Source: Turicibacter sanguinis (GTDB taxonomy: Bacteria; Bacillota_I; Bacilli_A; MOL361; Turicibacteraceae). Taken from it: 64,000 nucleotides of DNA. The stretch spans positions 1,229,501 through 1,293,500 of the forward strand of contig NZ_CP053187.1 of NCBI RefSeq assembly GCF_013046825.1, read 5' to 3'. Below are positions 1 to 64,000 of this stretch, piece by piece. The translations under genes were made by a program, and so were the position numbers. The notes under the pieces were generated by a model. That model was not told where the DNA came from, did not search any database, and worked only from the letters and a program-made list of their open reading frames with translations. How positions within the stretch are numbered: the stretch's first letter is position 1; the number at the start of each line of letters is the position of its first letter.

Positions 1-378
1 AAAATCATTTTTCAATGGTTATATGTCATTGTTATCTTATTTATCATCGCATTAGCTATCTTTTTAGTGATTAAACATCACGACAAAGATAAAGCCGTAT
101 TATCTATGTTTAATAAAGGTGTTAATTTAACATTTATTGTATTTGGTTTGTTAATTGTTTCAATTATGGTGAACTTTTCAGCTACTTTTACGATGTTCCA
201 TAAAATCTTCTTTCGTAATGATTACTGGGTTTTTGATTATCGTACCGATCCAGTTATTTTAGCTCTACCAGAAGAACTATTCTTAATTTTAAGTGTTATG
301 ATTATTACACTTTTATTTGCTATTTGTATATTAATCAAAATTATTTACCGTAAAAGATTAAAAGCTGACTTGAGATAA
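1..378 (+). CDS. DUF1461 / TIGR01906 family membrane protein, C-terminal part
   Basis: The reading frame is open from base 1, so the start lies outside the window; the GTG at 67 is internal. The visible part begins with a hydrophobic helix, has a second helix around the VFGLLIVSIMV segment and ends with a third helix before a basic tail. The extracytoplasmic stretch carries the FHKIFF..W.F....DPVI..LPEE pattern that I recognise from the TIGR01906/DUF1461 integral membrane family, whose function is unknown. A hairpin terminator follows the stop codon within 10 bases, so this is the last gene of its transcript. Confidence 0.7.
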   Translation, partial: KIIFQWLYVIVILFIIALAIFLVIKHHDKDKAVLSMFNKGVNLTFIVFGLLIVSIMVNFSATFTMFHKIFFRNDYWVFDYRTDPVILALPEELFLILSVMIITLLFAICILIKIIYRKRLKADLR

Positions 379-386
379 AGGAATGA

Positions 387-413
387 AGATGCTACATGGG
401 TGGCATCTTTTTT
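387..413 (+). terminator. Intrinsic terminator after the DUF1461 gene
   Basis: AGATGC and GCATCT arms are separated by a 10-base loop and followed by a run of T. The stem is short (6 bp). Confidence 0.6.
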
Positions 414-609
414 ATTTGGATTAGATAAGGAACAATTAAACTTCATTTTAGGACTGGGTGATAATCAGTTTGCTAAGGAATTTATATATACTTGAAAGCG
501 AAAAAGCAATGAAATAATAGATTAAATTTAATTTTTACTTAATATTGCTATTAAATGGAGAATTATAACATAGACTAATGGTAGATAATGCATGCTGCGA
601 GGTGGCAAA

Positions 610-1566
610 ATGAATTTTATGGATCAAAGTCTTTATGATTTGAAGGTTGGCCTAGTTTTAGCTGGTGGAGGAACAAAAGGAGCTTATCAAGCAGGTGTGA
701 TGCAAGCTTTATGGGACTTAGATTTAATTAATAATATTACAGCAGTCTCTGGTGTTTCAATTGGAACACTTAACTCCTTAATGCTTTGTATGAAGAAGCG
801 GGATCTTATTGATATTAGTTGGAAGTCGTTAACTTATCAAAAGATTGTCACGAAAAGTGAAGGATTTAAGTTGGCTGATATAGGAGAAATCATCAAATTG
901 ATTGCTACGGGTCATAAGCCAGATGAAATAGCAGAAAACGTTGATTTAAGTGCTCTTGGACTCATTTCTCAAAAAGGAATTCGTGACTATATCGAGGAAT
1001 TCGTAGATATGCCAACATTAAAAAGTACGAATATTGATATTTACAGTTGTGCCTATAATATTAATGATGGTCATCCAGAATACTTTAAGCTCAATGATTA
1101 CAATGAAGAAGAAATAATTGATATTAGCATTGCTTCATGTGCTGTTCCCTTTATTTTTACTCCAGTGACGTTTAAAGGTAAACAATATGCGGATGGAGGA
1201 ATTAATAACCCTCTATATTCGGGAGCTAGTGCGGATAATGTACCTATTGCTCCAATTATGAATCATGATTTAGATTTAATTATCGTCGTTCATTTAACGT
1301 ATACAGATAAAGTAGATTTAAATCTTTATCCACAGGCAAATATTATAGAAATTTATCCTTCGTTTCCATTAGAAATTGTGAATGGAAGTGGAACTTTAAA
1401 TTTTAATCAAACTTCGATTAAAGAAAGAATTGAAATCGGATATCGAGATGGTGTAGTTACATTAGCACCGATGCTCATTGCTTATTTAAAAGGAAAAAAT
1501 ATTGCTCCATATATTAAACACCACGTAAATTGGAATAATCAGTTTTTAAAGAAATATCGTAAATAA
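610..1566 (+). CDS. Patatin-like phospholipase family protein
   Basis: Patatin-fold lipid acyl hydrolases use a Ser-Asp dyad. The oxyanion-hole glycine run GGGTKGAY is at residues 19-26, the nucleophile elbow GVSIG at 48-52 (Ser50) and the dyad Asp at Asp195 in ADGG. The length (318 aa) fits RssA/YlbK-type bacterial patatins. The ATG at 610 is preferred to the upstream ATG at 592 because the Shine-Dalgarno sequence gaggtgg lies 4 bases before it. No signal peptide or membrane segment is visible, so it should be cytoplasmic. Substrate is unknown. The gene stands alone, with a small membrane-protein gene downstream. Confidence 0.88.
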   Translation: MNFMDQSLYDLKVGLVLAGGGTKGAYQAGVMQALWDLDLINNITAVSGVSIGTLNSLMLCMKKRDLIDISWKSLTYQKIVTKSEGFKLADIGEIIKLIATGHKPDEIAENVDLSALGLISQKGIRDYIEEFVDMPTLKSTNIDIYSCAYNINDGHPEYFKLNDYNEEEIIDISIASCAVPFIFTPVTFKGKQYADGGINNPLYSGASADNVPIAPIMNHDLDLIIVVHLTYTDKVDLNLYPQANIIEIYPSFPLEIVNGSGTLNFNQTSIKERIEIGYRDGVVTLAPMLIAYLKGKNIAPYIKHHVNWNNQFLKKYRK

Positions 1567-1640
1567 AACGCACATAAATACTTTAAAAACATAAGATACA
1601 AAGGAAATGAAACATAGTTTTATTAAGGAGGACATTCGTG

Positions 1641-1793
1641 ATGAGTTGGCTTTTTAGCTTATTTGCGTTTATCTTTTTCTTTGTTAAATTAGCATGCTAT
1701 TTTACAGTGGTCATGATTCAATATGGTATTCCAGTATTTATTATATATAAGTTATTCAAATGGATAACTAAGCCCTTTCGATATTCGGAATAA
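1641..1793 (+). CDS. Small hydrophobic membrane protein (50 aa)
   Basis: A 50-codon ORF starts with ATG at 1641, preceded by a near-perfect ribosome binding site (aaggagga, 1625-1632). The product is a long hydrophobic stretch rich in Phe, Leu, Ile and Tyr, followed by a basic tail (KLFKW..KPFRYSE), as in small single- or double-pass membrane proteins. A strong terminator follows directly after the stop, which supports it as a real gene. I recognise no family. Confidence 0.65.
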   Translation: MSWLFSLFAFIFFFVKLACYFTVVMIQYGIPVFIIYKLFKWITKPFRYSE

Positions 1794-1824
1794 AAAATAG
1801 CACCTCACCACGGTGCTATTTTTT
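1794..1824. terminator. Bidirectional terminator between convergent genes
   Basis: TAGCACC/GGTGCTA stem with a 7-base loop, flanked by an A run on the left and a T run on the right. It can serve the 50-aa gene on + and the Imm5-like gene on -. Confidence 0.85.
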
Positions 1825-1827
1825 ATT

Positions 1828-2355
1828 CTAGCAGTGCCAATTGATTTTGGCTGGATTGGGTTCATTTTCAATCGCAATAGAGCGTAAAGCTTCTTCTAAC
1901 CTATGAAATTCTTCAGTCGCAATTTCATCATAAGTTTCTTTTGTTTCGAGTAATCCCACTCGATCATAGGCAATTGCTGCTGATCCATAAAATGCAAGTG
2001 CCAATGCATTAGTTGATTTATGAATAGTGGCACAGGCTTGAGCGACTGCTCTTGCTGCCGCTTGTGCTACTGGATTTTCCTTTGTCTCTCTTGCTGCTGT
2101 TTGAGCCTCAGAGATTAGCTTTTTAGCTGCAGGTAATTTTATTGTCCCCTCTAAATAATCTAATGCTCCATTAATCGCTTGAAGTAAGCGTTGATCTTTC
2201 GGAAAACTCTTTTGATAAATAGGGAGAATATGTTCCTTTGCATAGTTAACACACCAAGTGGCAATCGTCATTTTATTTTGTGTTTCAATTAAATGCATTA
2301 AAGAAATAATCTCTGGTGAATCTATACTTCTAAGCATTTTCCTTAGTTTAGCCAT
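1828..2355 (-). CDS. Imm5-like putative immunity protein
   Basis: This 175-aa all-helical, Ala-rich protein matches in style the Imm5 family (putative immunity proteins of polymorphic toxin systems): an aromatic N-terminal helix (ATWCVNYAKEHILPIY), a central Ala-rich helix (AAARAVAQACATIHKS) and an acidic C-terminus. No toxin gene is adjacent, so it may be an orphan immunity or unrelated helical protein. It lies 45 bases downstream of the nucleoside hydrolase gene on the same strand and is probably cotranscribed. Its ribosome binding site is a G-rich run just before the ATG. The family call rests on pattern memory only. Confidence 0.6.
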   Translation of the reverse strand: MAKLRKMLRSIDSPEIISLMHLIETQNKMTIATWCVNYAKEHILPIYQKSFPKDQRLLQAINGALDYLEGTIKLPAAKKLISEAQTAARETKENPVAQAAARAVAQACATIHKSTNALALAFYGSAAIAYDRVGLLETKETYDEIATEEFHRLEEALRSIAIENEPNPAKINWHC

Positions 2356-2400
2356 CGTAGCCCCCCTGTGATAATGATAAGTTCATTATATCACTTCATC

Positions 2401-3318
2401 TTATAATAAAGATTGAAATAGATATTTTTTAAATAAATCAGGGTTGATATCGATACAAATTGTGGCGTTGGGTGTTTTTGAAGATAAGTCTAAATAGACT
2501 TGGCCATAGTTATCCTCATTTTTTGTTTCAACAGTGGCATAAGCAGGAATGCATTTTGTCATCATTTCAGGCCAAATAGCTGCAATCATTGCAGTTGGAT
2601 CTGCTAATTCAAATCCATCAAATCCAAGTTTTTGATTGTATTCATCAAGAGATTGTGTACAACGCATAGCAAATTTAGCAAGTGATGAATCGCTGTTTTT
2701 TAAGTAGTTAGTGTCTTGACGAGTTAAGAATCCTTTGTTCATGATGGCATCCCAACCAACAAAGAGTTTTGGAATTTCTAAATCTAAGACGATAGATAAG
2801 CTTTCTGCATCGACATAAACATTAAATTCTGCTGTTTCAGTAATATTCCCCGGTCCAAGTCCTGTTCCAGCCATTAAAGTGATTGATTTTAATTTGTTCA
2901 TCGTTTCAGGCGCTTTTAAGCAAGCCATGGCAATATTGGTTAGAGGGCCTAGGGTGATGAGTTCGATTTCATATGGATTTTCTTCAATAAGTCGAAGTAG
3001 GCCATCCATTGCATGTTCAGGTTCAATTGATAAATTAGATCTTGGTAAGAACATATTTCCAAGTCCATCGCTTCCGTGAACGTCATCAGCCATTACTAAA
3101 TCACGAAAAAGTGGTTTACTCATTCCGCCGAATACTGGTGGAATATAAGTGTCAGATACTTTGATTGCTGTTAAGGCATTTTGGAGTGATTGTTCAAGTC
3201 CGACATTCCCGGCTACTACAGTAATTCCCATAACTTTGATGCTAGGTTCACGTAATGCGGTAATGATTGCAATCACATCATCTGAAGCTGTATCGGTATC
3301 AATAATAAATTTTCTCAT
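2401..3318 (-). CDS. Nucleoside hydrolase (IunH/inosine-uridine-preferring family)
   Basis: Hydrolyses the N-glycosidic bond of ribonucleosides to free base and ribose in the cytoplasm. The Ca-binding signature DTDTASDD occupies residues 7-14; GPLTNIA follows mid-protein and a late conserved Asp sits in the FELADPTA segment. The length (305 aa) is typical. The cluster of Asp near the N-terminus places Asp9, Asp13 and Asp14 as metal ligands by analogy with the family. Substrate preference (purine or pyrimidine) cannot be read from sequence alone. The start has the Shine-Dalgarno sequence ggga upstream, and the gene heads a short minus-strand unit with the Imm5-like gene. Confidence 0.9.
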   Translation of the reverse strand: MRKFIIDTDTASDDVIAIITALREPSIKVMGITVVAGNVGLEQSLQNALTAIKVSDTYIPPVFGGMSKPLFRDLVMADDVHGSDGLGNMFLPRSNLSIEPEHAMDGLLRLIEENPYEIELITLGPLTNIAMACLKAPETMNKLKSITLMAGTGLGPGNITETAEFNVYVDAESLSIVLDLEIPKLFVGWDAIMNKGFLTRQDTNYLKNSDSSLAKFAMRCTQSLDEYNQKLGFDGFELADPTAMIAAIWPEMMTKCIPAYATVETKNEDNYGQVYLDLSSKTPNATICIDINPDLFKKYLFQSLL

Positions 3319-3458
3319 GTAGACTGTCTCTCCCTAAAAATTAAATTTAGATTAAGTTTAGCATAATTTCGACAGGATTCGATAGAAAAAAGTTTAGGTT
3401 CTGACAAGTTATGAGGCCTTGATATGCTATATTACAGTTGAAGAGGGAGGATACAATC

Positions 3459-3839
3459 ATGAAAAAACTATTATTAGTATTTTGTGTTTTATTAGGACTA
3501 ACAGGGTGTGGACAAGTATTAGATGAAAGTTTTGATAAGGAAACATTAAAACAAGAGACTATAGCGATTGTTGAAAACTTGAATGATGAGAACTATGATG
3601 CGATTGTTACTACAGTAAACGATGATTTAAAAGATATTTTAAGTGCTTCAGTTATTCAAAAAGCGTGGGAGCCAGTCTACGAAAAATTAGGGGAGTCTCG
3701 AGATAAATCATCTTGTACAATTAAAGCTAATGGTGATTATGCAACAGTTGTACTAATTTCTAATTACGCAAATAGAAAGTTACAAGTAACCGCAACATAT
3801 AACACAGATATGGAGTTAATTGGATTATATATAAAATAG
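3459..3839 (+). CDS. DUF3887-like lipoprotein
   Basis: A short secreted lipoprotein of 126 aa. The N-terminus is a classic lipoprotein signal (KK, hydrophobic core, LTGCG lipobox with the Cys at residue 17). The mature domain (NDENYDAIV..VNDDLKD...) resembles DUF3887, a small alpha+beta domain often found in Firmicute lipoproteins and enzymes. The ATG at 3459 is chosen over the upstream in-frame TTG because gggagga lies just ahead of it. No partner gene is obvious. Function unknown. Confidence 0.75.
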   Translation: MKKLLLVFCVLLGLTGCGQVLDESFDKETLKQETIAIVENLNDENYDAIVTTVNDDLKDILSASVIQKAWEPVYEKLGESRDKSSCTIKANGDYATVVLISNYANRKLQVTATYNTDMELIGLYIK

Positions 3840-3842
3840 AGA

Positions 3843-3873
3843 AAAAGGAGATAACAATTTGTTATCTCCTTTT
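3843..3873. terminator. Bidirectional terminator
   Basis: A 13-bp perfect stem (AAAAGGAGATAAC with its complement) and a 5-base loop lie between two convergent genes; the minus-strand nitroreductase stop touches its right edge. Confidence 0.9.
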
Positions 3874-4615
3874 AAAATTTATAAACAGATTGTCCATTTT
3901 CAATCTCAAATTTCTTTTGTAGCCCAGTTCCAATTTCAAAATGTAATTTAGCAATTCCAAGATCAATCTTTTCATATCCTGTGCTATTAAGAGTCGATGT
4001 TGTCACAACACCATTTGTGAAATGGAATTTAACTGGTTGCTTATTCAGTGCAGAAGGTGCTTTTTGTACCGCCTTCATCCCATTAATAAATTCATTCGGT
4101 ACCTCTTCATTACTATGATACATTTCCTCAACTGTTTTTGTCTTACGGTGAGAAAGTTTACTAATCATTTTCTCCTTAAATGTTTTATCCACTGGTGTGT
4201 AACCAACAGTGATAATTGCTACAAGTTCCTCATTTTCTTTTAAATCAATAAGCTTCGCACATAGTTTTCGGTCATAAGTTCCACCAATCCAGCACGTTCC
4301 AAGTCCGAGAGCTGTTGCTTCAAGAGCAAGGATTTCACCAAAATATCCAACCTTCTCAAGCAAGTCTTTATCATCTTTTGATCCGACTAATGCAAAATAA
4401 GCTCCAACACCTTTTAACATTCCATATGATGAAGAGAATCCTTTAAATAATTCAGGTCCATTTAACTGCAGTTGAAGATTTAAGCCGCTCATTTCATTTA
4501 AGTTTTTAATACATCTTTGAAGCGAGTTTACTTTTTCCATCTCAATATCTTTGGTTATATAAGTTCTTCTTGAACATCTTTCATCAATGGCTTTTAAATA
4601 TCGCTCTTGATTCAT
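3872..4615 (-). CDS. Nitroreductase family protein (TM1586-type)
   Basis: A 247-aa FMN-dependent nitroreductase-fold protein of the two-lobed type seen in the putative TM1586 nitroreductases. The N-terminal RCSRRTY motif corresponds to the phosphate-binding Arg/Ser segment, and GEILALEATALGLGTCWIGG at the middle is the hallmark helix of the fold. The second half (KAVQKAPSALNKQPVKFHF) repeats the FMN-site SALNxQP motif. Substrate is unknown. The gene is divergent from a TetR-type regulator, which probably represses it, and the intergenic region holds a candidate operator. Confidence 0.83.
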   Translation of the reverse strand: MNQERYLKAIDERCSRRTYITKDIEMEKVNSLQRCIKNLNEMSGLNLQLQLNGPELFKGFSSSYGMLKGVGAYFALVGSKDDKDLLEKVGYFGEILALEATALGLGTCWIGGTYDRKLCAKLIDLKENEELVAIITVGYTPVDKTFKEKMISKLSHRKTKTVEEMYHSNEEVPNEFINGMKAVQKAPSALNKQPVKFHFTNGVVTTSTLNSTGYEKIDLGIAKLHFEIGTGLQKKFEIENGQSVYKF

Positions 4616-4650
4616 GATTATCTCTCCTTTTAAAAATGGTACACTTGTGG

Positions 4651-4664
4651 CACCTTATACGGTG
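4651..4664. promoter_or_regulatory. Candidate operator between nitroreductase and TetR genes
   Basis: CACC-TTATAC-GGTG inverted repeat sits in the divergent intergenic region, near a second short palindrome (AGTATACT). The position between a TetR gene and its divergent neighbour is typical of an autoregulated operator. The arms are only 4-5 bp, so this is suggestive. Confidence 0.35.
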
Positions 4665-4748
4665 TAGTATACTATGCCTATAAAGGTCGGTCAATAGACT
4701 TAGAATAAGTGGGACATAATCCATTATTTTGTGGCAGGAGATAAAAGC

Positions 4749-5312
4749 ATGATTGAAAAAATTAATCCAAGCGTCATTCGCTCAAAGCAATTTATAACAG
4801 AAGCATTACTAGAATTAATGACAGAAGAAGATTTTAATAGTATTAAAATTACAGAAATTACGAGGCGAGCACAAGTTGATCGCAAAACCTTTTACCGTAA
4901 TTTTGAATCTAAAGAAGACATTCTAATCCAATATGGGGACTTATTAGCACAAGAATTTATTAAAAAAATTAAAGCAACAAGTGAACTGAATTGTTATAAA
5001 GTAGGACTTATTTATTTTGAATTTTGGCTCCAACATTTAGAGTTTTTAAAATTACTTTTACGTCAAAATTTATTGGTTTTTTTCACATGTAAATTTAATA
5101 AACGAGTACCGGATATTTTTAAAGAAATCACAAGTATCACAAATTATCAGGAGATAGATGAAGAGTTTTATCAATATCAGATGCATTATATTGCGGGTGG
5201 AATATGGAATTTATTATTAAAGTGGATAGAAGATGGTGCAATCAAGCCACCTCATGAGATGGCTCTTATTTTTAAAAGTTTATTCGATTTTAAAGTATGC
5301 TGTGAAAGATGA
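4749..5312 (+). CDS. TetR/AcrR-family transcriptional regulator
   Basis: A 187-aa regulator with an N-terminal TetR helix-turn-helix: SIKITEITRRAQVDRKTFYRNFESKEDIL is the canonical recognition region (about residues 33-62). The C-terminal ligand domain is aromatic-rich and resembles the TetR_C group found near DhaS-like regulators. ATG 4749 is preferred to the upstream GTG because aggag lies 8 bases before it. It is divergent from the TM1586-type nitroreductase and probably controls it. Confidence 0.88.
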   Translation: MIEKINPSVIRSKQFITEALLELMTEEDFNSIKITEITRRAQVDRKTFYRNFESKEDILIQYGDLLAQEFIKKIKATSELNCYKVGLIYFEFWLQHLEFLKLLLRQNLLVFFTCKFNKRVPDIFKEITSITNYQEIDEEFYQYQMHYIAGGIWNLLLKWIEDGAIKPPHEMALIFKSLFDFKVCCER

Positions 5313-5381
5313 TAGTATCAATGAATCAAGTTTTTATAAGGCTATACAGTAGGGTGTACATTCACCCCATTGAACCAAAAG

Positions 5382-5410
5382 AAAAAATCGCCTGTTTTAG
5401 GCGATTTTTT
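5382..5410. terminator. Bidirectional terminator
   Basis: AAAAAATCGCC / GGCGATTTTTT stem (11 bp) with a 7-base loop between the TetR gene (+) and a nitroreductase gene (-). Confidence 0.9.
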
Positions 5411-5412
5411 CT

Positions 5413-6069
5413 TTATTTAACCCACTCAACAATACTTTCTAATGGTTGACGACTTTTTGGTTTAGCTTCATTTTTACGATATCCAAATGCAATCATTAAC
5501 GTTAAATAGAAGTGATCTTTATCGAGTAATCCTCGACTAACTAATAAGTTTTCAACTGCCTGTTGATCATATCCACCGATTGGACATGAATCAATGTTCT
5601 CCATTGCTGCAACTGTCATCATATTTGCGGCTGCTAAATAAGTTTGTAAACATGAATAATTCAAAATAGCACGCTCGTCATTATTAAAACGAGTATCTTC
5701 AATAGATTTCATGATACCTTTAAATCCTTCAATTGTTTCATTTGGCATCTGTTTAACATCTCGTAATAAATAGTCGATGTACGCAGAGTTGTGTTTTAAA
5801 TCACTAGCATTGCGACTAAGTAAAATAATAAGGTGTGAACAACTAGGAATTTGTACTTTTCCACCCCAAGAGAGTGGCGCTAACTCATTACGAAGGGCCT
5901 CATTCTCAATAACAAGAAATTTCCATGGTTCAATTCCCATTGAGCTTGGCGAAAGTTGGCCTGCTTTTAAGATCACATCAAAATCTGACTTTGAAATCTT
6001 TTTACTTGAATCAAATTCTTTACAGGCATGGCGAAAATTAAGAATATCTAAAATTTCTTGATGATTCAT
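5413..6069 (-). CDS. NAD(P)H-dependent nitroreductase (NfsB/YfkO-like)
   Basis: FMN flavoprotein of 218 aa in the nitroreductase family, likely reducing nitro compounds or quinones with NAD(P)H. The N-terminal RHACKEFDSSKKIS and the SPSSMGIEPWKFLVI segments contact FMN in this family. The C-terminal AFGYRKNEAKPKSRQPLESIV is the usual ending of NfsB-like enzymes. The start is placed at 6069 because aaggaggaattc lies directly upstream; the frame extends 30 codons further but without initiation signals. It follows the PHP phosphatase gene by 52 bases on the same strand and is probably cotranscribed with it. Confidence 0.87.
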   Translation of the reverse strand: MNHQEILDILNFRHACKEFDSSKKISKSDFDVILKAGQLSPSSMGIEPWKFLVIENEALRNELAPLSWGGKVQIPSCSHLIILLSRNASDLKHNSAYIDYLLRDVKQMPNETIEGFKGIMKSIEDTRFNNDERAILNYSCLQTYLAAANMMTVAAMENIDSCPIGGYDQQAVENLLVSRGLLDKDHFYLTLMIAFGYRKNEAKPKSRQPLESIVEWVK

Positions 6070-6121
6070 TTGAATTCCTCCTTGTATAATAATAGATTTA
6101 ACCAAGTTAATAGGTTTCATT

Positions 6122-6910
6122 CTAATGTTGAATAAATGGCATTGTTTCAACGACTTCAATATTTAAATCAGCTAATTCTTTTAAGGCACGATTACGATAT
6201 TCTTCTGTTTCGTAATACATATTATGATGTGCATCAATTCCAATGATAGCTTTACATCCGACTTCGGCTGCAATTGTCCAGAAATTAATATTTGGGAATC
6301 CATTTACATTAAAATCACGATTATAGATATATCCTGAGATGTTATATTCTAATAAGATATCTAATTCTTTTGCTTTTTCACATATTTTACGGCAAACGTA
6401 ATAGAAGTCTTCATTAAGATCCGTCCATGATCGCATAAATAAATCAGGATGGGCGAAGTATGAGAATAAGCCAGTTTCCATTCCTTTGATAGCTGTTTCC
6501 ATATATTGATATAAGGCTTCTTTTGACGTTGTCTCTGTTCCAAAATAATAACCACGAGATTCATTTTCAGAAAAGTGATTTCCAAAAATAACGTAATCTA
6601 GCTTATATTCATGAATTAAGTTTTTAAGCCATGGCAAGTATTCCTCAAAATACTCACACTCTAAACCAATTTTGACGCTAATTTGATTTTTATATTTTTC
6701 TTTTAGTGCTTGGACACTTGTCACATAATTTTCAAACTCAGAAACATCCATGCGAATTCTAGATGAATATCCATTTTCAAATGGCCAAGGACAGTGATCA
6801 GAAAATCCAATTTCATCGAAGCCACCTTTGATAGCACTTAAAATATATTCTTCATCGCTTCCTTTTGCGTGATGACATCTCGTTGTGTGTGAATGATAAT
6901 TTGCCTTCAA
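6122..6910 (-). CDS. PHP-domain histidinol-phosphatase (HisJ-like)
   Basis: A 262-aa PHP metallophosphatase. The metal-binding HSHTTRCHH at residues 6-14, the SDHCPWPF segment, GLECEY, FGNHF, YFAHPDL and the GIDAHH near the C-terminus reproduce the seven PHP motifs in order. HisJ-type enzymes remove phosphate from histidinol phosphate. No other his gene is nearby, so the substrate may differ. It starts 210 bases from the LURP-one-like gene and appears to lead the unit that includes the nitroreductase downstream. Confidence 0.85.
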   Translation of the reverse strand: MKANYHSHTTRCHHAKGSDEEYILSAIKGGFDEIGFSDHCPWPFENGYSSRIRMDVSEFENYVTSVQALKEKYKNQISVKIGLECEYFEEYLPWLKNLIHEYKLDYVIFGNHFSENESRGYYFGTETTSKEALYQYMETAIKGMETGLFSYFAHPDLFMRSWTDLNEDFYYVCRKICEKAKELDILLEYNISGYIYNRDFNVNGFPNINFWTIAAEVGCKAIIGIDAHHNMYYETEEYRNRALKELADLNIEVVETMPFIQH

Positions 6911-6983
6911 CTTATTTCATCCTCCTCGGTACAAAACCAATTAATTCAAATTCATTATAACACAGTTGAAAAGAACTAAAAAC

Positions 6984-7009
6984 TCCACGAGAATTCTCGT
7001 GGATTTTTT
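6984..7009. terminator. Terminator of the LURP-one-like gene
   Basis: Perfect palindromic stem TCCACGAGA..TCTCGTGGA followed by T6 on + and by GTTTTT on -. On the minus strand it lies downstream of the gene at 7115-7600. Confidence 0.85.
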
Positions 7010-7114
7010 AGATTTAGGAAGTAGAAAGAAGGCTTAAAATCATAAATGATCTGCAAAACGTGTAACCACTATTAGCTTATCCATAATTTAAAAAATTATT
7101 TATATATTTTTAAA

Positions 7115-7600
7115 TTAATTATTTTTATTATTATGTAGACAGTTATCAATCGCGATTAACATGGCAATAAAGAAGGCATCATCCTGGCCAGTAGCCACTT
7201 GTAGTTCATAGTGATCACTTAGTTTGAACCATTTTTTTTCAATGTGTCCAACTTCTTGACCATCCTTTGTAATGCTAAAGTTGTGATCAAAGACATCTCC
7301 ACGTAATTGAAAATTTCCATATTCACTTTCAACATCAAGCTTGGGTTTAAATAGACTAGGTCGACGTTTAATTGTTGCGCATAAGATGTCTCCTTTATAA
7401 ATATCATAGGCTCCCCATACAGTCATAAGTTTTTGCTTAACGGTGAATAATTCATTTTGGTTTAAATCGCGAATGGTTAATTGATCGGCGATAGCTATAA
7501 ATTTTCCGGTTACTTCAAAAGCTGCTTGTTCATGTTTATCATAAACATAATAGTGATCTCGTAGTGAAAATATTTTTTGTTTAATATAATAGGTTCCCAT
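7115..7600 (-). CDS. LURP-one-related (tubby-C-like) protein
   Basis: A 161-aa all-beta protein with the LURP-one/YxjI pattern: an initial YYIKQKIFSLRDHYYVYD strand pair, a repeated strand-turn organisation, GHIEKKWFKLSDHYEL, and a hydrophobic C-terminal helix (FFIAMLIAIDNCLH), which in tubby-like folds is buried in the barrel. No enzymatic residues are known for this family. It may be a phospholipid-interacting or scramblase-like protein, but the role in bacteria is not established. Confidence 0.82.
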   Translation of the reverse strand: MGTYYIKQKIFSLRDHYYVYDKHEQAAFEVTGKFIAIADQLTIRDLNQNELFTVKQKLMTVWGAYDIYKGDILCATIKRRPSLFKPKLDVESEYGNFQLRGDVFDHNFSITKDGQEVGHIEKKWFKLSDHYELQVATGQDDAFFIAMLIAIDNCLHNNKNN

Positions 7601-7706
7601 TAAAAATCCCCTTTGAAAAAATTGGTATATATAGGTTGATTTTATTTTATAATGCCATTATAATAAGTGTAATAATATTTTATAACGAAGAGAGGATGGA
7701 GTAAAC

Positions 7707-7754
7707 ATGAATTCAAATTTAACAACACGATTTTACTATAGCTATTATTGTTAG
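7707..7754 (+). CDS. Tyr-rich attenuator leader peptide (15 aa)
   Basis: Short ORF MNSNLTTRFYYSYYC with four Tyr codons and one Phe codon bunched before the stop, and a GGAG Shine-Dalgarno 5 bases upstream. The stop codon abuts the first arm of a set of mutually exclusive hairpins ending in intrinsic terminators. This is the arrangement of a ribosome-mediated transcription attenuator, here expected to sense charged tRNA-Tyr. It precedes a BrnQ-family carrier gene. A sibling leader with Trp codons occurs at 59946-59996. Confidence 0.8.
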   Translation: MNSNLTTRFYYSYYC

Positions 7755-7929
7755 GTTTGTATTTATGATTTCTTCATTTCATCATAGATACAAACCTTTA
7801 GGCGTTTGTCTCTATGATGGCTATAACTTCTTATAAAGTAGATGCCACATAGAAAATAACTATGTGGCCCTTTTTATGAAAAATGGACAAGGTAACCACA
7901 TAGTCACTAGATACTATGTGGTTTTTTAT
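7754..7929 (+). promoter_or_regulatory. Amino-acid attenuator with tandem terminators (Tyr type)
   Basis: Segment 1 (7754-7769) can pair with segment 2 (7781-7796), and segment 2 can instead pair with segment 3 (7804-7818, one mismatch). Segment 3 extended to 7821 (CTATGATGGC) can pair with the terminator-1 left arm (7844-7852, GCCACATAG) with a single bulged A, acting as antiterminator. Terminator 1 is 7844-7877 and terminator 2 is 7894-7929, each with a CTATGTGG right arm and a T run. A stalled ribosome would leave segment 1 free, favour 1:2 pairing and release segment 3 for antitermination. The mechanism is inferred; the pairings are visible. Confidence 0.78.
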
Positions 7930-7953
7930 TTACACGAAAAAGGAGAGGAAAGT

Positions 7954-9237
7954 ATGAAACAAAAAGTTGATATTATCGTTGTAGGATTTGCCTTGTTTTC
8001 AATATTCTTTGGAGCAAGTAATTTGATTTTCCCACCATTTATCGGGGTGACATCAGGAAGTGAGTGGCTAACAAGTTTCCTTGGATTTATTTTAGGAGAT
8101 GTTGGAATCATCTTACTTTCAATTTACGCTGTTGCAAAGGCTGGAAGTTACCAAGCCATTATGGGGCGTGCTGGCAAAGTATTTGGAGTTAGCTTAGAAG
8201 TTATCACCATGCTTTGTCTAGGACCCATTATCGCGATTCCAAGAACGGCCGCGACAACATTTGAATTAAGCATTCAACCCTTTACATCTGGAATTAATTC
8301 GGCTGTCTTCTCAGTTATTTTCTTTGCCGTAACTTTACTATTAACGATTCGTCCAAGTAAAGTAATGGACATTATTGGAAAGTTCTTAACACCAGTTTTA
8401 TTACTAGCCCTAGTATTCTTAATTGGGAAAGGATTCATCTCTCCTCTAGGTAGTTTAAATCATACGATTACTTCAGACGATTTATTTGCGACGGGGTTAA
8501 CACAAGGATACCAAACAATGGATGCTTTAGCGATAGGGGGAATCACAGCTTTTATGATGACTTCTTTCTTAAGTAAAGGATACACTGATAAACAAGAACA
8601 AATCAAATTGACTATTAAATCAGCAATTTTAGCTTCTTGTGGATTAGTCTTAGTGTACGGGGGATTAACTTACTTAGGAGCTACTGTTTCAACACAATTT
8701 GATGGATCAGTTTCACAAACTGCCTTATTAATTGCCATTACAAAACAATTAATGGGACAACCAGGATTAATTATTTTAGGTATTATTGTTGCCTTTGCAT
8801 GTTTAACAACAGCCATTGGATTAACATCAGTGACAAGTAAATACTTTGAAGATGTAACAAACAAAAAATTAAAATACGAATATGTTGCAATTTTCATCTG
8901 TGTATTTAGTGCAATTGCATCAAATGTAGGAGTAGACACAATTATTTCACTTTCAGTACCAGTTTTAACGATTATTTACCCGGTATCAGTTGCGTTAATT
9001 ATCTTAAGTTTATTCAAAAACTTCTTCACAAGTAAATTACCGTATATCCTTGCAGGATATACGACACTTGTTCTAAGTATCTTAACAGCTTTACAGTTGC
9101 CGATCATGAATCAGTTGCCTCTTGCTAAGTTGGGATTTAACTGGCTATTACCAGCATTAATAGTTGCACTTGTTGGTCAAATGATGGGAGCAAAACAAGA
9201 AATAAAAATTGAATCTTTTGTTAAAGAATTAGATTAG
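7954..9237 (+). CDS. BrnQ-family amino acid:cation symporter, possibly aromatic-specific
   Basis: A 427-aa integral membrane carrier of the LIV-II/BrnQ family, which usually imports Leu, Ile and Val with Na+. The N-terminal GFALFSIFFGASNLIFPPFIG and GPIIAIPRTAATTFE motifs are diagnostic, and about 12 hydrophobic segments follow. ATG 7954 is chosen because ggagagg precedes it; upstream in-frame codons run through the attenuator terminators. The leader peptide upstream has Tyr rather than branched-chain codons, so Tyr (or another aromatic acid) may be the physiological substrate; this is inferred. A terminator follows. A BrnQ paralogue with a T-box is at 62210. Confidence 0.88.
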   Translation: MKQKVDIIVVGFALFSIFFGASNLIFPPFIGVTSGSEWLTSFLGFILGDVGIILLSIYAVAKAGSYQAIMGRAGKVFGVSLEVITMLCLGPIIAIPRTAATTFELSIQPFTSGINSAVFSVIFFAVTLLLTIRPSKVMDIIGKFLTPVLLLALVFLIGKGFISPLGSLNHTITSDDLFATGLTQGYQTMDALAIGGITAFMMTSFLSKGYTDKQEQIKLTIKSAILASCGLVLVYGGLTYLGATVSTQFDGSVSQTALLIAITKQLMGQPGLIILGIIVAFACLTTAIGLTSVTSKYFEDVTNKKLKYEYVAIFICVFSAIASNVGVDTIISLSVPVLTIIYPVSVALIILSLFKNFFTSKLPYILAGYTTLVLSILTALQLPIMNQLPLAKLGFNWLLPALIVALVGQMMGAKQEIKIESFVKELD

Positions 9238-9245
9238 CCTATAAG

Positions 9246-9275
9246 GCCCAACACATTTAAGTGTTGGGCTTTTTC
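9246..9275 (+). terminator. Intrinsic terminator after the BrnQ-family gene
   Basis: GCCCAACAC / GTGTTGGGC stem (9 bp), 6-base loop, T run. Confidence 0.92.
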
Positions 9276-9294
9276 TTTTTTAATTACTATTTTT

Positions 9295-9337
9295 CTTAAC
9301 GTTAATTTTACATTGAATTTGTTAGGATAAGTGTGTA
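9295..9337 (+). promoter_or_regulatory. Promoter of cluster A with CTTAAC response-regulator boxes
   Basis: CTTAAC at 9295 and a degenerate TTTTAC at 9306 are 11 bp apart. TTTGTTAGGATAAGTGTGTA starts at 9318, exactly 23 bp from the first box. The promoter of cluster B (51570-51612) has the same layout with the same 23-bp offset. OmpR-type regulators bind 11-bp-spaced direct repeats overlapping the -35 region, and each cluster encodes one, so activation by one or both regulators is likely. Confidence 0.6.
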
Positions 9338-9422
9338 CCTAGGATACTAAATATTTTATATGGATGAAAAAAAGATAGAATCATCTATGGGAGAGTTAGA
9401 AAATAAGGAGCGTGATACAAAG

Positions 9423-10919
9423 ATGGGGAAAAAATATAAAGCTTTATCTAAAAAAACAATAGCCATTGTTGTGGGAGTCATGATATTAGCTCCAACAGGA
9501 GTAATCACATATACAAAGTTTAAGGATAGTAACGAGACTAATAGTGAATTGGTATCTAGGGAACGAGAGTATGAAGTAAAAAGAGGAGATATTATAGCGG
9601 GCTCGAATGGATCAGGTTCATTAAAGCTTCAAGCTGTTAATCAAAATTTCGAAGAACCCGTCGAGATAGGGGAGTTATTTGTTAAAGAGGGAGAACGTGT
9701 TAGTATTGGAGATAAAATTGCAACGATTTCTGAAAAATTTATTAATGATAAATTAGAAGAGTTAAACTCTCAGCTTGAGCGGGCAACTGCAACTTTAGTA
9801 TCTACAAAGAATAATAAACAGGTGACTGTTCTGAATCAAAATAAAGCGTGGGAAGATAAAGTACAAGGATCAAAGAATCAATATGAAAGCCAAAGAAATT
9901 CCTTAGTAAATAATATTAATCAATTAACGGATAAATTAAATGACGTTAATAAAAAATTAGAGGATGTAAGACGTCAAATAGAAGAGATGCAAAACTTAGC
10001 TACAGCTCGCAACGTAGACGAAAATCATGTGTTACAAGAGAATAGCACGGTAGAAGATACCAACCTATTACAAGAAAGCAATGAAACGAAAGAGAGTGAT
10101 GCAGAAGAAATTGAAGCTAAACTACAAGAATTAAAGCTAACTGAAAGTACATTATTATCAGAAAAATCGTTACTCGAAACAGAGATTAAAAATACAAATC
10201 AAAGTTTAAATAGTTTAGATGTTGAACGTACTAAGGAAAAAGAAAGTGAAGTAAAGGAAGAATCAGCTAATAGGGAAATAAATGCATTGACTAATAGCGA
10301 GTTAGATCATTCAATTAATAATGCTCAAAAAGAAGTTGATAAAATTAATGAACAAATCGCTAAGGTTAATAAATTAAAAGAGAATTCTACTTTATATGCA
10401 CAAATAGATGGGACGATTCTTAATTTGAATTATACAGTGGGCTCAACTACTTCATCAGAAATCCCTATTGTAACAATTGGGGAAAATGCCAAGGTTTTTG
10501 CAGAAATAACAGTTACTCAAGAAGAAATTACAAAGATTGAAGAAGGACAACGTGTTAATTTAATCGTTTCCGCTTATCAGGATCAAATGTTAGAAGGGAC
10601 CGTAAGTTTCATTAATTTAAAGCCGAATGGACAAGGAAGTTCAGTTAACTATTCTGTTATGGTTGAGATAAGTGGGAATGATTTGAAATTACTTGAAGGG
10701 ATGACTGTTAGTGCCCAATTTATTGTCAAGGATGTTAAAGATGTTTTAACTCTTTCTAATAAGGCGATTACATTAAAAGATGGAAAACAATTTGTGCAAG
10801 TTAAACAAGACGATGGGACTCTAAAAGAAGTAGAAATTACAACTGGTTTCTCAGATGGAAAAATTTCTGAAATAGTAAGTGGTCTTTCAGAAGGCGACAC
10901 TGTTGTGGTTGGAGGATAG
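9423..10919 (+). CDS. Cluster A efflux adaptor (HlyD/MacA/YknX type)
   Basis: A 498-aa membrane-fusion/adaptor protein anchored by one N-terminal helix (about residues 13-31). A biotinyl-lipoyl half domain follows (REYEVKRGDIIAGSNGSGSLKL ... EPVEIGELFVKEGERV), then a long charged coiled-coil hairpin (roughly residues 95-325), the second lipoyl half and beta-barrel domains. Its C-terminus GLSEGDTVVVGG is typical. In Gram-positives such adaptors (YknX of Bacillus) work with a FtsX-like permease and separate ATPase in peptide export or toxin resistance. The start at 9423 is chosen by alignment with the paralogue at 51658 and aaggag upstream; an in-frame ATG at 9360 is an alternative. Confidence 0.85.
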   Translation: MGKKYKALSKKTIAIVVGVMILAPTGVITYTKFKDSNETNSELVSREREYEVKRGDIIAGSNGSGSLKLQAVNQNFEEPVEIGELFVKEGERVSIGDKIATISEKFINDKLEELNSQLERATATLVSTKNNKQVTVLNQNKAWEDKVQGSKNQYESQRNSLVNNINQLTDKLNDVNKKLEDVRRQIEEMQNLATARNVDENHVLQENSTVEDTNLLQESNETKESDAEEIEAKLQELKLTESTLLSEKSLLETEIKNTNQSLNSLDVERTKEKESEVKEESANREINALTNSELDHSINNAQKEVDKINEQIAKVNKLKENSTLYAQIDGTILNLNYTVGSTTSSEIPIVTIGENAKVFAEITVTQEEITKIEEGQRVNLIVSAYQDQMLEGTVSFINLKPNGQGSSVNYSVMVEISGNDLKLLEGMTVSAQFIVKDVKDVLTLSNKAITLKDGKQFVQVKQDDGTLKEVEITTGFSDGKISEIVSGLSEGDTVVVGG

Positions 10920-10923
10920 GAGT

Positions 10924-12123
10924 ATGAGATTTTTTGAAATGATAAGACTGGTTTTAAAAAATCTTTTAGAGAATAAATCGAAGGTGATTTTAACTTCTTT
11001 AGGAATTATAGCAGGGACAGCCACAATTGTAGCTGTTATTGCGATCGGAAAGGGAGGGGAAGAGGCAGTCAAGGATCAATTTAGTGGATTGAGCGCAGAA
11101 ACAATTTATGTTAATGTCGATTATTCTAAGGGAAACAAGGTATTTGAAGGGAGTTATCCACATTTAACAACTGAACAAATGGAGTTTATTATGAATGAAA
11201 GTACTACATTAAGTGGTATTTACCTAAGAGGGGGGGCATATAAGCAAGCTGTATTAAATGGAATAAAAGGAAATGTTTCAATTACAGGGGTCACAGAAGA
11301 GTATAGCACGGTTTCTAAGTTAAATATTATACAGGGATATAATATAGATCGAATTGATATAGAGGAGGGGAATCATGTTGTTGTAATTGGGGATGGAATA
11401 GCAACTAAATACTTTTCACAAGCTGAAGAGGCGGTCGGAAAAACAATTACGATAGAAGGGAAAAATTACAAAATAATAGGAGTGTTAGAAAGAAGTGCGG
11501 ATGGAATGCAAGGGTTAAGTCCTGATGATACTATTTTTATGCCATATTCTATAGCGCAAGAAAACATTTTTGATAAGAGTACCACACCTCAAATTGTAGC
11601 CTTAGCAAATAATATTAAATCCGTTAAAAAGGCAATGGCTGAGATAGAAGATTCGTTGAACTATCTTTTAGAAGATGACAATGTTTACAAAGCTGAAGAT
11701 GCTGGAAGTCGTATAGAAGCTGCTAGTGAATCTGCACGTACCATGAATGTTTTATTAATCTCTGTTGCTAGTATTGTATTTGTCGTAGGTGGAATTGGGA
11801 TAATGAATGTTTTATCTTTAACTGTAAAAGAGCGTACAAAAGAAATAGGAATTCTAAAAGCACTTGGAGCACAAGAAAGAACAATTATGTCTTTATTTCT
11901 TTTTGAGGCTATTATTATTAGTAGTTTTGGTGGAATAACTGGGATACTTGTTAGTTACTGTGTGATTCCACTCGTTAGGCAGGTAGGAGTAGCAGTGTCG
12001 CCTTCAGTTGAAGGCCAAATAATGGCATTAGGATTTGCTATATTTACAGGAACTATATTCGGGTTTTCCCCAGCTTATAAAGCATCTCAACTCAAACCTG
12101 TAGAGGCGTTGAGTTATGAATAA
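10924..12123 (+). CDS. Cluster A ABC permease (MacB/YknZ, FtsX fold)
   Basis: A 399-aa permease with the MacB topology: one N-terminal helix (about 20-45), a large extracytoplasmic MacB core domain, then three C-terminal helices. The second helix (VLLISVASIVFVVGGIGIMNVL) and the ERTKEIGILKALGA coupling segment are diagnostic of the FtsX/MacB family. It starts 4 bases after the adaptor stop behind ggaggataggag. The paralogue at 53099 has exactly the same length. A seven-G run inside the gene encodes Arg-Gly-Gly-Ala and appears codon-driven. Confidence 0.9.
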   Translation: MRFFEMIRLVLKNLLENKSKVILTSLGIIAGTATIVAVIAIGKGGEEAVKDQFSGLSAETIYVNVDYSKGNKVFEGSYPHLTTEQMEFIMNESTTLSGIYLRGGAYKQAVLNGIKGNVSITGVTEEYSTVSKLNIIQGYNIDRIDIEEGNHVVVIGDGIATKYFSQAEEAVGKTITIEGKNYKIIGVLERSADGMQGLSPDDTIFMPYSIAQENIFDKSTTPQIVALANNIKSVKKAMAEIEDSLNYLLEDDNVYKAEDAGSRIEAASESARTMNVLLISVASIVFVVGGIGIMNVLSLTVKERTKEIGILKALGAQERTIMSLFLFEAIIISSFGGITGILVSYCVIPLVRQVGVAVSPSVEGQIMALGFAIFTGTIFGFSPAYKASQLKPVEALSYE

Positions 12124-12155
12124 AAATACTAATAAAGGAAAGGATGAATTTTATT

Positions 12156-12770
12156 ATGAAGAAAACATTAGAATTAACAGTTTTAGCATTAACAATGGTA
12201 TCATTAGTAGGATGTGGTGCCGAAGGTGATAAAGGTAATTGGGCTGAAAATAAGGAGGAGCAACCTCAGATTGAGGAACAAGAACAACAACTACAGGTAA
12301 CTTCCTATTTGGGAAAAGTTGAAAAAATGGTTGGAAATGAAATTAGCCTAAAATTGAGTAATGATAACTATACACCATTAGAAGATGAGAGTGAGGATGA
12401 AGAAGCATTCGAATTTACTTTAGATGAAAGCCAATTTTCTCAGTTAGAAAATGGTGAAACTTTTACACTACCAAATGGTGTAGTAATAACAGGCAATTCA
12501 ACTGAATTTTCATCAAGTGAATCATCTGATGAAAATCCTGGAGTTTCTGAGGAGTCAATGATTTCACAAGGAGGATTGAATTTTGACCAATTTAGCCAAT
12601 TGACATTTAATGGAGAAACAAAAGATTTAGTTATTCCAGCGGGAGCTAAAATTTTCAATGGTTTAACTGGAGAAGAAGCATTATTTTCCGATATTAAAAA
12701 GGGTTCTATCTTATCTGTGACAATGAATAGTGAAAATAACACGGTCATTAGTATAGATATTCTGGGGTAG
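12156..12770 (+). CDS. Cluster A accessory lipoprotein
   Basis: A 204-aa lipoprotein with signal peptide and VSLVGCG lipobox (Cys21), an acidic low-complexity linker, and a C-terminal domain sharing the pattern GKVEKMVGNEI ... GETKDLVIPAG ... LTGEEALFSDIKKGS with the lipoprotein at 54359. Its role is unknown; its fixed place between permease and ATPase in both clusters suggests a dedicated surface component of the exporter. An in-frame ATG at 12144 is a possible alternative start; 12156 matches the paralogue's MKK start. Confidence 0.75.
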   Translation: MKKTLELTVLALTMVSLVGCGAEGDKGNWAENKEEQPQIEEQEQQLQVTSYLGKVEKMVGNEISLKLSNDNYTPLEDESEDEEAFEFTLDESQFSQLENGETFTLPNGVVITGNSTEFSSSESSDENPGVSEESMISQGGLNFDQFSQLTFNGETKDLVIPAGAKIFNGLTGEEALFSDIKKGSILSVTMNSENNTVISIDILG

Positions 12771-12772
12771 TT

Positions 12773-13462
12773 ATGAATCATATTATTACGTTAAAAAATA
12801 TTAATAAATATTACCATAGTGGTGAAAATTCATTGCATGTACTTAAAGATATTAACCTGAATGTAGAACATGGAGAGTATATAGCTATTTTGGGGTCATC
12901 AGGATCGGGAAAGACAACGTTAATGAATATTTTAGGGTGTATGGATATTCCAGATGATGGAGAGTATTATATTAATGGAATTAATACAATGGATTGTAAT
13001 AAAGTAGATTTAGCAAACTTACGTAATGAACACATTGGATTTATCTTTCAAAAATATCATTTAATACCACAGTACACTGTTCTTGATAATGTGATAATGC
13101 CTTTACTAATTAAAGGATTACCAAGAAATGAAGCTGTTAAAATAGCAGAGGAAAAAATAAAAATGGTTGGATTGTGGGAAAGAATTTCTCATAAACCAAA
13201 TGAATTATCTGGAGGACAGCAACAACGTGTAGCCATTGCGAGAGCTTTAGTTACGAATCCAACTATTTTATTAGCTGACGAACCGACAGGGGCATTAGAT
13301 TCAGCTACCGGAAAGGATATTCTTCAATTATTTAATGAACTAAATGAACGAGGAAATACTATTATTGTGATTACACATGATCATAAGGTGGCAAAAGAAA
13401 GTAAGAAAGTTGTAACAATACAGGATGGAATGATAATATTTGAAAATCAGACAGCCTATTAA
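12773..13462 (+). CDS. Cluster A ABC ATPase (MacB/LolD/YknY class)
   Basis: A 229-aa nucleotide-binding protein of the o228/MacB class. Walker [10 protein letters not shown] is at residues 41-49, the Q-loop is in [15 protein letters not shown], the signature is [15 protein letters not shown] and Walker B is [11 protein letters not shown]. The H-loop is in VITHDHKVA. The gene overlaps no neighbour but starts 2 bases after the lipoprotein stop, so it is in the same operon. It powers the 10924 permease. Confidence 0.92.
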
Positions 13463-13471
13463 ATAAAATCC

Positions 13472-13511
13472 ATTAAACAACTTCACTAATATAAAGGTGA
13501 GGTTGTTTAAT
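13472..13511 (+). other. Intercistronic hairpin before the cluster A two-component genes
   Basis: ATTAAACAAC-TTCAC pairs with GTGA-GGTTGTTTAAT across a 10-base loop in the gap between ATPase and response-regulator genes. No T run follows, so it is more likely an RNA-processing or stability element, or a weak terminator that lets the regulators be expressed at a lower level. Confidence 0.5.
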
Positions 13512-13530
13512 CGTTATTTAGGAGTTTTTT

Positions 13531-14205
13531 ATGAGATTATTAATTATAGAAGATGAAAAAGATATATTATTAGCTTTACAAAAGGGGCTACAGAAGGAAG
13601 GATATGCTGTTGATGTTACGGGGGATGGAGAGGAAGCATTAGAGCTTTTAAATTTTAATACCTATAATTTAGTGGTTCTTGATATAAATCTCCCGAGTAT
13701 AGACGGTTTTTCTATCCTAGAAATATTAAGAGAAAAAGATATGACAACACGAGTAATTATTGTATCTGCGAATAGGGAAATTGAAGATAAAATCAGAGGT
13801 TTAGATTTAGGCGCAAATGATTATTTAGTAAAACCTTTCGATTTTTCAGAATTAAAAGCACGAATTAGAGCTTTATTAAGACGAGAGTTTACTAGTGTGC
13901 CTACCATCATAAAAGAAGGTGAACTATGTCTTGATTTAGCCACTCATAAGGTCACCTTTAATGACCAAATATTGAATTTAACACTGAAAGAATACTCAAT
14001 TTTAAAGTACCTCATACAAAATAAAGGACGAATTGTTAGTTCAGAGGAATTAATTCAACACGTTTGGGATGAAAATGCGGATCCATTTACGACAGTAATT
14101 AGGGTTCATATTTATTCCTTAAGAAAAAAACTGATCACGATTAGTGGTAAAGACAATATAATTCAAACGATAAAAGGTGTTGGATATTTATTTGGAGGAA
14201 GCTAG
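13531..14205 (+). CDS. Cluster A OmpR-family response regulator
   Basis: A 224-aa two-domain regulator. The receiver has the acidic pair EDE at residues 7-9, phospho-acceptor Asp51 in VVLDINLPSIDG and Lys101 in YLVKPFDF. The winged-helix output domain (about residues 125-222) ends in the family's GVGYLF. It starts behind taggag and is followed by its kinase after 2 bases. The likely targets are the CTTAAC boxes ahead of the two adaptor genes. Confidence 0.92.
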   Translation: MRLLIIEDEKDILLALQKGLQKEGYAVDVTGDGEEALELLNFNTYNLVVLDINLPSIDGFSILEILREKDMTTRVIIVSANREIEDKIRGLDLGANDYLVKPFDFSELKARIRALLRREFTSVPTIIKEGELCLDLATHKVTFNDQILNLTLKEYSILKYLIQNKGRIVSSEELIQHVWDENADPFTTVIRVHIYSLRKKLITISGKDNIIQTIKGVGYLFGGS

Positions 14206-14207
14206 AT

Positions 14208-15365
14208 TTGAAGAAATTTAAATTGACTTTAAAATGGAGATTTACCTTATTGACTTTAGTAATCATGATTTTAACAAGTGCAATTCTTGTTGTTTCAATT
14301 AATTATGATATAAAAAAAACAATGCCAGGGTTAACAGACTTGATAATAGATATCTATTCATTTGAAAATAATGAAACATACGGTATCATTATTCCGAATT
14401 ATATGACGGATAATAATGTCGTTATTATAGATAATGCCATAGGTGAGACAGTATCGAATATTTATACTACTTCAATTATTACGTTTTGCTTTATTACTAT
14501 ATTAGGTTGCCTTACTACTTATTTTGTAGTTAATAAAGCATTAAAACCTGTTATTGATTTAAACCATAATATAAAGGAAATAAATGAAGATAATTTAACT
14601 TGCACTTTAAATGTACAAGGGCCACATGATGAAATTCAAGAATTGGCCATTTCATTTAATAAGATGCTTGCTAAATTAGAGAATGCATTTGCTTCGCAAA
14701 AAAGATTTAATTCTAGTGTAGCGCATGAACTGAAAACTCCATTAGCAGTTATTAAAACCAATATTGACGTATTAAAAAGTAATGAAGAAACTAATATTGA
14801 AGAATATAAAACTACTATAGAGGTTATAGAAAAGTCAGTTTTAAAGATGAATGGAATTATTGAAACATTACTAGATATCATTAGACAAGAAAATGAACCC
14901 TTAAATGACCGGGTTAATGTTTCAGTTATTCTTGAAGATGTGGTTGAAGACTTAAATGTCATTGCATCAAAGAGTGGAATCAGTATAGAAGTTAACATAG
15001 AAGAGATAGAAGACGAAATGGTAGGAAATGAAATTTTACTATATCGAGCACTGTACAATATCATTGAAAATGCTATAAAGTACAATAAGCCTTTAGGAAC
15101 AGTCACAATTTCTTGCATGAAAGAACAAGAAAATATCTATATAAAAATCTCTGATACTGGAGAGGGGATAGCGGTAGAGGAGTATGAAAATATATTTAAA
15201 CCATTTTACCGTTGTCAAGGAACTAATCTTTCTTCCAATAGTGGAATAGGCTTAGGGTTATCTTTAACCCAATCGGCTATAAAAATGCATGGAGGAGAAA
15301 TTACTGTAAACAGTATTATTAACCAAGGAACTGAATTTTTAATAATATTGCCTATCGTGGTATAG
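14208..15365 (+). CDS. Cluster A sensor histidine kinase
   Basis: A 385-aa membrane kinase with a UUG start behind ggaggaa. Helix 1 is at about 10-30, a short extracytoplasmic loop of about 50 residues follows, then helix 2 (IITFCFITILGCLTTYFVV) and a HAMP region. The phospho-acceptor is His173 in SVAHELKTPL. The ATPase domain has the N box (NIIENAIKYN), G1 (DTGEGIA) and G2 (GIGLGLSL). The small sensor loop resembles kinases that detect membrane-active peptides, but the signal is unknown. Confidence 0.9.
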   Translation: MKKFKLTLKWRFTLLTLVIMILTSAILVVSINYDIKKTMPGLTDLIIDIYSFENNETYGIIIPNYMTDNNVVIIDNAIGETVSNIYTTSIITFCFITILGCLTTYFVVNKALKPVIDLNHNIKEINEDNLTCTLNVQGPHDEIQELAISFNKMLAKLENAFASQKRFNSSVAHELKTPLAVIKTNIDVLKSNEETNIEEYKTTIEVIEKSVLKMNGIIETLLDIIRQENEPLNDRVNVSVILEDVVEDLNVIASKSGISIEVNIEEIEDEMVGNEILLYRALYNIIENAIKYNKPLGTVTISCMKEQENIYIKISDTGEGIAVEEYENIFKPFYRCQGTNLSSNSGIGLGLSLTQSAIKMHGGEITVNSIINQGTEFLIILPIVV

Positions 15366-15391
15366 AATTAAAATTAAATGAGTCTAAAAGT

Positions 15392-15432
15392 AAAAAATGT
15401 GATTATTTTGATTAGAAGTAATCACATTTTTT
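15392..15432 (+). terminator. Terminator of cluster A
   Basis: 14-bp stem AAAAAATGTGATTA / TAATCACATTTTTT with a 13-base loop. Confidence 0.9.
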
Positions 15433-15445
15433 ACTATATATATAT

Positions 15446-15460
15446 TGATAATAATTATCA
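15446..15460. promoter_or_regulatory. Fur-type box upstream of rubrerythrin
   Basis: TGATAAT-A-ATTATCA is a perfect 7-1-7 inverted repeat, identical to the core described for Fur-family sites (Fur TGATAATnATTATCA; PerR sites are similar). It lies 139 bases before the rubrerythrin start. Whether Fur, PerR or another paralogue binds cannot be told from the site. Confidence 0.6.
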
Positions 15461-15531
15461 TTAAATATCATATTATCAATTAATTTGAAGAAAAGTAGTA
15501 ATTATTATTGATTTTCATTTAAAAATGATAT

Positions 15532-15554
15532 AAACTAGTAATAGTTACTAGTTT
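15532..15554. promoter_or_regulatory. Perfect inverted repeat at the rubrerythrin promoter
   Basis: AAACTAGTAA-TAG-TTACTAGTTT is a perfect 10-bp inverted repeat with a 3-bp spacer, placed next to a GATATAAA -10-like element and 45 bases before the start codon. This is a strong operator candidate for a dimeric repressor, separate from the Fur-type box. Confidence 0.55.
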
Positions 15555-15598
15555 ATAAGAAAAAAGTTGAAAATAAGAGTTATAAGGAGAGATCTATA

Positions 15599-16141
15599 AT
15601 GAGTAATTTAAAAGGAACTAAAACTGAAGAAAACTTAATGCATGCATTTGCAGGAGAATCAATGGCGCGTAATAAATATACTTACTATGCTGCTAAAGCA
15701 AAAGAAGAAGGATATGAGCAAATCTCTAACATTTTCTTAGAAACAGCCCATAATGAAATGCAACATGCAAAATTATGGTTCAAGTTATTGCACGAGGGTG
15801 AAGTAGCGGATACAATGACAAATTTAAAAGATGCTGCAGCGGGAGAAAATGGTGAGTGGACAGATATGTATGCAACATTTGCAGCACAAGCCCGCGCTGA
15901 AGGGTTCAATCGCATTGCTGTATTATTTGAAATGGTTGGAAAAATCGAAAAAGAACATGAAGCACGTTACTTACAATTATTAAAGAATTTAGAAGAAGGT
16001 CAAGTATTTGAGCGTGATGGAGAAGTAGCTTGGATTTGCCAAGAATGTGGACACATTCACTTTGGTAAAAAAGCACCTAAAAAATGCCCAGTTTGCTCAT
16101 ATGATCAAGCACACTTCGAAATCCGTTCTGAAAATTACTAA
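15599..16141 (+). CDS. rbr: Rubrerythrin
   Basis: A 180-aa peroxide-reducing non-haem di-iron protein of anaerobes. The four-helix ferritin-like domain (residues 1-138) carries ExxH-type ligands (ESMARNKY, ETAHNEMQHAK, EMVGKIEKEHEARY). A C-terminal rubredoxin domain has two CxxC pairs (CQECG, CPVCS) that bind iron. The product protects against hydrogen peroxide. A Fur-type box and a second inverted repeat upstream suggest iron or peroxide control. Ribosome binding site aaggaga precedes the ATG. Confidence 0.95.
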   Translation: MSNLKGTKTEENLMHAFAGESMARNKYTYYAAKAKEEGYEQISNIFLETAHNEMQHAKLWFKLLHEGEVADTMTNLKDAAAGENGEWTDMYATFAAQARAEGFNRIAVLFEMVGKIEKEHEARYLQLLKNLEEGQVFERDGEVAWICQECGHIHFGKKAPKKCPVCSYDQAHFEIRSENY

Positions 16142-16148
16142 TATAAAT

Positions 16149-16190
16149 AAAAAAACTGATAGAATCTCTACGGATTCTATCAGTTTTTTT
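16149..16190. terminator. Bidirectional terminator
   Basis: AACTGATAGAATC / GATTCTATCAGTT stem with flanking A and T runs, between rubrerythrin (+) and the aldo/keto reductase gene (-). Confidence 0.92.
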
Positions 16191-16192
16191 GT

Positions 16193-17116
16193 TTACACTA
16201 ATTCTAATGTTTTCATGAAATCTTTAAGTTGTGATTCACGACTTGCACCTGCTAGTGCACACATCGGTTGATCTTGTGTTAATAAAAATCCCATGATAAC
16301 CTGAGTCAGACTAATGTTTCGTTCTTCGGCTAATTGGTTAATAAGTTTAGCTAGCTCTAAGTTTTTCTCAGTATAATAAGGGCTGTCTTTAACGGCACCC
16401 TCGCCAAGCGTTGCTAATTTTGTAAAGAATCCGCTACATAAACTAAAATAAGGCATCGCTAATACATCTGATGTTCGATGGAACTCTAACATTTCTTCGT
16501 CCATTGTAACCATTGTTTCATCTGCATAAGGTTTCATATGAATTGAGCCAATGTTATAAAGGGCTTGGTTGGCTACAAATCCGCGATATCCTTTAGACTT
16601 TGCATAGTCCATGGCTTCTTTCATACGGGCAGTTGACCAGTTCGAGCAACCATAGTATTTGATTTTTCCATCACGGACGAAGTCTTGCATCGTTTCAATG
16701 AGTTCTGATACGGGACGATTTACATCATCACGATGATAGAAGTAAAGGTCGATACAGTCGATTTCAAGTGCGTCTAAACTTTTATTTAAATCGTAAGTCA
16801 TATCTTCTTTAGATAGACGTGATGTTTGCATGTTTTCAAGAGGGGGATGTCCACCTTTTGTGACAATTACTAAATCATCATGACCACCACGATATTTAAT
16901 CCATTCGCCGATTACTCGTTCTGAACGTCCGATTTCGCCATCAATCCAGTCGTTATAAATACGAGCTGTATCGATGACATTTCCACCCAATTCAACATAT
17001 AAATCTAACATTTTGAATGCTTCTTCGCTATCCCAGGCAACACCTGCATTTGCTGTTCCAAAACCAATCGGGCAAAGTGATAAAGTCGTATCTTTAATTT
17101 GAATTCTTTGGTTCAT
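16193..17116 (-). CDS. Aldo/keto reductase
   Basis: A 307-aa NADPH-dependent TIM-barrel oxidoreductase. GFGTANAG, the active-site Asp/Tyr segment NVIDTARIYND, Lys in IVTKGGH and the His in LYFYHRDD correspond to the Asp-Tyr-Lys-His tetrad. NADP-binding residues near the C-terminus (GASRESQL) are present. The start at 17116 is chosen from aaaggag upstream; the frame runs 24 codons further without signals. Substrate unknown. Confidence 0.88.
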   Translation of the reverse strand: MNQRIQIKDTTLSLCPIGFGTANAGVAWDSEEAFKMLDLYVELGGNVIDTARIYNDWIDGEIGRSERVIGEWIKYRGGHDDLVIVTKGGHPPLENMQTSRLSKEDMTYDLNKSLDALEIDCIDLYFYHRDDVNRPVSELIETMQDFVRDGKIKYYGCSNWSTARMKEAMDYAKSKGYRGFVANQALYNIGSIHMKPYADETMVTMDEEMLEFHRTSDVLAMPYFSLCSGFFTKLATLGEGAVKDSPYYTEKNLELAKLINQLAEERNISLTQVIMGFLLTQDQPMCALAGASRESQLKDFMKTLELV

Positions 17117-17574
17117 AGATATGCTCCTTTTCCATTTTATAAATAAAAGTATGTCATGTTTTAGAGAATTAGTAAATAGAATAAACATTCGAATGTATAC
17201 CTAAAATAACAGTGTAACAGTCTAGTTAAAACCAAGTAGTTCTTGGTGAAATGGGGATGGGTTCTCAGTACTACGTAGACGAATTTTCATAGTTATCATC
17301 GATTGGTAGCTCTACAGAATTTTAAGGTAAAATGCTTTTAAATAAAACTGAGGATGAGGTTAAACAAGATGTTGAATTTCATTTGAAGATGAATTAAAGT
17401 TTGTATTCGTTAGAGTAGCTGTTTGATATGGCAAGATGTATTTATACGTTTAGAACGGGAAACATTATAGCGAAGATGTCTGTTTTAGAGTGGGCGCTTG
17501 AGCTTTTGGGTGATGACGTGCAACCATTCATTTTCGAATCAATTAGAAGTTGAATGACTGAGGAGGTGACTGTA
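17117..17574. other. Intergenic region without a supported gene
   Basis: 458 bases between divergent genes. It must hold the promoter of the aldo/keto reductase (-) and of the 2H phosphoesterase (+). A 41-codon ORF at 17428-17553 lacks a ribosome binding site and may be a gene remnant. No riboswitch or strong hairpin was recognised. Confidence 0.5.
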
Positions 17575-18114
17575 ATGGATGATAAAATTTACTATCTCAT
17601 TGGCTTATTTGATGAAGTAACTAATGAACAAATTCAAAATATTCATCGAGAGTTATCAAATCATGAAGTTCCATCTTCTTCAATGTGTCCACACTTAACG
17701 TTTGGTTCTTGGACGAATGTGGATCTAAATTTGTTATGCCATTGGCTTGAAGAAGTATGTGAAAATCAAGAAGAGATTCAGATTAATTTTAATCATCTTG
17801 GTTTATTTTCATTAAAAGTTTCTTTTTTAGCACCCTATGTTTCTAAACAGTTAATAGAGTTTCATGATAAAATTCATGAACGCTTTGAAGAGTATTGTGG
17901 ACAGATGGGATATAATTATACTGCTAAATCTAATAATTGGGTTCCTCATGCAACCCTTGTTTTGGATGAAGAAGAGGCTGTATTAAGGTCATTACCGGTT
18001 ATTGCAGAAGCTTTTGTGCCGTTTAGTGGGAAAATTACATCGTTATTATTATGTGAGTTTGGAACATTCGAGGAAATAAAGAAATTTAAATTAAAACAAA
18101 GCATGGAGGTTTAG
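17575..18114 (+). CDS. 2H phosphoesterase superfamily protein (2'-5' RNA ligase-like)
   Basis: A 179-aa protein with the two HxT motifs of the 2H superfamily: PHLTF (His40, Thr42) and VPHATL (His125, Thr127). Members act as 2'-5' RNA ligases or cyclic phosphodiesterases on RNA ends or small nucleotides. The exact reaction is unknown here. ATG 17575 is preferred because gaggaggtga precedes it. The 3' end of the gene is built into a terminator hairpin. Confidence 0.85.
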   Translation: MDDKIYYLIGLFDEVTNEQIQNIHRELSNHEVPSSSMCPHLTFGSWTNVDLNLLCHWLEEVCENQEEIQINFNHLGLFSLKVSFLAPYVSKQLIEFHDKIHERFEEYCGQMGYNYTAKSNNWVPHATLVLDEEEAVLRSLPVIAEAFVPFSGKITSLLLCEFGTFEEIKKFKLKQSMEV

Positions 18115-18134
18115 GCCTCCATGCTTTGTTTTTA
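18093..18134. terminator. Terminator embedding the stop codon
   Basis: AAAACAAAGCATGGAGG pairs with CCTCCATGCTTTG and a T run follows. The stop codon of the 2H gene (18112-18114) is in the loop. It also works for the convergent gene on -. Confidence 0.92.
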
Positions 18135-18557
18135 TAGGGCATTTTCTTTGTTAGTTGATGCATCAAAATAATATTTTAATAATTGTTCAATTTCACTTTG
18201 AGTTAGCTCTTCATTGTTTGCTGGGGTTGAAGATTGATTTTGAGATGTATTTTTAGGTGAAGTTTCTATACGAATCATAGGGCTATAAGATTGCTTAGTG
18301 GAGACTGTACTTAGATAGGCGTAGTTAAATAGTTGTGAGACTGAGAAAGTTAAGAGACATGAAATGATAGCCACTGCTAAAAAACTAAATATTAGTGAAC
18401 GATTATTGCTTCGACAGTTGTTTAGTATGTTTTTTATCTCTGTTTTTAAAGTGGATTGAATGGTTACTTGATTTATCATCTCATGAGTTGTTTCATCTGC
18501 TCCCTCATGTGTCATAGCTAGTGATTCATTTGAAATATCTTCCTTATAATCTTTCAT
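18132..18557 (-). CDS. Hypothetical single-pass membrane protein
   Basis: A 141-aa protein with a charged N-terminal cytoplasmic region, one membrane helix at about residues 54-77 (LIFSFLAVAIISCLLTFSV) and a Ser/Thr/Asn/Gln-rich outer part ending in an acidic helix (TQSEIEQLLKYYFDAS). The architecture resembles anti-sigma-like or regulatory membrane proteins, but no domain is recognised. The ribosome binding site ggaggt lies 7 bases before the ATG. It is divergent from the GH3 gene. Confidence 0.72.
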   Translation of the reverse strand: MKDYKEDISNESLAMTHEGADETTHEMINQVTIQSTLKTEIKNILNNCRSNNRSLIFSFLAVAIISCLLTFSVSQLFNYAYLSTVSTKQSYSPMIRIETSPKNTSQNQSSTPANNEELTQSEIEQLLKYYFDASTNKENAL

Positions 18558-18674
18558 AAAAATACCTCCAATAGTTTAGATGTTAACCTAAAAATAACAT
18601 AAGAACCTTAAAATTAAATTAAATAATCACAGGCATACTTGAATATAATTTCATGAGATGAAGGAGGATTGAAA

Positions 18675-20903
18675 ATGAGGGATATAAAACAACTTATTAA
18701 TCAAATGACTCTCCAAGAGAAAGCAGGAATGTGTTCAGGACTTGATTTTTGGCGTTTAAAATCAGTTGAACGATTAGGAATTCCCAAGGTGATGGTTAGT
18801 GATGGCCCACATGGGTTACGTAAACAAAAAGATGGCGCAAGTGATGTAAATGACAGTATTAAGGCAGTTTGTTTTCCAGCCGGGTGTGCAACAGCCTGTT
18901 CATTTGACCGCGATTTACTCTATAATCTTGGTATTTTACTTGGTGAGGAATGCCAAGCAGAAAATGTTTCAATCTTGTTAGGTCCAGCGGTGAATATTAA
19001 ACGTTCTCCCTTATGTGGACGAAATTTTGAATATTTCTCAGAAGACCCGTATTTGTCATCAGAGATGGCTTGTAATTATATTCAAGGTGTTCAAAGTCAG
19101 GGTGTTGGAACAAGTTTGAAGCACTTTGCTGCTAATAACCAAGAGTCACGCCGTATGACAGCAAGCGCTCAAATAGATGAGAGAACGTTGAGGGAAATTT
19201 ACTTAGCTAGTTTTGAGAATGCTGTTAAAGTAGGAAAACCATGGGCAGTGATGTGTTCTTATAATCGAATTAATGAAGTCTTTGCTTCTGAAAATAAAAA
19301 GCTATTAACAGATATTTTAAGACATGAGTGGGAATTTGACGGATATGTGATGAGTGATTGGGGAGCTGTTAATAATCGAGTAGAAGGATTAAAAGCAGGT
19401 CTTGATTTAGAAATGCCAGGAAGTCATGTAACAAATGATAAATTGATTATTGAAGCTATTAATAAAGGGATATTAGATGAAACGACTTTAGATGAGGCTG
19501 TTGAGCGAATTGTAACGAAGATTTTTGAATTTGTGGATAACCGACAGGATGCTATTTTTAATCGAGATGTGCATCATGAAGCAGCAAGAAAGATTGCAAC
19601 GCAGAGTGCGGTGTTGTTAAAGAATGATGGGGTTTTACCACTAAATAAAGAGGCCAAGATTGCTTTTATTGGGGCGTTTGCTAAGAGTCCTCGTTTTCAA
19701 GGAGGGGGAAGCTCGCATATTAATACGTATAAAGTTAGTAGTGCACTCGAAGCGGTGTCAAATGTGACGTCGGTAAGTTATGCACAGGGATATGAGTTAG
19801 ACGTCGATCAAATCAATGAAGAGTTAGTTCAAGAAGCGATTCAAGTTGCTAAATCTTCAGAAGTGGCTGTGATTTTTGCTGGATTACCCGATTTTTTTGA
19901 GTCAGAGGGTTATGACCGGACACATATGCAACTTCCAAATTGTCAAAATGAATTGATTAAAGAAGTAGTGAAGGTTCAACCAAATACGGTTGTCGTGTTA
20001 CATAATGGATCACCAGTCGAGATGCCATGGATTCATGATGTTAAAGGGGTTCTTGAGATGTATTTAGCTGGTCAAGCGGTTGGATTGGCGACAATTGATT
20101 TGTTGTTTGGGCGCGTAAATCCAAGTGGAAAGTTAGCCGAAACATTCCCCTTAAAGCTTTCAGATAATCCATCATATTTAAATTATCAAGTTGTGGATGA
20201 TTTAATTCATTATCGCGAGGGAATTTTTGTAGGATATCGATATTACGATAAAAAAGAAATGAATGTTTTATTCCCATTTGGATATGGATTAAGTTATACA
20301 ACATTTGAATATCATGATTTAGTTTTAAGTCGAAAAGAAATGTTAGATACGGATGAACTTGTTGTTAGCTTGAAAATCACGAATACAGGAGCGGTAGCAG
20401 GAAAAGAAGTGGTTCAACTTTATGTGAGTGATTTAACTCATCTGACAATTCGTCCTATAAAAGAGTTAAAAGATTTTGTGAAAGTTGAGTTACAAGCGGG
20501 AGAGACAAAAGAAGTTCAGATGACACTCGATAAACGAGCTTTTGCTTGGTATAATGAAACTATTTCAGATTGGTATGTAGGCACTGGTGAGTATGAAATT
20601 TTAATTGGAAAATCTTCAAGAGAGATTGTTTTAAAAGATGTCATTAAAGTCCAAAGCACAGTGGAGTTACCATTTAAAGTCACAGCAAATACAACGTTTG
20701 GTGACTTAATGAAGCATGAAACATTAAGACCTATTATTGAATCCTTAGCTAAACAGATTGATATTTCTAATGTAGGGCAGGAGATAGACTTCAATCTTGA
20801 GCTAATTCAGGATACACCACTTCGTGAACTTCGCACTATTCAAAATATCGATAATGCAATGATTGAGTATTTAATTCAAACATTTAATCATTATTTATCT
20901 TAA
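18675..20903 (+). CDS. Glycoside hydrolase family 3 (beta-glucosidase type)
   Basis: A 742-aa cytoplasmic GH3 enzyme without signal peptide. The N-terminal TIM-barrel contains MVSDGPHGLR, the KHFAANNQE motif and the catalytic nucleophile Asp228 in YVMSDWGAV. The alpha/beta sandwich domain (about 320-540) has the GGGSSH motif. A fibronectin-III-like domain follows (VVSLKITNTGAVAGKEVVQLYV). The extra C-terminal helical segment of about 80 residues after the FnIII-like domain is unassigned. It cleaves terminal beta-linked sugars; the sugar is unknown. ATG 18675 is 7 bases after aaggagga. Confidence 0.93.
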   Translation: MRDIKQLINQMTLQEKAGMCSGLDFWRLKSVERLGIPKVMVSDGPHGLRKQKDGASDVNDSIKAVCFPAGCATACSFDRDLLYNLGILLGEECQAENVSILLGPAVNIKRSPLCGRNFEYFSEDPYLSSEMACNYIQGVQSQGVGTSLKHFAANNQESRRMTASAQIDERTLREIYLASFENAVKVGKPWAVMCSYNRINEVFASENKKLLTDILRHEWEFDGYVMSDWGAVNNRVEGLKAGLDLEMPGSHVTNDKLIIEAINKGILDETTLDEAVERIVTKIFEFVDNRQDAIFNRDVHHEAARKIATQSAVLLKNDGVLPLNKEAKIAFIGAFAKSPRFQGGGSSHINTYKVSSALEAVSNVTSVSYAQGYELDVDQINEELVQEAIQVAKSSEVAVIFAGLPDFFESEGYDRTHMQLPNCQNELIKEVVKVQPNTVVVLHNGSPVEMPWIHDVKGVLEMYLAGQAVGLATIDLLFGRVNPSGKLAETFPLKLSDNPSYLNYQVVDDLIHYREGIFVGYRYYDKKEMNVLFPFGYGLSYTTFEYHDLVLSRKEMLDTDELVVSLKITNTGAVAGKEVVQLYVSDLTHLTIRPIKELKDFVKVELQAGETKEVQMTLDKRAFAWYNETISDWYVGTGEYEILIGKSSREIVLKDVIKVQSTVELPFKVTANTTFGDLMKHETLRPIIESLAKQIDISNVGQEIDFNLELIQDTPLRELRTIQNIDNAMIEYLIQTFNHYLS

Positions 20904-20973
20904 TTTTTTGAATAAAAATTATATAAAATACAGAAATTAGTCATGTAACATATTCTTAAAGGAGGCGGCTTAT

Positions 20974-21096
20974 ATGAAGCTAGCACCTGGAGAGTTACAT
21001 AATTTAAAACAATTAACAATGAAGCGTTGTAGTCATTTAACTAACCAGGCTTTATATAAAGATAATGCTAAAGTTAATGCTACTAAATCTAGCTGA
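20974..21096 (+). CDS. Short ORF resembling the N-terminus of CotF-like spore coat proteins
   Basis: A 40-codon ORF with a strong ribosome binding site (aaaggaggcgg). Its start KLAPGELHNLKQLTM resembles the KLAPHEl-eL-el pattern that opens CotF-family spore coat proteins, but it stops after 40 residues and no continuation is visible in another frame. It may be a truncated gene or a genuine small protein. A terminator follows at 21154. Confidence 0.4.
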   Translation: MKLAPGELHNLKQLTMKRCSHLTNQALYKDNAKVNATKSS

Positions 21097-21153
21097 TACT
21101 AGTACGTTTCGTTTAGAAACAATGGCTTTTAGTTTTCTTTAATGTAGTACAGA

Positions 21154-21186
21154 GGAGATATATCGCGATGATATATCTCCTTTTTT
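21154..21186 (+). terminator. Intrinsic terminator
   Basis: GGAGATATATC / GATATATCTCC perfect 11-bp stem with a 5-base loop and T6. Confidence 0.92.
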
Positions 21187-21343
21187 ATATTCAATTAGGT
21201 TCCGTCTAAAATATTTAAATTAATTTTCATTATCAATTAGAGTATTTAATTGATAAAATATCAGTTTTTATATTCACAAATAAACTCAATTTGATTAATA
21301 TATTAATATAACTCTTTGCACTGCATATAAATCTACAGTACAA

Positions 21344-21457
21344 ACTGAACAGGCAGCGACTAAGTCGTGTGGCCGGGTTGCTTAGCAACAGCAGATTTAA
21401 TTATTCATATTGATGATAATTAACATCTGTGGGACAGTAAAATGTTTCACGGATGTT
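21344..21457 (+). promoter_or_regulatory. NiCo (czcD) riboswitch with terminator
   Basis: The sequence has the czcD/NiCo motif as I know it: ACTGAACAGGCAGC, GGCCGGGTTGC, AGCAACAGCAGAT and ATCTGTGGGACAGT in order, with the outer ACTG/CAGT closing helix. The 3' arm ACATCTGTG (21423-21431) can pair with CACGGATGT (21449-21457) followed by T7, forming a terminator that competes with the aptamer. Ligand binding should therefore allow readthrough into the CDF exporter. This class responds to Ni/Co; Fe(II) has also been proposed as ligand. Confidence 0.8.
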
Positions 21458-21538
21458 TTTTTATGTCCTTGTGAGACATTTTGCTCGTAAAACCATAGTA
21501 GTGAGGGTTATGAGAACGAAACTATGGGAGGATTAAGT

Positions 21539-22462
21539 ATGAAGAAAAAAACTGATAAACAAATTGCTATGCGAGTATCAGCCGTCTCAATCATTGGAAA
21601 TATTGCACTTTCTGTTATTAAATTACTTGCTGGTATTGTAGCTAATTCAGGAGCTATGATTTCAGATGCGGTTCATTCAGCATCAGATGTTATTTCTACA
21701 TTTGTTGTTATTATTGGATACAACTTCTCAAGTAAAGGTTCAGATAAAGATCATCCTTATGGTCATGAACGTTTAGAATGTATTGCAGCATTATTTTTAG
21801 CAGCCATTTTATTTGCAACCGGTGTTGGAATTGGAATAGAAGGAATAAACAAAATTCTTCAAGGAAATTATGGAAACTTAGCGATTCCGGGAGCTATTGC
21901 ACTTGTTGCGGCAGTTATTTCAATCGCCTTTAAAGAATGGATGTTTTGGTATACAAGACACGCTGCTAAAAAAATTAATTCGAGCTCTTTAATGGCAGAT
22001 GCATGGCATCACCGTTCAGATGCTTTATCATCGGTTGGAAGCTTTATTGGAATCTTTGGAGCCAGACTTGGATTTCCAATCCTTGATCCAATCGCCTCAG
22101 TTATTATTTGTTTATTTATTTTAAAAGCAGCTTTTGAAATCGGACGCGATGCTGTGGATAAATTGACGGATAAAGCCTGTGATGATGAAACCATTAATGA
22201 AATGATTAAGTTAATAAAAGCTCAATCAGGTGTTATTAATATAGATGAAATTAAAACACGATTATTTGGAAATAAAATTTATGTTGATGTTGAGATTAGT
22301 GTAGATGGAAATCTAACACTTAATGAAGCTCATGATATTGCACAAAATGTACATGATGCTATTGAATCTAAATTTGAACACGTCAAACATTGTATGGTGC
22401 ATGTTAATCCAGATACAACAAATATGACGTGCCATAAAAAAATTTCTCAAAGTGCCATGTAA
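21539..22462 (+). CDS. Cation diffusion facilitator (CDF) metal exporter
   Basis: A 307-aa CDF transporter. Metal-site motifs are visible: SDAVHSASDV (helix 2, HxxxD) and DAWHHRSDALS (helix 5, HxxxD), with DHPYGHERLE between helices 2 and 3. A C-terminal cytoplasmic ferredoxin-like domain of about 90 residues follows. It exports divalent metal in exchange for protons. The upstream riboswitch suggests Co, Ni or Fe rather than Zn. ATG 21539 follows gggagga; the terminator at the 3' end overlaps the last codons. Confidence 0.92.
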   Translation: MKKKTDKQIAMRVSAVSIIGNIALSVIKLLAGIVANSGAMISDAVHSASDVISTFVVIIGYNFSSKGSDKDHPYGHERLECIAALFLAAILFATGVGIGIEGINKILQGNYGNLAIPGAIALVAAVISIAFKEWMFWYTRHAAKKINSSSLMADAWHHRSDALSSVGSFIGIFGARLGFPILDPIASVIICLFILKAAFEIGRDAVDKLTDKACDDETINEMIKLIKAQSGVINIDEIKTRLFGNKIYVDVEISVDGNLTLNEAHDIAQNVHDAIESKFEHVKHCMVHVNPDTTNMTCHKKISQSAM

Positions 22463-22475
22463 GGCACTTTTTTTT
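22449..22475 (+). terminator. Terminator embedding the CDF stop codon
   Basis: AAGTGCC / GGCACTT stem with T8; the loop holds the final ATG TAA codons of the gene. Confidence 0.9.
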
Positions 22476-22517
22476 ATTTTAAACAGAGTATAATGAACTT
22501 AATCAAGGGGGGATTAG

Positions 22518-23051
22518 ATGATTAAATTGAAGCATCTTTATATTAGAGAAGCAACGGTTACTGATGTGGAAACACTTGTGGTATGGTGGGCGACTGGTGA
22601 ACTGATGCAACATGTTGGCTTTCCCAATGGGATTAGAACAAATATTGAAAAGTTAAGAACAGAACTCGAAATTCAAAAAGAGGATATTCAACCAACAAGT
22701 AAAAGATTTATGATTGTGAAAAATGATGGTTTTTCAATTGGAGAACTATCCTTTCATAATTTAGATCTTACGAATAAAAGTTGCGAAATCGGAATTAAGA
22801 TATGTGAGCTTAGCGAACAAGGAAAAGGATATGGAGAAGAAGCGCTTCGAGGTTTTATTAATTATCTTTTTAGGACGTATGAGCTTCATCGTATTGAGCT
22901 TGATACGTTACTTGAAAATAAACGAGCACAACATCTTTATCAAAAAGTTGGTTTTAAGGTAGTAGGAGTTAAACGTGATGTTTGGCTTGATCCAGAAGGG
23001 AATTATCGAAGTGCTATGGTGATGGATTTATTAAGAAATGACTTCTATTAA
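22518..23051 (+). CDS. GNAT-family N-acetyltransferase
   Basis: A 177-aa acetyltransferase of the GNAT fold, RimJ/RimL-like: LYIREATVTDVETLVVWW at the start, the acetyl-CoA loop in EQGKGYGEEALRGF, and the NKRAQHLYQKVGFKVVG motif near the C-terminus. It transfers acetyl from acetyl-CoA to an amine; substrate unknown. Single-gene unit with its own terminator. Confidence 0.9.
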   Translation: MIKLKHLYIREATVTDVETLVVWWATGELMQHVGFPNGIRTNIEKLRTELEIQKEDIQPTSKRFMIVKNDGFSIGELSFHNLDLTNKSCEIGIKICELSEQGKGYGEEALRGFINYLFRTYELHRIELDTLLENKRAQHLYQKVGFKVVGVKRDVWLDPEGNYRSAMVMDLLRNDFY

Positions 23052-23066
23052 GAAGTCATTTTTTTA
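23037..23066 (+). terminator. Terminator embedding the GNAT stop codon
   Basis: AAATGACTTCT / AGAAGTCATTT stem with T run; the gene's TAA sits in the loop. Confidence 0.9.
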
Positions 23067-23151
23067 TCTAAGAAAATTAATTTCGTTATAATTATATTGA
23101 CGAAATTATACTATCATATTATGATAAAGTTAAGTTAAGGGAGGAATGAAA

Positions 23152-23811
23152 GTGGATATTAAACAAAAATGTGCTAAAGAAGCATTGAAGCTAATTCCTA
23201 AGTCAGGGGTTATCGGACTTGGTGGTGGAAGTACGATTAGTTATTTAATTGATGAAATTAAGGAAAATAAATTGAACGTTCAAATTGTAACGCCTTCTGT
23301 AAAAACTAAAATGCTCTGTCTTGAAAAGGAATTAACCGTCCTTGATCCTATGGCAATTCATCAAATTGATATTGCTTTTGATGGGTGTGATGAAGTAGAT
23401 GCTAATTTTAATGCTTTAAAGAGTGGCGGTGGCATTCATACACGTGAAAAATTAATCGCATCGATGTCAAAAGACTACGTACTGTTAATTGATGAAACGA
23501 AGTTTAGTGAGGTTTTAACGTTTAAGCATCCAGTAGTTCTTGAAGTACTTGAATCAGCGATTTCTTATGTTCAATACGAGGTTTTAAAACTTGGAGGCGT
23601 TCCAGTGATGCGTCATTCAAGTGCAAAAGATGGATTTACGATTACGGAGAATGGTCATTATCTAATGGATGTGACGTTTTCTCAAGTATCAGATATTAAA
23701 GAGTTAAATGTAAAGTTAAATGAAATCTGTGGTGTGATTGGGACATCATTATTTACAAAAGAAGTGACTAAGGTTTTAATTGTGGATCAATTAATGGCAA
23801 AGGAGTGTTAA
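23152..23811 (+). CDS. rpiA: Ribose-5-phosphate isomerase A
   Basis: A 219-aa RpiA: GVIGLGGGSTISYLI near the start binds the phosphate, DGCDEVD and KSGGG (KSGGGIHTREKLIA) are the catalytic motifs. It interconverts ribose-5-P and ribulose-5-P. The GTG at 23152 is preferred because aagggagg lies 7 bases ahead, whereas the ATG at 23146 touches the Shine-Dalgarno. First gene of an operon with an oxidoreductase and an RpiR-type regulator, which suggests a sugar-phosphate pathway unit rather than the housekeeping copy. Confidence 0.9.
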   Translation: MDIKQKCAKEALKLIPKSGVIGLGGGSTISYLIDEIKENKLNVQIVTPSVKTKMLCLEKELTVLDPMAIHQIDIAFDGCDEVDANFNALKSGGGIHTREKLIASMSKDYVLLIDETKFSEVLTFKHPVVLEVLESAISYVQYEVLKLGGVPVMRHSSAKDGFTITENGHYLMDVTFSQVSDIKELNVKLNEICGVIGTSLFTKEVTKVLIVDQLMAKEC

Positions 23812-23812
23812 A

Positions 23813-24784
23813 ATGAAAAAATTAAATTGGGCAATTTTAGGACCAGGATTAATTGCAACTGAGTTTGCACAAGCCTTACTAAATGTACATGGAGAAATTT
23901 ATGCCGTTGGATCAAGGACGTTAGAAAAAGCAGAAGCGTTTGCTAAAAAATATCAGGTACAAAAAGCTTATGGAAGTTATGACGAACTATTAGCAGATTC
24001 AAATGTGGATGTTGTCTATATTTCAACCCCTCATTGTAATCACTATGAATATATTATGAAAAGTCTTCACCAAAATAAGCATGTGCTATGTGAGAAGGCC
24101 ATTACGGTGAGTAGCTCAGAGTTAAAAGAAATTACTGAGTTGGCAGCCACTAAAAATTTAGTTGTTTCAGAAGCGATGACGATTTACCATATGCCTCTTT
24201 ATGAAAAACTGAAACAAGTTGTACAGACCGGAAAATTAGGAACTTTAAAAATGGTCAATGTATCTTTTGGGAGTTGTAAGGAGTATGATGTGACGAATCG
24301 TTTCTTTAGCCCAGATCTTGCAGGGGGGGCATTACTTGATATTGGAACGTATGCTTTATCATTTGCTCGTTTCTTCTTATCAGCACAACCTCATGAAGTG
24401 TTAACGACAGTTAAAAAGTTTGAGACAGGTGTAGACGAGCAATCAGGAATCATTTTGAAAAATGATGCAGATGAGATGGCGGTCGTGACATTAACGATGC
24501 GTGCTAAGATGCCAAAGCGTGGTGTGGTAGCAGGAGATTTAGGATTTATAACAGTTGATAACTTCCCACGTGCAACACGTGCCATGATTACGTATCTTGA
24601 TGGAACAACAGAGGTTGTTGAAGCGGGAGTCGAGGCAAAGGCGCTTGAATATGAAATCTTAGATATGGAAAACTATATTTTAAATAACGGTGGAGATGAT
24701 GTTCTTCAGTTATCAGTAGATGTGATGGATATTATGACTGATGTCAGAAATCAATGGGGAATTAAATATCCATTTGAAAAATAA
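23813..24784 (+). CDS. Gfo/Idh/MocA-family oxidoreductase
   Basis: A 323-aa NAD(P)-dependent dehydrogenase. The Rossmann start WAILGPGLIATEFAQAL, the EKAIT (family EKP) motif and the C-terminal substrate domain with GGALLDIGTYAL identify the family. It oxidises or reduces a sugar, cyclitol or aldehyde; substrate unknown. It starts 1 base after rpiA and slightly precedes the RpiR-type gene, so the three are cotranscribed. Confidence 0.9.
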   Translation: MKKLNWAILGPGLIATEFAQALLNVHGEIYAVGSRTLEKAEAFAKKYQVQKAYGSYDELLADSNVDVVYISTPHCNHYEYIMKSLHQNKHVLCEKAITVSSSELKEITELAATKNLVVSEAMTIYHMPLYEKLKQVVQTGKLGTLKMVNVSFGSCKEYDVTNRFFSPDLAGGALLDIGTYALSFARFFLSAQPHEVLTTVKKFETGVDEQSGIILKNDADEMAVVTLTMRAKMPKRGVVAGDLGFITVDNFPRATRAMITYLDGTTEVVEAGVEAKALEYEILDMENYILNNGGDDVLQLSVDVMDIMTDVRNQWGIKYPFEK

Positions 24785-24797
24785 GGAGTTTTACTTC

Positions 24798-25637
24798 ATG
24801 ACTAAAAATGTGTTAGATAAAATTTTTGCGGTGTATGATGATTTATATGAAGCAGAGAAAAAAATAGCAACATATATTTTAAACAACCAGGAACAAGTCA
24901 TTGAGATGACCGTTTCTTCTTTAGCATCTGCGAGTGGAGCTAGTGAAGCAACCATTATCCGTTTTTGTAAAAAGTGCGGATATAAAGGATTTCATGATTT
25001 AAAGATGAATATTGCAAAACAAATGATGAATTCAGGTTCAGTTAATTCAAATGATTTGAATGTAAGTAATTTAAAACAATCACTAAAAAATATTTTAGAT
25101 AATAAAGTAGATGAGCTAACTCAAACGATTTCTTTGATGGATGAAAAAACGGTTGAATCGGTCCTTGATTTATTAGAAAAAGCAAGAGTTGTACAATTTG
25201 CCGCTGTTGGAAATACGATTCCTGTTGCACTTGATGCAGCTTACAAATTTAATCAAATTGGAATTAGTGCGGTTGCCACGCCAATTCATGAAACACAACT
25301 TGCACTTACTTATACGTTAACAGAGCAAGATATTATTATTGTCATTTCAAATTCAGGAGCTTCAAAAGATTTAGTGACTCTTATTGATGCAGCTAAAAAA
25401 CACAATATTAAAGTCGTTGGAATTACGAATCATGATAATTCTCCAATTGCTGTTCTTTGTGATTATCACATTACCACGTTCTCAAGAGAGCGTCTATTCT
25501 TCAATGAATACTGTTTCTCTCGCATATCTGCGATGACTGTCATTGAAGTGTTATTTCTTTTATTAACATCTAAAAAACGAGATGCCTATCAAATCATGAA
25601 TCAACATGAGCAAGCAATGGCAGATGATAAAATATAA
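24798..25637 (+). CDS. MurR/RpiR-family transcriptional regulator
   Basis: A 279-aa regulator with an N-terminal RpiR helix-turn-helix (VSSLASASGASEATIIRFCKKCGYKGFHDLK) and a C-terminal SIS sugar-phosphate-binding domain (VVQFAAVGNTIPVAL ... IIIVISNSGASKDLV). It very likely controls the rpiA/oxidoreductase operon in response to a phosphosugar. The start at 24798 follows aaggag; earlier in-frame codons overlap the oxidoreductase gene. Confidence 0.9.
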   Translation: MTKNVLDKIFAVYDDLYEAEKKIATYILNNQEQVIEMTVSSLASASGASEATIIRFCKKCGYKGFHDLKMNIAKQMMNSGSVNSNDLNVSNLKQSLKNILDNKVDELTQTISLMDEKTVESVLDLLEKARVVQFAAVGNTIPVALDAAYKFNQIGISAVATPIHETQLALTYTLTEQDIIIVISNSGASKDLVTLIDAAKKHNIKVVGITNHDNSPIAVLCDYHITTFSRERLFFNEYCFSRISAMTVIEVLFLLLTSKKRDAYQIMNQHEQAMADDKI

Positions 25638-25770
25638 ACAGAATCATCTATGTTTTCTTTTTGGTGCAAATTAGTATTATAAATAGTAACAATATGATAA
25701 AATGGTAAAATTATATATTTTTATAGGAAAAAATTATTAATCATGGTAAAATTATCAATGGGTAACAGAA

Positions 25771-26358
25771 TTGAAGAGAATAGGTGGGTTATTTTTGAAT
25801 ATTTTTACTATGATAAATGGATGGGGATCCGCAATCAAATGTAGTACCAGGATTCCAAATTTTAATTTTAAAAATATAATTTTTGAAAAAAACAGACCAG
25901 ATTTAGAAGAAACTACATTAGTACAATCATCATTTGATAATTTATTAATGCAATTACCTGTAACAATTATTAAAACAAAACATATTGTTAGAGATAAACA
26001 ATGCAAGCATCTATATCCTGATATGTTACAGGCGATGATTAAAAATAAGACGTCTGTAAAGATTAAAGATGTTGTTGTAGCCTTTGTCGCATGGGATAAA
26101 GACAATAGTCCGGTTAAAATAAAAGAAAGTATTGACTTTGGTGACGGGGCTTATATTAAAACAGTTAACTATACAGATATTAATTTAATTCCTGGTGGAA
26201 TATTTAAAGGCCAAAGAGGATTAGAAATTGATGAAAGTTGTGAAATAAACACATTCAAATCCATTGTTTTATCGTACACCAATTATAAAGAAGAAACATG
26301 GATTAATCCACAATTTGAAAAATTCTGCAGTCTTTATGAAGGAAAACAATTGAATTAA
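25771..26358 (+). CDS. DUF5780-like protein, unclear N-terminus
   Basis: The C-terminal half (KIKDVVVAFVAWDKDNSPVKIK ... GDGAYIKTVNY.DINLIPGG) has the pattern of DUF5780, a beta-rich extracellular domain usually attached behind a zinc ribbon and membrane helix. Here the frame opens after a TAA at 25747 and the only upstream starts are TTG 25771 or ATG 25810, neither with a good ribosome binding site. It may be the surviving 3' part of a longer gene, or a free-standing domain. Followed by a terminator. Confidence 0.5.
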   Translation: MKRIGGLFLNIFTMINGWGSAIKCSTRIPNFNFKNIIFEKNRPDLEETTLVQSSFDNLLMQLPVTIIKTKHIVRDKQCKHLYPDMLQAMIKNKTSVKIKDVVVAFVAWDKDNSPVKIKESIDFGDGAYIKTVNYTDINLIPGGIFKGQRGLEIDESCEINTFKSIVLSYTNYKEETWINPQFEKFCSLYEGKQLN

Positions 26359-26388
26359 TTGATTTAAGAATATTAAATAAAAATGCGT

Positions 26389-26413
26389 CCTTTTAATAGA
26401 GACGCATTTTTTT
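26389..26413 (+). terminator. Intrinsic terminator
   Basis: AAATGCGTC / GACGCATTT stem, 11-base loop, T7. Confidence 0.9.
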
Positions 26414-26438
26414 ATGAGGTATTTATCAAAGATATAAA

Positions 26439-26470
26439 AAACCATGAGTGCCTCACGGCAGTCATGGTTT
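26439..26470 (-). terminator. Hairpin with T run on the minus strand
   Basis: AAACCATGA / TCATGGTTT with an inner TGCC/GGCA helix gives a long stem. On the minus strand it is followed by TTTTTTATAT. It may be a second, distal terminator of the MetE-like transcript. Confidence 0.55.
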
Positions 26471-26579
26471 AGAAATAGGAGTGTAGAGCTATAAAAAGGA
26501 GGAACTTTAGTATATGGGTTGGATCACCAACCACTACTTATAGTTTCTACTAAATCCGACAAATTATTCAATTAAATTA

Positions 26580-26631
26580 AATAACACTTTTCTTATTAAC
26601 CACAAATAATCAGAAAAGTGTTATTTTTATT
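26580..26631. terminator. Terminator of the MetE-like gene
   Basis: AATAACACTTTTCT pairs with AGAAAAGTGTTATT across an 18-base loop, with T-rich flanks on both strands. Confidence 0.75.
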
Positions 26632-26655
26632 TATGCACTTAAAAGAGGAACCTGG

Positions 26656-27795
26656 CTAAGCTAGGTTGAGATTTCCCCAAACTTTGTTCGCACTATCCAC
26701 AACTAGTTTTAATTTGTTCCACTGATCCTCATGTGTAATAAGATTTCCTTCTTCAGTTGAGGCAAATCCACACTGCGGACTTAAACATAACTTATTAATA
26801 TCCACATATTGAGATGCTTCTTTGATTCTTTCAATAATTAAATCTTGATTTTCAAGTTCGGCATGTTTCGTTGTAATAAGTCCAAGAACAACAAATTGGT
26901 CTTGGATGAAACGCAAAGGAGCAAAATCACCGTTACGGTCTGTATCATATTCAAGGAAGAACGCATCTACTTTCGCATTGCCAAATAAGATTTTGGCAAC
27001 AGGCTCATAACCACCTGATGAAAACCAAGAAGAACGGAAATTCCCATGACAAACATGAAGCCCAATTTTTAAATCATCAGGACGATCCCCAATAATATCA
27101 TTAATCAGATTTACACAATCAAAGCATAACTCATCTACATCAATTCCTTGATCAATGTAACCTTGACGATACTCTTTTGACGCAAACACACCCCAGCTCG
27201 TATCATCTAACTGCAAATAACGACACCCTAAGTCATAAAATGCTGCAACCGCCTTGCGATACGTCTTCACAATATCTGCACGTAATGCTTCATTACTTTC
27301 ATAAACTGGATTTTCATTATATCTTGAGTCAATAAGTGCTCCTACCATATAAAGCATACTTGGTGATGGAATCGTCATTTTGGCAACATGATCACCTGCT
27401 ATTGATTTTAAAAACTTAAAATCTTCAAGCATAGGATGATTAGTAAAATCTAATTTACCAGATACATAAACTGTTTCAGCCTTTGTATCCACATCATGAA
27501 AATGATAACCTTCTTCTACCTCATACTTTGTTACGCCATCTAATCCTTCTAGGAAATCTAAGTGCCACCAAGCACGTCTAAATTCTCCATCAGTTACAAA
27601 CTGTAACCCTGCGTCCTTTTGTTTTTGAACTAATTTTTTAATCTCATCATTCTCAATATCGCGTAACTCATCATCAGATAAAAATCCAGACTGATGTAAT
27701 TTACGGGCTTCCTTAATACTATCTGGTCGTAAAAAGCTTCCTACAACCTCCGCTCTAAATGGTGCTACATGACGTGATTCTCCTTTAATACCCAT
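26656..27795 (-). CDS. MetE C-terminal-domain-like methyltransferase (YxjG/YxjH type)
   Basis: A 379-aa protein matching the catalytic barrel of cobalamin-independent methionine synthase. Zinc-ligand motifs are visible as GLHVCHGN and SPQCGFAS. YxjG/YxjH-like proteins transfer a methyl group to homocysteine or related thiols. The leader carries an S-box-like riboswitch, which supports a role in methionine supply or recycling. The ribosome binding site is aaaggggg. Confidence 0.87.
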   Translation of the reverse strand: MGIKGESRHVAPFRAEVVGSFLRPDSIKEARKLHQSGFLSDDELRDIENDEIKKLVQKQKDAGLQFVTDGEFRRAWWHLDFLEGLDGVTKYEVEEGYHFHDVDTKAETVYVSGKLDFTNHPMLEDFKFLKSIAGDHVAKMTIPSPSMLYMVGALIDSRYNENPVYESNEALRADIVKTYRKAVAAFYDLGCRYLQLDDTSWGVFASKEYRQGYIDQGIDVDELCFDCVNLINDIIGDRPDDLKIGLHVCHGNFRSSWFSSGGYEPVAKILFGNAKVDAFFLEYDTDRNGDFAPLRFIQDQFVVLGLITTKHAELENQDLIIERIKEASQYVDINKLCLSPQCGFASTEEGNLITHEDQWNKLKLVVDSANKVWGNLNLA

Positions 27796-27822
27796 TATAT
27801 TTTCCCCCTTTATTTTTAGCTC

Positions 27823-28003
27823 AAAAAAACACTAGAGAATCGTCCTCTAGTGCTTAATAGCGCTAATTAACATTCTCTTATCTACTGGGATTTAGGACAA
27901 GAAATTCACGCTAAGGGGTGAGCAACAGAACCCTTAGCTATCTTCCTATGGTGGATAAAAATATTATTTCTGAATGTAGTCCCTTCACTGCTCTTGATAA
28001 GAA
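27823..28003 (-). promoter_or_regulatory. S-box-like (SAM-I) riboswitch, variant form, with terminator
   Basis: On the minus strand the leader begins CTTATCAAGAG...GAAGGGAC and ends CTAAATCC...GATAAGAG, matching the closing helix and several conserved blocks of SAM-I. A GCTAAGGG/CCCTTAGC hairpin occupies the middle, where SAM-I normally has P2/P3, and the GAACCC/GCAACC block is not evident. The switch is visible: AGAGAAT after the closing helix can pair with ATTCTCT of the terminator (CACTAGAG/CTCTAGTG, T7; plus-strand 27823-27852). Standard members turn genes off when SAM is high. Confidence 0.6.
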
Positions 28004-28056
28004 TATTTAATTTTCTTTAAAGGTATTTTAATACATTTACCAATATTTGTAAATAT

Positions 28057-29142
28057 CTATCTTGCAATTAAGGTATAATTATCGATTAAACCTTGATCAC
28101 TGCGAACTGCAATTTTCCCTTCAAACTTAATCTTATTTGTATTTGTATCTAAAATAGATAGATATTGAGTTGAATGACTTTGTTTATAAGCTATATAAAG
28201 AATATATAATTTATTGTCATGAGCAATGGTCTGTTCAATCCAGAAGTAATCGTACTGATTAAGTTCTTCTGTAAAACTTGGTGTTATGACCTCAGTAGAA
28301 CTGATTGAAGCATCATACGTATAAATTCCTGAATCTGAAATTAAATATAGCTTATTATTTTTAACAATTAATTGATTTGGATAGATATTTAGGTTCAAGT
28401 CTATCGTTTTTGGTTCTTCGGTTTCTAAATCTAAAGACAGGAGTTGTAATTGATCTGAATGACTTGGGTATCCTGTCATGTATAACATTTTTCCATCTGT
28501 TGTAGCAGTTCCTGAATAATCACTTGATAATTCGAATTTAAAAGTTGTACGTAATGTATCAGGGTTGAATGTATAAACAAGAATTCGAGAATTAGAATTC
28601 ATTCTTCCGTAAGTTGTTAAAATGTAATAATAGGTTCCGTTATAGTCTGTAATATATTCACTGTCTCGTCCTTCTTGGGATGAGAATTCCTTTAACGCTA
28701 CAGTAGTCGTTGTAATTTGATTTGTCTTTTTATTTTTAACAGCTAGACGACTGGTTGCCACATCAGCTGAGTAGGGGAATGAGGTATCAAACTGACTTGT
28801 GATAACATAGTCATCATTTTCAAACGTTTTAGCCCAAGGAGCATTTCTGTAAAGTTCTCTATTATCTAACTTTTCATCATCCATTGAATAGAAATAATCA
28901 TATGTTGTGGGTGACATTTGAAAAGTGTCACTCTCAAGTAAAACTTTTGAGTAATTTGATTGATCCGTTTTAATAATTCCTTTAAGTGCAACTCCATCTA
29001 GTTCACTTAGATTCCCACTAATATTTTCTATTTTAAAATCTTGATTTAATTCAACCCGTTTCACATTTGTCATGAACGCCAGAGATCCTAACGAAATAAG
29101 ACTAGCTGTAGTTAATCCGATCATATGATATAGTTTCATCAT
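28057..29142 (-). CDS. Membrane-anchored extracytoplasmic protein of an ABC operon
   Basis: A 361-aa protein with an N-terminal signal/anchor (LTTASLISLGSLAFMT) and a large beta-rich outer part with repeated short strand blocks (YYYILTTYGR, MLYMTGYP, LYLISDSGIYTYD, LYILYIAYKQ) that look like a beta-propeller. No lipobox Cys. It starts 9 bases after the permease gene and is probably a surface component of the transporter. Function unknown. Confidence 0.65.
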   Translation of the reverse strand: MMKLYHMIGLTTASLISLGSLAFMTNVKRVELNQDFKIENISGNLSELDGVALKGIIKTDQSNYSKVLLESDTFQMSPTTYDYFYSMDDEKLDNRELYRNAPWAKTFENDDYVITSQFDTSFPYSADVATSRLAVKNKKTNQITTTTVALKEFSSQEGRDSEYITDYNGTYYYILTTYGRMNSNSRILVYTFNPDTLRTTFKFELSSDYSGTATTDGKMLYMTGYPSHSDQLQLLSLDLETEEPKTIDLNLNIYPNQLIVKNNKLYLISDSGIYTYDASISSTEVITPSFTEELNQYDYFWIEQTIAHDNKLYILYIAYKQSHSTQYLSILDTNTNKIKFEGKIAVRSDQGLIDNYTLIAR

Positions 29143-29151
29143 TTCACCTCT

Positions 29152-29958
29152 TTAAATTGACACTTTTTTATTTAGTAGCCAAGTGCTGATACCGTAACTT
29201 AAGACAGTCCCAATTAGAACAAATCCAAAGTTTACAAAGAAACGCTCATCTACAAATAAAAATAGTGATTTAGTATATAGGAAGACTGCAATATTGGCAC
29301 TTCCATAGAATATCCCGAAGATAATTCCAAATATTCTTTTTGATCGGTCACTTAAGACAAAGACAGAAATAAGACCAAACATTAATATAACGAATAGTAA
29401 TTTATAGATAAAATCAGTCATCGTTAGTGGAAGTACAAAATTGATGAATTGTGATTGAAGTAAGGCCCCTTGCACTAAATGTTTTCCGGTAAGTCCATCA
29501 GGTAGTAATGTGTTTAGGAGTAGTGAACCAATACCTAAATTTAAAAGTACGATGGCGTAATAAACAAAGACTGATAGGATAATCACGATTAATTTTGATA
29601 ATAAAATAGACGTTCTTTGTCCCTTTAAAGATAACAACATGTAGATTCGTTTTGAAGAACCAATCCATTCTTTATACCATAGATAAAGGCCTAGGCAGAT
29701 GATGATGATAGCGAAAAGAATGAAGATTCCAATAATTAATATTTGATTATCGAGTATTGATGCTAGTGTAACATGACCATTATTTTGGACGTAGTCATCA
29801 ATAGAGCTATCTAATAGAGTAGGAATTAATTTTTTCTTTAAATCACTAATTTCTTTGAAAAAGAGGCTTCCTGTTAGAACGGTCATCAAGGTAAATAATG
29901 AGATGAGCCACGGAATAATTTTTTTGACTTCGATTTCAATTAAAGTTAAAAGTTTCAT
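29152..29958 (-). CDS. ABC transporter permease (ABC-2-like, multi-pass)
   Basis: A 268-aa protein with about six hydrophobic segments; the first (IIPWLISLFTLMTVLTGSLFF) precedes a large outer loop. The arrangement is that of YtrC/ABC-2-type permeases found beside single ATPases. ATG 29958 follows gaggt and lies 4 bases after the ATPase stop, which fixes the operon order ATPase-permease-surface protein. Confidence 0.78.
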   Translation of the reverse strand: MKLLTLIEIEVKKIIPWLISLFTLMTVLTGSLFFKEISDLKKKLIPTLLDSSIDDYVQNNGHVTLASILDNQILIIGIFILFAIIIICLGLYLWYKEWIGSSKRIYMLLSLKGQRTSILLSKLIVIILSVFVYYAIVLLNLGIGSLLLNTLLPDGLTGKHLVQGALLQSQFINFVLPLTMTDFIYKLLFVILMFGLISVFVLSDRSKRIFGIIFGIFYGSANIAVFLYTKSLFLFVDERFFVNFGFVLIGTVLSYGISTWLLNKKVSI

Positions 29959-29962
29959 GTTA

Positions 29963-30658
29963 CTATACCTCACTATATAAAGTTCGCATTTTATCCACAA
30001 TGCTTAAACCTTCGTTTTGAGCTTCTTCTTTTGAGAAGCTTGCAAAGACTTGACCGTCTTCAAGCAAGACGATATGATCAGCAATATCTTGAATTTCATC
30101 AATTTCATGCGTCGTAATAATGACTGTTTGACCGTCTTCTAAGAATTCTGACTTTAAAAGATTGATAAACGACTGGCGTGTGAAAACATCGATTCCACTG
30201 AAAGGTTCATCGAGTAATAAATAAGGAGCGTCTTGGCACATCCCAACAATGATATTAAAACGTGCTAAATTACCTTTTGATAATTCTTTTAGTTTTTTAT
30301 CCGTTGGAACCTTGAAAAACTTTAACATACGTTCTGCTTTTTCGAGGTTAAAGTTTTTATAAAAGACTTGTGCAAAACTTAAGTTCTGTGGAATCGTCCA
30401 TCCTAAATCATGAATTGGAATATCTGGAATATAAGCAATTTTATTAATGTTTTGTTGTGTAATAGGCTCTCCATCTACTAGGATTTTCCCCTTTGAAATA
30501 GGAACTAATCGCATAATTGCTTTCATCGTTGTACTTTTTCCAACACCATTCAATCCCAGTAAACAAGTAATTTCACCCTTTTTAAATTGAATGGATACAT
30601 CATCTAAAACTGTTTTTTTACCATAACGCTTTGTGACATTTTGAAGTTCTAGCATCAT
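29963..30658 (-). CDS. ABC transporter ATP-binding protein
   Basis: A 231-aa NBD of the ABC-2/drug-resistance class. Walker A GLNGVGKST, the rarer signature LSKGNLARF in place of LSGGQ, Walker B YLLLDEPFSGID and the H-loop ITTHE are present. The degenerate LSKGN signature is seen in YtrB-like ATPases. Ribosome binding site aaggagg. No GntR regulator, which often precedes such operons, is adjacent. Confidence 0.9.
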   Translation of the reverse strand: MMLELQNVTKRYGKKTVLDDVSIQFKKGEITCLLGLNGVGKSTTMKAIMRLVPISKGKILVDGEPITQQNINKIAYIPDIPIHDLGWTIPQNLSFAQVFYKNFNLEKAERMLKFFKVPTDKKLKELSKGNLARFNIIVGMCQDAPYLLLDEPFSGIDVFTRQSFINLLKSEFLEDGQTVIITTHEIDEIQDIADHIVLLEDGQVFASFSKEEAQNEGLSIVDKMRTLYSEV

Positions 30659-31050
30659 AATCCTCCTTGATTTGTTGATGAAAGAATTATATCTGTTAAA
30701 TTTTAAGAAATAGTTACCGAAAAAGTGAAGATATTCTTAATATCATCTTAAGAAATAGATAAGTTGTATGTAGTTGAAACTTGTATATGAACCGTAGGGG
30801 GATGTTAGTACGGAATGTATTGATTAGGTAATATGCTTGATACGAGAACATCACTAAAGCTCGTGTATGGTGGAGTAAATTTAACAGTATGCTTTGAAAT
30901 ATTTCTTAGATTATCTAAATTTAGAGTAACTAAACCCAATCTTAACCGTTCTAAATGAACTTGATATCAAAGTAGAAAAACCTATTTTTATCGCTACTAA
31001 TGTATGCAATATTACTATGACGTGATAAGGATATAAAATTATTCATTAAA
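30659..31050. other. Intergenic region without a supported gene
   Basis: About 390 bases upstream of the ABC operon. It must hold that operon's promoter. A GTTCTAAATGAAC palindrome and one TTAACC site are present, but no gene, riboswitch or strong hairpin was recognised. Confidence 0.5.
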
Positions 31051-31096
31051 AGAATTAAAAAAGTACTAAATCATTGATCTAGCACTTTTTTAATTC
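31051..31096. terminator. Terminator embedding the stop of the 82-aa membrane protein gene
   Basis: AATTAAAAAAGT-CTA and TAG-ACTTTTTTAATT arms with A/T runs at both ends; the minus-strand stop codon is inside. Confidence 0.8.
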
Positions 31097-31313
31097 TGCG
31101 AAGACGGCGACGTCGTTCATTCAGAAGATATCCAGTTAGTGTTGATATAAGTGTGATGAATGTAATAGTAAAGAAGGTAACCCAGCTATAATGAAGTTTA
31201 GTAGCTGTGTTTTCAATGAATAGCATGAGAACTAGGTTCACAAATAATAAAGAAACACTGGCACAAGATCCTAAAACACTAATTAAACGTAAATTTTTTA
31301 ATAATACAATCAT
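31071..31313 (-). CDS. Small two-helix membrane protein
   Basis: An 80-aa protein with two hydrophobic helices (LISVLGSCASVSLLFVNLVLML and SWVTFFTITFITLISTLTGYLL) and a strongly basic C-terminus (NERRRRLRRIKK) that should face the cytoplasm. ATG 31313 is chosen because aaagga lies 9 bases upstream; TTG 31319 is the alternative. No family recognised. Confidence 0.68.
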   Translation of the reverse strand: MIVLLKNLRLISVLGSCASVSLLFVNLVLMLFIENTATKLHYSWVTFFTITFITLISTLTGYLLNERRRRLRRIKKVLDQ

Positions 31314-31319
31314 CACCAA

Positions 31320-31655
31320 TCATCCTTTTTTAAAATTATAATAATTTTTCCTGTGGATAATGTGTGCATTTTCCTAAAAGGTACTTATAATATCTCATAC
31401 AAGTAGAGTGAAATTTGCCGAATTTATACATTCAATTTACGCAATAAAGTTCACGAAAAAACAAATTGTGATTTATCCTAATCTCAATTTTAACAAGCTG
31501 TGGATAATATTTTATGGTGAAAATTGGTCGAAAAAAAAGATATATCGTTTAGAAATTTTATGTTAAGATTGTCTTTGTGTATTTTTTGAGATGTCGTAAA
31601 ATGTCGGACTCTTGAAAAATTTTTTTTATGATTAAAAGAGAGGAAGAGGTGAGCG
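31320..31655. promoter_or_regulatory. AT-rich intergenic region with two DnaA-box-like sites
   Basis: TGTGGATAA (complement of the DnaA box TTATCCACA) occurs at 31352-31360 and 31499-31507, 147 bp apart in the same orientation, upstream of the deoxynucleoside kinase gene. No other gene or hairpin was recognised. Chance occurrence in AT-rich DNA is possible. Confidence 0.35.
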
Positions 31656-31932
31656 ATGTTGATTACTATTGGAGCGATGATTGGTGCAGGTAAAACAAGC
31701 TTAGCCACACTTGTTGCAGATCATTTCAATTCAGATGTATTTTTTGAAAGTGTTGATGATAATCCGATTCTACCGTTATTTTATACGTCAACAGAAGAAG
31801 AGATTCAAGCGAATCGATATCCATTTTTATTGCAGTTATGGTTTTTAAATACTCGTTTTAAAAGTATTAAAGAGGCTTTAATACAAGATAATAATGTACT
31901 AGACCGTAGTATTTATGAAGATTGGTATTTTG
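31656..31932 (+). CDS. Deoxynucleoside kinase (dAK/dGK type), exon 1
   Basis: Encodes residues 1-92 plus one base of a deoxyadenosine/deoxyguanosine kinase: P-loop GAMIGAGKT (Lys13), FESVDDNP, and the DRS lid-associated motif at 83-85 in LDRSIYEDW. It phosphorylates purine deoxynucleosides for salvage. The frame is interrupted by a group II intron after the first base of codon 93. Joining base 31932 to 34638 restores EDWYFAKVNKDLGRIS, the expected family sequence. The spliced product is 217 aa, normal for the family. Confidence 0.88.
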
Positions 31933-32695
31933 GTGCGACTTGTTGCTAGACAAAGGGAAGCGAGGGTTTCCTACAAAACTAGCCTAATTATTATAGATTA
32001 ATAATTAGAACTATTATTGCGAAGAGTAGAATGATAGGGTAACGCCTTGAAATGCTCTCTCAAAGTTACGATTAGCATAACATTGAGTGAACAATGGTGT
32101 GTTAAAAGCTCGTTAAAACGGACTAGGTATTACCGTAAGATGTGGTTAAACAAATCACAACACGAAAAGCGAACTAGAGGTAGTCGAGTAATATATGGTT
32201 CTAGAGTCCATAAACTATCTATGGTTAGGATGCTTGCTATAAATAGAGCTGACGAAGTTGGGAATGTAAGGGTCTAAAACCAGAACTTCTCGAAAGGGAT
32301 GTATCATCTAAGTATGATTTTAGTGTGGGTGAGTAAGACTCGAAGTTATGAAAATCCATATAGTGTTACAGGCACTATCAAGCTAAAAGGCTCAGACCAA
32401 CGACCTAAGGATAGATGTAAGGATAGCAATAATGGAACAAGGGAAGCATGGAATATGGAGTGTTCACTCACTATGAAGTATTAATAAGGAAATGTTAAAC
32501 AACTATAACTTATTTTAATCCATGTGAAAGTGGTGGCATGAAGCTATGAAATATTTTGTAATGAAATATGAGCAATAGCCACTAGACAATTTGAAGTTAA
32601 AACTTTAGAAGTTAAATAATTTTAATCAAGGTTCGAGTAAGACTAAGAGATGTTGTAGAACTATCTGAAATTGAATTTCAGATAAGGAGACAGAC

Positions 32696-34531
32696 TTGAC
32701 AACTAAAATCTTAAAGAAACAGAAACTCAGGAACAACGAGTATTACGATATACAAGATGTTTTTGACAGCTTATACAGTGAGTCTCTAGAAAACAAAAAC
32801 TTCACTAAACTTATGGAGTTAATTACAAATAGAGAAAATATCTTATTAGCATACAGAAACATCAAAAAGAATAAAGGTTCAATGACTAAGGGAACAGATG
32901 GCAGAGACATAACGTTCTACAGTAATATGCCACAAGATGTGTTTGTAAAACATATCCAAAATATGTTCCGAAATTATCATCCTAAAAGTGTTAGAAGAGT
33001 CGAAATCCCTAAACCAAATGGTAAAATGAGACCTCTAGGGATACCATGTATGGGGGACAGAATTGTACAACAATGTATCAAACAAGTTCTTGAACCTATA
33101 TGTGAAGCCAAATTCCACAAACACAGTTACGGATTCAGACCGAATAGGTCGACACATCATGCTATATCAAGAAGTATGTCTTTAATAAATATGAACAAAC
33201 TTCACTATGTGGTTGATATTGATATAAAAGGTTTCTTTGATAACGTAAATCACAGTAAATTAAAGAAGCAAATGTGGAAATTAGGAATACAGGATAAAAA
33301 CCTAATCTCTATAATTGATAAAATTCTTAAATCAGAAATCGATACTGTTGGAGTTCCAACAAAAGGCACTCCACAGGGAGGTATTTTATCGCCACTTCTC
33401 TCTAACATAGTTCTTAATGAACTTGACTGGTGGATAAGTAGTCAATGGGAATCATTTCAGACAGACCATGACTACACAAGCATTAGAAAGAATGGATATG
33501 TAGACCAATCCAACAAATACAAAACAATGAAAACCACTAACTTAAAAGAGATATGGCTCGTGAGGTATGCAGATGACTTTAAAATATTCTGTAGAGACTA
33601 TGAAACTGCTAACAAGATATATATAGCAACCAAACAATGGTTGAAAGAAAGACTCAGTTTAGAGATAAGTGAAGATAAATCGAAAATTACTAATCTCAAA
33701 ACAAATTATACCGAATTTCTAGGTTTCAAACTAATGGCTAAACCAAAGAAAGGGAAATATGTATGTCAAAGTAGAATATCTGAAAAGGCACAAGATAGTG
33801 TAACTACAAAATTAAAACATCAGATAGTCTACATGAGAAGTAATTATGAATCTAAACAAGTAAACAAACTAAATGCTATGATTCTAGGAGTTCACAACTA
33901 CTATAAGATAGCAACAAATGTCAGTTTAGACTTCAATAAAATAAATTACTTAACATCAATAACCTTACACAACAGATTAAAACAAGTAATTTCTGACAAA
34001 CCTTCAACTTCCAAAGCTTTCAAAAAGTTTTATGGTAAGTATAAAGGAAAGATAAGAACAATTAGTAATGTAAGTATATATCCTATCAACGGAATATCTA
34101 CATCACCACCAATGAACTTCACTCAAGAGATTTGCAACTATACAGTTACAGGTAGAGCGTTAGTGCATAAGAAGTTAAACAACGATTATCATCTTCTAGT
34201 CAGATACCTACTAAACAACGTTAGAGATTGTGAATCCACTGAATACAGTGACAACAGAATATCACTAATGATAGCACAAAAAGGTAATTGTGGTGTGACA
34301 GGAGAACCTCTTAACGTATGCGATATGCAATGTCATCATAAACTTCCTAAATCACAGGGAGGAACGGATGCGTATAAAAACCTAATATGGGTTAATGAAG
34401 ATATACACAAATTGATACACGCAACTAAAGAGGAAACAATAAATAAATACTTACATAAACTAAAACTTAACGAGAAAAGTCTTGAGAAACTTAATTCTTT
34501 AAGAGAACAAGTTGGAAATTTAACTATTTAA
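32696..34531 (+). CDS. ltrA: Group II intron-encoded protein (RT/maturase/HNH)
   Basis: A 611-aa LtrA-type protein with UUG start behind aaggaga. The reverse transcriptase has KPNGKMRPLGIP, the YGFRPNRSTHHAI segment, GTPQGGILSPLLSNI and the catalytic YADD (VRYADDFKIF). The maturase/X domain follows, and the C-terminus has an HNH endonuclease (CGVTGEPL ... MQCHHKLPKSQGGTDAYKNL). All hallmarks are intact, so splicing and retromobility should be possible. It is encoded in domain IV. Confidence 0.95.
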   Translation: MTTKILKKQKLRNNEYYDIQDVFDSLYSESLENKNFTKLMELITNRENILLAYRNIKKNKGSMTKGTDGRDITFYSNMPQDVFVKHIQNMFRNYHPKSVRRVEIPKPNGKMRPLGIPCMGDRIVQQCIKQVLEPICEAKFHKHSYGFRPNRSTHHAISRSMSLINMNKLHYVVDIDIKGFFDNVNHSKLKKQMWKLGIQDKNLISIIDKILKSEIDTVGVPTKGTPQGGILSPLLSNIVLNELDWWISSQWESFQTDHDYTSIRKNGYVDQSNKYKTMKTTNLKEIWLVRYADDFKIFCRDYETANKIYIATKQWLKERLSLEISEDKSKITNLKTNYTEFLGFKLMAKPKKGKYVCQSRISEKAQDSVTTKLKHQIVYMRSNYESKQVNKLNAMILGVHNYYKIATNVSLDFNKINYLTSITLHNRLKQVISDKPSTSKAFKKFYGKYKGKIRTISNVSIYPINGISTSPPMNFTQEICNYTVTGRALVHKKLNNDYHLLVRYLLNNVRDCESTEYSDNRISLMIAQKGNCGVTGEPLNVCDMQCHHKLPKSQGGTDAYKNLIWVNEDIHKLIHATKEETINKYLHKLKLNEKSLEKLNSLREQVGNLTI

Positions 34532-34551
34532 ATAATAACTGAAAATTGTTG

Positions 34552-34637
34552 GAACGCTGTATGAGCTGGAAACTCTCACGTACGGTGTGAAGTGGGGGAA
34601 AAGATGGAGATAACATCAAAGTCTTACCTATCACTAT
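34552..34637 (+). ncRNA. Group II intron domains V and VI
   Basis: Domain V spans about 34552-34588 (AACGCTGTATGAG ... CTCACGTACGGTGTG), containing the CGC catalytic-triad position; domain VI follows to the 3' end with the branch-point A bulge. Exact helix limits were read by eye. Confidence 0.7.
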
Positions 34638-35014
34638 CTAAAGTTAATAAAGATTTAGGTCGTATTTCAGATTTAGAATTCAGTTTATATGAGAGTCTTT
34701 TAAATAATATGATGGAAGAATTAAACGAAATTCCAAAAAAATCACCAGATTTAATGATTTATTTATCGGGAAGTTTCGAAACTATTTTAAATCGTATTAA
34801 AAAACGTGGGCGTGAGTATGAATTAGATGAAGGATTAGTATCCTACTATTATGAGTTATGGAAAGGATACGATCAATGGATTTACGAGCATTATAAAGCA
34901 AGTGAAGTTCTTGTAATTAATATCGATGAATTTGACTATGTGAATAATGAAGAACATAAAATGAAAGTTTTATCCATGATTGAAGAGAAATTAAAAGAAA
35001 TTAGAAGTTTATAA
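34638..35014 (+). CDS. Deoxynucleoside kinase, exon 2
   Basis: Encodes residues 93-217 of the kinase: AKVNKDLGRISDLEFSLYESLLNNMMEEL, PDLMIYLSGSFETILNRIKKRGREYE (the RxxxR-type lid with RIKKRGRE) and a C-terminal helical tail. A free-standing ORF beginning in the intron at 34592 is an artefact of the uninterrupted downstream frame. It is followed after 18 bases by nupC, which imports nucleosides, so kinase and transporter form a salvage operon. Confidence 0.88.
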
Positions 35015-35032
35015 CATCAAGTGGAGGGCAAC

Positions 35033-36208
35033 ATGAATATTTTGTTTAGTATATTAGCACTAGTATGTTTACTAGGAATTGCATTTATTTTATCAACAGA
35101 TAAGAAAAGTATTAAAGTTCAAACGGTTGTAATGGGATTATTATTACAAATTATTTTGATTTTCTTCGTTATTAAAGTACCAGTTGGACAAGTGATTTTA
35201 GAAAATTTAGCAATGGGTGTAAATTCTATTGTTCAAATGGGAATGGAAGGAGTTAATTTCGTTTTCGGTGGAATTTCAGATAGTTACGTTTTTGCAATTA
35301 ATGTCTTATCATTAATCGTCTTTACATCAGCTCTAATTTCAGTTCTATATTTCTTAAAAGTTATCCCATTTTTAGTTAAATATGTTGGAAAAAGTGTTGC
35401 CAAATTAATGGGAACAACAGATGTTGAGACATTTGCAGCTGTTGGAAATTGTTTCTTGAGTGGAACAGAGTCTCCGTTATTAATCAAACCATATCTTCCA
35501 AAATTAACAAAATCTGAATTGTTTGCTGTAATGGTTGGAGGATTTGGTTCAGCATCAGCTAGCATCTTAGCAGGATATGCATTAATGGGAATTGATATGA
35601 GATACTTATTAATTGCTGTATTTACAGTTCCATTTAGTACATTAATGGTTTCTAAAATTATGGTTCCTGAAACGGAACAATCATTAACAGAAAATGCAGA
35701 AGTATCCGGATCTGAATCTGATAGTTTATTCGAAGCAATTTCTGAGGGAACAGGAAATGGATTAGGATTAGCTTTAAATGTAGGGGCAAGTTTAATTGCC
35801 TTCGTTGGATTAATTGCAGTTATTAATGCCTTCTTAGGATTATTCGATACAAATCTTTCACAGTTATTCGGATATGTTTTCCTACCATTTGCGTATTTAT
35901 TTCATGTACCCTCAAATGAGGCTTTCACATTTGCTACATTAGTTGGAACAAAGTTTGGTATCAATGAGTTTGTTGCTTATGGAGACATGGTTAATGTTAT
36001 GGGAGCATTATCACCTCGTACAAACGCTATTTTGGCTGTTGTATTATGTAACTTTGCTAACATTTCATCAATTGGAATTCAAGTTGGAGGATTCAATTCC
36101 TTCGCCCCAACACGTAAAAAAGAAGTTGCTAAATTAGGATTTAAAGCATTAATTTGTGGAACAATCGCTACGTTAACAACAGGAGCGATTTTAGGAATGT
36201 TTATTTAA
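35033..36208 (+). CDS. nupC: NupC-family concentrative nucleoside transporter
   Basis: A 391-aa CNT-family transporter with multiple helices. GNCFLSGTESPLLIKPYLPKLTKSELFAVMVGGFGSASASILAGY is the nucleoside/Na+ site region, and SSIGIQVGGFNSFAPTRKKEVAKLGFKAL is the conserved C-terminal block. It imports nucleosides with Na+ or H+. ATG 35033 follows gtggaggg. It is downstream of the deoxynucleoside kinase gene; its transcript depends on correct intron splicing only for the kinase, not for its own coding frame. Confidence 0.93.
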   Translation: MNILFSILALVCLLGIAFILSTDKKSIKVQTVVMGLLLQIILIFFVIKVPVGQVILENLAMGVNSIVQMGMEGVNFVFGGISDSYVFAINVLSLIVFTSALISVLYFLKVIPFLVKYVGKSVAKLMGTTDVETFAAVGNCFLSGTESPLLIKPYLPKLTKSELFAVMVGGFGSASASILAGYALMGIDMRYLLIAVFTVPFSTLMVSKIMVPETEQSLTENAEVSGSESDSLFEAISEGTGNGLGLALNVGASLIAFVGLIAVINAFLGLFDTNLSQLFGYVFLPFAYLFHVPSNEAFTFATLVGTKFGINEFVAYGDMVNVMGALSPRTNAILAVVLCNFANISSIGIQVGGFNSFAPTRKKEVAKLGFKALICGTIATLTTGAILGMFI

Positions 36209-36236
36209 ATCGACAATCTGTTTCTAAACTTTATCG

Positions 36237-36270
36237 AAAAAAATCGTTACAAGTCGTAACGATTTTTTTT
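36237..36270 (+). terminator. Terminator of the nucleoside salvage operon
   Basis: AAATCGTTAC / GTAACGATTT stem, 5-base loop, T8. Confidence 0.93.
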
Positions 36271-36378
36271 ATGTCTTAAAACAAAAAAATATTAAAAATT
36301 TAATGATAAACGATAACTTTTTAATATTTTAAACATATAATTTTAGTGTAAGAGAAAAGAAAATTTGGGGTGAGCGTA

Positions 36379-36966
36379 ATGAAGAAGTTAGCTAAGTATT
36401 TAGATTTATTTTTAAAGGTTGGTTTTTGGGTTTTAATTATTCTTAGTCCGCTAATGATTATCACGATGGTCGGAGTTGGAACTTTGATGAATAATCCAGC
36501 TATTCCTGATACTTTAAAATTAGAAACAAATTTTGTTTATCATGGATTAAGCTTTGTGATGAATTCAAATCTGGATAACTATAATTATATGTCATGGCTA
36601 TCGGTCATTGAATTATTAATTGGAAATAGTGTCTTGTTATATAATATAGTTCAAATTAGAGGGATTTTAGCTGGGGTATTAGAAGATAATCCATTTAGTA
36701 AACAAATAATTAAATGTGTTAAAAAGTTAGCATATGGAATTATAATCGGAAGTCTTATCTTTTCAACTACACAAGCCATTATAAATTATTTATCACTAAA
36801 TCATTTAAATATTTTAGAATCACTTTATCAAGCAGGAATTGAAGTAAATTATACCTTTAATATTTTTGAAAACTCACTCATTGTGGAAGGGTTGTTAGTT
36901 TTACTATTAGTACATGTCTTTCAATACGGACTTCAGTTACAAGAAGAATATGATGCTACACTTTAA
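36379..36966 (+). CDS. DUF2975 membrane protein
   Basis: A 195-aa four-helix membrane protein of the DUF2975 type, with an N-terminal helix pair (VGFWVLIILSPLMIITMVGVGTL) and an AxGVLEDNPFSKQ segment between helices 2 and 3, which is diagnostic. DUF2975 genes are normally followed by a YozG-like HTH gene, as here after 12 bases. Function unknown. ATG 36379 follows ggggtga. Confidence 0.82.
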   Translation: MKKLAKYLDLFLKVGFWVLIILSPLMIITMVGVGTLMNNPAIPDTLKLETNFVYHGLSFVMNSNLDNYNYMSWLSVIELLIGNSVLLYNIVQIRGILAGVLEDNPFSKQIIKCVKKLAYGIIIGSLIFSTTQAIINYLSLNHLNILESLYQAGIEVNYTFNIFENSLIVEGLLVLLLVHVFQYGLQLQEEYDATL

Positions 36967-36978
36967 GGGAGGAAATGA

Positions 36979-37191
36979 ATGATGGCCATTATAACAAGAC
37001 TTGATCGGATGCTTGCAGATCGAAAAATGCATTTATCGGAACTTGCAGACCGAGTAGGTGTATCTATTGTTAATTTATCAAATTTAAAAACAGGTAAAGT
37101 TAAAGCAATCCGATTCTCCACTTTAAATGCGATTTGCAAGGAATTGAATTGCCAACCTGGAGATATATTAGAGTATACGGATGAAGATTAA
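36979..37191 (+). CDS. YozG-like Cro/CI-type HTH regulator
   Basis: A 70-aa single-domain HTH protein (LDRMLADRKMHLSELADRVGVSIVNLSNLKTGKVKAIRFSTL, ending CKELNCQPGDILEY). This matches the short YozG-type regulators paired with DUF2975 proteins and is likely controlled or sequestered by the membrane partner. Confidence 0.88.
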   Translation: MMAIITRLDRMLADRKMHLSELADRVGVSIVNLSNLKTGKVKAIRFSTLNAICKELNCQPGDILEYTDED

Positions 37192-37320
37192 TTTTAATTC
37201 TTTAAAGATGTGAATAGAAATAGGTGATAAGTGAAAGGATTTTATAAAGTCTACAGTGCTAGAGAGATTGTGAGATGCATATCCATATAATAAGGAAAGG
37301 ATAAAGAAGGATGTGAAGAC

Positions 37321-37611
37321 ATGTCTAAAGAAGAGATGATTGTTGATTTATTTAAATGTATCGGGAATCCGACGCGATATAAAATTTTAAAAGTATTGTG
37401 TGAGCGTCCTTTATGTGTAAATAAATTAAATGAAGCAGTGGGTTATTCGCAACCTAATATCTCTCAACATTTAAAACTAATGAGAATGTCTGGGATTGTG
37501 ACATGTTCTAAAAATGGAATGAATATTTGTTATCAGATTGCGGATGACGACATCATAAAGTTGTTAGAATTGGCAGAAGATATTGTTTTGAAACAACGAA
37601 ATAGAACATAA
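37321..37611 (+). CDS. ArsR-family transcriptional regulator
   Basis: A 96-aa winged-helix protein: LFKCIGNPTRYKILKVLCERPLCVNKL and QPNISQHLKLMRMSGIV form the HTH. A Cys in CERPLCV and other Cys (LFKCIG, VTCSK) could sense metal or redox. The thioredoxin gene follows, suggesting redox control. Confidence 0.88.
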   Translation: MSKEEMIVDLFKCIGNPTRYKILKVLCERPLCVNKLNEAVGYSQPNISQHLKLMRMSGIVTCSKNGMNICYQIADDDIIKLLELAEDIVLKQRNRT

Positions 37612-37725
37612 TGATATAATGAAATAATTATATCAACATTTAGATAACGTCAGCATACGATACTATATATTAACTATGAATATCATTATTCCGACAGAGG
37701 ATAATGTTCCAAAGGAGAGAGTCTA

Positions 37726-38034
37726 GTGATTGAAATTAAAAATAATGAATTTAGATCAAAAATTGAAGATGGGATTGTTTTAGTTGATTTTTATGCACAG
37801 TGGTGTGGACCATGTCGTATGATTAGTCCAGTACTTGAGCAATTACATGAAGAATACGATGGAAAAGTTAAATTTGTAAAAGTTGATATCGATGTGAATC
37901 CGGAAACAGCAAAAGAATATGGAGTCATGAGTATTCCTAACTTATTAATCTTTAAAGATGGGGAGTTAGCAGATCGTTTATTAGGATTTAAGCCGAAACA
38001 AACCTTACAACAATGGATTAACAATTATTTATAA
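37726..38034 (+). CDS. trxA: Thioredoxin
   Basis: A 102-aa thioredoxin with the active site WCGPC at residues 26-30 and cis-Pro in MSIPNLLIF. It reduces protein disulfides in the cytoplasm. GUG start behind aaggagag. Its neighbour is the ArsR-type regulator. Confidence 0.95.
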   Translation: MIEIKNNEFRSKIEDGIVLVDFYAQWCGPCRMISPVLEQLHEEYDGKVKFVKVDIDVNPETAKEYGVMSIPNLLIFKDGELADRLLGFKPKQTLQQWINNYL

Positions 38035-38157
38035 GCTAATGAAAGATTCATAAAGTAAAATCCATCTGTTTAGCTTTAATGAGTTTTTTAATCTGTGAAA
38101 CACTTATCTACATATAGAATATGATTGAATAAAGAAGTCAATTTTATAAATAGCTAA

Positions 38158-38195
38158 GAAAAAGCGATAACTCTTAAAGAGTCATCGCTTTTTTT
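38158..38195. terminator. Bidirectional terminator
   Basis: AAAAAGCGATaACTCTTAAAGAGTcATCGCTTTTT: a long, nearly perfect stem between thioredoxin (+) and the split-barrel gene (-). Confidence 0.9.
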
Positions 38196-38700
38196 AACGC
38201 AAATTGTTGAGATTATAATATTTTCTACCGGTTACATTTCTTGTTCTTAGCACAATTCTTTTTAATTTTTTACCTGTTCGAACACAGGTATCCGAATGAT
38301 GAATCTCAGCTCGCCCCATAGCAATCACACTTTTTACTCCATCTGGATTACGCCAATTAAATTCTAGACAGATTTTTGGGTTGCTCTCTAAGAACTCCCA
38401 TTTCATTCCTTCATTATAAGTATAAAGAGTAAATGTATATTCTCCATCCGATTCTGTATAGCAATAACACATTGGAACAACGTAAGGTTGATTATCTCGA
38501 GGATCTACATCTCGAGACCCACTCGAAGAACTAGAGCTTCGACTTGAAGAACTTGAACTTCTAGTAAACGAACTTGAAGAACGTGTACTAGAACTATTAT
38601 CATCAGCATTATAAGATAAGCCCAACAAGCAATAAGAAGCATTGTCTAATAAGTTATGAATTTCATTGCAAGTTAAATAGCGATATGTTACTGGCACCAT
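38194..38700 (-). CDS. FMN-binding split-barrel-like protein with Ser/Arg-rich insertion
   Basis: A 168-aa protein with the NimA/pyridoxamine-oxidase-like pattern: a helix (EIHNLLDNASYCLLGLSY), then PYVVPMCYCYTESDGEYTFTLY and ICLEFNWRNPDG...SVIAMGRAEI. Between the first strand and PYVVPM is an inserted low-complexity stretch of Ser and Arg (about residues 36-64). Start ATG 38700 by analogy to the paralogue; both share the same leader ahead of it. Flavin or haem binding is not certain. Paralogue at 38856. Confidence 0.7.
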   Translation of the reverse strand: MVPVTYRYLTCNEIHNLLDNASYCLLGLSYNADDNSSSTRSSSSFTRSSSSSSRSSSSSSGSRDVDPRDNQPYVVPMCYCYTESDGEYTFTLYTYNEGMKWEFLESNPKICLEFNWRNPDGVKSVIAMGRAEIHHSDTCVRTGKKLKRIVLRTRNVTGRKYYNLNNLR

Positions 38701-38800
38701 GAGTATAATCACTTCCTATATAAAGTAGAACTCCTAAGAATTCTTCTATATCATATGCATTGAAATTTTTCTCAGTTAATTAAAACACCTAGTAATAAAT

Positions 38801-38833
38801 AAAAACCTAATGATTCAGATATGAATCACTAGG
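38801..38833 (-). terminator. Terminator of the second split-barrel gene
   Basis: On the minus strand CCTA-TGATTC / GAATCA-TAGG followed by TTTTTATTT. Confidence 0.75.
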
Positions 38834-38855
38834 CTAAGAGGTCTATAAACTAATT

Positions 38856-39293
38856 TTATCTTGAAGTATAGAATTTACGACCTGTAACACCATTCTCATC
38901 AGGTCGTATAGTTATTCTAGCTAAGCCATTATTTAGTATATCTACATCAGCAGTTCCTGTTACCATGACACTCAATCGACTACGAGAAGTATGATAATTG
39001 AATTCTAAACAAACTCTATCATTATCATTGATAGCATCGATTTTTTGTCCATGATTTAAGCTGTGTAAAGTGAAAGTATAAACATACTCATTATTTACAC
39101 GTAAATATCGGTAGGTGTAATTCATAGGAAAAACAAGAGGTTGTACCTTTAAATTATGGGATTGACTAGAACTAGATTGAACAGAGTGGTTATAAGCAAC
39201 TCCTAGTAAACAGTAGGGAGCATTATTTAGTACTTCGATAATTTCTGTTGTGGATAGGTTGCGAAAGTTTGGTATGTTAATTTGGGAGGCCAT
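38856..39293 (-). CDS. FMN-binding split-barrel-like protein (paralogue)
   Basis: A 145-aa paralogue of the gene at 38194: EIIEVLNNAPYCLLGVAY, LVFPMNYTYRYLRVNNEYVYTFTLHSLNHGQK and VCLEFNYHTSRSRLSVMVTGTADV align block by block. Its insertion is short (HSVQSSSSQSH). Both genes end VTGRK-Y and share the motif aggaagtgattatact ahead of the ATG, so they arose by tandem duplication. Confidence 0.7.
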   Translation of the reverse strand: MASQINIPNFRNLSTTEIIEVLNNAPYCLLGVAYNHSVQSSSSQSHNLKVQPLVFPMNYTYRYLRVNNEYVYTFTLHSLNHGQKIDAINDNDRVCLEFNYHTSRSRLSVMVTGTADVDILNNGLARITIRPDENGVTGRKFYTSR

Positions 39294-39386
39294 TAGTATA
39301 ATCACTTCCTGTATACAGTAGAATTCATTATGAATCCTACTTTATACTATGTTGACCATTTTCGATTACCTACTTCAAACGACTAT

Positions 39387-40577
39387 TTAATTTTCTGTTT
39401 TTAATAATTTATCACTCGTTAGCTTAATTCCAATCGCACCAATAGGAGCTGTAATTAAGACGCTTAATATTGCGATAGCTTGCATAATTTCACCGCCCAC
39501 AACTCCCATCTGCATTGGAATAGCTGCTTTGGCAGATTGTACGGTTGCTTTAGGAAGATAAGCAATGACACAGAAAATTCTTTCTTTTAGTGAGAGATTA
39601 GTACCAATTAATGAAATTAGTACACCAATTGATCGAACAAATAATGAACAACTTAAAATCCCAACTCCGATTAAGAAAAATTCTCCGACGAGTGTTGGAT
39701 TAATGGCCATTCCAACGAAGGCAAATAAATAAAGCTTTCCTGTTTTCCAGATAAGGTTCATTTTATCTAGTATGATTTTTGAACTATCCACAATGTAATT
39801 TCTAATAAAGAATCCAAAGACCATAACGGTTAATAAAGAATTAAAAATCTCAACGTGACCGTATTTTTCAACAGCGCGCATTGCTAAACAAAGACCGAAG
39901 GCAATCATCACTTTTAGATAGTCATTTGAAACGTGTTCAATAATCCCTCTTGTGAGTTTGAAAACAAGATAACCTACACCAATACTTAATACAAGTGTTA
40001 CTGGAATCATAAGAAGTTGGGTGCTAATCGATCCTGTGTTGAAGTAGATTCCGAGGAATGTTGTAAACAAAGTGATGGCAATCGTATCATCGGCGCTCGC
40101 TCCAACGAGTAGCATCTGCGGAATTGCTTTATCTTGGCCAACGCGTCGATTAATTAAATCAATCATAGACGGAATCAAAACAGCAGGACTCACAGCTGCG
40201 ATAATAAACCCTAAAATTGCCCCTTGAACGAAGCTAAATTTAAGAAGAAGCATCGACATTAAGGCAATTGTAAACCCTTCAAGTGTAGCGGGAACCGCAC
40301 TTAATAAGATGGCGGGACGGCCAATTTGCTTCATTTGTGCTAAACTGATTCCAAGTCCACCGATAAATAATACGGCTACTAGGGCGATATCTTTGATGAC
40401 TGGTGCTATTTTTAAAGTAGCTTGCGGCACAACGTTTAAAAATGCGGGTCCGATTATCATCCCAAAAATCATCATTCCAATTAAAGAGGGGAGTTTAATA
40501 TATTCGACTAACTTCCCACTATAGTTAGCCAAAATTCCAATAATTATTAAACTGAGTAAAACAATCAATATTATCAC
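39387..40577 (-). CDS. Cation:proton antiporter (CPA type) under fluoride control
   Basis: A 396-aa membrane protein with about 12 helices of the NhaP/KefB-like CPA fold (LPSLIGMMIFGMIIGPAFL, VLFIGGLGISL, AAVSPAVLIPS, LLVGASADDTIAI). The two acidic residues in ADDT correspond to the ion-binding Asp pair of CPA2 antiporters. The start is GTG 40577 after aggagg. The upstream fluoride riboswitch suggests it protects against fluoride, perhaps through pH or Na+ homeostasis; the link is from the riboswitch, not the protein. Confidence 0.85.
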   Translation of the reverse strand: MIILIVLLSLIIIGILANYSGKLVEYIKLPSLIGMMIFGMIIGPAFLNVVPQATLKIAPVIKDIALVAVLFIGGLGISLAQMKQIGRPAILLSAVPATLEGFTIALMSMLLLKFSFVQGAILGFIIAAVSPAVLIPSMIDLINRRVGQDKAIPQMLLVGASADDTIAITLFTTFLGIYFNTGSISTQLLMIPVTLVLSIGVGYLVFKLTRGIIEHVSNDYLKVMIAFGLCLAMRAVEKYGHVEIFNSLLTVMVFGFFIRNYIVDSSKIILDKMNLIWKTGKLYLFAFVGMAINPTLVGEFFLIGVGILSCSLFVRSIGVLISLIGTNLSLKERIFCVIAYLPKATVQSAKAAIPMQMGVVGGEIMQAIAILSVLITAPIGAIGIKLTSDKLLKTEN

Positions 40578-40603
40578 GTTAATCCTCCTATTTCTTCTAA
40601 CCA

Positions 40604-40698
40604 CAAAAAAACTCCTACCCTTTAATCCACGACAAAAAAGATTAAAGAGTAGGAGTCATTAGCTTACGCGGTTAATGGCGAACTCCATCGCCTATTGA
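40604..40698 (-). promoter_or_regulatory. Fluoride riboswitch with terminator
   Basis: On the minus strand the leader reads AGGCGATGGAGTTCGCC, ATTAACCGCG, TAAGCTAATGACTCCTAC, the crcB-motif fluoride aptamer (about 40649-40698). The ACTCCTAC end of the aptamer is also the left arm of a terminator (ACTCCTAC.CTTTAATC / GATTAAAG.GTAGGAGT, T7; plus 40604-40656). Fluoride binding would protect the arm and turn the antiporter gene on. Confidence 0.9.
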
Positions 40699-40823
40699 TA
40701 ACATTATTATATGAGAAATATAACCGTTTGTAAACACTAATCATCACATGATATAATGAAAGAAGTTCTTTAAATGCGACTTTTTTTGCTAAAAATCTAC
40801 AGAGGAACTATTGGAGAGAGAAG

Positions 40824-41213
40824 ATGAAGAAAAAACTAATTAAAGACCAGCACATTATCTGGATGACGATGATTTTATCCATTTTAATTTTAGTATTTTA
40901 TTTATTAAGCTATACAAAAGAGGCATGGATTTTATTTTTAATCATGTTTATTTTTGAAAGAATCATTACACCCTACACAGGAAAACGTTTTGAACATACT
41001 CTAGATCAATTAGGAGAAATACTCGATAAAGATTTTGATGAATCAGAATCGAAAAGAGTGTTAAAAGTGATTGTTAGTTTAATTGCTTTCGTCATTGTAG
41101 CCATTGGTATTTATATTTACGCTTTGATTTCTCATCCATTACTATTTACTATCTTAATGTTAGCAGAAATTATCGATAAAATAATAGAGAAATTCATCTT
41201 AAAAAGAGTTTAG
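40824..41213 (+). CDS. Hypothetical multi-pass membrane protein
   Basis: A 129-aa protein with about four hydrophobic segments (residues 11-28, 32-46, 82-105 and 107-117) and a charged middle loop (EHTLDQLGEILDKDFDESESKR) of cytoplasmic character. No family recognised. Ribosome binding site tggagag. The gene ends inside its terminator hairpin. Confidence 0.68.
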   Translation: MKKKLIKDQHIIWMTMILSILILVFYLLSYTKEAWILFLIMFIFERIITPYTGKRFEHTLDQLGEILDKDFDESESKRVLKVIVSLIAFVIVAIGIYIYALISHPLLFTILMLAEIIDKIIEKFILKRV

Positions 41214-41235
41214 CGATTTGTTAAACTCTTTTATA
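41201..41235 (+). terminator. Terminator embedding the stop codon
   Basis: AAAAGAGTTTA / TTAAACTCTTTT stem; the gene's TAG is inside. Confidence 0.82.
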
Positions 41236-41480
41236 TTAGCGAGGTCATCCTATGAATCCGAAGGCTCTTAGTTTTCCAAAATAATAGAGTAATATTGGAA
41301 TTCTACGATACGTAGATTGATTATTTTTCTCTACTAAGTTAGATTATTTAGTGTACATAACCCATTTGGTTAACCAAGATAAAATACAGATGATTGAGAG
41401 ATAACTATAGAGTAATTAGGAAAAGATGTAGTTAATTTCATGGCAGTTAATGATTAACGATAAAGGAAGAGGTGAAAATT

Positions 41481-42065
41481 TTGGATTGTGTGAAGGTAGG
41501 AAAGTTACTTTATGACTTACGTAAAGAGAAAAATATGACGCAAAAACAAGTAGCTGAATTAATGAACATTAGCGATAAGACGATTAGTAAGTGGGAAAGA
41601 GGACTAGGGTGCCCTGATGTTTCTTTGCTTCCTGAATTATCACAAATTTTTGGAGTTAGTATAGATGGAATTTTATCCGGAGAACTAAATCAAAATCCGG
41701 TAGTAGGAGGAAATATGAGAAGATTAAAATTTTTTGTTTGTTCACAGTGTGGAAATATAATGACGGCAACAGGAGATGCAACAGTATCTTGTTGTGGAAA
41801 AACGTTAGAAGCATTAGTGCCTCAAAAAGCAGAAGATGGACATTTATTAAGTATTGAGCCAGTTGAAGATGAACTATATGTAACATCAGATCATGAAATG
41901 ACAAAAGGTCATTATATTACGTTTATCGCTTATGTAACAGGAGATACTGTAATACTTGGAAAGCAATATCCGGAGTGGAATTTACAATTCCATTTCCATA
42001 AGAGAAAACATGGAAAGTTATTCTATTATTGTAGTAATCATGGTTTATATTATCAGGTTATTTAA
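41481..42065 (+). CDS. HTH (XRE) fused to desulfoferrodoxin-like domain
   Basis: A 194-aa fusion. Residues 5-62 are an XRE helix-turn-helix (LRKEKNMTQKQVAELMNISDKTISKWERG). Cys87, Cys90, Cys104 and Cys105 (CSQC, SCC) match the desulforedoxin-type metal site. The C-terminal domain (YVTSDHEMTKGHYITFIAY ... CSNHGLYY) resembles superoxide reductase, keeping His138, His144, Cys184 and His187. The catalytic Lys before the first His is replaced by Asp, so it may sense rather than reduce superoxide. Start TTG 41481 is chosen from aagaggtg; GTG 41472 overlaps that site. Confidence 0.78.
   Translation: MDCVKVGKLLYDLRKEKNMTQKQVAELMNISDKTISKWERGLGCPDVSLLPELSQIFGVSIDGILSGELNQNPVVGGNMRRLKFFVCSQCGNIMTATGDATVSCCGKTLEALVPQKAEDGHLLSIEPVEDELYVTSDHEMTKGHYITFIAYVTGDTVILGKQYPEWNLQFHFHKRKHGKLFYYCSNHGLYYQVI
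42040..42063 (+). repeat. 24-bp direct repeat, copy 1 (3' end of the HTH gene)
   Basis: ATGGTTTATATTATCAGG... recurs at 42194-42217 with three mismatches. The two copies flank the dispersed repeat element at 42091-42188. Confidence 0.6.
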
Positions 42066-42090
42066 CTGGAATTTCTTTAGAATTAAGAGA

Positions 42091-42188
42091 AATTACCCCA
42101 GTAGTTGAGGAGTGTTCACTATGTTCACACTGGGTTCCCCCCCATCAGTGGAGGAAAGCTAAGAGCCTGTCGTCTACTTAGCATGTGG
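42091..42188 (+). repeat. Dispersed repeat element, copy 1
   Basis: Starts AATTACCCCA and contains GCTAAGAGCC-TGTC-GTCTACTTAGC, a hairpin shared with copies at 61889 and 61968-62076. Between these blocks it holds a second hairpin, ACCCCAGT/ACTGGGT. Not part of any gene. It sits just after the HTH/desulfoferrodoxin gene, between two 24-bp direct repeats. Confidence 0.6.
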
Positions 42189-42193
42189 ATCCT

Positions 42194-42217
42194 ATGGTTC
42201 ATATTATCAGGTTGTAT
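42194..42217 (+). repeat. 24-bp direct repeat, copy 2
   Basis: Second copy of the end of the HTH gene, after the dispersed repeat element; likely made by duplication at insertion or by recombination. Confidence 0.55.
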
Positions 42218-42276
42218 AATTTAATATTTCAAAAAGTAAACACTATTACATTATTTAGGTGTGAAATTGAAAAATA

Positions 42277-42335
42277 AAAGCTCTAGTTATTCAAATCTTC
42301 TCAGTTAGAGAGGAAGAATAAGATAGAGCTTTTTT
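42277..42335. terminator. Bidirectional terminator
   Basis: AAAAGCTCTA / TAGAGCTTTT outer stem with inner TTATT..CTTC / GAAGAATAA pairing, between the repeat-containing region and the repeat-protein gene. Confidence 0.75.
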
Positions 42336-42396
42336 AGTCATTACAACTTTTAAAAATAAATTCATGGATGACATTTTAGATTCTTTTCATCATAGG

Positions 42397-42849
42397 CTAT
42401 TTCATAACTGGATAAGGTTGTCCCATAGGTTGATAAGGTTGATTCATAGGCCAATTTTGTTGTCCCATAGGTTGATAAGGCTGATTCATAGGCCAATTTT
42501 GTTGTCCCATAGGGTGATAAGGCTGATTCATAGGCCAATTTTGTTGTCCCATAGGGTGATAAGGCTGATTCATAGGCCAATTTTGTTGTCCCATGGGTTG
42601 GTAGGGTTGATTCATAGGCCAATTCGGTTGCCCCATAGGTTGATAAGGTTGTTGAACAACTGGATAGTATTGGGCTCCCATAGGATTGTTCATAATAGGT
42701 TGTCCACCGCCTACTCCTTGTGGGATTATGATTCTTTGCTCGGTTTGCTCGGGTACACTTTGAATAGTATAATTTGAATAATTATCAATAGGTGTTGAAA
42801 AATTTTCATTATTATAACTCATAGATGAATAAGGTTGATTACTGTACAT
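42397..42849 (-). CDS. Pro/Gln/Met/Trp repeat protein
   Basis: A 150-aa protein without signal peptide. The N-terminal half is Ser/Tyr/Asn-rich; the C-terminal half is six 14-residue units of the form QPYQPMGQQNWPMN (residues 67-150), the last unit degenerate. Composition (Tyr, Pro, Gln, Asn) is reminiscent of spore-coat or surface structural proteins; no catalytic motif. The start ATG 42849 follows aggag; the frame extends 20 codons further upstream. Function unknown. Confidence 0.68.
   Translation of the reverse strand: MYSNQPYSSMSYNNENFSTPIDNYSNYTIQSVPEQTEQRIIIPQGVGGGQPIMNNPMGAQYYPVVQQPYQPMGQPNWPMNQPYQPMGQQNWPMNQPYHPMGQQNWPMNQPYHPMGQQNWPMNQPYQPMGQQNWPMNQPYQPMGQPYPVMK
42400..42651 (-). repeat. 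Six 42-bp tandem repeats
   Basis: In-frame 42-bp units encode QPYxPMGQxNWPMN. The near identity of units 2-5 indicates recent expansion by slippage or recombination; copy number may vary between strains. Confidence 0.9.
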
Positions 42850-42938
42850 ACCATCATCTCCTAGCTTCATTTCTTGATATATTATGAAATGATAGCCTAA
42901 TTGTGACATGATTTTAGATATAAATTGAATTATATATA

Positions 42939-42965
42939 GCCACGCTTAAAAAGCGTGGTTTTTTA
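42939..42965 (+). terminator. Plus-strand terminator without an obvious gene
   Basis: CCACGCTT / AAGCGTGG stem with a 3-base loop and T6. No plus-strand gene ends nearby, so it may end an antisense or readthrough transcript. Confidence 0.7.
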
Positions 42966-43142
42966 TTATTTTATACAACAGGAGAGTAGTTGCTTCTTAT
43001 GTGACTTAGTTACATAACTTTTAGAATATTCAGAATATACTTTAGATATAAAGAGTGCAGGGGATATTTATCGATTGAAGAAAAATTTGTTTAATTTATA
43101 AAGCAAATTAAACGATGGGTTCCTTGTGAAAGGAGTTTTAAG

Positions 43143-45611
43143 ATGAGTAAAAAAGTAATTATTGTTGGTGGAGTCGCTGGGGGGGCCTCAACGGCGGCAC
43201 GTTTACGTCGGCTAGATGAAACAGTAGAAATCATTATGTTTGAAAAAGGGGAATATATTTCATTTGCAAATTGTGGATTACCTTATTATATTGGAGAAGT
43301 CATCGATGAACGTGAAAAATTAATTGTTCAAACAGTTGAACAAATGAGTACTAAATTTAAAATAGATATTCGTAATTTAAGTGAAGTTATTAAAATCGAC
43401 AAAGAAAATAAAGTTGTTACCGTTACAAATCATAAAACAGGTGAAAGTTACGAAGAAACTTACGATGTACTCGTTTTATCACCTGGGGCTCAGCCTATCA
43501 AACCAGGGATTTCTGGAATCAACGAATGCAATAATCTATTTACCTTAAGAAATATTCCAGATACAGATCAAATCAAATCATTTGTGGATAACCAAAAACC
43601 TAAACATGCTGTTGTCATTGGTGGAGGATTTATTGGTCTGGAGATGGCCGAAAATCTGCATGAAAGAGGGCTTGAAATTACATTGGTTGAAGCAAGTAGT
43701 CAAGTCATGGCTCCATTAGATATTGAAATGGTAAGTATAATTCATGAACACTTAGTAGATAAAGGTGTTAAATTAATTTTGAATGATGGAGTTAAATCCT
43801 TTGAAAATAACGGTAAAAAAGTTGTGTTAAATAGTGGGCAAGTTATTGAAACTGATTTAATTATCTTATCCATTGGGGTACATCCTGAAACAACGATTGC
43901 ACGTGAAGCGGGACTTGCTTTAAATGAACGTGGTGCGATTGTTGTTGATAAAAAAATGAAGACAAGTGATGAGTCTATTTACGCATTAGGTGATGCGGTT
44001 GAAATCATGGATTTTGTTAATAAACAACCCACGATAATTCCTCTTGCATGGCCAGCTAATCGTCAAGGTCGTATCGTTGCTGATAATATTTGTGGTAAAG
44101 AATCGGAATATAAAGGAACACTTGGTTCATCAGTTGCAAAAGTATTTGATTATACAGTTGCAGCAACAGGAAATAACGAAAAAACATTAAAACGATTAAA
44201 TCTTGAATACAAAGCACTTCACATTCACCCAGGCTCTCATGCAGGTTATTATCCTGGAGCCTTCCCAATCGCGTATAAACTCTTATTCAATCCAACAACA
44301 GGACAAATTTATGGTGCTCAAGGAGTTGGAATAGATGGTGTTGAAAAAAGAATCGATGTTATTGCCACAGCTATTAAAGGAAATCTAAACGTTATTGATT
44401 TACAAGATGTTGAAGTTTGCTATGCCCCACCATATAACTCAGCTAAAGATGCAGTGAACATGCTAGGGTATTATGCAGAAAATATCATGGATGGCTTAAT
44501 TGAAACCATTGATTGGAGTGAAGTAAATAGTTTAGATGAAACAACATCAGTTGTTTTAGATGTGCGTGAATCTTTTGAATTAATGACAGGTAAAATTAAA
44601 AATTCGATTCATATCCCACTAGGGCAATTAAGAAATCGTTTAAATGAACTTCCAACAGATAAAACTGTTTATGTTACCTGTCAGGTAGGACTACGTGGTT
44701 ATGTGGCTTGTCGCCTACTTAACCAATATGGATTCAAAGCTAAAAATATTGATGGTGGAGTTAAAACGTATCTAGCGATTGAAAAAGCACAGCAAGCAAT
44801 AAGTAAGCAGTGGATATCAATTATTAAAAATAAGGAGGTAACGCCAGTGGTATCACAAAATTTAGATGATATGCCTGTCAAAGTAAAATTGAATGCTTGT
44901 GGATTACAATGTCCGGGGCCAATTCGTCGAGTATTTGAAGAAATGAATCATATGACAGATGGTGAGATTCTAGAAGTTAAAGCAAGTGATCCTGGTTTTA
45001 CTAAAGACATTTCATCTTGGTGTGAGAAAACTGGAAATACATTATTAAATTCAGAATTTAATAAAAATGAAAAAAACTTTGTTGCTTATCTTCAAAAAGG
45101 AACTCAAGTTTCTCAAACAGCGAATACAAATACCCTCGATAAAAATGGAGCAACACTCGTTGTATTTAGTGGTGATTTAGATAAAGCAATTGCCTCATTT
45201 ATTATTGCAACAGGGGCTGCCTCAATGGGGAAAGAAGTTACGATGTTCTTCACGTTCTGGGGATTAAATATATTAAAATCTAAAAATAAACCAAAAGTAT
45301 CGAAAGATACAATGGAAAAAATGTTCGACTTTATGTTACCAGGGAATACAGATAAATTACGATTATCACAAATGAACATGATGGGAATGGGTCCTGCTAT
45401 GATTAAAAAAATCATGAAAAAACATAATGTTGATGATTTAGAAACATTAATTGAAAATGCCATTAATATGGGAGTAAAAGTTGTTGCCTGTTCTATGAGT
45501 ATGGAGTTAATGGGAATTAAACAAGAAGAATTTATAAAAGGTGTTGAAATTGGAGGAGTTGCTTCATACTTAGGTGCAGCTGAAGATTCAGGGTTGAACT
45601 TGTTTATCTAA
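43143..45611 (+). CDS. CoA-disulfide reductase-rhodanese-TusA-DsrE fusion
   Basis: An 822-aa four-domain sulfur-trafficking protein. Residues 1-450 are a FAD/NAD(P)H CoA-disulfide reductase (GGVAGGAS, catalytic Cys44 in FANCGLPYYIG, GGGFIGLEMAE for NAD). About 465-550 is a rhodanese with Cys513 (TCQVGLRG). About 578-645 is TusA with Cys590 (QCPGP). The rest is DsrE-like with Cys783 (ACSMSMELMG). The chain of Cys suggests persulfide relay: reduction of CoA/polysulfide, transfer to TusA and DsrE. Aggag before the ATG. Confidence 0.92.
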   Translation: MSKKVIIVGGVAGGASTAARLRRLDETVEIIMFEKGEYISFANCGLPYYIGEVIDEREKLIVQTVEQMSTKFKIDIRNLSEVIKIDKENKVVTVTNHKTGESYEETYDVLVLSPGAQPIKPGISGINECNNLFTLRNIPDTDQIKSFVDNQKPKHAVVIGGGFIGLEMAENLHERGLEITLVEASSQVMAPLDIEMVSIIHEHLVDKGVKLILNDGVKSFENNGKKVVLNSGQVIETDLIILSIGVHPETTIAREAGLALNERGAIVVDKKMKTSDESIYALGDAVEIMDFVNKQPTIIPLAWPANRQGRIVADNICGKESEYKGTLGSSVAKVFDYTVAATGNNEKTLKRLNLEYKALHIHPGSHAGYYPGAFPIAYKLLFNPTTGQIYGAQGVGIDGVEKRIDVIATAIKGNLNVIDLQDVEVCYAPPYNSAKDAVNMLGYYAENIMDGLIETIDWSEVNSLDETTSVVLDVRESFELMTGKIKNSIHIPLGQLRNRLNELPTDKTVYVTCQVGLRGYVACRLLNQYGFKAKNIDGGVKTYLAIEKAQQAISKQWISIIKNKEVTPVVSQNLDDMPVKVKLNACGLQCPGPIRRVFEEMNHMTDGEILEVKASDPGFTKDISSWCEKTGNTLLNSEFNKNEKNFVAYLQKGTQVSQTANTNTLDKNGATLVVFSGDLDKAIASFIIATGAASMGKEVTMFFTFWGLNILKSKNKPKVSKDTMEKMFDFMLPGNTDKLRLSQMNMMGMGPAMIKKIMKKHNVDDLETLIENAINMGVKVVACSMSMELMGIKQEEFIKGVEIGGVASYLGAAEDSGLNLFI

Positions 45612-45810
45612 TGAAGTGAAGGGGTTTATATTTTTCTAAGATTTTTGTTTAAGAAGATAAAGTTCAACACAAGCGAGCAATTTAACGAGTAAGACAATTT
45701 ATGTTGAAAGAGAGGGAGAATAGATAAGAGATGGTGAAGCAACTGTTTCAAGCATAGATCAGTAGAATAAAAGGGTAAGTAAATTATTATATTTCTTTAA
45801 GCATTAAAAA

Positions 45811-45854
45811 AACATAAAAGCGAGTTCATTTGATAGCAAACTCGCTTTTATGTT
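45811..45854 (-). terminator. Terminator of the nitroreductase gene
   Basis: AACATAAAAGCGAGTT pairs with AACTCGCTTTTATGTT across a 12-base loop; a T run follows on the minus strand. Confidence 0.88.
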
Positions 45855-46493
45855 CTAATCGATGAAAGTTACAACTTCTTCTAATGGCTTACGTTTTGGA
45901 GCAGGAGGAGTGTTATCCTCAGGTACTCCAAAAGCGATTAAGCTCATTAATTGATAACCATCTTTTTTAAATCCGATTAAATCTTCAATTTCTTTTTTTG
46001 CATGAGTTGGGCCTGTCATATAACAAGTTCCATATCCCATTGCTGTTGCGGCTAGTAAAAAATTTTCAACAGCAGCACCGATTCCTTGTATAGCTGATTG
46101 AGGTGCGATAATTTCGGCTAATCGTTCTTCACTCGCACCATTTGCCTTTAAAATATCGTACTCAATCATATCATATTCGTTTCCATAAACAATAATAACG
46201 ACTGGAGCGTGTTTGAATAGGGTGTAGTATTTTAGTAGGCGCATATATTTTTCACCCTGTTCTTTTGTTGGTGCCAAGTTTGCAATTTGAGTATGACTTT
46301 CTGTTACGATGTCACTCATTTGATTAATAATATCTCGATTTTGGAGCACAACAAAATGCCAATTTTGTTGATGTTTAGGCGATGGTGCCTGTGTTGCAGC
46401 ATCAAGTAATGTTAAGATATCTTCCTTAGGAATCTGGATATCTTTAAATTTACGGATACTTTTTCTATTATAAATAAACTCTAAATTTTTCAA
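45855..46493 (-). CDS. Nitroreductase family protein
   Basis: A 212-aa FMN nitroreductase-fold protein. RKSIRKFKDIQIPKEDI, APSPKHQQNWHFVVL and the GAAVENFLLAATAMGYGTCYM helix are the FMN-binding signatures. The C-terminal FGVPEDNTPPAPKRKPLEEVV is typical of NAD(P)H-dependent nitroreductases. Substrate unknown. Third nitroreductase-fold gene in the window. Confidence 0.88.
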   Translation of the reverse strand: MKNLEFIYNRKSIRKFKDIQIPKEDILTLLDAATQAPSPKHQQNWHFVVLQNRDIINQMSDIVTESHTQIANLAPTKEQGEKYMRLLKYYTLFKHAPVVIIVYGNEYDMIEYDILKANGASEERLAEIIAPQSAIQGIGAAVENFLLAATAMGYGTCYMTGPTHAKKEIEDLIGFKKDGYQLMSLIAFGVPEDNTPPAPKRKPLEEVVTFID

Positions 46494-46603
46494 CGAAATA
46501 CCCCCTTTTTAACTATTATTAAAACAGATGTTAATTCAAGATGCAATGCAATCCTCGGATTATAACCCATAATCTGATTATTTTCTACTGCATTCTAGAT
46601 ATA

Positions 46604-46651
46604 AAAAGAAGACTCAAATTCATTTTATAAAAAATGAGCTTGAGTCTTTTT
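46604..46651 (-). terminator. Terminator of the AraC gene
   Basis: AAAAGACTCAA / TTGAGTCTT arms (minus strand) with an inner CATTTT/AAAATG helix. Confidence 0.8.
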
Positions 46652-46652
46652 G

Positions 46653-47483
46653 TTAAGCAATAAAATTTGAACTACGGTATTCGCGTGGGCAAGTTCCAAT
46701 GACTTTTTTAAAGATTTTGGAGAAGACTAAAGCATCGGTATATCCAACAGAATGGGAAATCTCTTGAATCGTTAAGTTAGTTTTCCTTAGTAGGTTACAT
46801 GCTTTATGAATTCTGAAATGAATTAGATAGTTTTTAGGTGAATCAGCCATTAATTCATTGAATAATTTAGTTAAGTATTTTCGATTAATTCCCACATAAT
46901 TTGAAATTTCTTCAACTGTAATATGGCGTGCGTAATTCGTTTCAATAAATTCAATTGCTTGACGAATATAATCTGATTGTTTACTCATTGTTTGAATTTT
47001 AGTTTGATGTGAATGACTATACTCAGCTAATGTCGCAAGTAGTGCATAAAATCCACTTAATGCTTGTAGGTCCATGCTGTGTTTGAATTGCCCTGCTGTC
47101 AATATTAGTTCAAAGCAACGTTCAATTGCTTCATGTCGATCACATTTTGAGATTGGTGAACAGGGTGACAAGTTAAGGCGTCCCAAGTAAGAATCAACAT
47201 GTAGTCCATTAAAAGATACAAAATAATATCCCCATGGATTACTTGGATTCGGTCGATAGGAAACAAGTGAGTGTGGTGGCACTAAAAAACAAGTACCTTC
47301 TTTAATTTCATACTCTTGCCCATCAATAATTAAATAACCTTTCCCCTCGTAAACATAATAAAGGCTATAATAATCACGAACTCCAGGCCCCCATGAAGAA
47401 TTCTTTTCACACTCACCGGTTCCACAGTGATATAGCATAAAATCTAATTTAGTGTAATCTGATTTTGGTTTGAAACAAATCAT
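46653..47483 (-). CDS. AraC-family transcriptional regulator
   Basis: A 276-aa AraC/XylS regulator: an N-terminal cupin sensor domain (YYSLYYVYEGKGYLIIDGQEYEIKEGTCFLVPPHS) and a C-terminal double HTH (ITVEEISNYVGINRKYLTKLF, IQEISHSVGYTDALVFSKIFKKVIGTCPREYR). It is divergent from an aldo/keto reductase gene whose promoter region has three 39-bp-spaced repeats, so it probably activates that gene in response to a small sugar-like ligand. Confidence 0.92.
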   Translation of the reverse strand: MICFKPKSDYTKLDFMLYHCGTGECEKNSSWGPGVRDYYSLYYVYEGKGYLIIDGQEYEIKEGTCFLVPPHSLVSYRPNPSNPWGYYFVSFNGLHVDSYLGRLNLSPCSPISKCDRHEAIERCFELILTAGQFKHSMDLQALSGFYALLATLAEYSHSHQTKIQTMSKQSDYIRQAIEFIETNYARHITVEEISNYVGINRKYLTKLFNELMADSPKNYLIHFRIHKACNLLRKTNLTIQEISHSVGYTDALVFSKIFKKVIGTCPREYRSSNFIA

Positions 47484-47550
47484 GATAGCGCTAACCCCTC
47501 TATTATGTAGACATTATATCATATTTTTGAGTATTTAGATAATACTATTT

Positions 47551-47638
47551 GTAAGTGCTTTTATATATAATTAAAAATAACTGGAAAATGCAAGTGCTTT
47601 TTTGTATAATAAAAAATAATTAGAAAATGTAAGTGTTT
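47551..47638 (+). promoter_or_regulatory. Three AAGTGCTTTT-type direct repeats, 39-bp period
   Basis: GTAAGTGCTTTT (47551), GCAAGTGCTTTT (47590) and GTAAGTGTTTTT (47629) recur exactly 39 bp apart, each with nearby TATAAT-like A/T runs and a GAAAAT just upstream of copies 2 and 3. They lie between the AraC-type gene and the aldo/keto reductase gene. Multiple regulator boxes, probably for the AraC-type protein, are the simplest explanation. Confidence 0.5.
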
Positions 47639-47675
47639 TTATTAAGGGGTATAAAACTTCAAAAAGGAGGACGTT

Positions 47676-48668
47676 ATGTATAGGGCAGATGATTCGCGTT
47701 ATGGGAAAATGTCATACCACCGATGTGGTAATAGCGGATTAAAATTACCGGCTATTTCACTTGGTCTATGGCACAATTTTGGGGATACGACATCTTATGA
47801 AAACAGTCGTGAGATGATTACAACGGCATTTGATCATGGTATTAATCACTTTGATTTAGCCAATAATTATGGACCTCCTGTAGGTGCTGCGGAAATGACT
47901 TTTGGTCGTGTTTTAAAGGACGATTTAAAACATTATCGTGATGAGATATTAATTTCAACAAAAGCAGGATATAAAAATTGGGAAGGTCCGTATGGGGATT
48001 TTGGTTCTAAAAAACATTTACTGGCCAGTCTTGATCGAAGTTTAAAACGAATGGATTTAGATTATGTGGACATTTTTTATCATCATCGACCAGATAAGGA
48101 AACTCCAATTGAAGAAACAATGAGCGCACTCGCTCAGATGGTTAAACAGGGAAAAGCTTTATACATTGGATTATCTAAGTATAATGTGGAGGAAACCAAG
48201 GAAGCCTTAGCAATTTTAAAAGATTTAAAAACACCTTGCTTAATTCATCAAACAAATTATTCTATGTTAAATCGTACAAATGAAGAGGGATTATTTGATT
48301 TACTTGAAAGAGAAAAGATTGGAGCCATTACGTTTTCCGCAATGGCAGGCGGTAAGTTAACCAATCGATACTTAAATGGAATACCAGAAGATTCTCGTGC
48401 TGGAAAGGATGAAATGAAAGCATCAGATATTACGCCTGAATTAATAGCAAAAGTAAAACTATTAAATAAGATAGCACAGAGTAGAGGACAATCTTTGGCC
48501 CAAATGGCAGTCTCGTGGGTTTTGAAAAATCAAACAGTGACTTCTGTTATTGTAGGAGCAAGTCGTACGAGCCAGATTATTGATACAAAAGAAGCCGTTC
48601 ATCAGACAGAGTTTAGTGCAGAAGAGTTAAAAATGATAGACGCTATTCTTTTAGGAAAAATGATCTAA
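47676..48668 (+). CDS. Aldo/keto reductase (YghZ/Gpr-like)
   Basis: A 330-aa TIM-barrel reductase. GLWHNFGDTTSYENSREM, NHFDLANNYGPPVGAAE and STKAGYKNW are the YghZ/glyceraldehyde-3-phosphate reductase block, and the His of YHHRPDKE completes the tetrad. NADP-binding VIVGASRTSQI is at the C-terminus. YghZ-type enzymes reduce methylglyoxal or L-glyceraldehyde-3-P. Aaggagg lies 6 bases before ATG 47676. Divergent from and probably controlled by the AraC-type regulator. Confidence 0.9.
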   Translation: MYRADDSRYGKMSYHRCGNSGLKLPAISLGLWHNFGDTTSYENSREMITTAFDHGINHFDLANNYGPPVGAAEMTFGRVLKDDLKHYRDEILISTKAGYKNWEGPYGDFGSKKHLLASLDRSLKRMDLDYVDIFYHHRPDKETPIEETMSALAQMVKQGKALYIGLSKYNVEETKEALAILKDLKTPCLIHQTNYSMLNRTNEEGLFDLLEREKIGAITFSAMAGGKLTNRYLNGIPEDSRAGKDEMKASDITPELIAKVKLLNKIAQSRGQSLAQMAVSWVLKNQTVTSVIVGASRTSQIIDTKEAVHQTEFSAEELKMIDAILLGKMI

Positions 48669-48825
48669 TTAATCATAAGAAATGTCTGATGCATCTAATA
48701 AATGAAGAGCGATATAATCATCTAAATGTAATTGAATGATTATTAAGTTGTAAAACTGAATATATTTGATGATTTAGACAAATAATGAAGTATTAAAAAT
48801 AATAGAAGTTATATGGGTGGTAAAA

Positions 48826-49275
48826 ATGAATATTAGACAAGCAACAGAGGCAGATGTATTAGAAGTTGCAAGATTGGCTTTAATGTTATGGCCTGAGCAT
48901 TCTATGCATGCCATCGCATTAGAAATTTATGAAACAATTAATAGTAAGCAGGGGGCCTTTTTCTTAGCCTATGATGAAGAAGTAAAAGAGGCCGTTGGCT
49001 TTTCTCAAGTTTCTTTAAGAAATGATTATGTTGAAGGAACAAAAAATACCCCAGTTGGTTATCTTGAAGGATTATTTGTCTTAGAAGGATACCGTCTAAG
49101 AGGAATTGGCCAAGAATTATTAAGGCAATGTGAAGATTGGGCAAGAGCACATGAATGTGAAGAATTTGCAAGTGATTGTGAGTTAAGCAATGTAGAAAGT
49201 TTAAACTTCCATAGTCGCGTAGGATTTAAAGAAGCAAATCGAATTATTTGTTTTACAAAGTCATTAGTTGAATAA
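48826..49275 (+). CDS. GNAT acetyltransferase, aminoglycoside 6'-N-acetyltransferase-like
   Basis: A 149-aa acetyltransferase. IRQATEADVLEVARLALMLWPEHS, YLEGLFVLEGYRLRGIGQELLRQCEDWARAHECEEFASD and NVESLNFHSRVGFKEANRIICFTK closely follow the AAC(6')-I pattern, in which LEG/LFV and FH...GF are diagnostic. Whether it acetylates aminoglycosides is not shown by sequence. ATG 48826; an in-frame GTG 9 bases earlier is less likely. Confidence 0.85.
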   Translation: MNIRQATEADVLEVARLALMLWPEHSMHAIALEIYETINSKQGAFFLAYDEEVKEAVGFSQVSLRNDYVEGTKNTPVGYLEGLFVLEGYRLRGIGQELLRQCEDWARAHECEEFASDCELSNVESLNFHSRVGFKEANRIICFTKSLVE

Positions 49276-49279
49276 CTAT

Positions 49280-49320
49280 AAAAAGAGGAAGTCCTTTATT
49301 AAAATGGGCTTCCTCTTTTT
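49280..49320. terminator. Bidirectional terminator
   Basis: AAAAAGAGGAAG / CTTCCTCTTTTT stem; it overlaps the 3' end of the 37-aa minus-strand gene. Confidence 0.9.
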
Positions 49321-49412
49321 ACGTCATCAAAATAGTTAGTAAATAATAAAACAAACACAATAAATAAAATAATGCATATAGCGGCTGTTTTTGCATTAAA
49401 CTGATTCATCAT
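49299..49412 (-). CDS. Small membrane protein (37 aa)
   Basis: Minus-strand ORF with ATG ATG start behind aaggaag. One hydrophobic helix (AAICIILFIVFVLLFTNYF) is followed by a short charged tail, DDVKRGSPF. The stop codon is inside the loop of the shared terminator. No family recognised; size and composition suit a regulatory small membrane protein. Confidence 0.5.
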   Translation of the reverse strand: MMNQFNAKTAAICIILFIVFVLLFTNYFDDVKRGSPF

Positions 49413-49599
49413 CTCACTTCCTTCTAAGCGATAAAGTGAATTTGAGTCTCATTAAATTATATGTCAAAAATGAAGAGGAAATGACATTCTATGAACTTAA
49501 TGATGGAGTAGATGAAAAAAATTAGATGTAATTAATAGATTTTAAATTTTTATTGAGACATAATATACTATAAATTTATCTACTGTACCATTATTAAAT

Positions 49600-49625
49600 T
49601 TAACTGATTCTTAACCTTCATTAAC
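49600..49625 (+). promoter_or_regulatory. Triple TTAAC repeats upstream of the cluster B regulators
   Basis: TTAAC occurs at 49600, 49611 and 49621 (11 and 10 bp apart), followed by a TATAAT-like sequence, 35-60 bases before the response-regulator start. Same half-site as in the adaptor promoters, so autoregulation is likely. Confidence 0.55.
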
Positions 49626-49659
49626 GTATAATTAAAATAAAAATTAAGAAGGTGATATG

Positions 49660-50346
49660 ATGAAGATTTTATTAATAGAAGATGAAGAAGATTTAATTGA
49701 AGCATTGGCTCACGGATTAAAGAAGAATGGGTATGTTGTAGATATGGCAACAGATGGACGTGATGGGCTCGAACTTTCATATATAAATGATTATGATTTG
49801 ATTATACTAGACTTGAATTTACCCTCAATGGATGGACTGGATATTTTAACCGAGATTCGAAAACGGGATCAAGAATGTAAAATCTTGACTTTATCAGCAC
49901 GTTCTGATTATTCGCAGCGCATTGAAGGTCTTGATAAAGGAGCAAATGATTATTTAGTTAAACCGTTTGATTTTGGAGAATTATTAGCACGTACACGGGC
50001 CTTATTACGACGAACATTTATTCAACAAAATACACAACTAAAGCACGGTGATTTAATAATCGATACAGCAAAAAGATGTGTGATGTATCATCAACAACCT
50101 GTTGAGTTATCACCAAAGGAGTTTGCCATTCTTGAATATTTAATGCTTCATAAAGGTCGAGCGGTTAGTGCGGAGGAAATTATGGAGCATGTCTGGCATA
50201 GCGATAATGATATGTTTTCGAATGCAGTCAAGGTACACATTAGCACGTTGCGTAAAAAATTAAGTGTTTATAGTAAAGAAGACATCATTTTAAATATTAG
50301 GGGTGCCGGTTATATTATTCATGAAAGAGGTGATTCAGATGTTTAA
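49660..50346 (+). CDS. Cluster B OmpR-family response regulator
   Basis: A 228-aa regulator: acidic EDEED at 7-11, phospho-acceptor Asp51 (LDLNLPSMDG), Lys in LVKPFDFGELLAR, and winged-helix output (ELSPKEFAILEYLM ... VHISTLRKKL ... GAGYI). ATG 49660 is preferred over ATG 49657 by spacing from aaggtg. Its gene overlaps the kinase gene by 8 bases. Paralogue of the cluster A regulator. Confidence 0.92.
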   Translation: MKILLIEDEEDLIEALAHGLKKNGYVVDMATDGRDGLELSYINDYDLIILDLNLPSMDGLDILTEIRKRDQECKILTLSARSDYSQRIEGLDKGANDYLVKPFDFGELLARTRALLRRTFIQQNTQLKHGDLIIDTAKRCVMYHQQPVELSPKEFAILEYLMLHKGRAVSAEEIMEHVWHSDNDMFSNAVKVHISTLRKKLSVYSKEDIILNIRGAGYIIHERGDSDV

Positions 50347-51526
50347 AAATATATCACTTCGAATCCAAATGACGATTTTAACAACATTGATTTTAGTTAT
50401 TGTATCCGTTATTTTAACAGTGACATCTGTTTATAATGTAAATCAAACTCTAGTTGCCCCTATGTATTCAGCTCTAACAACAGCCCCAAGCTTTATTGAA
50501 TCTGGACAGTATTTGGATTCAACGAACCCATACATGTATGAGATAGATCAATCTATTGAATTTATGATGCCTGTAGAATCAATAGTGAGTCTGTCTTATG
50601 CGGAGGAAGTAATTGCCGCTGGAACAAGTAGTTTTAGGTTATCGGCATTTGGTTCTATGATTTTAATTATTATTGTGGCAGCAGGATTTATTTATTATGT
50701 TCTTGGAAAATTTCTAAATCCTGTAAAACAGTTAAGTGATGAAATAGAATTAATAAATGAAAAACGTCTTTCTCAACGATTAATCGGATTTAATACATCG
50801 GGGGAGTTACAAGAGTTATCGCATTCTTTTAATATGATGTTAGATCGATTAGATCGTGCTTTTGAATCACAAAAGCGATTTTCATCGGATGCTGCACATG
50901 AATTAAAGACACCGCTAACGGTCCTTAAAACAAAACTAGATGTATTAGAAATGGATGCCAATGTGGAAATAGACGATTATCAAAACTTCGTAGAGGTGGC
51001 GAAAAAGCAAACAGAACGAATGATTAATTTAGTTGATCATTTGTTTATTTTATCCGCTCAACAAGATTATGAATTAAGTGATGAGGTTTATTTAGACTAT
51101 GTATTTATTGATATTTTAGAAGATTTAAAGACTGCTATTGAATCTAAAAATTTAACAGTAGAGTATGAACCATGTGATATCACGATGACCTCTAATCAGA
51201 TTATGTTAACGCATGCTTTTTCTAATTTAATTCAAAATGCGATTAAGTATAATCATGATAAAGGGTCGATTGCTATTAGAACAAGTGTAGAAGAACAATC
51301 TTTGATAGTTGAGGTCATAGATACTGGAATTGGAATTCCAAAGGAACAGTCAGAACATATTTTTAATGCTTTTTATTGTGTTGATCCGTCACGTTCGCGT
51401 AAATTTGGTGGCGCAGGTCTTGGGCTTGCTATTACAAAAGATGTGATTGAGCGTCACCAAGGAACGATTGAATATTTACCGAATCCAGATGGAGGAAGTA
51501 TTTTTAAAGTTATATTACCGATTTAA
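50339..51526 (+). CDS. Cluster B sensor histidine kinase
   Basis: A 395-aa kinase: helices at about 12-32 and 98-120 with a 65-residue outer loop, HAMP-like region (FLNPVKQLSDEIELINEKRLSQRL), phospho-acceptor His187 in DAAHELKTPL, N box (NLIQNAIKYN), G1 (DTGIGIP) and G2 (GGAGLGLAI). ATG 50339 follows agaggtg and overlaps the regulator. Paralogue of the kinase at 14208 with a different sensor loop. Confidence 0.92.
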   Translation: MFKNISLRIQMTILTTLILVIVSVILTVTSVYNVNQTLVAPMYSALTTAPSFIESGQYLDSTNPYMYEIDQSIEFMMPVESIVSLSYAEEVIAAGTSSFRLSAFGSMILIIIVAAGFIYYVLGKFLNPVKQLSDEIELINEKRLSQRLIGFNTSGELQELSHSFNMMLDRLDRAFESQKRFSSDAAHELKTPLTVLKTKLDVLEMDANVEIDDYQNFVEVAKKQTERMINLVDHLFILSAQQDYELSDEVYLDYVFIDILEDLKTAIESKNLTVEYEPCDITMTSNQIMLTHAFSNLIQNAIKYNHDKGSIAIRTSVEEQSLIVEVIDTGIGIPKEQSEHIFNAFYCVDPSRSRKFGGAGLGLAITKDVIERHQGTIEYLPNPDGGSIFKVILPI

Positions 51527-51569
51527 AAATCTCTATTTCAATATAGAGATTTTTTTGGTTTAAATAGCT

Positions 51570-51612
51570 CTTAACCAAATCTTAACCAAGTATTTGTTAA
51601 GATAGGTGTGTA
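51570..51612 (+). promoter_or_regulatory. Promoter of the cluster B exporter genes with CTTAACC boxes
   Basis: CTTAACCAAAT repeats at 51570 and 51581 (11-bp period) followed at 51593 by TTTGTTAAGATAGGTGTGTA. Same spacing and sequence as the promoter at 9295. The boxes replace a -35 element, as expected for an activator of the OmpR type. Confidence 0.65.
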
Positions 51613-51657
51613 AAAGCGAGAGAGAATTTAAGATGGAAATATAAGAGGAGAGGAATT

Positions 51658-53094
51658 ATGAAGAAGAAAGTGTCTAAAAAGAAAATCATTAGTCTAGCTA
51701 GCCTTATCTTAGTCATTTGTATTATTAGTGGTGTCACACTTGCAAATGCAAATAAAGATGAAGAGTTCGTAGAACCAATTAGAGAGTATCCAGTAAGTCG
51801 AGGTGACATCGTAGCGGGATTCAATGGAGCAGGAAGTTTAAAGCTCGAGGCAAAAGATTATAATTTTTCCGAACCGGTTATGGTGGAAGAGTTTTTTGTA
51901 AAGGTAGGAGATGCGATTAAAGCAGGAGATCCTCTTGCTAAGATTTCAGGTGAAGCAATCCAAAAGCAGTTAGAAGATTTAAATGAACAATTAACTAAAG
52001 CAAATATGGCATTAGAGCAAGCCAAGAATGCTAAGGAACTCAATATTTTAAATAATGAAAAATCGTGGAACCAGGTTACACAATCTAGTCAGGAACAATA
52101 TAACAGTGAGAAATCTGTTGTTGAATCAGAACTTAAAAAATTGGATGAGCAGTTAGCAAATATTCAAACTAAAAAGCATGAAATTACGCAAAAGATTAAT
52201 GAGTTAGAAGTAACTCAGGTACAAGCTAACAATGAAGCACCTGATTTAGAGGAGGAAGGAACTAATCCTGAAATCTTATTAAATTCTGATGAAGAACTTC
52301 AACAGTTAAGACAGCAATTATCGGATTTAGAACAACAAGAAGAAAGCGTCAGAGCACAAATTAACGATGCGATTGCTCGTAAAAATGATATAGATTGGCG
52401 TCGTGATAAGGAAGTGCAAAAAGAACAACAGGAAGCATCAAGTAATAAACAAATAAATGATAAAACATTGATTGAGATGGATCAATCAATTCAGTTAGCT
52501 TCTATGGAAGTGGAGAAAATTCAAAAAGAAATTTCTAAAGTAAAAGAATTAAGTGAAAATAATACCTTAGTATCGGATGTAGACGGAATTGTAACATCGC
52601 TTGGGTATACATCAAATACGATGACTTCAACTGATAAGCCAGTCGTTACGATTGGAACATTAGATATGGTGACAGCTGTAATTGGGGTATCACAAAATGA
52701 TGTCAATAAATTAGAAGAAGGACAAGTTGTTCAATTAGAGGTAAATGCATATCCTGGTGAAAAGTTAATGGCTAAAGTAAAGTCTATTAATTATGTCCCT
52801 AGTAATGAAGGTGGATCAGTTGTTTATAAGGTAACTGTTGAACTAGATTCGACTGAACGTGCACTTCTTGAAGGAATGACGGTAAATGCAAAGTTCATCA
52901 TTAAAGAAGTGAAGGATGTTTTAATATTATCTAATAAGGCCATTACGTTAGTTGATGGAAAACAGATGGTAAAGGTAAAACGTGAAGATGGAACAATTGA
53001 AGACGTTGAGATTACAACGGGGTTTTCTGATGGTCGTGTCAGTGAAATTAAAAATGGTTTAAGTGAAGGTGACATTGTTGTAGTAGGAGGTTAA
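51658..53094 (+). CDS. Cluster B efflux adaptor (HlyD/MacA/YknX type)
   Basis: A 478-aa adaptor with N-terminal helix (IISLASLILVICIISGVTLA), lipoyl half (REYPVSRGDIVAGFNGAGSLKLE), a coiled-coil hairpin of about 200 residues rich in Gln and Glu, and the second lipoyl/barrel part ending GDIVVVGG. It is clearly paralogous to the adaptor at 9423. It should bridge the permease at 53099 to an extracytoplasmic partner, perhaps the lipoprotein. Confidence 0.88.
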   Translation: MKKKVSKKKIISLASLILVICIISGVTLANANKDEEFVEPIREYPVSRGDIVAGFNGAGSLKLEAKDYNFSEPVMVEEFFVKVGDAIKAGDPLAKISGEAIQKQLEDLNEQLTKANMALEQAKNAKELNILNNEKSWNQVTQSSQEQYNSEKSVVESELKKLDEQLANIQTKKHEITQKINELEVTQVQANNEAPDLEEEGTNPEILLNSDEELQQLRQQLSDLEQQEESVRAQINDAIARKNDIDWRRDKEVQKEQQEASSNKQINDKTLIEMDQSIQLASMEVEKIQKEISKVKELSENNTLVSDVDGIVTSLGYTSNTMTSTDKPVVTIGTLDMVTAVIGVSQNDVNKLEEGQVVQLEVNAYPGEKLMAKVKSINYVPSNEGGSVVYKVTVELDSTERALLEGMTVNAKFIIKEVKDVLILSNKAITLVDGKQMVKVKREDGTIEDVEITTGFSDGRVSEIKNGLSEGDIVVVGG

Positions 53095-53098
53095 AAAG

Positions 53099-54298
53099 AT
53101 GAAGTTATTAGAAATGCTACGCATCGTTATGATTAACATTCTACAAAACAAAGTAAAAGTAATGTTAACTTCAATTGGAATTATTGTGGGATCGGTCACG
53201 ATTGTCATGGTTATTGCCATTGGTCGTGGGGGAGAAGAAGAAGTAAAGGCACAGTTTAGTGGGTTAAGTGCCGAAACTGTTTATGTTAATTTGGATTACA
53301 TGAAGATAGGAAATAAAGATTTTAGTGAAATTCCTAAATTAACACAAGATCTTATGGAACAGATGATGGATGAAAGCCAGACACTTAAGGGTATTTATTT
53401 AAGGGGGGATGCTTATAGCGAAGTAACGTTAAATGGAAAAACTGAATATATTTCCGTGACTGGAGTGACAGAAGGATATTCATTAGTTTCAAATCTTGAA
53501 ACAGCTTATGGTGAGAATATTTCTGAATTTGATGTTGAAGAAATGACGAGTGTAGCGGTTATTGGTGAGGGCATTGCAAAGAAATATTATCCTAATGTAG
53601 AAGAAGCTATTGGGAGTACGATTAGAATTGGAGATAAAGCATTTACGATTATCGGAATATTAGAACGAAAAGGAGATGGACTTCAAGGATTAAGTGCAGA
53701 TGATACGATTTTCATTCCATTTACAACAGCAGAGCAATCAATTCTTAATGAGTATACAATGCCTCAAATTGTCGCTTTATCTAAAGACTTATCAACCGTT
53801 AAGTTTTCGATGAAAGAGATGAAAAGTACACTAAACTATGTTTTAGATGATGGTAGTTATTACACGTTAGAAGATGCAGGAAGTCGTATTGAAGCTGCCA
53901 CTCAATCAGCAGGAACGATGAATATGCTACTGATTGCAATGGCGACGATTGTCTTTATTGTGGGTGGAATTGGAATCATGAACGTTTTATTCTTATCCAT
54001 TAAAGAAAGAACGAAAGAAATAGGAATTTTAAAAGCGTTAGGAAGTTCGAAAGAAGAGATTTTACTACAATTCCTTTTTGAATCAGTGATTATTAGTACG
54101 TTTGGTGGCATTATGGGAGTGCTACTTAGCTATCTATTAATGCCATTGATGAAATATACGAATACACCCGTATCACCTTCGATTGAAGGGCAAATTATTG
54201 CGATTATATTTGCAATGATTACAGGAACCCTTTTCGGACTATATCCAGCATATAAAGCATCACAATTAAAACCAATCGAAGCATTGTCATATGAGTAG
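53099..54298 (+). CDS. Cluster B ABC permease (MacB/YknZ, FtsX fold)
   Basis: A 399-aa permease matching the cluster A permease in length and motifs (MKLLEMLRIVMINILQNK, KERTKEIGILKALGSSKEEILLQ, PAYKASQLKPIEALSYE). One N-terminal helix, MacB outer domain, three C-terminal helices. It starts 4 bases after the adaptor stop. Confidence 0.92.
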   Translation: MKLLEMLRIVMINILQNKVKVMLTSIGIIVGSVTIVMVIAIGRGGEEEVKAQFSGLSAETVYVNLDYMKIGNKDFSEIPKLTQDLMEQMMDESQTLKGIYLRGDAYSEVTLNGKTEYISVTGVTEGYSLVSNLETAYGENISEFDVEEMTSVAVIGEGIAKKYYPNVEEAIGSTIRIGDKAFTIIGILERKGDGLQGLSADDTIFIPFTTAEQSILNEYTMPQIVALSKDLSTVKFSMKEMKSTLNYVLDDGSYYTLEDAGSRIEAATQSAGTMNMLLIAMATIVFIVGGIGIMNVLFLSIKERTKEIGILKALGSSKEEILLQFLFESVIISTFGGIMGVLLSYLLMPLMKYTNTPVSPSIEGQIIAIIFAMITGTLFGLYPAYKASQLKPIEALSYE

Positions 54299-54358
54299 AA
54301 ACATTGTAATTCGGGTAAACAATGTACCAAAAATAATAAAAATGAGAGGAAGATAAAG

Positions 54359-54937
54359 ATGAAAAAGATAGTAATGACAACAGTTAGTACAATGGTATTA
54401 GTAGGTTTAGTAGGATGTGGGTCTAACATACCAACAGACAAGGAGACACCTAAACAAGAAGTAGCAGGTGAAGGGACAGTTATATCACCTGGCGATAATG
54501 AAACAGCAGATTTTCAAAATGTAACGCAAGTTTATGGAAAAGTTAAAAGTATTATTGGAAATGAAATTGAAGTGAGTTTAGCTAAAAACCCATTTGAACT
54601 TTCGGAGGAGGAGTTAGAGGCATTAGAGGGAGAAATTGAATTAGAAGGCGGAATGGAAATAGGACAGGCTGTTACTGTCACCGATAGTATTGCTGCTATG
54701 CCATCAGATGTTGAAGGTGGAAATTTTAGTTTACTGATAGGAGAACAGGAACCTTTAGAGTTAGAGTATACAGGTGAAACAAAAAGCTTTACAATTCCAA
54801 CGGGAACGACTATTTTAAACTATTTAACCGGTGGAGAGGGAAGTATTAATGATATTAAAGAAGGATCGGTTATTGCGATTGCGATGGATGGAGAAGAGGA
54901 CAATCAAAAAGTATTTGCAGTAGATATTATGGAGTAG
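54359..54937 (+). CDS. Cluster B accessory lipoprotein
   Basis: A 192-aa lipoprotein with VGLVGCG lipobox (Cys20), a linker of charged and Pro residues and a C-terminal domain homologous to the cluster A lipoprotein (GKVKSIIGNEIEV ... GETKSFTIPTG ... LTGGEGSINDIKEGS). Its coding sequence follows the permease by 60 bases and the ATPase follows by 4. Confidence 0.8.
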   Translation: MKKIVMTTVSTMVLVGLVGCGSNIPTDKETPKQEVAGEGTVISPGDNETADFQNVTQVYGKVKSIIGNEIEVSLAKNPFELSEEELEALEGEIELEGGMEIGQAVTVTDSIAAMPSDVEGGNFSLLIGEQEPLELEYTGETKSFTIPTGTTILNYLTGGEGSINDIKEGSVIAIAMDGEEDNQKVFAVDIME

Positions 54938-54941
54938 ACAT

Positions 54942-55613
54942 ATGGAAACTTTAATTCAATTAAAAGATATTAATAAATCATATGGACTATTAGATAAGTC
55001 ACTTCATGTTTTGAAAAACATTGATTTTGAGGTAAAGAAGGGTGAGTTTGTTTCGATACTTGGGGCATCTGGATCAGGAAAATCAACTTTAATGAATATA
55101 CTAGGTGGGATGGATACTCTAGATGAAGGGCAATATTTCATTGATGGACAAGCAGTACATGACTGTGATGATCATGATTTAGCCTTAATTCGTAATCAAT
55201 ATATAGGCTTTATCTTTCAACGGTATCATCTAATTCCACAATATACAGTTTTACAGAATGTGATTATGCCCTTACTGATTAGAGGAATGTCGAGACATGA
55301 GGCAACTGAGGTGGCAATGGAAAGTATTAAGATGGTCGGGTTAGGGGATAGAATCGCTCATAAACCAAATGAACTTTCTGGAGGTCAGCAACAACGTGTT
55401 GCAATTGCACGAGCACTTGTAACTAAACCTTCTTTATTATTAGCAGATGAACCAACAGGGGCATTAGATTCACAGACGGGAAAAGAAATATTAGAATTAT
55501 TTAAGGATTTAAATGAAGCAGGAAATACCATTGTGATGATTACGCATGATAAAAATGTAGCTAACTCTAGCAAAAGAATCGTTTATTTAAATGATGGTGT
55601 ATTAAGTGAATAA
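54942..55613 (+). CDS. Cluster B ABC ATPase (MacB/LolD/YknY class)
   Basis: A 223-aa NBD: Walker A GASGSGKST (41-49), Q-loop [29 protein letters not shown], Walker [14 protein letters not shown]-loop ITHDKNVA. Paralogous to 12773 and matching cluster B's permease. Last gene of the cluster. Confidence 0.93.
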   Translation: METLIQLKDINKSYGLLDKSLHVLKNIDFEVKKGEFVSILGASGSGKSTLMNILGGMDTLDEGQYFIDGQAVHDCDDHDLALIRNQYIGFIFQRYHLIPQYTVLQNVIMPLLIRGMSRHEATEVAMESIKMVGLGDRIAHKPNELSGGQQQRVAIARALVTKPSLLLADEPTGALDSQTGKEILELFKDLNEAGNTIVMITHDKNVANSSKRIVYLNDGVLSE

Positions 55614-55647
55614 AAAAGCTGTCCTTTAATTTGGCAGCTTTTTTTTA
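55612..55647 (+). terminator. Terminator of cluster B
   Basis: AAAAAGCTG / CAGCTTTTT arms with T8 and a 14-base loop. Confidence 0.87.
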
Positions 55648-55973
55648 ATATTTCAAGACGTTAAATACTATAGAAATCGAAAGACTCCAAGAATGTAGGT
55701 GGTAGGAAATACTAGAATGTTAGGAATAAAAATAACAATGCCAAACTAGAATTGCGATTACGATTTCATGCCGATATATTTTTAAAATCATAAAATGTTT
55801 TGAATGCAATTTAAGATCATTTTGATGATAAATTAAGCATAATAAACCTATCTCAATCAGGACAAAAAATAATTCTTCCATCAAAGAACAAGTAAAATCC
55901 TAATATTGAAAGTATGATAGGATGTTTCATTTCTTTATTTCATTTCATGTGGAATTATTTTATCAAATGAAAC
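55648..55973. other. Intergenic region without a supported gene
   Basis: About 325 bases of low-complexity AT-rich DNA between cluster B and a convergent minus-strand gene. No ORF with a ribosome binding site and no strong hairpin was seen apart from the terminators at each edge. Confidence 0.5.
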
Positions 55974-55998
55974 AAAAAAAGACGATTAAACGTCTTTC
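55974..55998 (-). terminator. Terminator embedding the stop codon of the 127-aa membrane gene
   Basis: AGACG / CGTCT with T7 on the minus strand; the gene's stop is inside. Confidence 0.7.
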
Positions 55999-56369
55999 TT
56001 TGAGTTCATTGTATAATGTTTTAAGAACCAATATAAATGATAAAAAACAGCAATTAAGTAAGCAAAGTAAGCAATCTTTGTTAAGAAAAATGAGTCAATG
56101 ACACTACAAACACATACAATTGCAGCAGTTGTCCATTCATGTTTATAAAGAGATTGATAGTTTGTTTTATCTCTTATTTGTTCAATTGCTTTTTTACGTT
56201 TAATTAAGAAATAAATACCAATTGCCATAAAGAAAAAGATAATCAATAACTCTACTATCAATGCTGTCATTCCTTGATTGGCATAACTTCCTAATTTTGA
56301 TAAAGAATATAAACTACTGAAAAAGAATATATAAAACCATAATGTTAATTTTTGAATTTTAATTGGCAT
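55986..56369 (-). CDS. Hypothetical membrane protein
   Basis: A 127-aa protein with four hydrophobic helices in two pairs (LTLWFYIFFFSSLYSL, ALIVELLIIFFFMAIGIYFLI, TTAAIVCVCSVIDSFFL, IAYFAYLIAVFYHLYWFL). ATG 56369 is chosen since aaaggagg precedes it; the frame extends 43 codons upstream into the neighbouring terminator. No family recognised. Confidence 0.65.
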   Translation of the reverse strand: MPIKIQKLTLWFYIFFFSSLYSLSKLGSYANQGMTALIVELLIIFFFMAIGIYFLIKRKKAIEQIRDKTNYQSLYKHEWTTAAIVCVCSVIDSFFLTKIAYFAYLIAVFYHLYWFLKHYTMNSKKDV

Positions 56370-56413
56370 AAAATGTCCTCCTTTGTCCTTCGTCATTATA
56401 CTATAAAATAGCA

Positions 56414-56449
56414 CAAAAAAGGTGTTTTCGTATAGAAAACACCTTTTTG
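56414..56449 (-). terminator. Terminator of the yjjW/yjjI operon
   Basis: AAAAAGGTGTTTTC / GAAAACACCTTTTT stem with a 5-base loop; T run on the minus strand. Confidence 0.92.
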
Positions 56450-56473
56450 TAATCCAATCGATACCCACTACAT

Positions 56474-57301
56474 TTAGACCACAATCGTATTTAAACATCC
56501 AACTTCATGAGCGATATTTTCAAGATGAGCCATCATCTTATCACTTGGTGTTTGCATGTTCAATGAATTCTTTCTAACTCCGAGGTTACGGTACTTAATC
56601 AGCTTATATCTGATATCATGTCCGCTAATACGAATGGCTACCTCACGAATCGTTTCCTCATTATCAAAAAGTTCTGGAACGATAACGGTACGAACTTCAT
56701 AAAGTTTTTTTGTTTTGATTAAGTAGTCTAAATTTTTTAATACCATATCATTGGGTGCCTTAATGTATTTTTTGTGGATGACTGAATCCCATACTTTAAC
56801 ATCAAGCATGACACCATCTGTTAACGACATTAAGTCATGTTGAAGAGACAAATCAGTCGAACCATTTGTATCAATGAAGCAAGTTAATCCCGCTTCTTTT
56901 GCTTTTTTGAAAAGTTCAATTAGGAAAGGAGCTTGTAGGGTACATTCTCCCCCCGATACTGTAATCCCTTGAATAAATGGGCGATAATTCATGATGTCGT
57001 TCATAATGTCATCAGCAGTCAGTAATTTATATTTTGGGGTACTATTACGATGACATTTTTTTGTACAGGCATCACATTCCACACATTTTGAAACATCGAA
57101 TTTAACGAGACGATCCACGCGAGATAAAGCTTGAACAGGGCAGGCACTTACACACATACTGCAATTAATACAGTGATTAATTGTTTCAGGATTATGACAA
57201 TAAACACAGTCAAAATTACATCCTTGTAAGAAGATAGCTGTTCGATTACCAGGACCATCCACGGAACTAAATGGGATAATCTTATTTAGGTATCCCTTCA
57301 T
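56474..57301 (-). CDS. yjjW: YjjW-type glycyl-radical-enzyme activase
   Basis: A 275-aa radical SAM enzyme. SAM-cluster motif CNFDCVYC (Cys28, Cys32, Cys35), then two ferredoxin-type clusters (CINCSMCVSACP, CVECDACTKKC), as in YjjW. It installs the glycyl radical on YjjI, encoded directly upstream with 1-base overlap. The final residues are NTIVV. Oxygen-sensitive. Confidence 0.92.
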   Translation of the reverse strand: MKGYLNKIIPFSSVDGPGNRTAIFLQGCNFDCVYCHNPETINHCINCSMCVSACPVQALSRVDRLVKFDVSKCVECDACTKKCHRNSTPKYKLLTADDIMNDIMNYRPFIQGITVSGGECTLQAPFLIELFKKAKEAGLTCFIDTNGSTDLSLQHDLMSLTDGVMLDVKVWDSVIHKKYIKAPNDMVLKNLDYLIKTKKLYEVRTVIVPELFDNEETIREVAIRISGHDIRYKLIKYRNLGVRKNSLNMQTPSDKMMAHLENIAHEVGCLNTIVV

Positions 57302-58782
57302 TATCGTACCTTGCGATCGTAAACTTTACCGTTACGAACTTGTCCTTGACCTAAAACAACCGTATCTTGTAATGTTGCAATTCCTTGATCTAATTTTGCG
57401 ATTTCGCTACGTTTAACAAGGTATCCTGTAATACGAATCACATCAGCATCTGATGAGTATAATGAGAAGTAGCGCATTCCCTCTTTGAAAGCCCCTTGAA
57501 TAATATTCAAGATAAATTCAGGGTTGTTCGCGGCATTTAATTCGAATGGGAAGATATCCCCAGTTCCAGAAGGAAAGTATTTATGGAATCGAGCTGTTTG
57601 TTTTAAGTGTTTCCAAAGCTCTGGTTCTTCACCAATAGGAATACGAGCACCCGGACTTGTATTAATATCATCTCCGATACCTACTTGAGCGTGAAGTAAT
57701 AAACGCTCATTAGTCACTGTACAATGCTTACTTTCAAAGTTTTTAATGAAATCTTCCATTGTATCCATGATGCGAACTCCTAAATCATCAGCAACTTTCG
57801 AATGTCCGAATTTATCTTCTAATTTTTCTGCTTTTAATAAGATGTTGACACATTCAGCAAGTCCAACAAGTCCAAACATTGAAGTAAAGCGATCTTTAGA
57901 GATAAATCCTTCTGTTACTAAGAAGTTTGTTTCAAAGAATGTACTTTCTTCTACAATGTAGCGGATACGTTCGTTAATATAGTTAGCCATGCAAGTCATT
58001 GCATGAGGTAATTTATTATTCATGAAATCTTCAATGTCAGATGCAGTTTCAGCTAGCTTTGATAAACGCATACGAACTAGTGTATGGGCCCCTCCGCCAA
58101 CATGAAGTCCATTATAGCAGCTTGCAATCCCATAGTCACCTAAATCTTCTGTAAACATTGCATGATTTGCAAAGCTTGGTTTAGCCGTTTTTAAAGCAGT
58201 TTTAATCGCTTCAATCGCTAAGTCATCTGGTGTTTCTTCACTATACTTTAATGTTAAGTTTGGAATCGCGTTTTCAAGTTCACGCTCAACCTCTAAAATG
58301 ATTTTAGCAGCACGAGTTGGTTTTGGCCCTAAGTTAGCATGGCAGAATGAATCTGTAATCGTGCGGTCTAATTGTGTTAAGAATAAGCGAATTGCTAATT
58401 TTGCTTCTTCTTCATCTACAATGAATGGCTCTAATAAGTAATCGATATTTCCAATGTAAACTGGCATCGTCGTAATAGATGGAACATGTTTATAGAAAAT
58501 TAATAAGTAGTTTGTTGCTTCCCAAATATTTGTCGGTGGCTCTAATTGTAAGAATTTTGAACCTTCTTTCATGAACTTTTCATAGTTAGGAAGGATATAT
58601 CGTGGTCGGTAAGGGACGTTTCCTTCAAATAAATCACAGATAATCCCTGCATCACGTAATTTTTGAGTTTCTTCTGAAATATTTAAAACTTCAACACTGT
58701 TTTCTGCAAAACGTGCTAAAGATACAACTTTTTGTTCGAATGTTAATGTTTTATCTTTAACGATTTGTTCAACACCGTTCAT
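57301..58782 (-). CDS. yjjI: YjjI-type glycyl-radical enzyme
   Basis: A 493-aa enzyme of the YjjI (DUF3029) family. The predicted glycyl radical site is Gly453 in RITGYL, and a candidate thiyl Cys is Cys222 in GIASCYNGLH. Smaller than pyruvate formate-lyase. The substrate of YjjI is not established. Its activase gene follows directly. The start ATG is preceded by gaggtgag. Confidence 0.92.
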   Translation of the reverse strand: MNGVEQIVKDKTLTFEQKVVSLARFAENSVEVLNISEETQKLRDAGIICDLFEGNVPYRPRYILPNYEKFMKEGSKFLQLEPPTNIWEATNYLLIFYKHVPSITTMPVYIGNIDYLLEPFIVDEEEAKLAIRLFLTQLDRTITDSFCHANLGPKPTRAAKIILEVERELENAIPNLTLKYSEETPDDLAIEAIKTALKTAKPSFANHAMFTEDLGDYGIASCYNGLHVGGGAHTLVRMRLSKLAETASDIEDFMNNKLPHAMTCMANYINERIRYIVEESTFFETNFLVTEGFISKDRFTSMFGLVGLAECVNILLKAEKLEDKFGHSKVADDLGVRIMDTMEDFIKNFESKHCTVTNERLLLHAQVGIGDDINTSPGARIPIGEEPELWKHLKQTARFHKYFPSGTGDIFPFELNAANNPEFILNIIQGAFKEGMRYFSLYSSDADVIRITGYLVKRSEIAKLDQGIATLQDTVVLGQGQVRNGKVYDRKVR

Positions 58783-58983
58783 ACTCTCACCTCATAGATT
58801 ATTTTCTTACATGATGTCATTACTTGACGATTTGTGTAAGAGTTCATTATAACATGTTTGAAAGCAGCTAGACTACAGTAGATTTTAACTAATCTTTACA
58901 TTTAATCCACAGAATGGTCACAAAAAATGTAAGCGTTAAAATATAATTGAATAGATAGTGAGACTACAGGGGAGGGGATAGTT

Positions 58984-59886
58984 TTGAAGAAAGTATTAGT
59001 GATTGGCGGAACAACATTCGATTCGATTGTTTATTTAGATAAATTGCCACAAGGTCAGCCACAAACATTATTTGCGAGCTCACCACTTAATGAAACATTA
59101 GGTTCAACAGGAGCGGGGAAAGCTTTAAATTTAACAAAACTCGGGATTGATACGACGCTTCATTCAGTTATCGGAGACGATGAATATGGTCATAAAATTA
59201 TTCGAAAATTAAAAGACGCTGGTGTAAATTTTGAGTACGACTTTGATCCACTCGGAACAGAGAGACATGTAAATTTACTTGATCCACTTGGACAACGAAT
59301 TTCTATTTTTGTGACACAAGGTTCTGCTCAACCAGCATTAGATTTAGAGCGCTTAGAGAAATTAATTATGGAATGTGATATCGTCGTTTTAAATATCATC
59401 AGTTACACAAAACAGCTCATCAAACTTATCGAAAAACATCAAAAACCAATATGGACTGATTTACATGATTATAATCTGGAAAATCAATATCACCAACCAT
59501 ACATTGAAGCAGCTAATTACATCTTTGTTAGCTCAGATAATTTACCAGAATATCATGAAACGATGTTGCAATGGATGAGTCAGGGGAAAGAATTAATTGT
59601 TTGTACACATGGTAGTGGTGGGGCAACAGCCCTAACGAAAACGGGCGAATGGATTGAACTTCCGATTATTTCTGATTATAAATTTAAAGATGCGAACGGT
59701 GCAGGTGATAGTTTCTTTAGTGGTTTTTTATATGCGTATTTGAATGGGAAATCAATAATAGACTGTATGAAATATGCTACTATTTTAGGGGGACTTTGCA
59801 TTAGCTCATATGAACTAGCGCATGAAAAATTAAGTGCAGAGTTAGTAGAACAGCACTTTTTAAAATATTATAATTTACATTTATAG
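58984..59886 (+). CDS. PfkB-family sugar kinase
   Basis: A 300-aa ribokinase-fold kinase: VIGGTTFDSIVYLDKLP at the start, GSTGAGKALNLTKLG for sugar binding, and the catalytic ANGAGDSFFSGF motif with Asp242 as base. Sugar unknown. UUG start 4 bases after ggaggggatag. Divergent from yjjI with a shared promoter region. Confidence 0.9.
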   Translation: MKKVLVIGGTTFDSIVYLDKLPQGQPQTLFASSPLNETLGSTGAGKALNLTKLGIDTTLHSVIGDDEYGHKIIRKLKDAGVNFEYDFDPLGTERHVNLLDPLGQRISIFVTQGSAQPALDLERLEKLIMECDIVVLNIISYTKQLIKLIEKHQKPIWTDLHDYNLENQYHQPYIEAANYIFVSSDNLPEYHETMLQWMSQGKELIVCTHGSGGATALTKTGEWIELPIISDYKFKDANGAGDSFFSGFLYAYLNGKSIIDCMKYATILGGLCISSYELAHEKLSAELVEQHFLKYYNLHL

Positions 59887-59945
59887 GTGATAAATCTATA
59901 ATCTAGTTAACTATAAAGATAAAATTAAAAAGGAGACGATTTCTA

Positions 59946-59996
59946 ATGAATACATTTAATGTGCAATTAAATAATTGGCGTAACTGGTCATACTAG
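59946..59996 (+). CDS. Trp-rich attenuator leader peptide (16 aa)
   Basis: Short ORF MNTFNVQLNNWRNWSY with two Trp codons (59976 and 59985) just before the stop and a strong ribosome binding site (aaaaggaga). The stop codon abuts segment 1 of an attenuator whose layout matches that at 7707. The peptide is expected to make the ribosome sense charged tRNA-Trp, as in trp-operon leaders. It precedes the NSS symporter gene. Confidence 0.85.
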   Translation: MNTFNVQLNNWRNWSY

Positions 59997-59999
59997 ACA

Positions 60000-60170
60000 G
60001 GTTTGTATTCTTAGATTGAAGTCATTCATCATAGATACAAGCCGTATACGGTAGTATCTATGATGACCAAATATATTTTTCGTGGTCACATAGAGTTTAA
60101 ACAATGTGACCTTTTTATTATCCTAGGCAAAAAGGGTCACATTGTAACTTCAATGTGGCCCTTTTAATTT
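60000..60170 (+). promoter_or_regulatory. Amino-acid attenuator with tandem terminators (Trp type)
   Basis: Segment 1 (about 60000-60020) can pair with segment 2 (60026-60043), and segment 2 (60026-60038) pairs perfectly over 13 bp with segment 3 (60054-60066). Segment 3 extended to 60068 (CTATGATGACC) pairs with the terminator-1 left arm (60084-60093, GGTCACATAG) with one bulged A. Terminator 1 is 60084-60118 and terminator 2 is 60129-60170. Compared with the Tyr-type copy, the closing pairs of antiterminator and terminator changed together, which supports the structure. Mechanism inferred as for the Tyr copy. Confidence 0.8.
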
Positions 60171-60200
60171 TATCGTTATAGTTGTGAAAGGAGAAAAATC

Positions 60201-61520
60201 ATGTCAGTTAACAATAAACGAGAAACATTTAGTTCCAAATTTGGCTTTTTGATTTCATGTGTTGGAGCCGCACTTGGACTCGGGAATATATGGTTATTCT
60301 CATATCGCTTAGGCGCTTATGGAGGAGCTGCATTTTTAATTCCATATTTCATCTTTATTTTTATATTAGGAACAACTGGACTTATTACGGAGTTTTCATT
60401 CGGACGACTTTTTAAGGCAGGAGCACCGACTGGAATTCGTGAAATATTTAGATCGCGTAAACTAAAAGGTGCAAAAATAATTTCTTTAATACCAGTGCTT
60501 GGGGTAGCAGGAGTTTTCATGTTTTACTCTGTTGTAGTCGGGTGGATATTAAAATACTTTATATTAAGTGTAACAGGAGAGTTAATGACTTTGGATGCTA
60601 CCGCATTTTTTAATCAATTTGCTGGTTCAACATCATCCGTTATTTGGTTAATTATCGCCATGTTAACAACTGTTTTAATTGTGAAAATAGGTGTTGCAAA
60701 AGGCATTGAAAAACTAAATAAAATTGCCATGCCACTTCTTTTAATCCTATTTATCATTTTAATTATTCGTTCTGTCACATTACCTGGAGCGGAAGTTGGA
60801 ATCGAATACTTATTAAAACCAAGATGGGAGTATTTATTAAAAGTTGATACTTGGGTAATAGCCCTTGGGCAGGCCTTTTTCTCGGTTTCTCTGAGTGGAT
60901 GTTCATTGGTTGTTTATGGAAGTTATACAAATGATGGATATGATATTGTTTCAGCATCATTTCAAATGGCTATCTTTGATACAATAGCCGCTTTACTAGC
61001 ATCATTTATCATCGTTCCAGCGACCTTTGCTTTCGGATTTGATCCGGCATCAGGACCCGCGTTACTTTTCATTACATTACCTGCGATTTTTAAAGTGATG
61101 CCATATGGAAATATTATGGCTATTATCTTTTTCTTAAGTATTATCTTTGCTGCTATTTCCTCATCAATTGGGATGTTAGAGGGACCTGTTGAAGCGTTAA
61201 TGACAAGTAGACATTTATCCCGTGCAAAATCAACCATTATCATCTCATTGATTTGCTTACTGCTTGCGATACCATTAGCTGTTAATATGGAATGGTTTAA
61301 TTTGTTTGCAGACTTTATAACGATTATTTTATCCCCAGTTGGCACAATGATTACAGCAATTGCATTCTTTTACTTATACAAAGGGGATATTTTAGACGAA
61401 GTTAATAAAGGTGCTAAATACTCATTAGGAAAATCATTTGTTTATTTTGGAAAATTAATTTTCGTGCCAATGACAATCCTTGTTATTTTATTGGGGATTA
61501 TTTACGGAGGTATCGGTTAA
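60201..61520 (+). CDS. NSS (SNF) family symporter, probable tryptophan carrier
   Basis: A 439-aa Na+-coupled carrier of the neurotransmitter:sodium symporter family (LeuT, TnaT, SERT). Helix 1 is FLISCVGAALGLGNIWLFSY with the unwound GLGN at 26-29; helix 2 is GGAAFLIPYFIFIFILG. The residue aligned with SERT Asp98 is Gly26, as in amino-acid carriers. About 12 helices. Expression is governed by the Trp leader upstream, so tryptophan is the best substrate guess. NSS proteins of Turicibacter have been linked to serotonin uptake; this may be that protein, or not. Confidence 0.88.
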   Translation: MSVNNKRETFSSKFGFLISCVGAALGLGNIWLFSYRLGAYGGAAFLIPYFIFIFILGTTGLITEFSFGRLFKAGAPTGIREIFRSRKLKGAKIISLIPVLGVAGVFMFYSVVVGWILKYFILSVTGELMTLDATAFFNQFAGSTSSVIWLIIAMLTTVLIVKIGVAKGIEKLNKIAMPLLLILFIILIIRSVTLPGAEVGIEYLLKPRWEYLLKVDTWVIALGQAFFSVSLSGCSLVVYGSYTNDGYDIVSASFQMAIFDTIAALLASFIIVPATFAFGFDPASGPALLFITLPAIFKVMPYGNIMAIIFFLSIIFAAISSSIGMLEGPVEALMTSRHLSRAKSTIIISLICLLLAIPLAVNMEWFNLFADFITIILSPVGTMITAIAFFYLYKGDILDEVNKGAKYSLGKSFVYFGKLIFVPMTILVILLGIIYGGIG

Positions 61521-61611
61521 TAAATGGAATAAACTGTAATAAATGTGTTTGAGATGTGTTGACAATGTGTACATGAGGTGATAACATACTCCTAACACAT
61601 CATTTAAATTC

Positions 61612-61882
61612 GTTGAAGAGAAAGAGTAAGTTAGTTTAATATCTCACAGAGAGTCGATGTTAGCTGAGAATCGATGGTCATGAATTAACTGAAAATCATC
61701 TCGAAGAAGTAAGGCTGAAATAAAAGTAAGTCTTATCGGGTCTCTTTTCCCGTTATCAAATAAAGTCATTAAAGCCTGATAAAAGGTGAGATGAGTAGAG
61801 TGCTATAGTCTTTTTTAGATTATAGAATTTGGGTGGTACCACGGAGAATTTTCGTCCCTTGATTAATCAAGGGGCTTTTTTT
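61612..61882 (+). promoter_or_regulatory. T-box riboswitch with terminator
   Basis: The T-box core TGGGTGGTACCACGG lies at 61829-61844, followed by the terminator GTCCCTTGATTAATCAAGGGGC plus T7 (61854-61882). Upstream, Stem I includes AGTA and GAGAGTCGATG..AATCGATGG helices, and the CTGAAAATCATC stretch holds a plausible specifier ATC (Ile) after GAA; CTC (Leu) nearby is an alternative. Uncharged tRNA would stabilise the antiterminator and turn the BrnQ gene on. Confidence 0.85.
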
Positions 61883-61888
61883 ATGTGG

Positions 61889-61945
61889 AATTACCCCATT
61901 AGAGGAGGGGAGCTAAGAGCCTAACGGCTACTTAGCATGGGGGCC
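61889..61945 (+). repeat. Dispersed repeat element, copy 2
   Basis: AATTACCCCATTAGAGGAGG then GCTAAGAGCC-TAAC-GGCTACTTAGC and a GGGGGCCCAGGGG end. It follows the T-box terminator directly; GGGGCTTTTTTTAT and AATTACCCCATT recur after it (61937-61979), as if the element duplicated its flank. Confidence 0.65.
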
Positions 61946-61967
61946 CAGGGGCTTTTTTTATATTTAG

Positions 61968-62076
61968 AATTACCCCATTGGTTGAGTAAACCTCTCTATG
62001 AGAGGATAAGGACTCCAGGGGATTTTATTACCTGCTAGAGGAGGATAGTTGAGAGTCTAATAGCTACTTGGCATGA
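61968..62076 (+). repeat. Dispersed repeat element, copy 3
   Basis: AATTACCCCATTGGTTGAG, an ACCTCTC/GAGAGG hairpin, then GAGGAGG and GTTGAGAGTC-TAAT-AGCTACTTGGC. The conserved hairpin is kept by G-U-type changes (GCTAAG/CTTAGC to GTTGAG/CTTGGC), which suggests an RNA-level structure. Confidence 0.55.
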
Positions 62077-62209
62077 TGATATGTGTTTTTATTTGAAAGG
62101 GGGAATTTTTATGGAGTCAGATATTTGTGGTGATATTAGAAATTGAAAGTGTTTATATGGAGTTATGTTATTAAAGGGGGATTTCCCTACACAAGAAGGA
62201 GACGATTTA

Positions 62210-63550
62210 ATGAATAAGTTATCAAGAAAAGATTTATTGTTAGTTGGTTTGATGTTATTTTCTTTATTCTTTGGAGCAGGAAATTTAATTTTTCCACCGT
62301 TTTTAGGTCAGTCAGCGGGGGTTAATACATGGATATCGATGCTTGGTTTTTTTATTACAGCTGTAGGATTTCCGGTTCTTGGAGTTGTGGCAGTTGCAAA
62401 ATCTAAGGGGCTATATAATTTAGCAAATCGTGTGAATCCTGTTTTTGCGTCAGTTTTTACTGTATTAATTTATTTATCAATTGGTCCTGGACTTGGGATT
62501 CCACGTGCAGGAAGTTTACCGTTTGAAATGGCAGTCTCACCTTATTTACCAGAGTATTTCTCGGTTGCATTAGCGCGTTTATTATTTACAGCAGTTTTCT
62601 TTGTTATTGCGTATTGGTTATCCTTAACGCCAACAAAGTTAGTAGATCGAATGGGGAAAGTTTTGACACCAACCTTATTAATCTTAATTTCTTTGATTGT
62701 TTTAGGGGCTATTTTAAAACCACTAGGAACTTACGGAGTTGCAACAGGTAATTATAAAAGTTCTGCGTTTGTTCAAGGGTTTTTAGATGGATACTTAACT
62801 ATGGATACGATCGCAGCATTAAATTTTGGAATTGTGATTGCATTAGCAATTAAGTCAAAAGGACTAGAAGATGAAAAAGCGATTGTCAGTACAACGGTTA
62901 AAGCAGGAATTTTTGCCGGAATTTTATTAATTTTAATTTATTCAATTCTAGGCCATTTAGGTGCGATGAGTGGGGGCTTATACGGAGCGACTGAAAATGG
63001 AGCTCAAACATTAACTAATGTCATGACTTATATCTTTGGTCAACCGGGAGCGATTCTTTTAGCCATTGTCTTTACATTAGCTTGTTTAACAACATGTGTT
63101 GGATTAATTACATCTTGTGGACAATATTTTGCAACGTTAACACCTAAATTAACTTATCAACATTGGGCGGCTATTTTATCGTTAGTGAGCATGGTGTTAG
63201 CGAATATGGGATTAAATCAAATTTTAGGAATCTCAGTTCCAATCTTAAATGCTATCTATCCAGTTGCCATTATGCTAATCATCTTAGCCATGGTCAATCG
63301 CGTTATCAATGGAAGCCGTGCTGTCTATAGCTTAACTATTTTATTCACCGCCACAATTAGTATTTTAGATGCTTTAGGCCAAGTTGGGTTACAGTTTGGA
63401 TTTGTTTCGACGCTATTAAAAAAATTACCTCTTTATGAACAAGGATTAGGATGGGTAATTCCAGCCCTTCTTGGATTGGTTATCGGGGGTTTATATGAGT
63501 TTATATCGAGTAAACAAACAGAATCAGTTTCAGACTATTTAGCAGAATAA
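62210..63550 (+). CDS. brnQ: BrnQ-type branched-chain amino acid symporter
   Basis: A 446-aa LIV-II carrier: FSLFFGAGNLIFPPFLGQSAG, SIGPGLGIPRAGSLPFEMA and about 12 helices. It imports Ile, Leu and Val with Na+ or H+. The T-box upstream, probably with an Ile specifier, fits that role. ATG 62210 follows aaggagacg. Paralogous to the attenuator-controlled carrier at 7954. A terminator follows. Confidence 0.92.
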   Translation: MNKLSRKDLLLVGLMLFSLFFGAGNLIFPPFLGQSAGVNTWISMLGFFITAVGFPVLGVVAVAKSKGLYNLANRVNPVFASVFTVLIYLSIGPGLGIPRAGSLPFEMAVSPYLPEYFSVALARLLFTAVFFVIAYWLSLTPTKLVDRMGKVLTPTLLILISLIVLGAILKPLGTYGVATGNYKSSAFVQGFLDGYLTMDTIAALNFGIVIALAIKSKGLEDEKAIVSTTVKAGIFAGILLILIYSILGHLGAMSGGLYGATENGAQTLTNVMTYIFGQPGAILLAIVFTLACLTTCVGLITSCGQYFATLTPKLTYQHWAAILSLVSMVLANMGLNQILGISVPILNAIYPVAIMLIILAMVNRVINGSRAVYSLTILFTATISILDALGQVGLQFGFVSTLLKKLPLYEQGLGWVIPALLGLVIGGLYEFISSKQTESVSDYLAE

Positions 63551-63557
63551 TAAGTGA

Positions 63558-63578
63558 GGAGGCCATGCCTCCTTTTAA
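63558..63578 (+). terminator. Terminator of brnQ
   Basis: GGAGGC-CAT-GCCTCC stem and T4 tail; short loop. Confidence 0.75.
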
Positions 63579-63663
63579 ATTTAACAAAAATTCCCCCTCC
63601 TTTTTACATGGTCTATTTTGTGGTATATTGATAGTAGGTGAAGAATTAGGAGGGAATAACTAT

Positions 63664-64000
63664 TGAAATGTAAACACTGTGATTTCGAGAACTTAGATCA
63701 GGCTACGTATTGTAGTGGATGTGGAAAGCCATTAAATGAATCTAATGATGTCGTGACACAATCTAAAAATTTTGAAACGAAAAATAGACGAATTTTAATT
63801 AGCGTTATGAGTATATTAGGAATAGGGTTAGCAATGATCATCGCATGGATGATTCTTAGACCCAATCAACTTGAACTTGCAAAAGAAGCCTATCAATCAG
63901 ATGATTTAACAGCTTACGAAAATGTTGAAAGTAAGCTTTCAAAAGAACAAAAAACTGAATTTGATGCATACCTGATTGAAGAAGCTCAATCAATTTTTGA
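63664..64000 (+). CDS. Zinc-ribbon membrane protein, N-terminal part
   Basis: UUG start behind ggaggg. A zinc ribbon (CKHCDFEN ... YCSGCGKPL) is followed by a linker, a membrane helix (ILISVMSILGIGLAMIIAWMIL) and the beginning of an outer helical domain (ELAKEAYQSDDLTAYENVESKL). The gene runs off the window. Proteins with this layout often carry a DUF5780-type or similar domain at the C-terminus, as in the gene at 25771; the rest must be seen to tell. Confidence 0.72.

Follow-up and report, generated by a model that had tools for sequence, protein, structure and literature searches.

A predicted tryptophan-starvation attenuator before an NSS transporter gene of Turicibacter sanguinis and the probable modular leader family to which it belongs

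In a 64 kb stretch of the Turicibacter sanguinis chromosome (the window; from a complete genome of 3.0 Mb), a gene for an NSS-family sodium-dependent amino-acid transporter (439 aa; 60201–61520, forward strand, as are all of the leader features described below) stands behind a short ORF with two tryptophan codons, raising the question of whether the transporter is controlled as a tryptophan uptake gene and by what device. The ORF, MNTFNVQLNNWRNWSY (59946–59996), runs for 16 codons from ATG to TAG behind a Shine-Dalgarno sequence (AAGGAG, 59930–59935), and its tryptophan codons (59976–59978 and 59985–59987) are both UGG and fall within the final six. The combination of Shine-Dalgarno sequence, start codon, and regulatory codons that marks a leader attenuator is thus present, and relatives of the ORF carry codon runs. 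An original prediction made from the sequence had placed such an ORF directly before a set of hairpins; the ORF stood, but the stop codon and the first helix are separated by 3 nt rather than abutting. Ten ORFs of 10–30 codons preceded by a Shine-Dalgarno sequence occur in the window, and the leader ORF is the only one with at least two tryptophan residues in its last seven codons (1/10). The residues QLNN before the tryptophan codons are common to the enterococcal-type leaders (QLNN-FYFSYFR, then stop). A DNA search of the leader against plasmids returned no match, and among 12 matches in relatives to the pattern of the tryptophan-codon stretch, AAYTGGMGNAAYTGG, 9 of them readable, the only leader ORF was the window copy itself (seen twice), the remaining readable matches being parts of longer frames. 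Upstream, a candidate sigma-70 promoter (TTTACA-17-TATAAT, 59874–59902), proposed solely on 11 of 12 consensus matches, overlaps the 3′ end of a kinase gene, which ends at 59886.

Past the stop codon, segment B (GGTTTGTAT; GGUUUGUAU; 60000–60008) can pair with ATACAAGCC (60035–60043) in the left arm (AL) of hairpin P1, forming the B:AL helix of the antiterminating state. Hairpin P1 (60027–60065; 60027–60038 with 60054–60065), the anti-antiterminator, corresponds to P1 of the RF04312 trpB motif. The antiterminator (AR:3; 60057–60094) joins the P1 right arm (AR) and its flank (60057–60069) to the 5′ arm of the first terminator (60083–60094), and contains one bulged A that is kept across the leader family. 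Two intrinsic terminators follow, T1 (60084–60116; 60084–60091 with 60104–60111, then a U-run) and T2 (60130–60173; a stem of 15 pairs at 60130–60165, then a U-rich tract). The mutually exclusive hairpins and two tandem terminators that had been proposed were borne out by sequence, folding, and covariation, with the addition that T1 and T2 are each also mutually exclusive with a further relay helix (60102–60144), in which the T1 3′ arm (60102–60111) pairs with the T2 5′ arm (60135–60144; −21.9 kcal/mol as a duplex) and which would dissolve T2 if T1 is unformed.

Folding energies computed with ribosome footprints on the transcript indicated that, in silico, the position of the ribosome decides the fold, given the constant spacing from stop codon to B. 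Before the P1 right arm is made, B and AL fold into a hairpin of −15.1 kcal/mol with B free, and hardly any structure (−3.8 kcal/mol) remains with a ribosome at the stop codon covering B. For a transcript extended to 60096, a stalled ribosome favored B:AL plus the antiterminator over P1 by 3.1–3.2 kcal/mol, while a ribosome at the stop codon favored P1 by 2.2 kcal/mol. Dinucleotide shuffles of the spacer matched the energy of the B:AL hairpin in 4 of 5000 cases, and shuffles matched that of the duplex between the P1 arm and the T1 arm in 11 of 5000. Counting against the switch, the equilibrium prefers P1 together with T1 once T1 is complete, whether or not B is covered (−34.2 vs −29.1 kcal/mol with B free), so the readthrough state would have to be kinetic and depend on co-transcriptional trapping.

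The reading that best accommodates these observations, held at a probability of roughly 85%, is a ribosome-mediated transcription attenuator that would turn on an NSS importer of tryptophan as charged tRNA-Trp runs short. With tryptophan plentiful, the ribosome translating the leader would reach the stop codon and hide B while RNA polymerase passes; P1 would then fold, the 5′ arm of T1 would be left free, and T1 followed by T2 would form and end transcription. With tryptophan scarce, the ribosome would stall on either tryptophan codon and leave B free to pair with the P1 left arm, the released right arm would capture the T1 5′ arm, and the released T1 3′ arm would in turn capture the T2 5′ arm, such that one upstream decision would undo both terminators and starvation would lead to readthrough. 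The pathway envisaged originally, in which stalling lets a first segment pair with a second and frees a third to disrupt the terminator, agrees with the sequence and the geometry of the ribosome, with the folding energies, and with the covariation.

Relatives were collected starting from a Clostridium assembly that holds a named relative at 53% and then from 244 related genomes, of which 44 held NSS gene matches with E values of 1e-85 or lower; the top matches were 55–62% identical. For L019 (53%), the upstream sequence on its contig is too short to judge a leader. Most of the closer Clostridium orthologues at this level of identity possess a leader ending in YYYSYYR or FFFSFFR and a stop codon, together with B, P1, T1, and T2. 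Counting against the attenuator reading, L062, the nearest NSS relative on the tree, lacks a leader; in the four other members of the genus searched there was no close orthologue (best 38%, paralogues). An alignment of 40 leaders supported all five alternative helices: B:AL was paired in 96.6% of cells (24 changed on both sides), the antiterminator in 94.3% (16 changed on both sides), the T1 stem in 92.8% (23 changed on both sides), and the relay helix in 93.8% (26 changed on both sides), with compensatory changes in P1 as well, while slid controls for each of the five paired in <60% of cells. In nearly all of the aligned leaders B starts 1–2 nt from the stop codon, a spacing that would be required for B to be masked by a terminating ribosome. 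That the region holds nothing more than two ordinary terminators ending the kinase gene and a chance short ORF, as the lack of a terminator belonging to that gene might suggest, is hardly credible, as the leader, B, P1, the antiterminator, and both terminators are kept before orthologues and before unrelated amino-acid genes in other genera.

For four NSS orthologues (L086, L088, L090, L091), a tyrosine T-box occupies the place of the tyrosine or phenylalanine leader peptide that other orthologues carry, which is a non-homologous replacement of the sensor. The T-box covariance model (RF00230) had no match at 59880–60210 of the window, the nearest T-box being an isoleucine element (AUC specifier; 61604–61862) before another BrnQ-type gene (62165), and the NSS gene and this gene are neighbors under two different starvation sensors. 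Across the window genome there were 19 T-box matches, 17 of which exceeded the cut-off; many aminoacyl-tRNA synthetases are covered by them, and a single ABC transporter (L040/L044) stands behind tandem arginine T-boxes (CGC). Other Rfam matches in the window were a NiCo riboswitch (21335–21439), parts of a group II intron (32006–34637), and a fluoride riboswitch (40643–40701).

Two existing Rfam families overlap the element. The RF04312 trpB motif (SRC-39-1, PMC11109978) shares P1 and T1 with the window, whose 40.8 bits (E 1e-4) fall short of the 59-bit gathering score, making it kin rather than a scored member; leader ORF, B, and T2 are all absent from the published model. RF02863 (Enterococcus sRNA_2410), filed as a small RNA, has a consensus that opens with codons for SYFR and a stop, followed by B, P1, and T1; the window scores 38.8 bits against its gathering score of 61, a score that is passed by several Clostridium relatives. 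In E. faecium the RF02863 RNA gave two transcripts on Northern blots (PMC5593968), which would fit tandem terminators. The RF04312 model begins past the ORF and is blind to the peptide, yet its matches in related genomes still carry codon runs that correspond to the gene behind them: HHHH before hisS and hisZ, LLLL before a different NSS clade, YYY or FFF before NSS genes, and phenylalanine/tyrosine runs before BrnQ-type and ABC permease genes. In enterococcal-type contigs deposited as phage, a TrpX-type ABC gene follows a leader ending in QLNNFYFSYFR and a stop codon (an RF02863 match of 215 bits), and phenylalanine/tyrosine leaders also precede aroE and DAHP synthase genes. Most relatives have three to five regulatory codons, compared to two tryptophan codons in the window leader, a difference that counts against the attenuator reading. 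Five RF04312 matches were set aside, three (L135, L183, L184) that have no leader ORF and resemble ordinary terminators and two (L193, L194) that are weak and have no leader.

Judged from these genomes, the leader family is widespread in Firmicutes and Fusobacteria, with only the regulatory codons (Trp, Tyr, Phe, Leu, His) changing to match the downstream gene. This distribution bears on the possibility that the RNA past the ORF is a metabolite riboswitch binding tryptophan or another ligand directly, with the ORF incidental. RF04312, with >900 representatives, is classed as a strong riboswitch candidate by Rfam and in its original description, whose authors themselves allowed that it might be a classic attenuator (PMC11109978). 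A ligand-binding RNA is nevertheless very improbable here, since the same fold with differing codon runs is matched to His, Leu, Phe, Tyr, or Trp genes, B is fixed relative to the stop codon, and the overlapping alternative helices explain the conserved sequence. It is instead probable, at somewhat lower confidence than the attenuator reading of the window itself, that RF04312 and RF02863 each capture part of a single modular attenuator superfamily found in Firmicutes and Fusobacteria. Its fixed relay of P1 and tandem terminators would be re-tuned by the leader codons (Trp, Tyr, Phe, Leu, His), and the codons would read out the substrates of uncharacterized transporters.

Several records in this family carry observations of their own. 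Although filed under Listeria/Enterococcus phages, the three enterococcal-type records L196–L198 (OR846821, OR847088, OR846630) contain genes of the shikimate pathway and for ABC transporters, and resemble contigs of a bacterial chromosome. Two proteins (L132, L196) match the model of the tryptophan ABC substrate-binding protein and a third (L167) resembles it, and all three have phenylalanine/tyrosine rather than tryptophan leaders; the substrate annotation of these TrpX-type ABC genes may be wrong. In one contig (L171, G410:C6), an ORF for a group II intron-type reverse transcriptase begins a few hundred bases past T1 of a phenylalanine/tyrosine leader, at the position where a BrnQ-type gene would be expected.

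The search of the whole window genome with RF02863 found two members only, the 59946 leader and a second copy at 7707–7925 (forward strand). The latter has a tyrosine leader ORF, MNSNLTTRFYYSYYC (7707–7754), with B (7754–7762), P1, T1 (7844–7868), and T2 (7894–7923), and precedes a BrnQ/LIVCS-type carrier (7954–9237) that is annotated as branched-chain, for which the leader suggests an aromatic substrate. This second member (7707–9237) has an orthologue in a congener (L133).

The assignment of tryptophan to the transporter of the window draws on the protein, the leader, and the genome. The 60201 product matches the NF037979 profile above the cut-off, its TM1/TM6/TM8 site residues fit the NSS family (SNF, 2.A.22), and its nearest solved relative is MhsT (E 3e-65). 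The description of the gene as a member of the SERT family consequently holds only in the broad NSS sense, as the closer link is to MhsT and the site residues of TuriSERT do not fit. TuriSERT is an NSS transporter reported from Turicibacter for which tryptophan did not compete (PMC10707687); it has Ser19, Gly22, and Asn25 compared to Ala23, Gly26, and Asn29 in the window NSS, and by the published residues the two are different proteins.

Counting against the tryptophan reading, only three tryptophan-type leaders were found, that of the window and one each in Cetobacterium and Fusobacterium. The Cetobacterium somerae leader, MKKQLDILKINTSLTETVLFWWWP (ending LFWWWP, then stop), precedes an NSS 50.7% identical to that of the window, while the Fusobacterium vincentii leader, MKQILTTTMRYWQNWHR (ending YWQNWHR, then stop), lies on an RF04312 element whose 68.5 bits exceed the gathering score, with no gene directly behind in that orientation. 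No IGPS gene was found in the window genome by a search that was positive in 14 of 14 control genomes, so the organism is very probably unable to make tryptophan; its trpS is under a UGG T-box. The expectation that the NSS gene is regulated in response to tryptophan is supported by the codon swaps that track the downstream gene, by the two further tryptophan leaders, and by the absence of IGPS.

A response of the opposite sign can also be envisaged, in which free tryptophan arrests the leader ribosome through the nascent peptide, as for TnaC, and high tryptophan induces the transporter for catabolism. Two tryptophan codons near the stop codon would suit such a sensor, and in Cetobacterium another, related NSS (41.7% identical to that of the window) follows tryptophanase. 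Codon starvation accounts better for the runs of Phe, Tyr, Leu, or His in relatives, which have no conserved tryptophan-specific arrest sequence, for the His leaders before hisS and hisZ, and for the tyrosine T-box, itself a starvation sensor, before some NSS relatives; induction by high tryptophan is accordingly improbable, if slightly less so than a riboswitch.

Leader codons also correspond to features of the transporters behind them. On the NSS tree, tyrosine leaders fall on one side of a branch (1 change vs 17.3 in shuffles). The equivalent of LeuT Gly258 (TM6) is Asn in all 24 tyrosine-controlled and Thr in all 16 phenylalanine-controlled transporters, and Ser in the window NSS; the equivalent of LeuT Ala358 (TM8) is Asn in the tyrosine-controlled, Ala or Val in most of the phenylalanine-controlled, and Gly in the window NSS. 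When leader type and pocket residue were compared on the phylogeny, there were two independent contrasts only, too few for significance. The pocket Asn could bind the tyrosine hydroxyl, and Ser and Gly could give room for the indole. Leader codons and pocket together point to tryptophan as the probable substrate. MhsT takes up several hydrophobic amino acids, and the window leader might similarly sense tryptophan starvation while the transporter accepts several aromatic or hydrophobic substrates with tryptophan among them. This would refine the attenuator reading rather than replace it, and is a tentative and less likely version of it, given that the leader codon tracks both the NSS clade and the pocket residues.

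Compared to known systems, the proposed device shares its principle with the trp attenuator of E. coli, with a tryptophan-codon leader in which stalling chooses among mutually exclusive hairpins and an intrinsic terminator. It differs in that B lies past the stop codon rather than inside the ORF, in having five overlapping helices, in a single decision that would flip both of its tandem terminators, in controlling a transporter, and in that folding in the absence of any translation predicts readthrough rather than termination. T-boxes with Trp, Phe, and Leu specifiers have already been described before NSS genes (Wels 2008, PMC2494555) and share the gene family and the starvation logic with the window, but sense uncharged tRNA directly and have no leader peptide. 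The original prediction that no attenuator had been described for this family is therefore right in part: leader-peptide control appears to be new, while starvation control by T-boxes is not, and because of the latter the view of NSS genes as aromatic-uptake genes is not new either. Histidine leader peptides in Firmicutes have been described for his genes only (PMC2965389; PMC9413887); these are leader-peptide attenuators as here, but have not been linked to the aromatic family or to RF04312/RF02863. Searches of open-access literature found no later paper naming RF04312 and no description of the aromatic leader-peptide family. The class of mechanism is known, and the leader family itself appears to have gone unrecognized.

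With the proposed family, an orphan riboswitch candidate and a small RNA filed in the wrong category would become a single mechanism open to testing, and classic leader-peptide attenuation, in Firmicutes reported mainly for his genes, would extend to aromatic and leucine genes. Leader codons would allow the substrates of NSS, BrnQ, and TrpX-type transporters to be read directly from sequence, predicting that some carriers now annotated for branched-chain amino acids or tryptophan are specific for tyrosine or phenylalanine. The family also shows T-box and leader peptide taking each other's place before orthologous genes. For Turicibacter sanguinis, a tryptophan leader before a predicted importer would fit the dependence of a gut symbiont on imported tryptophan.
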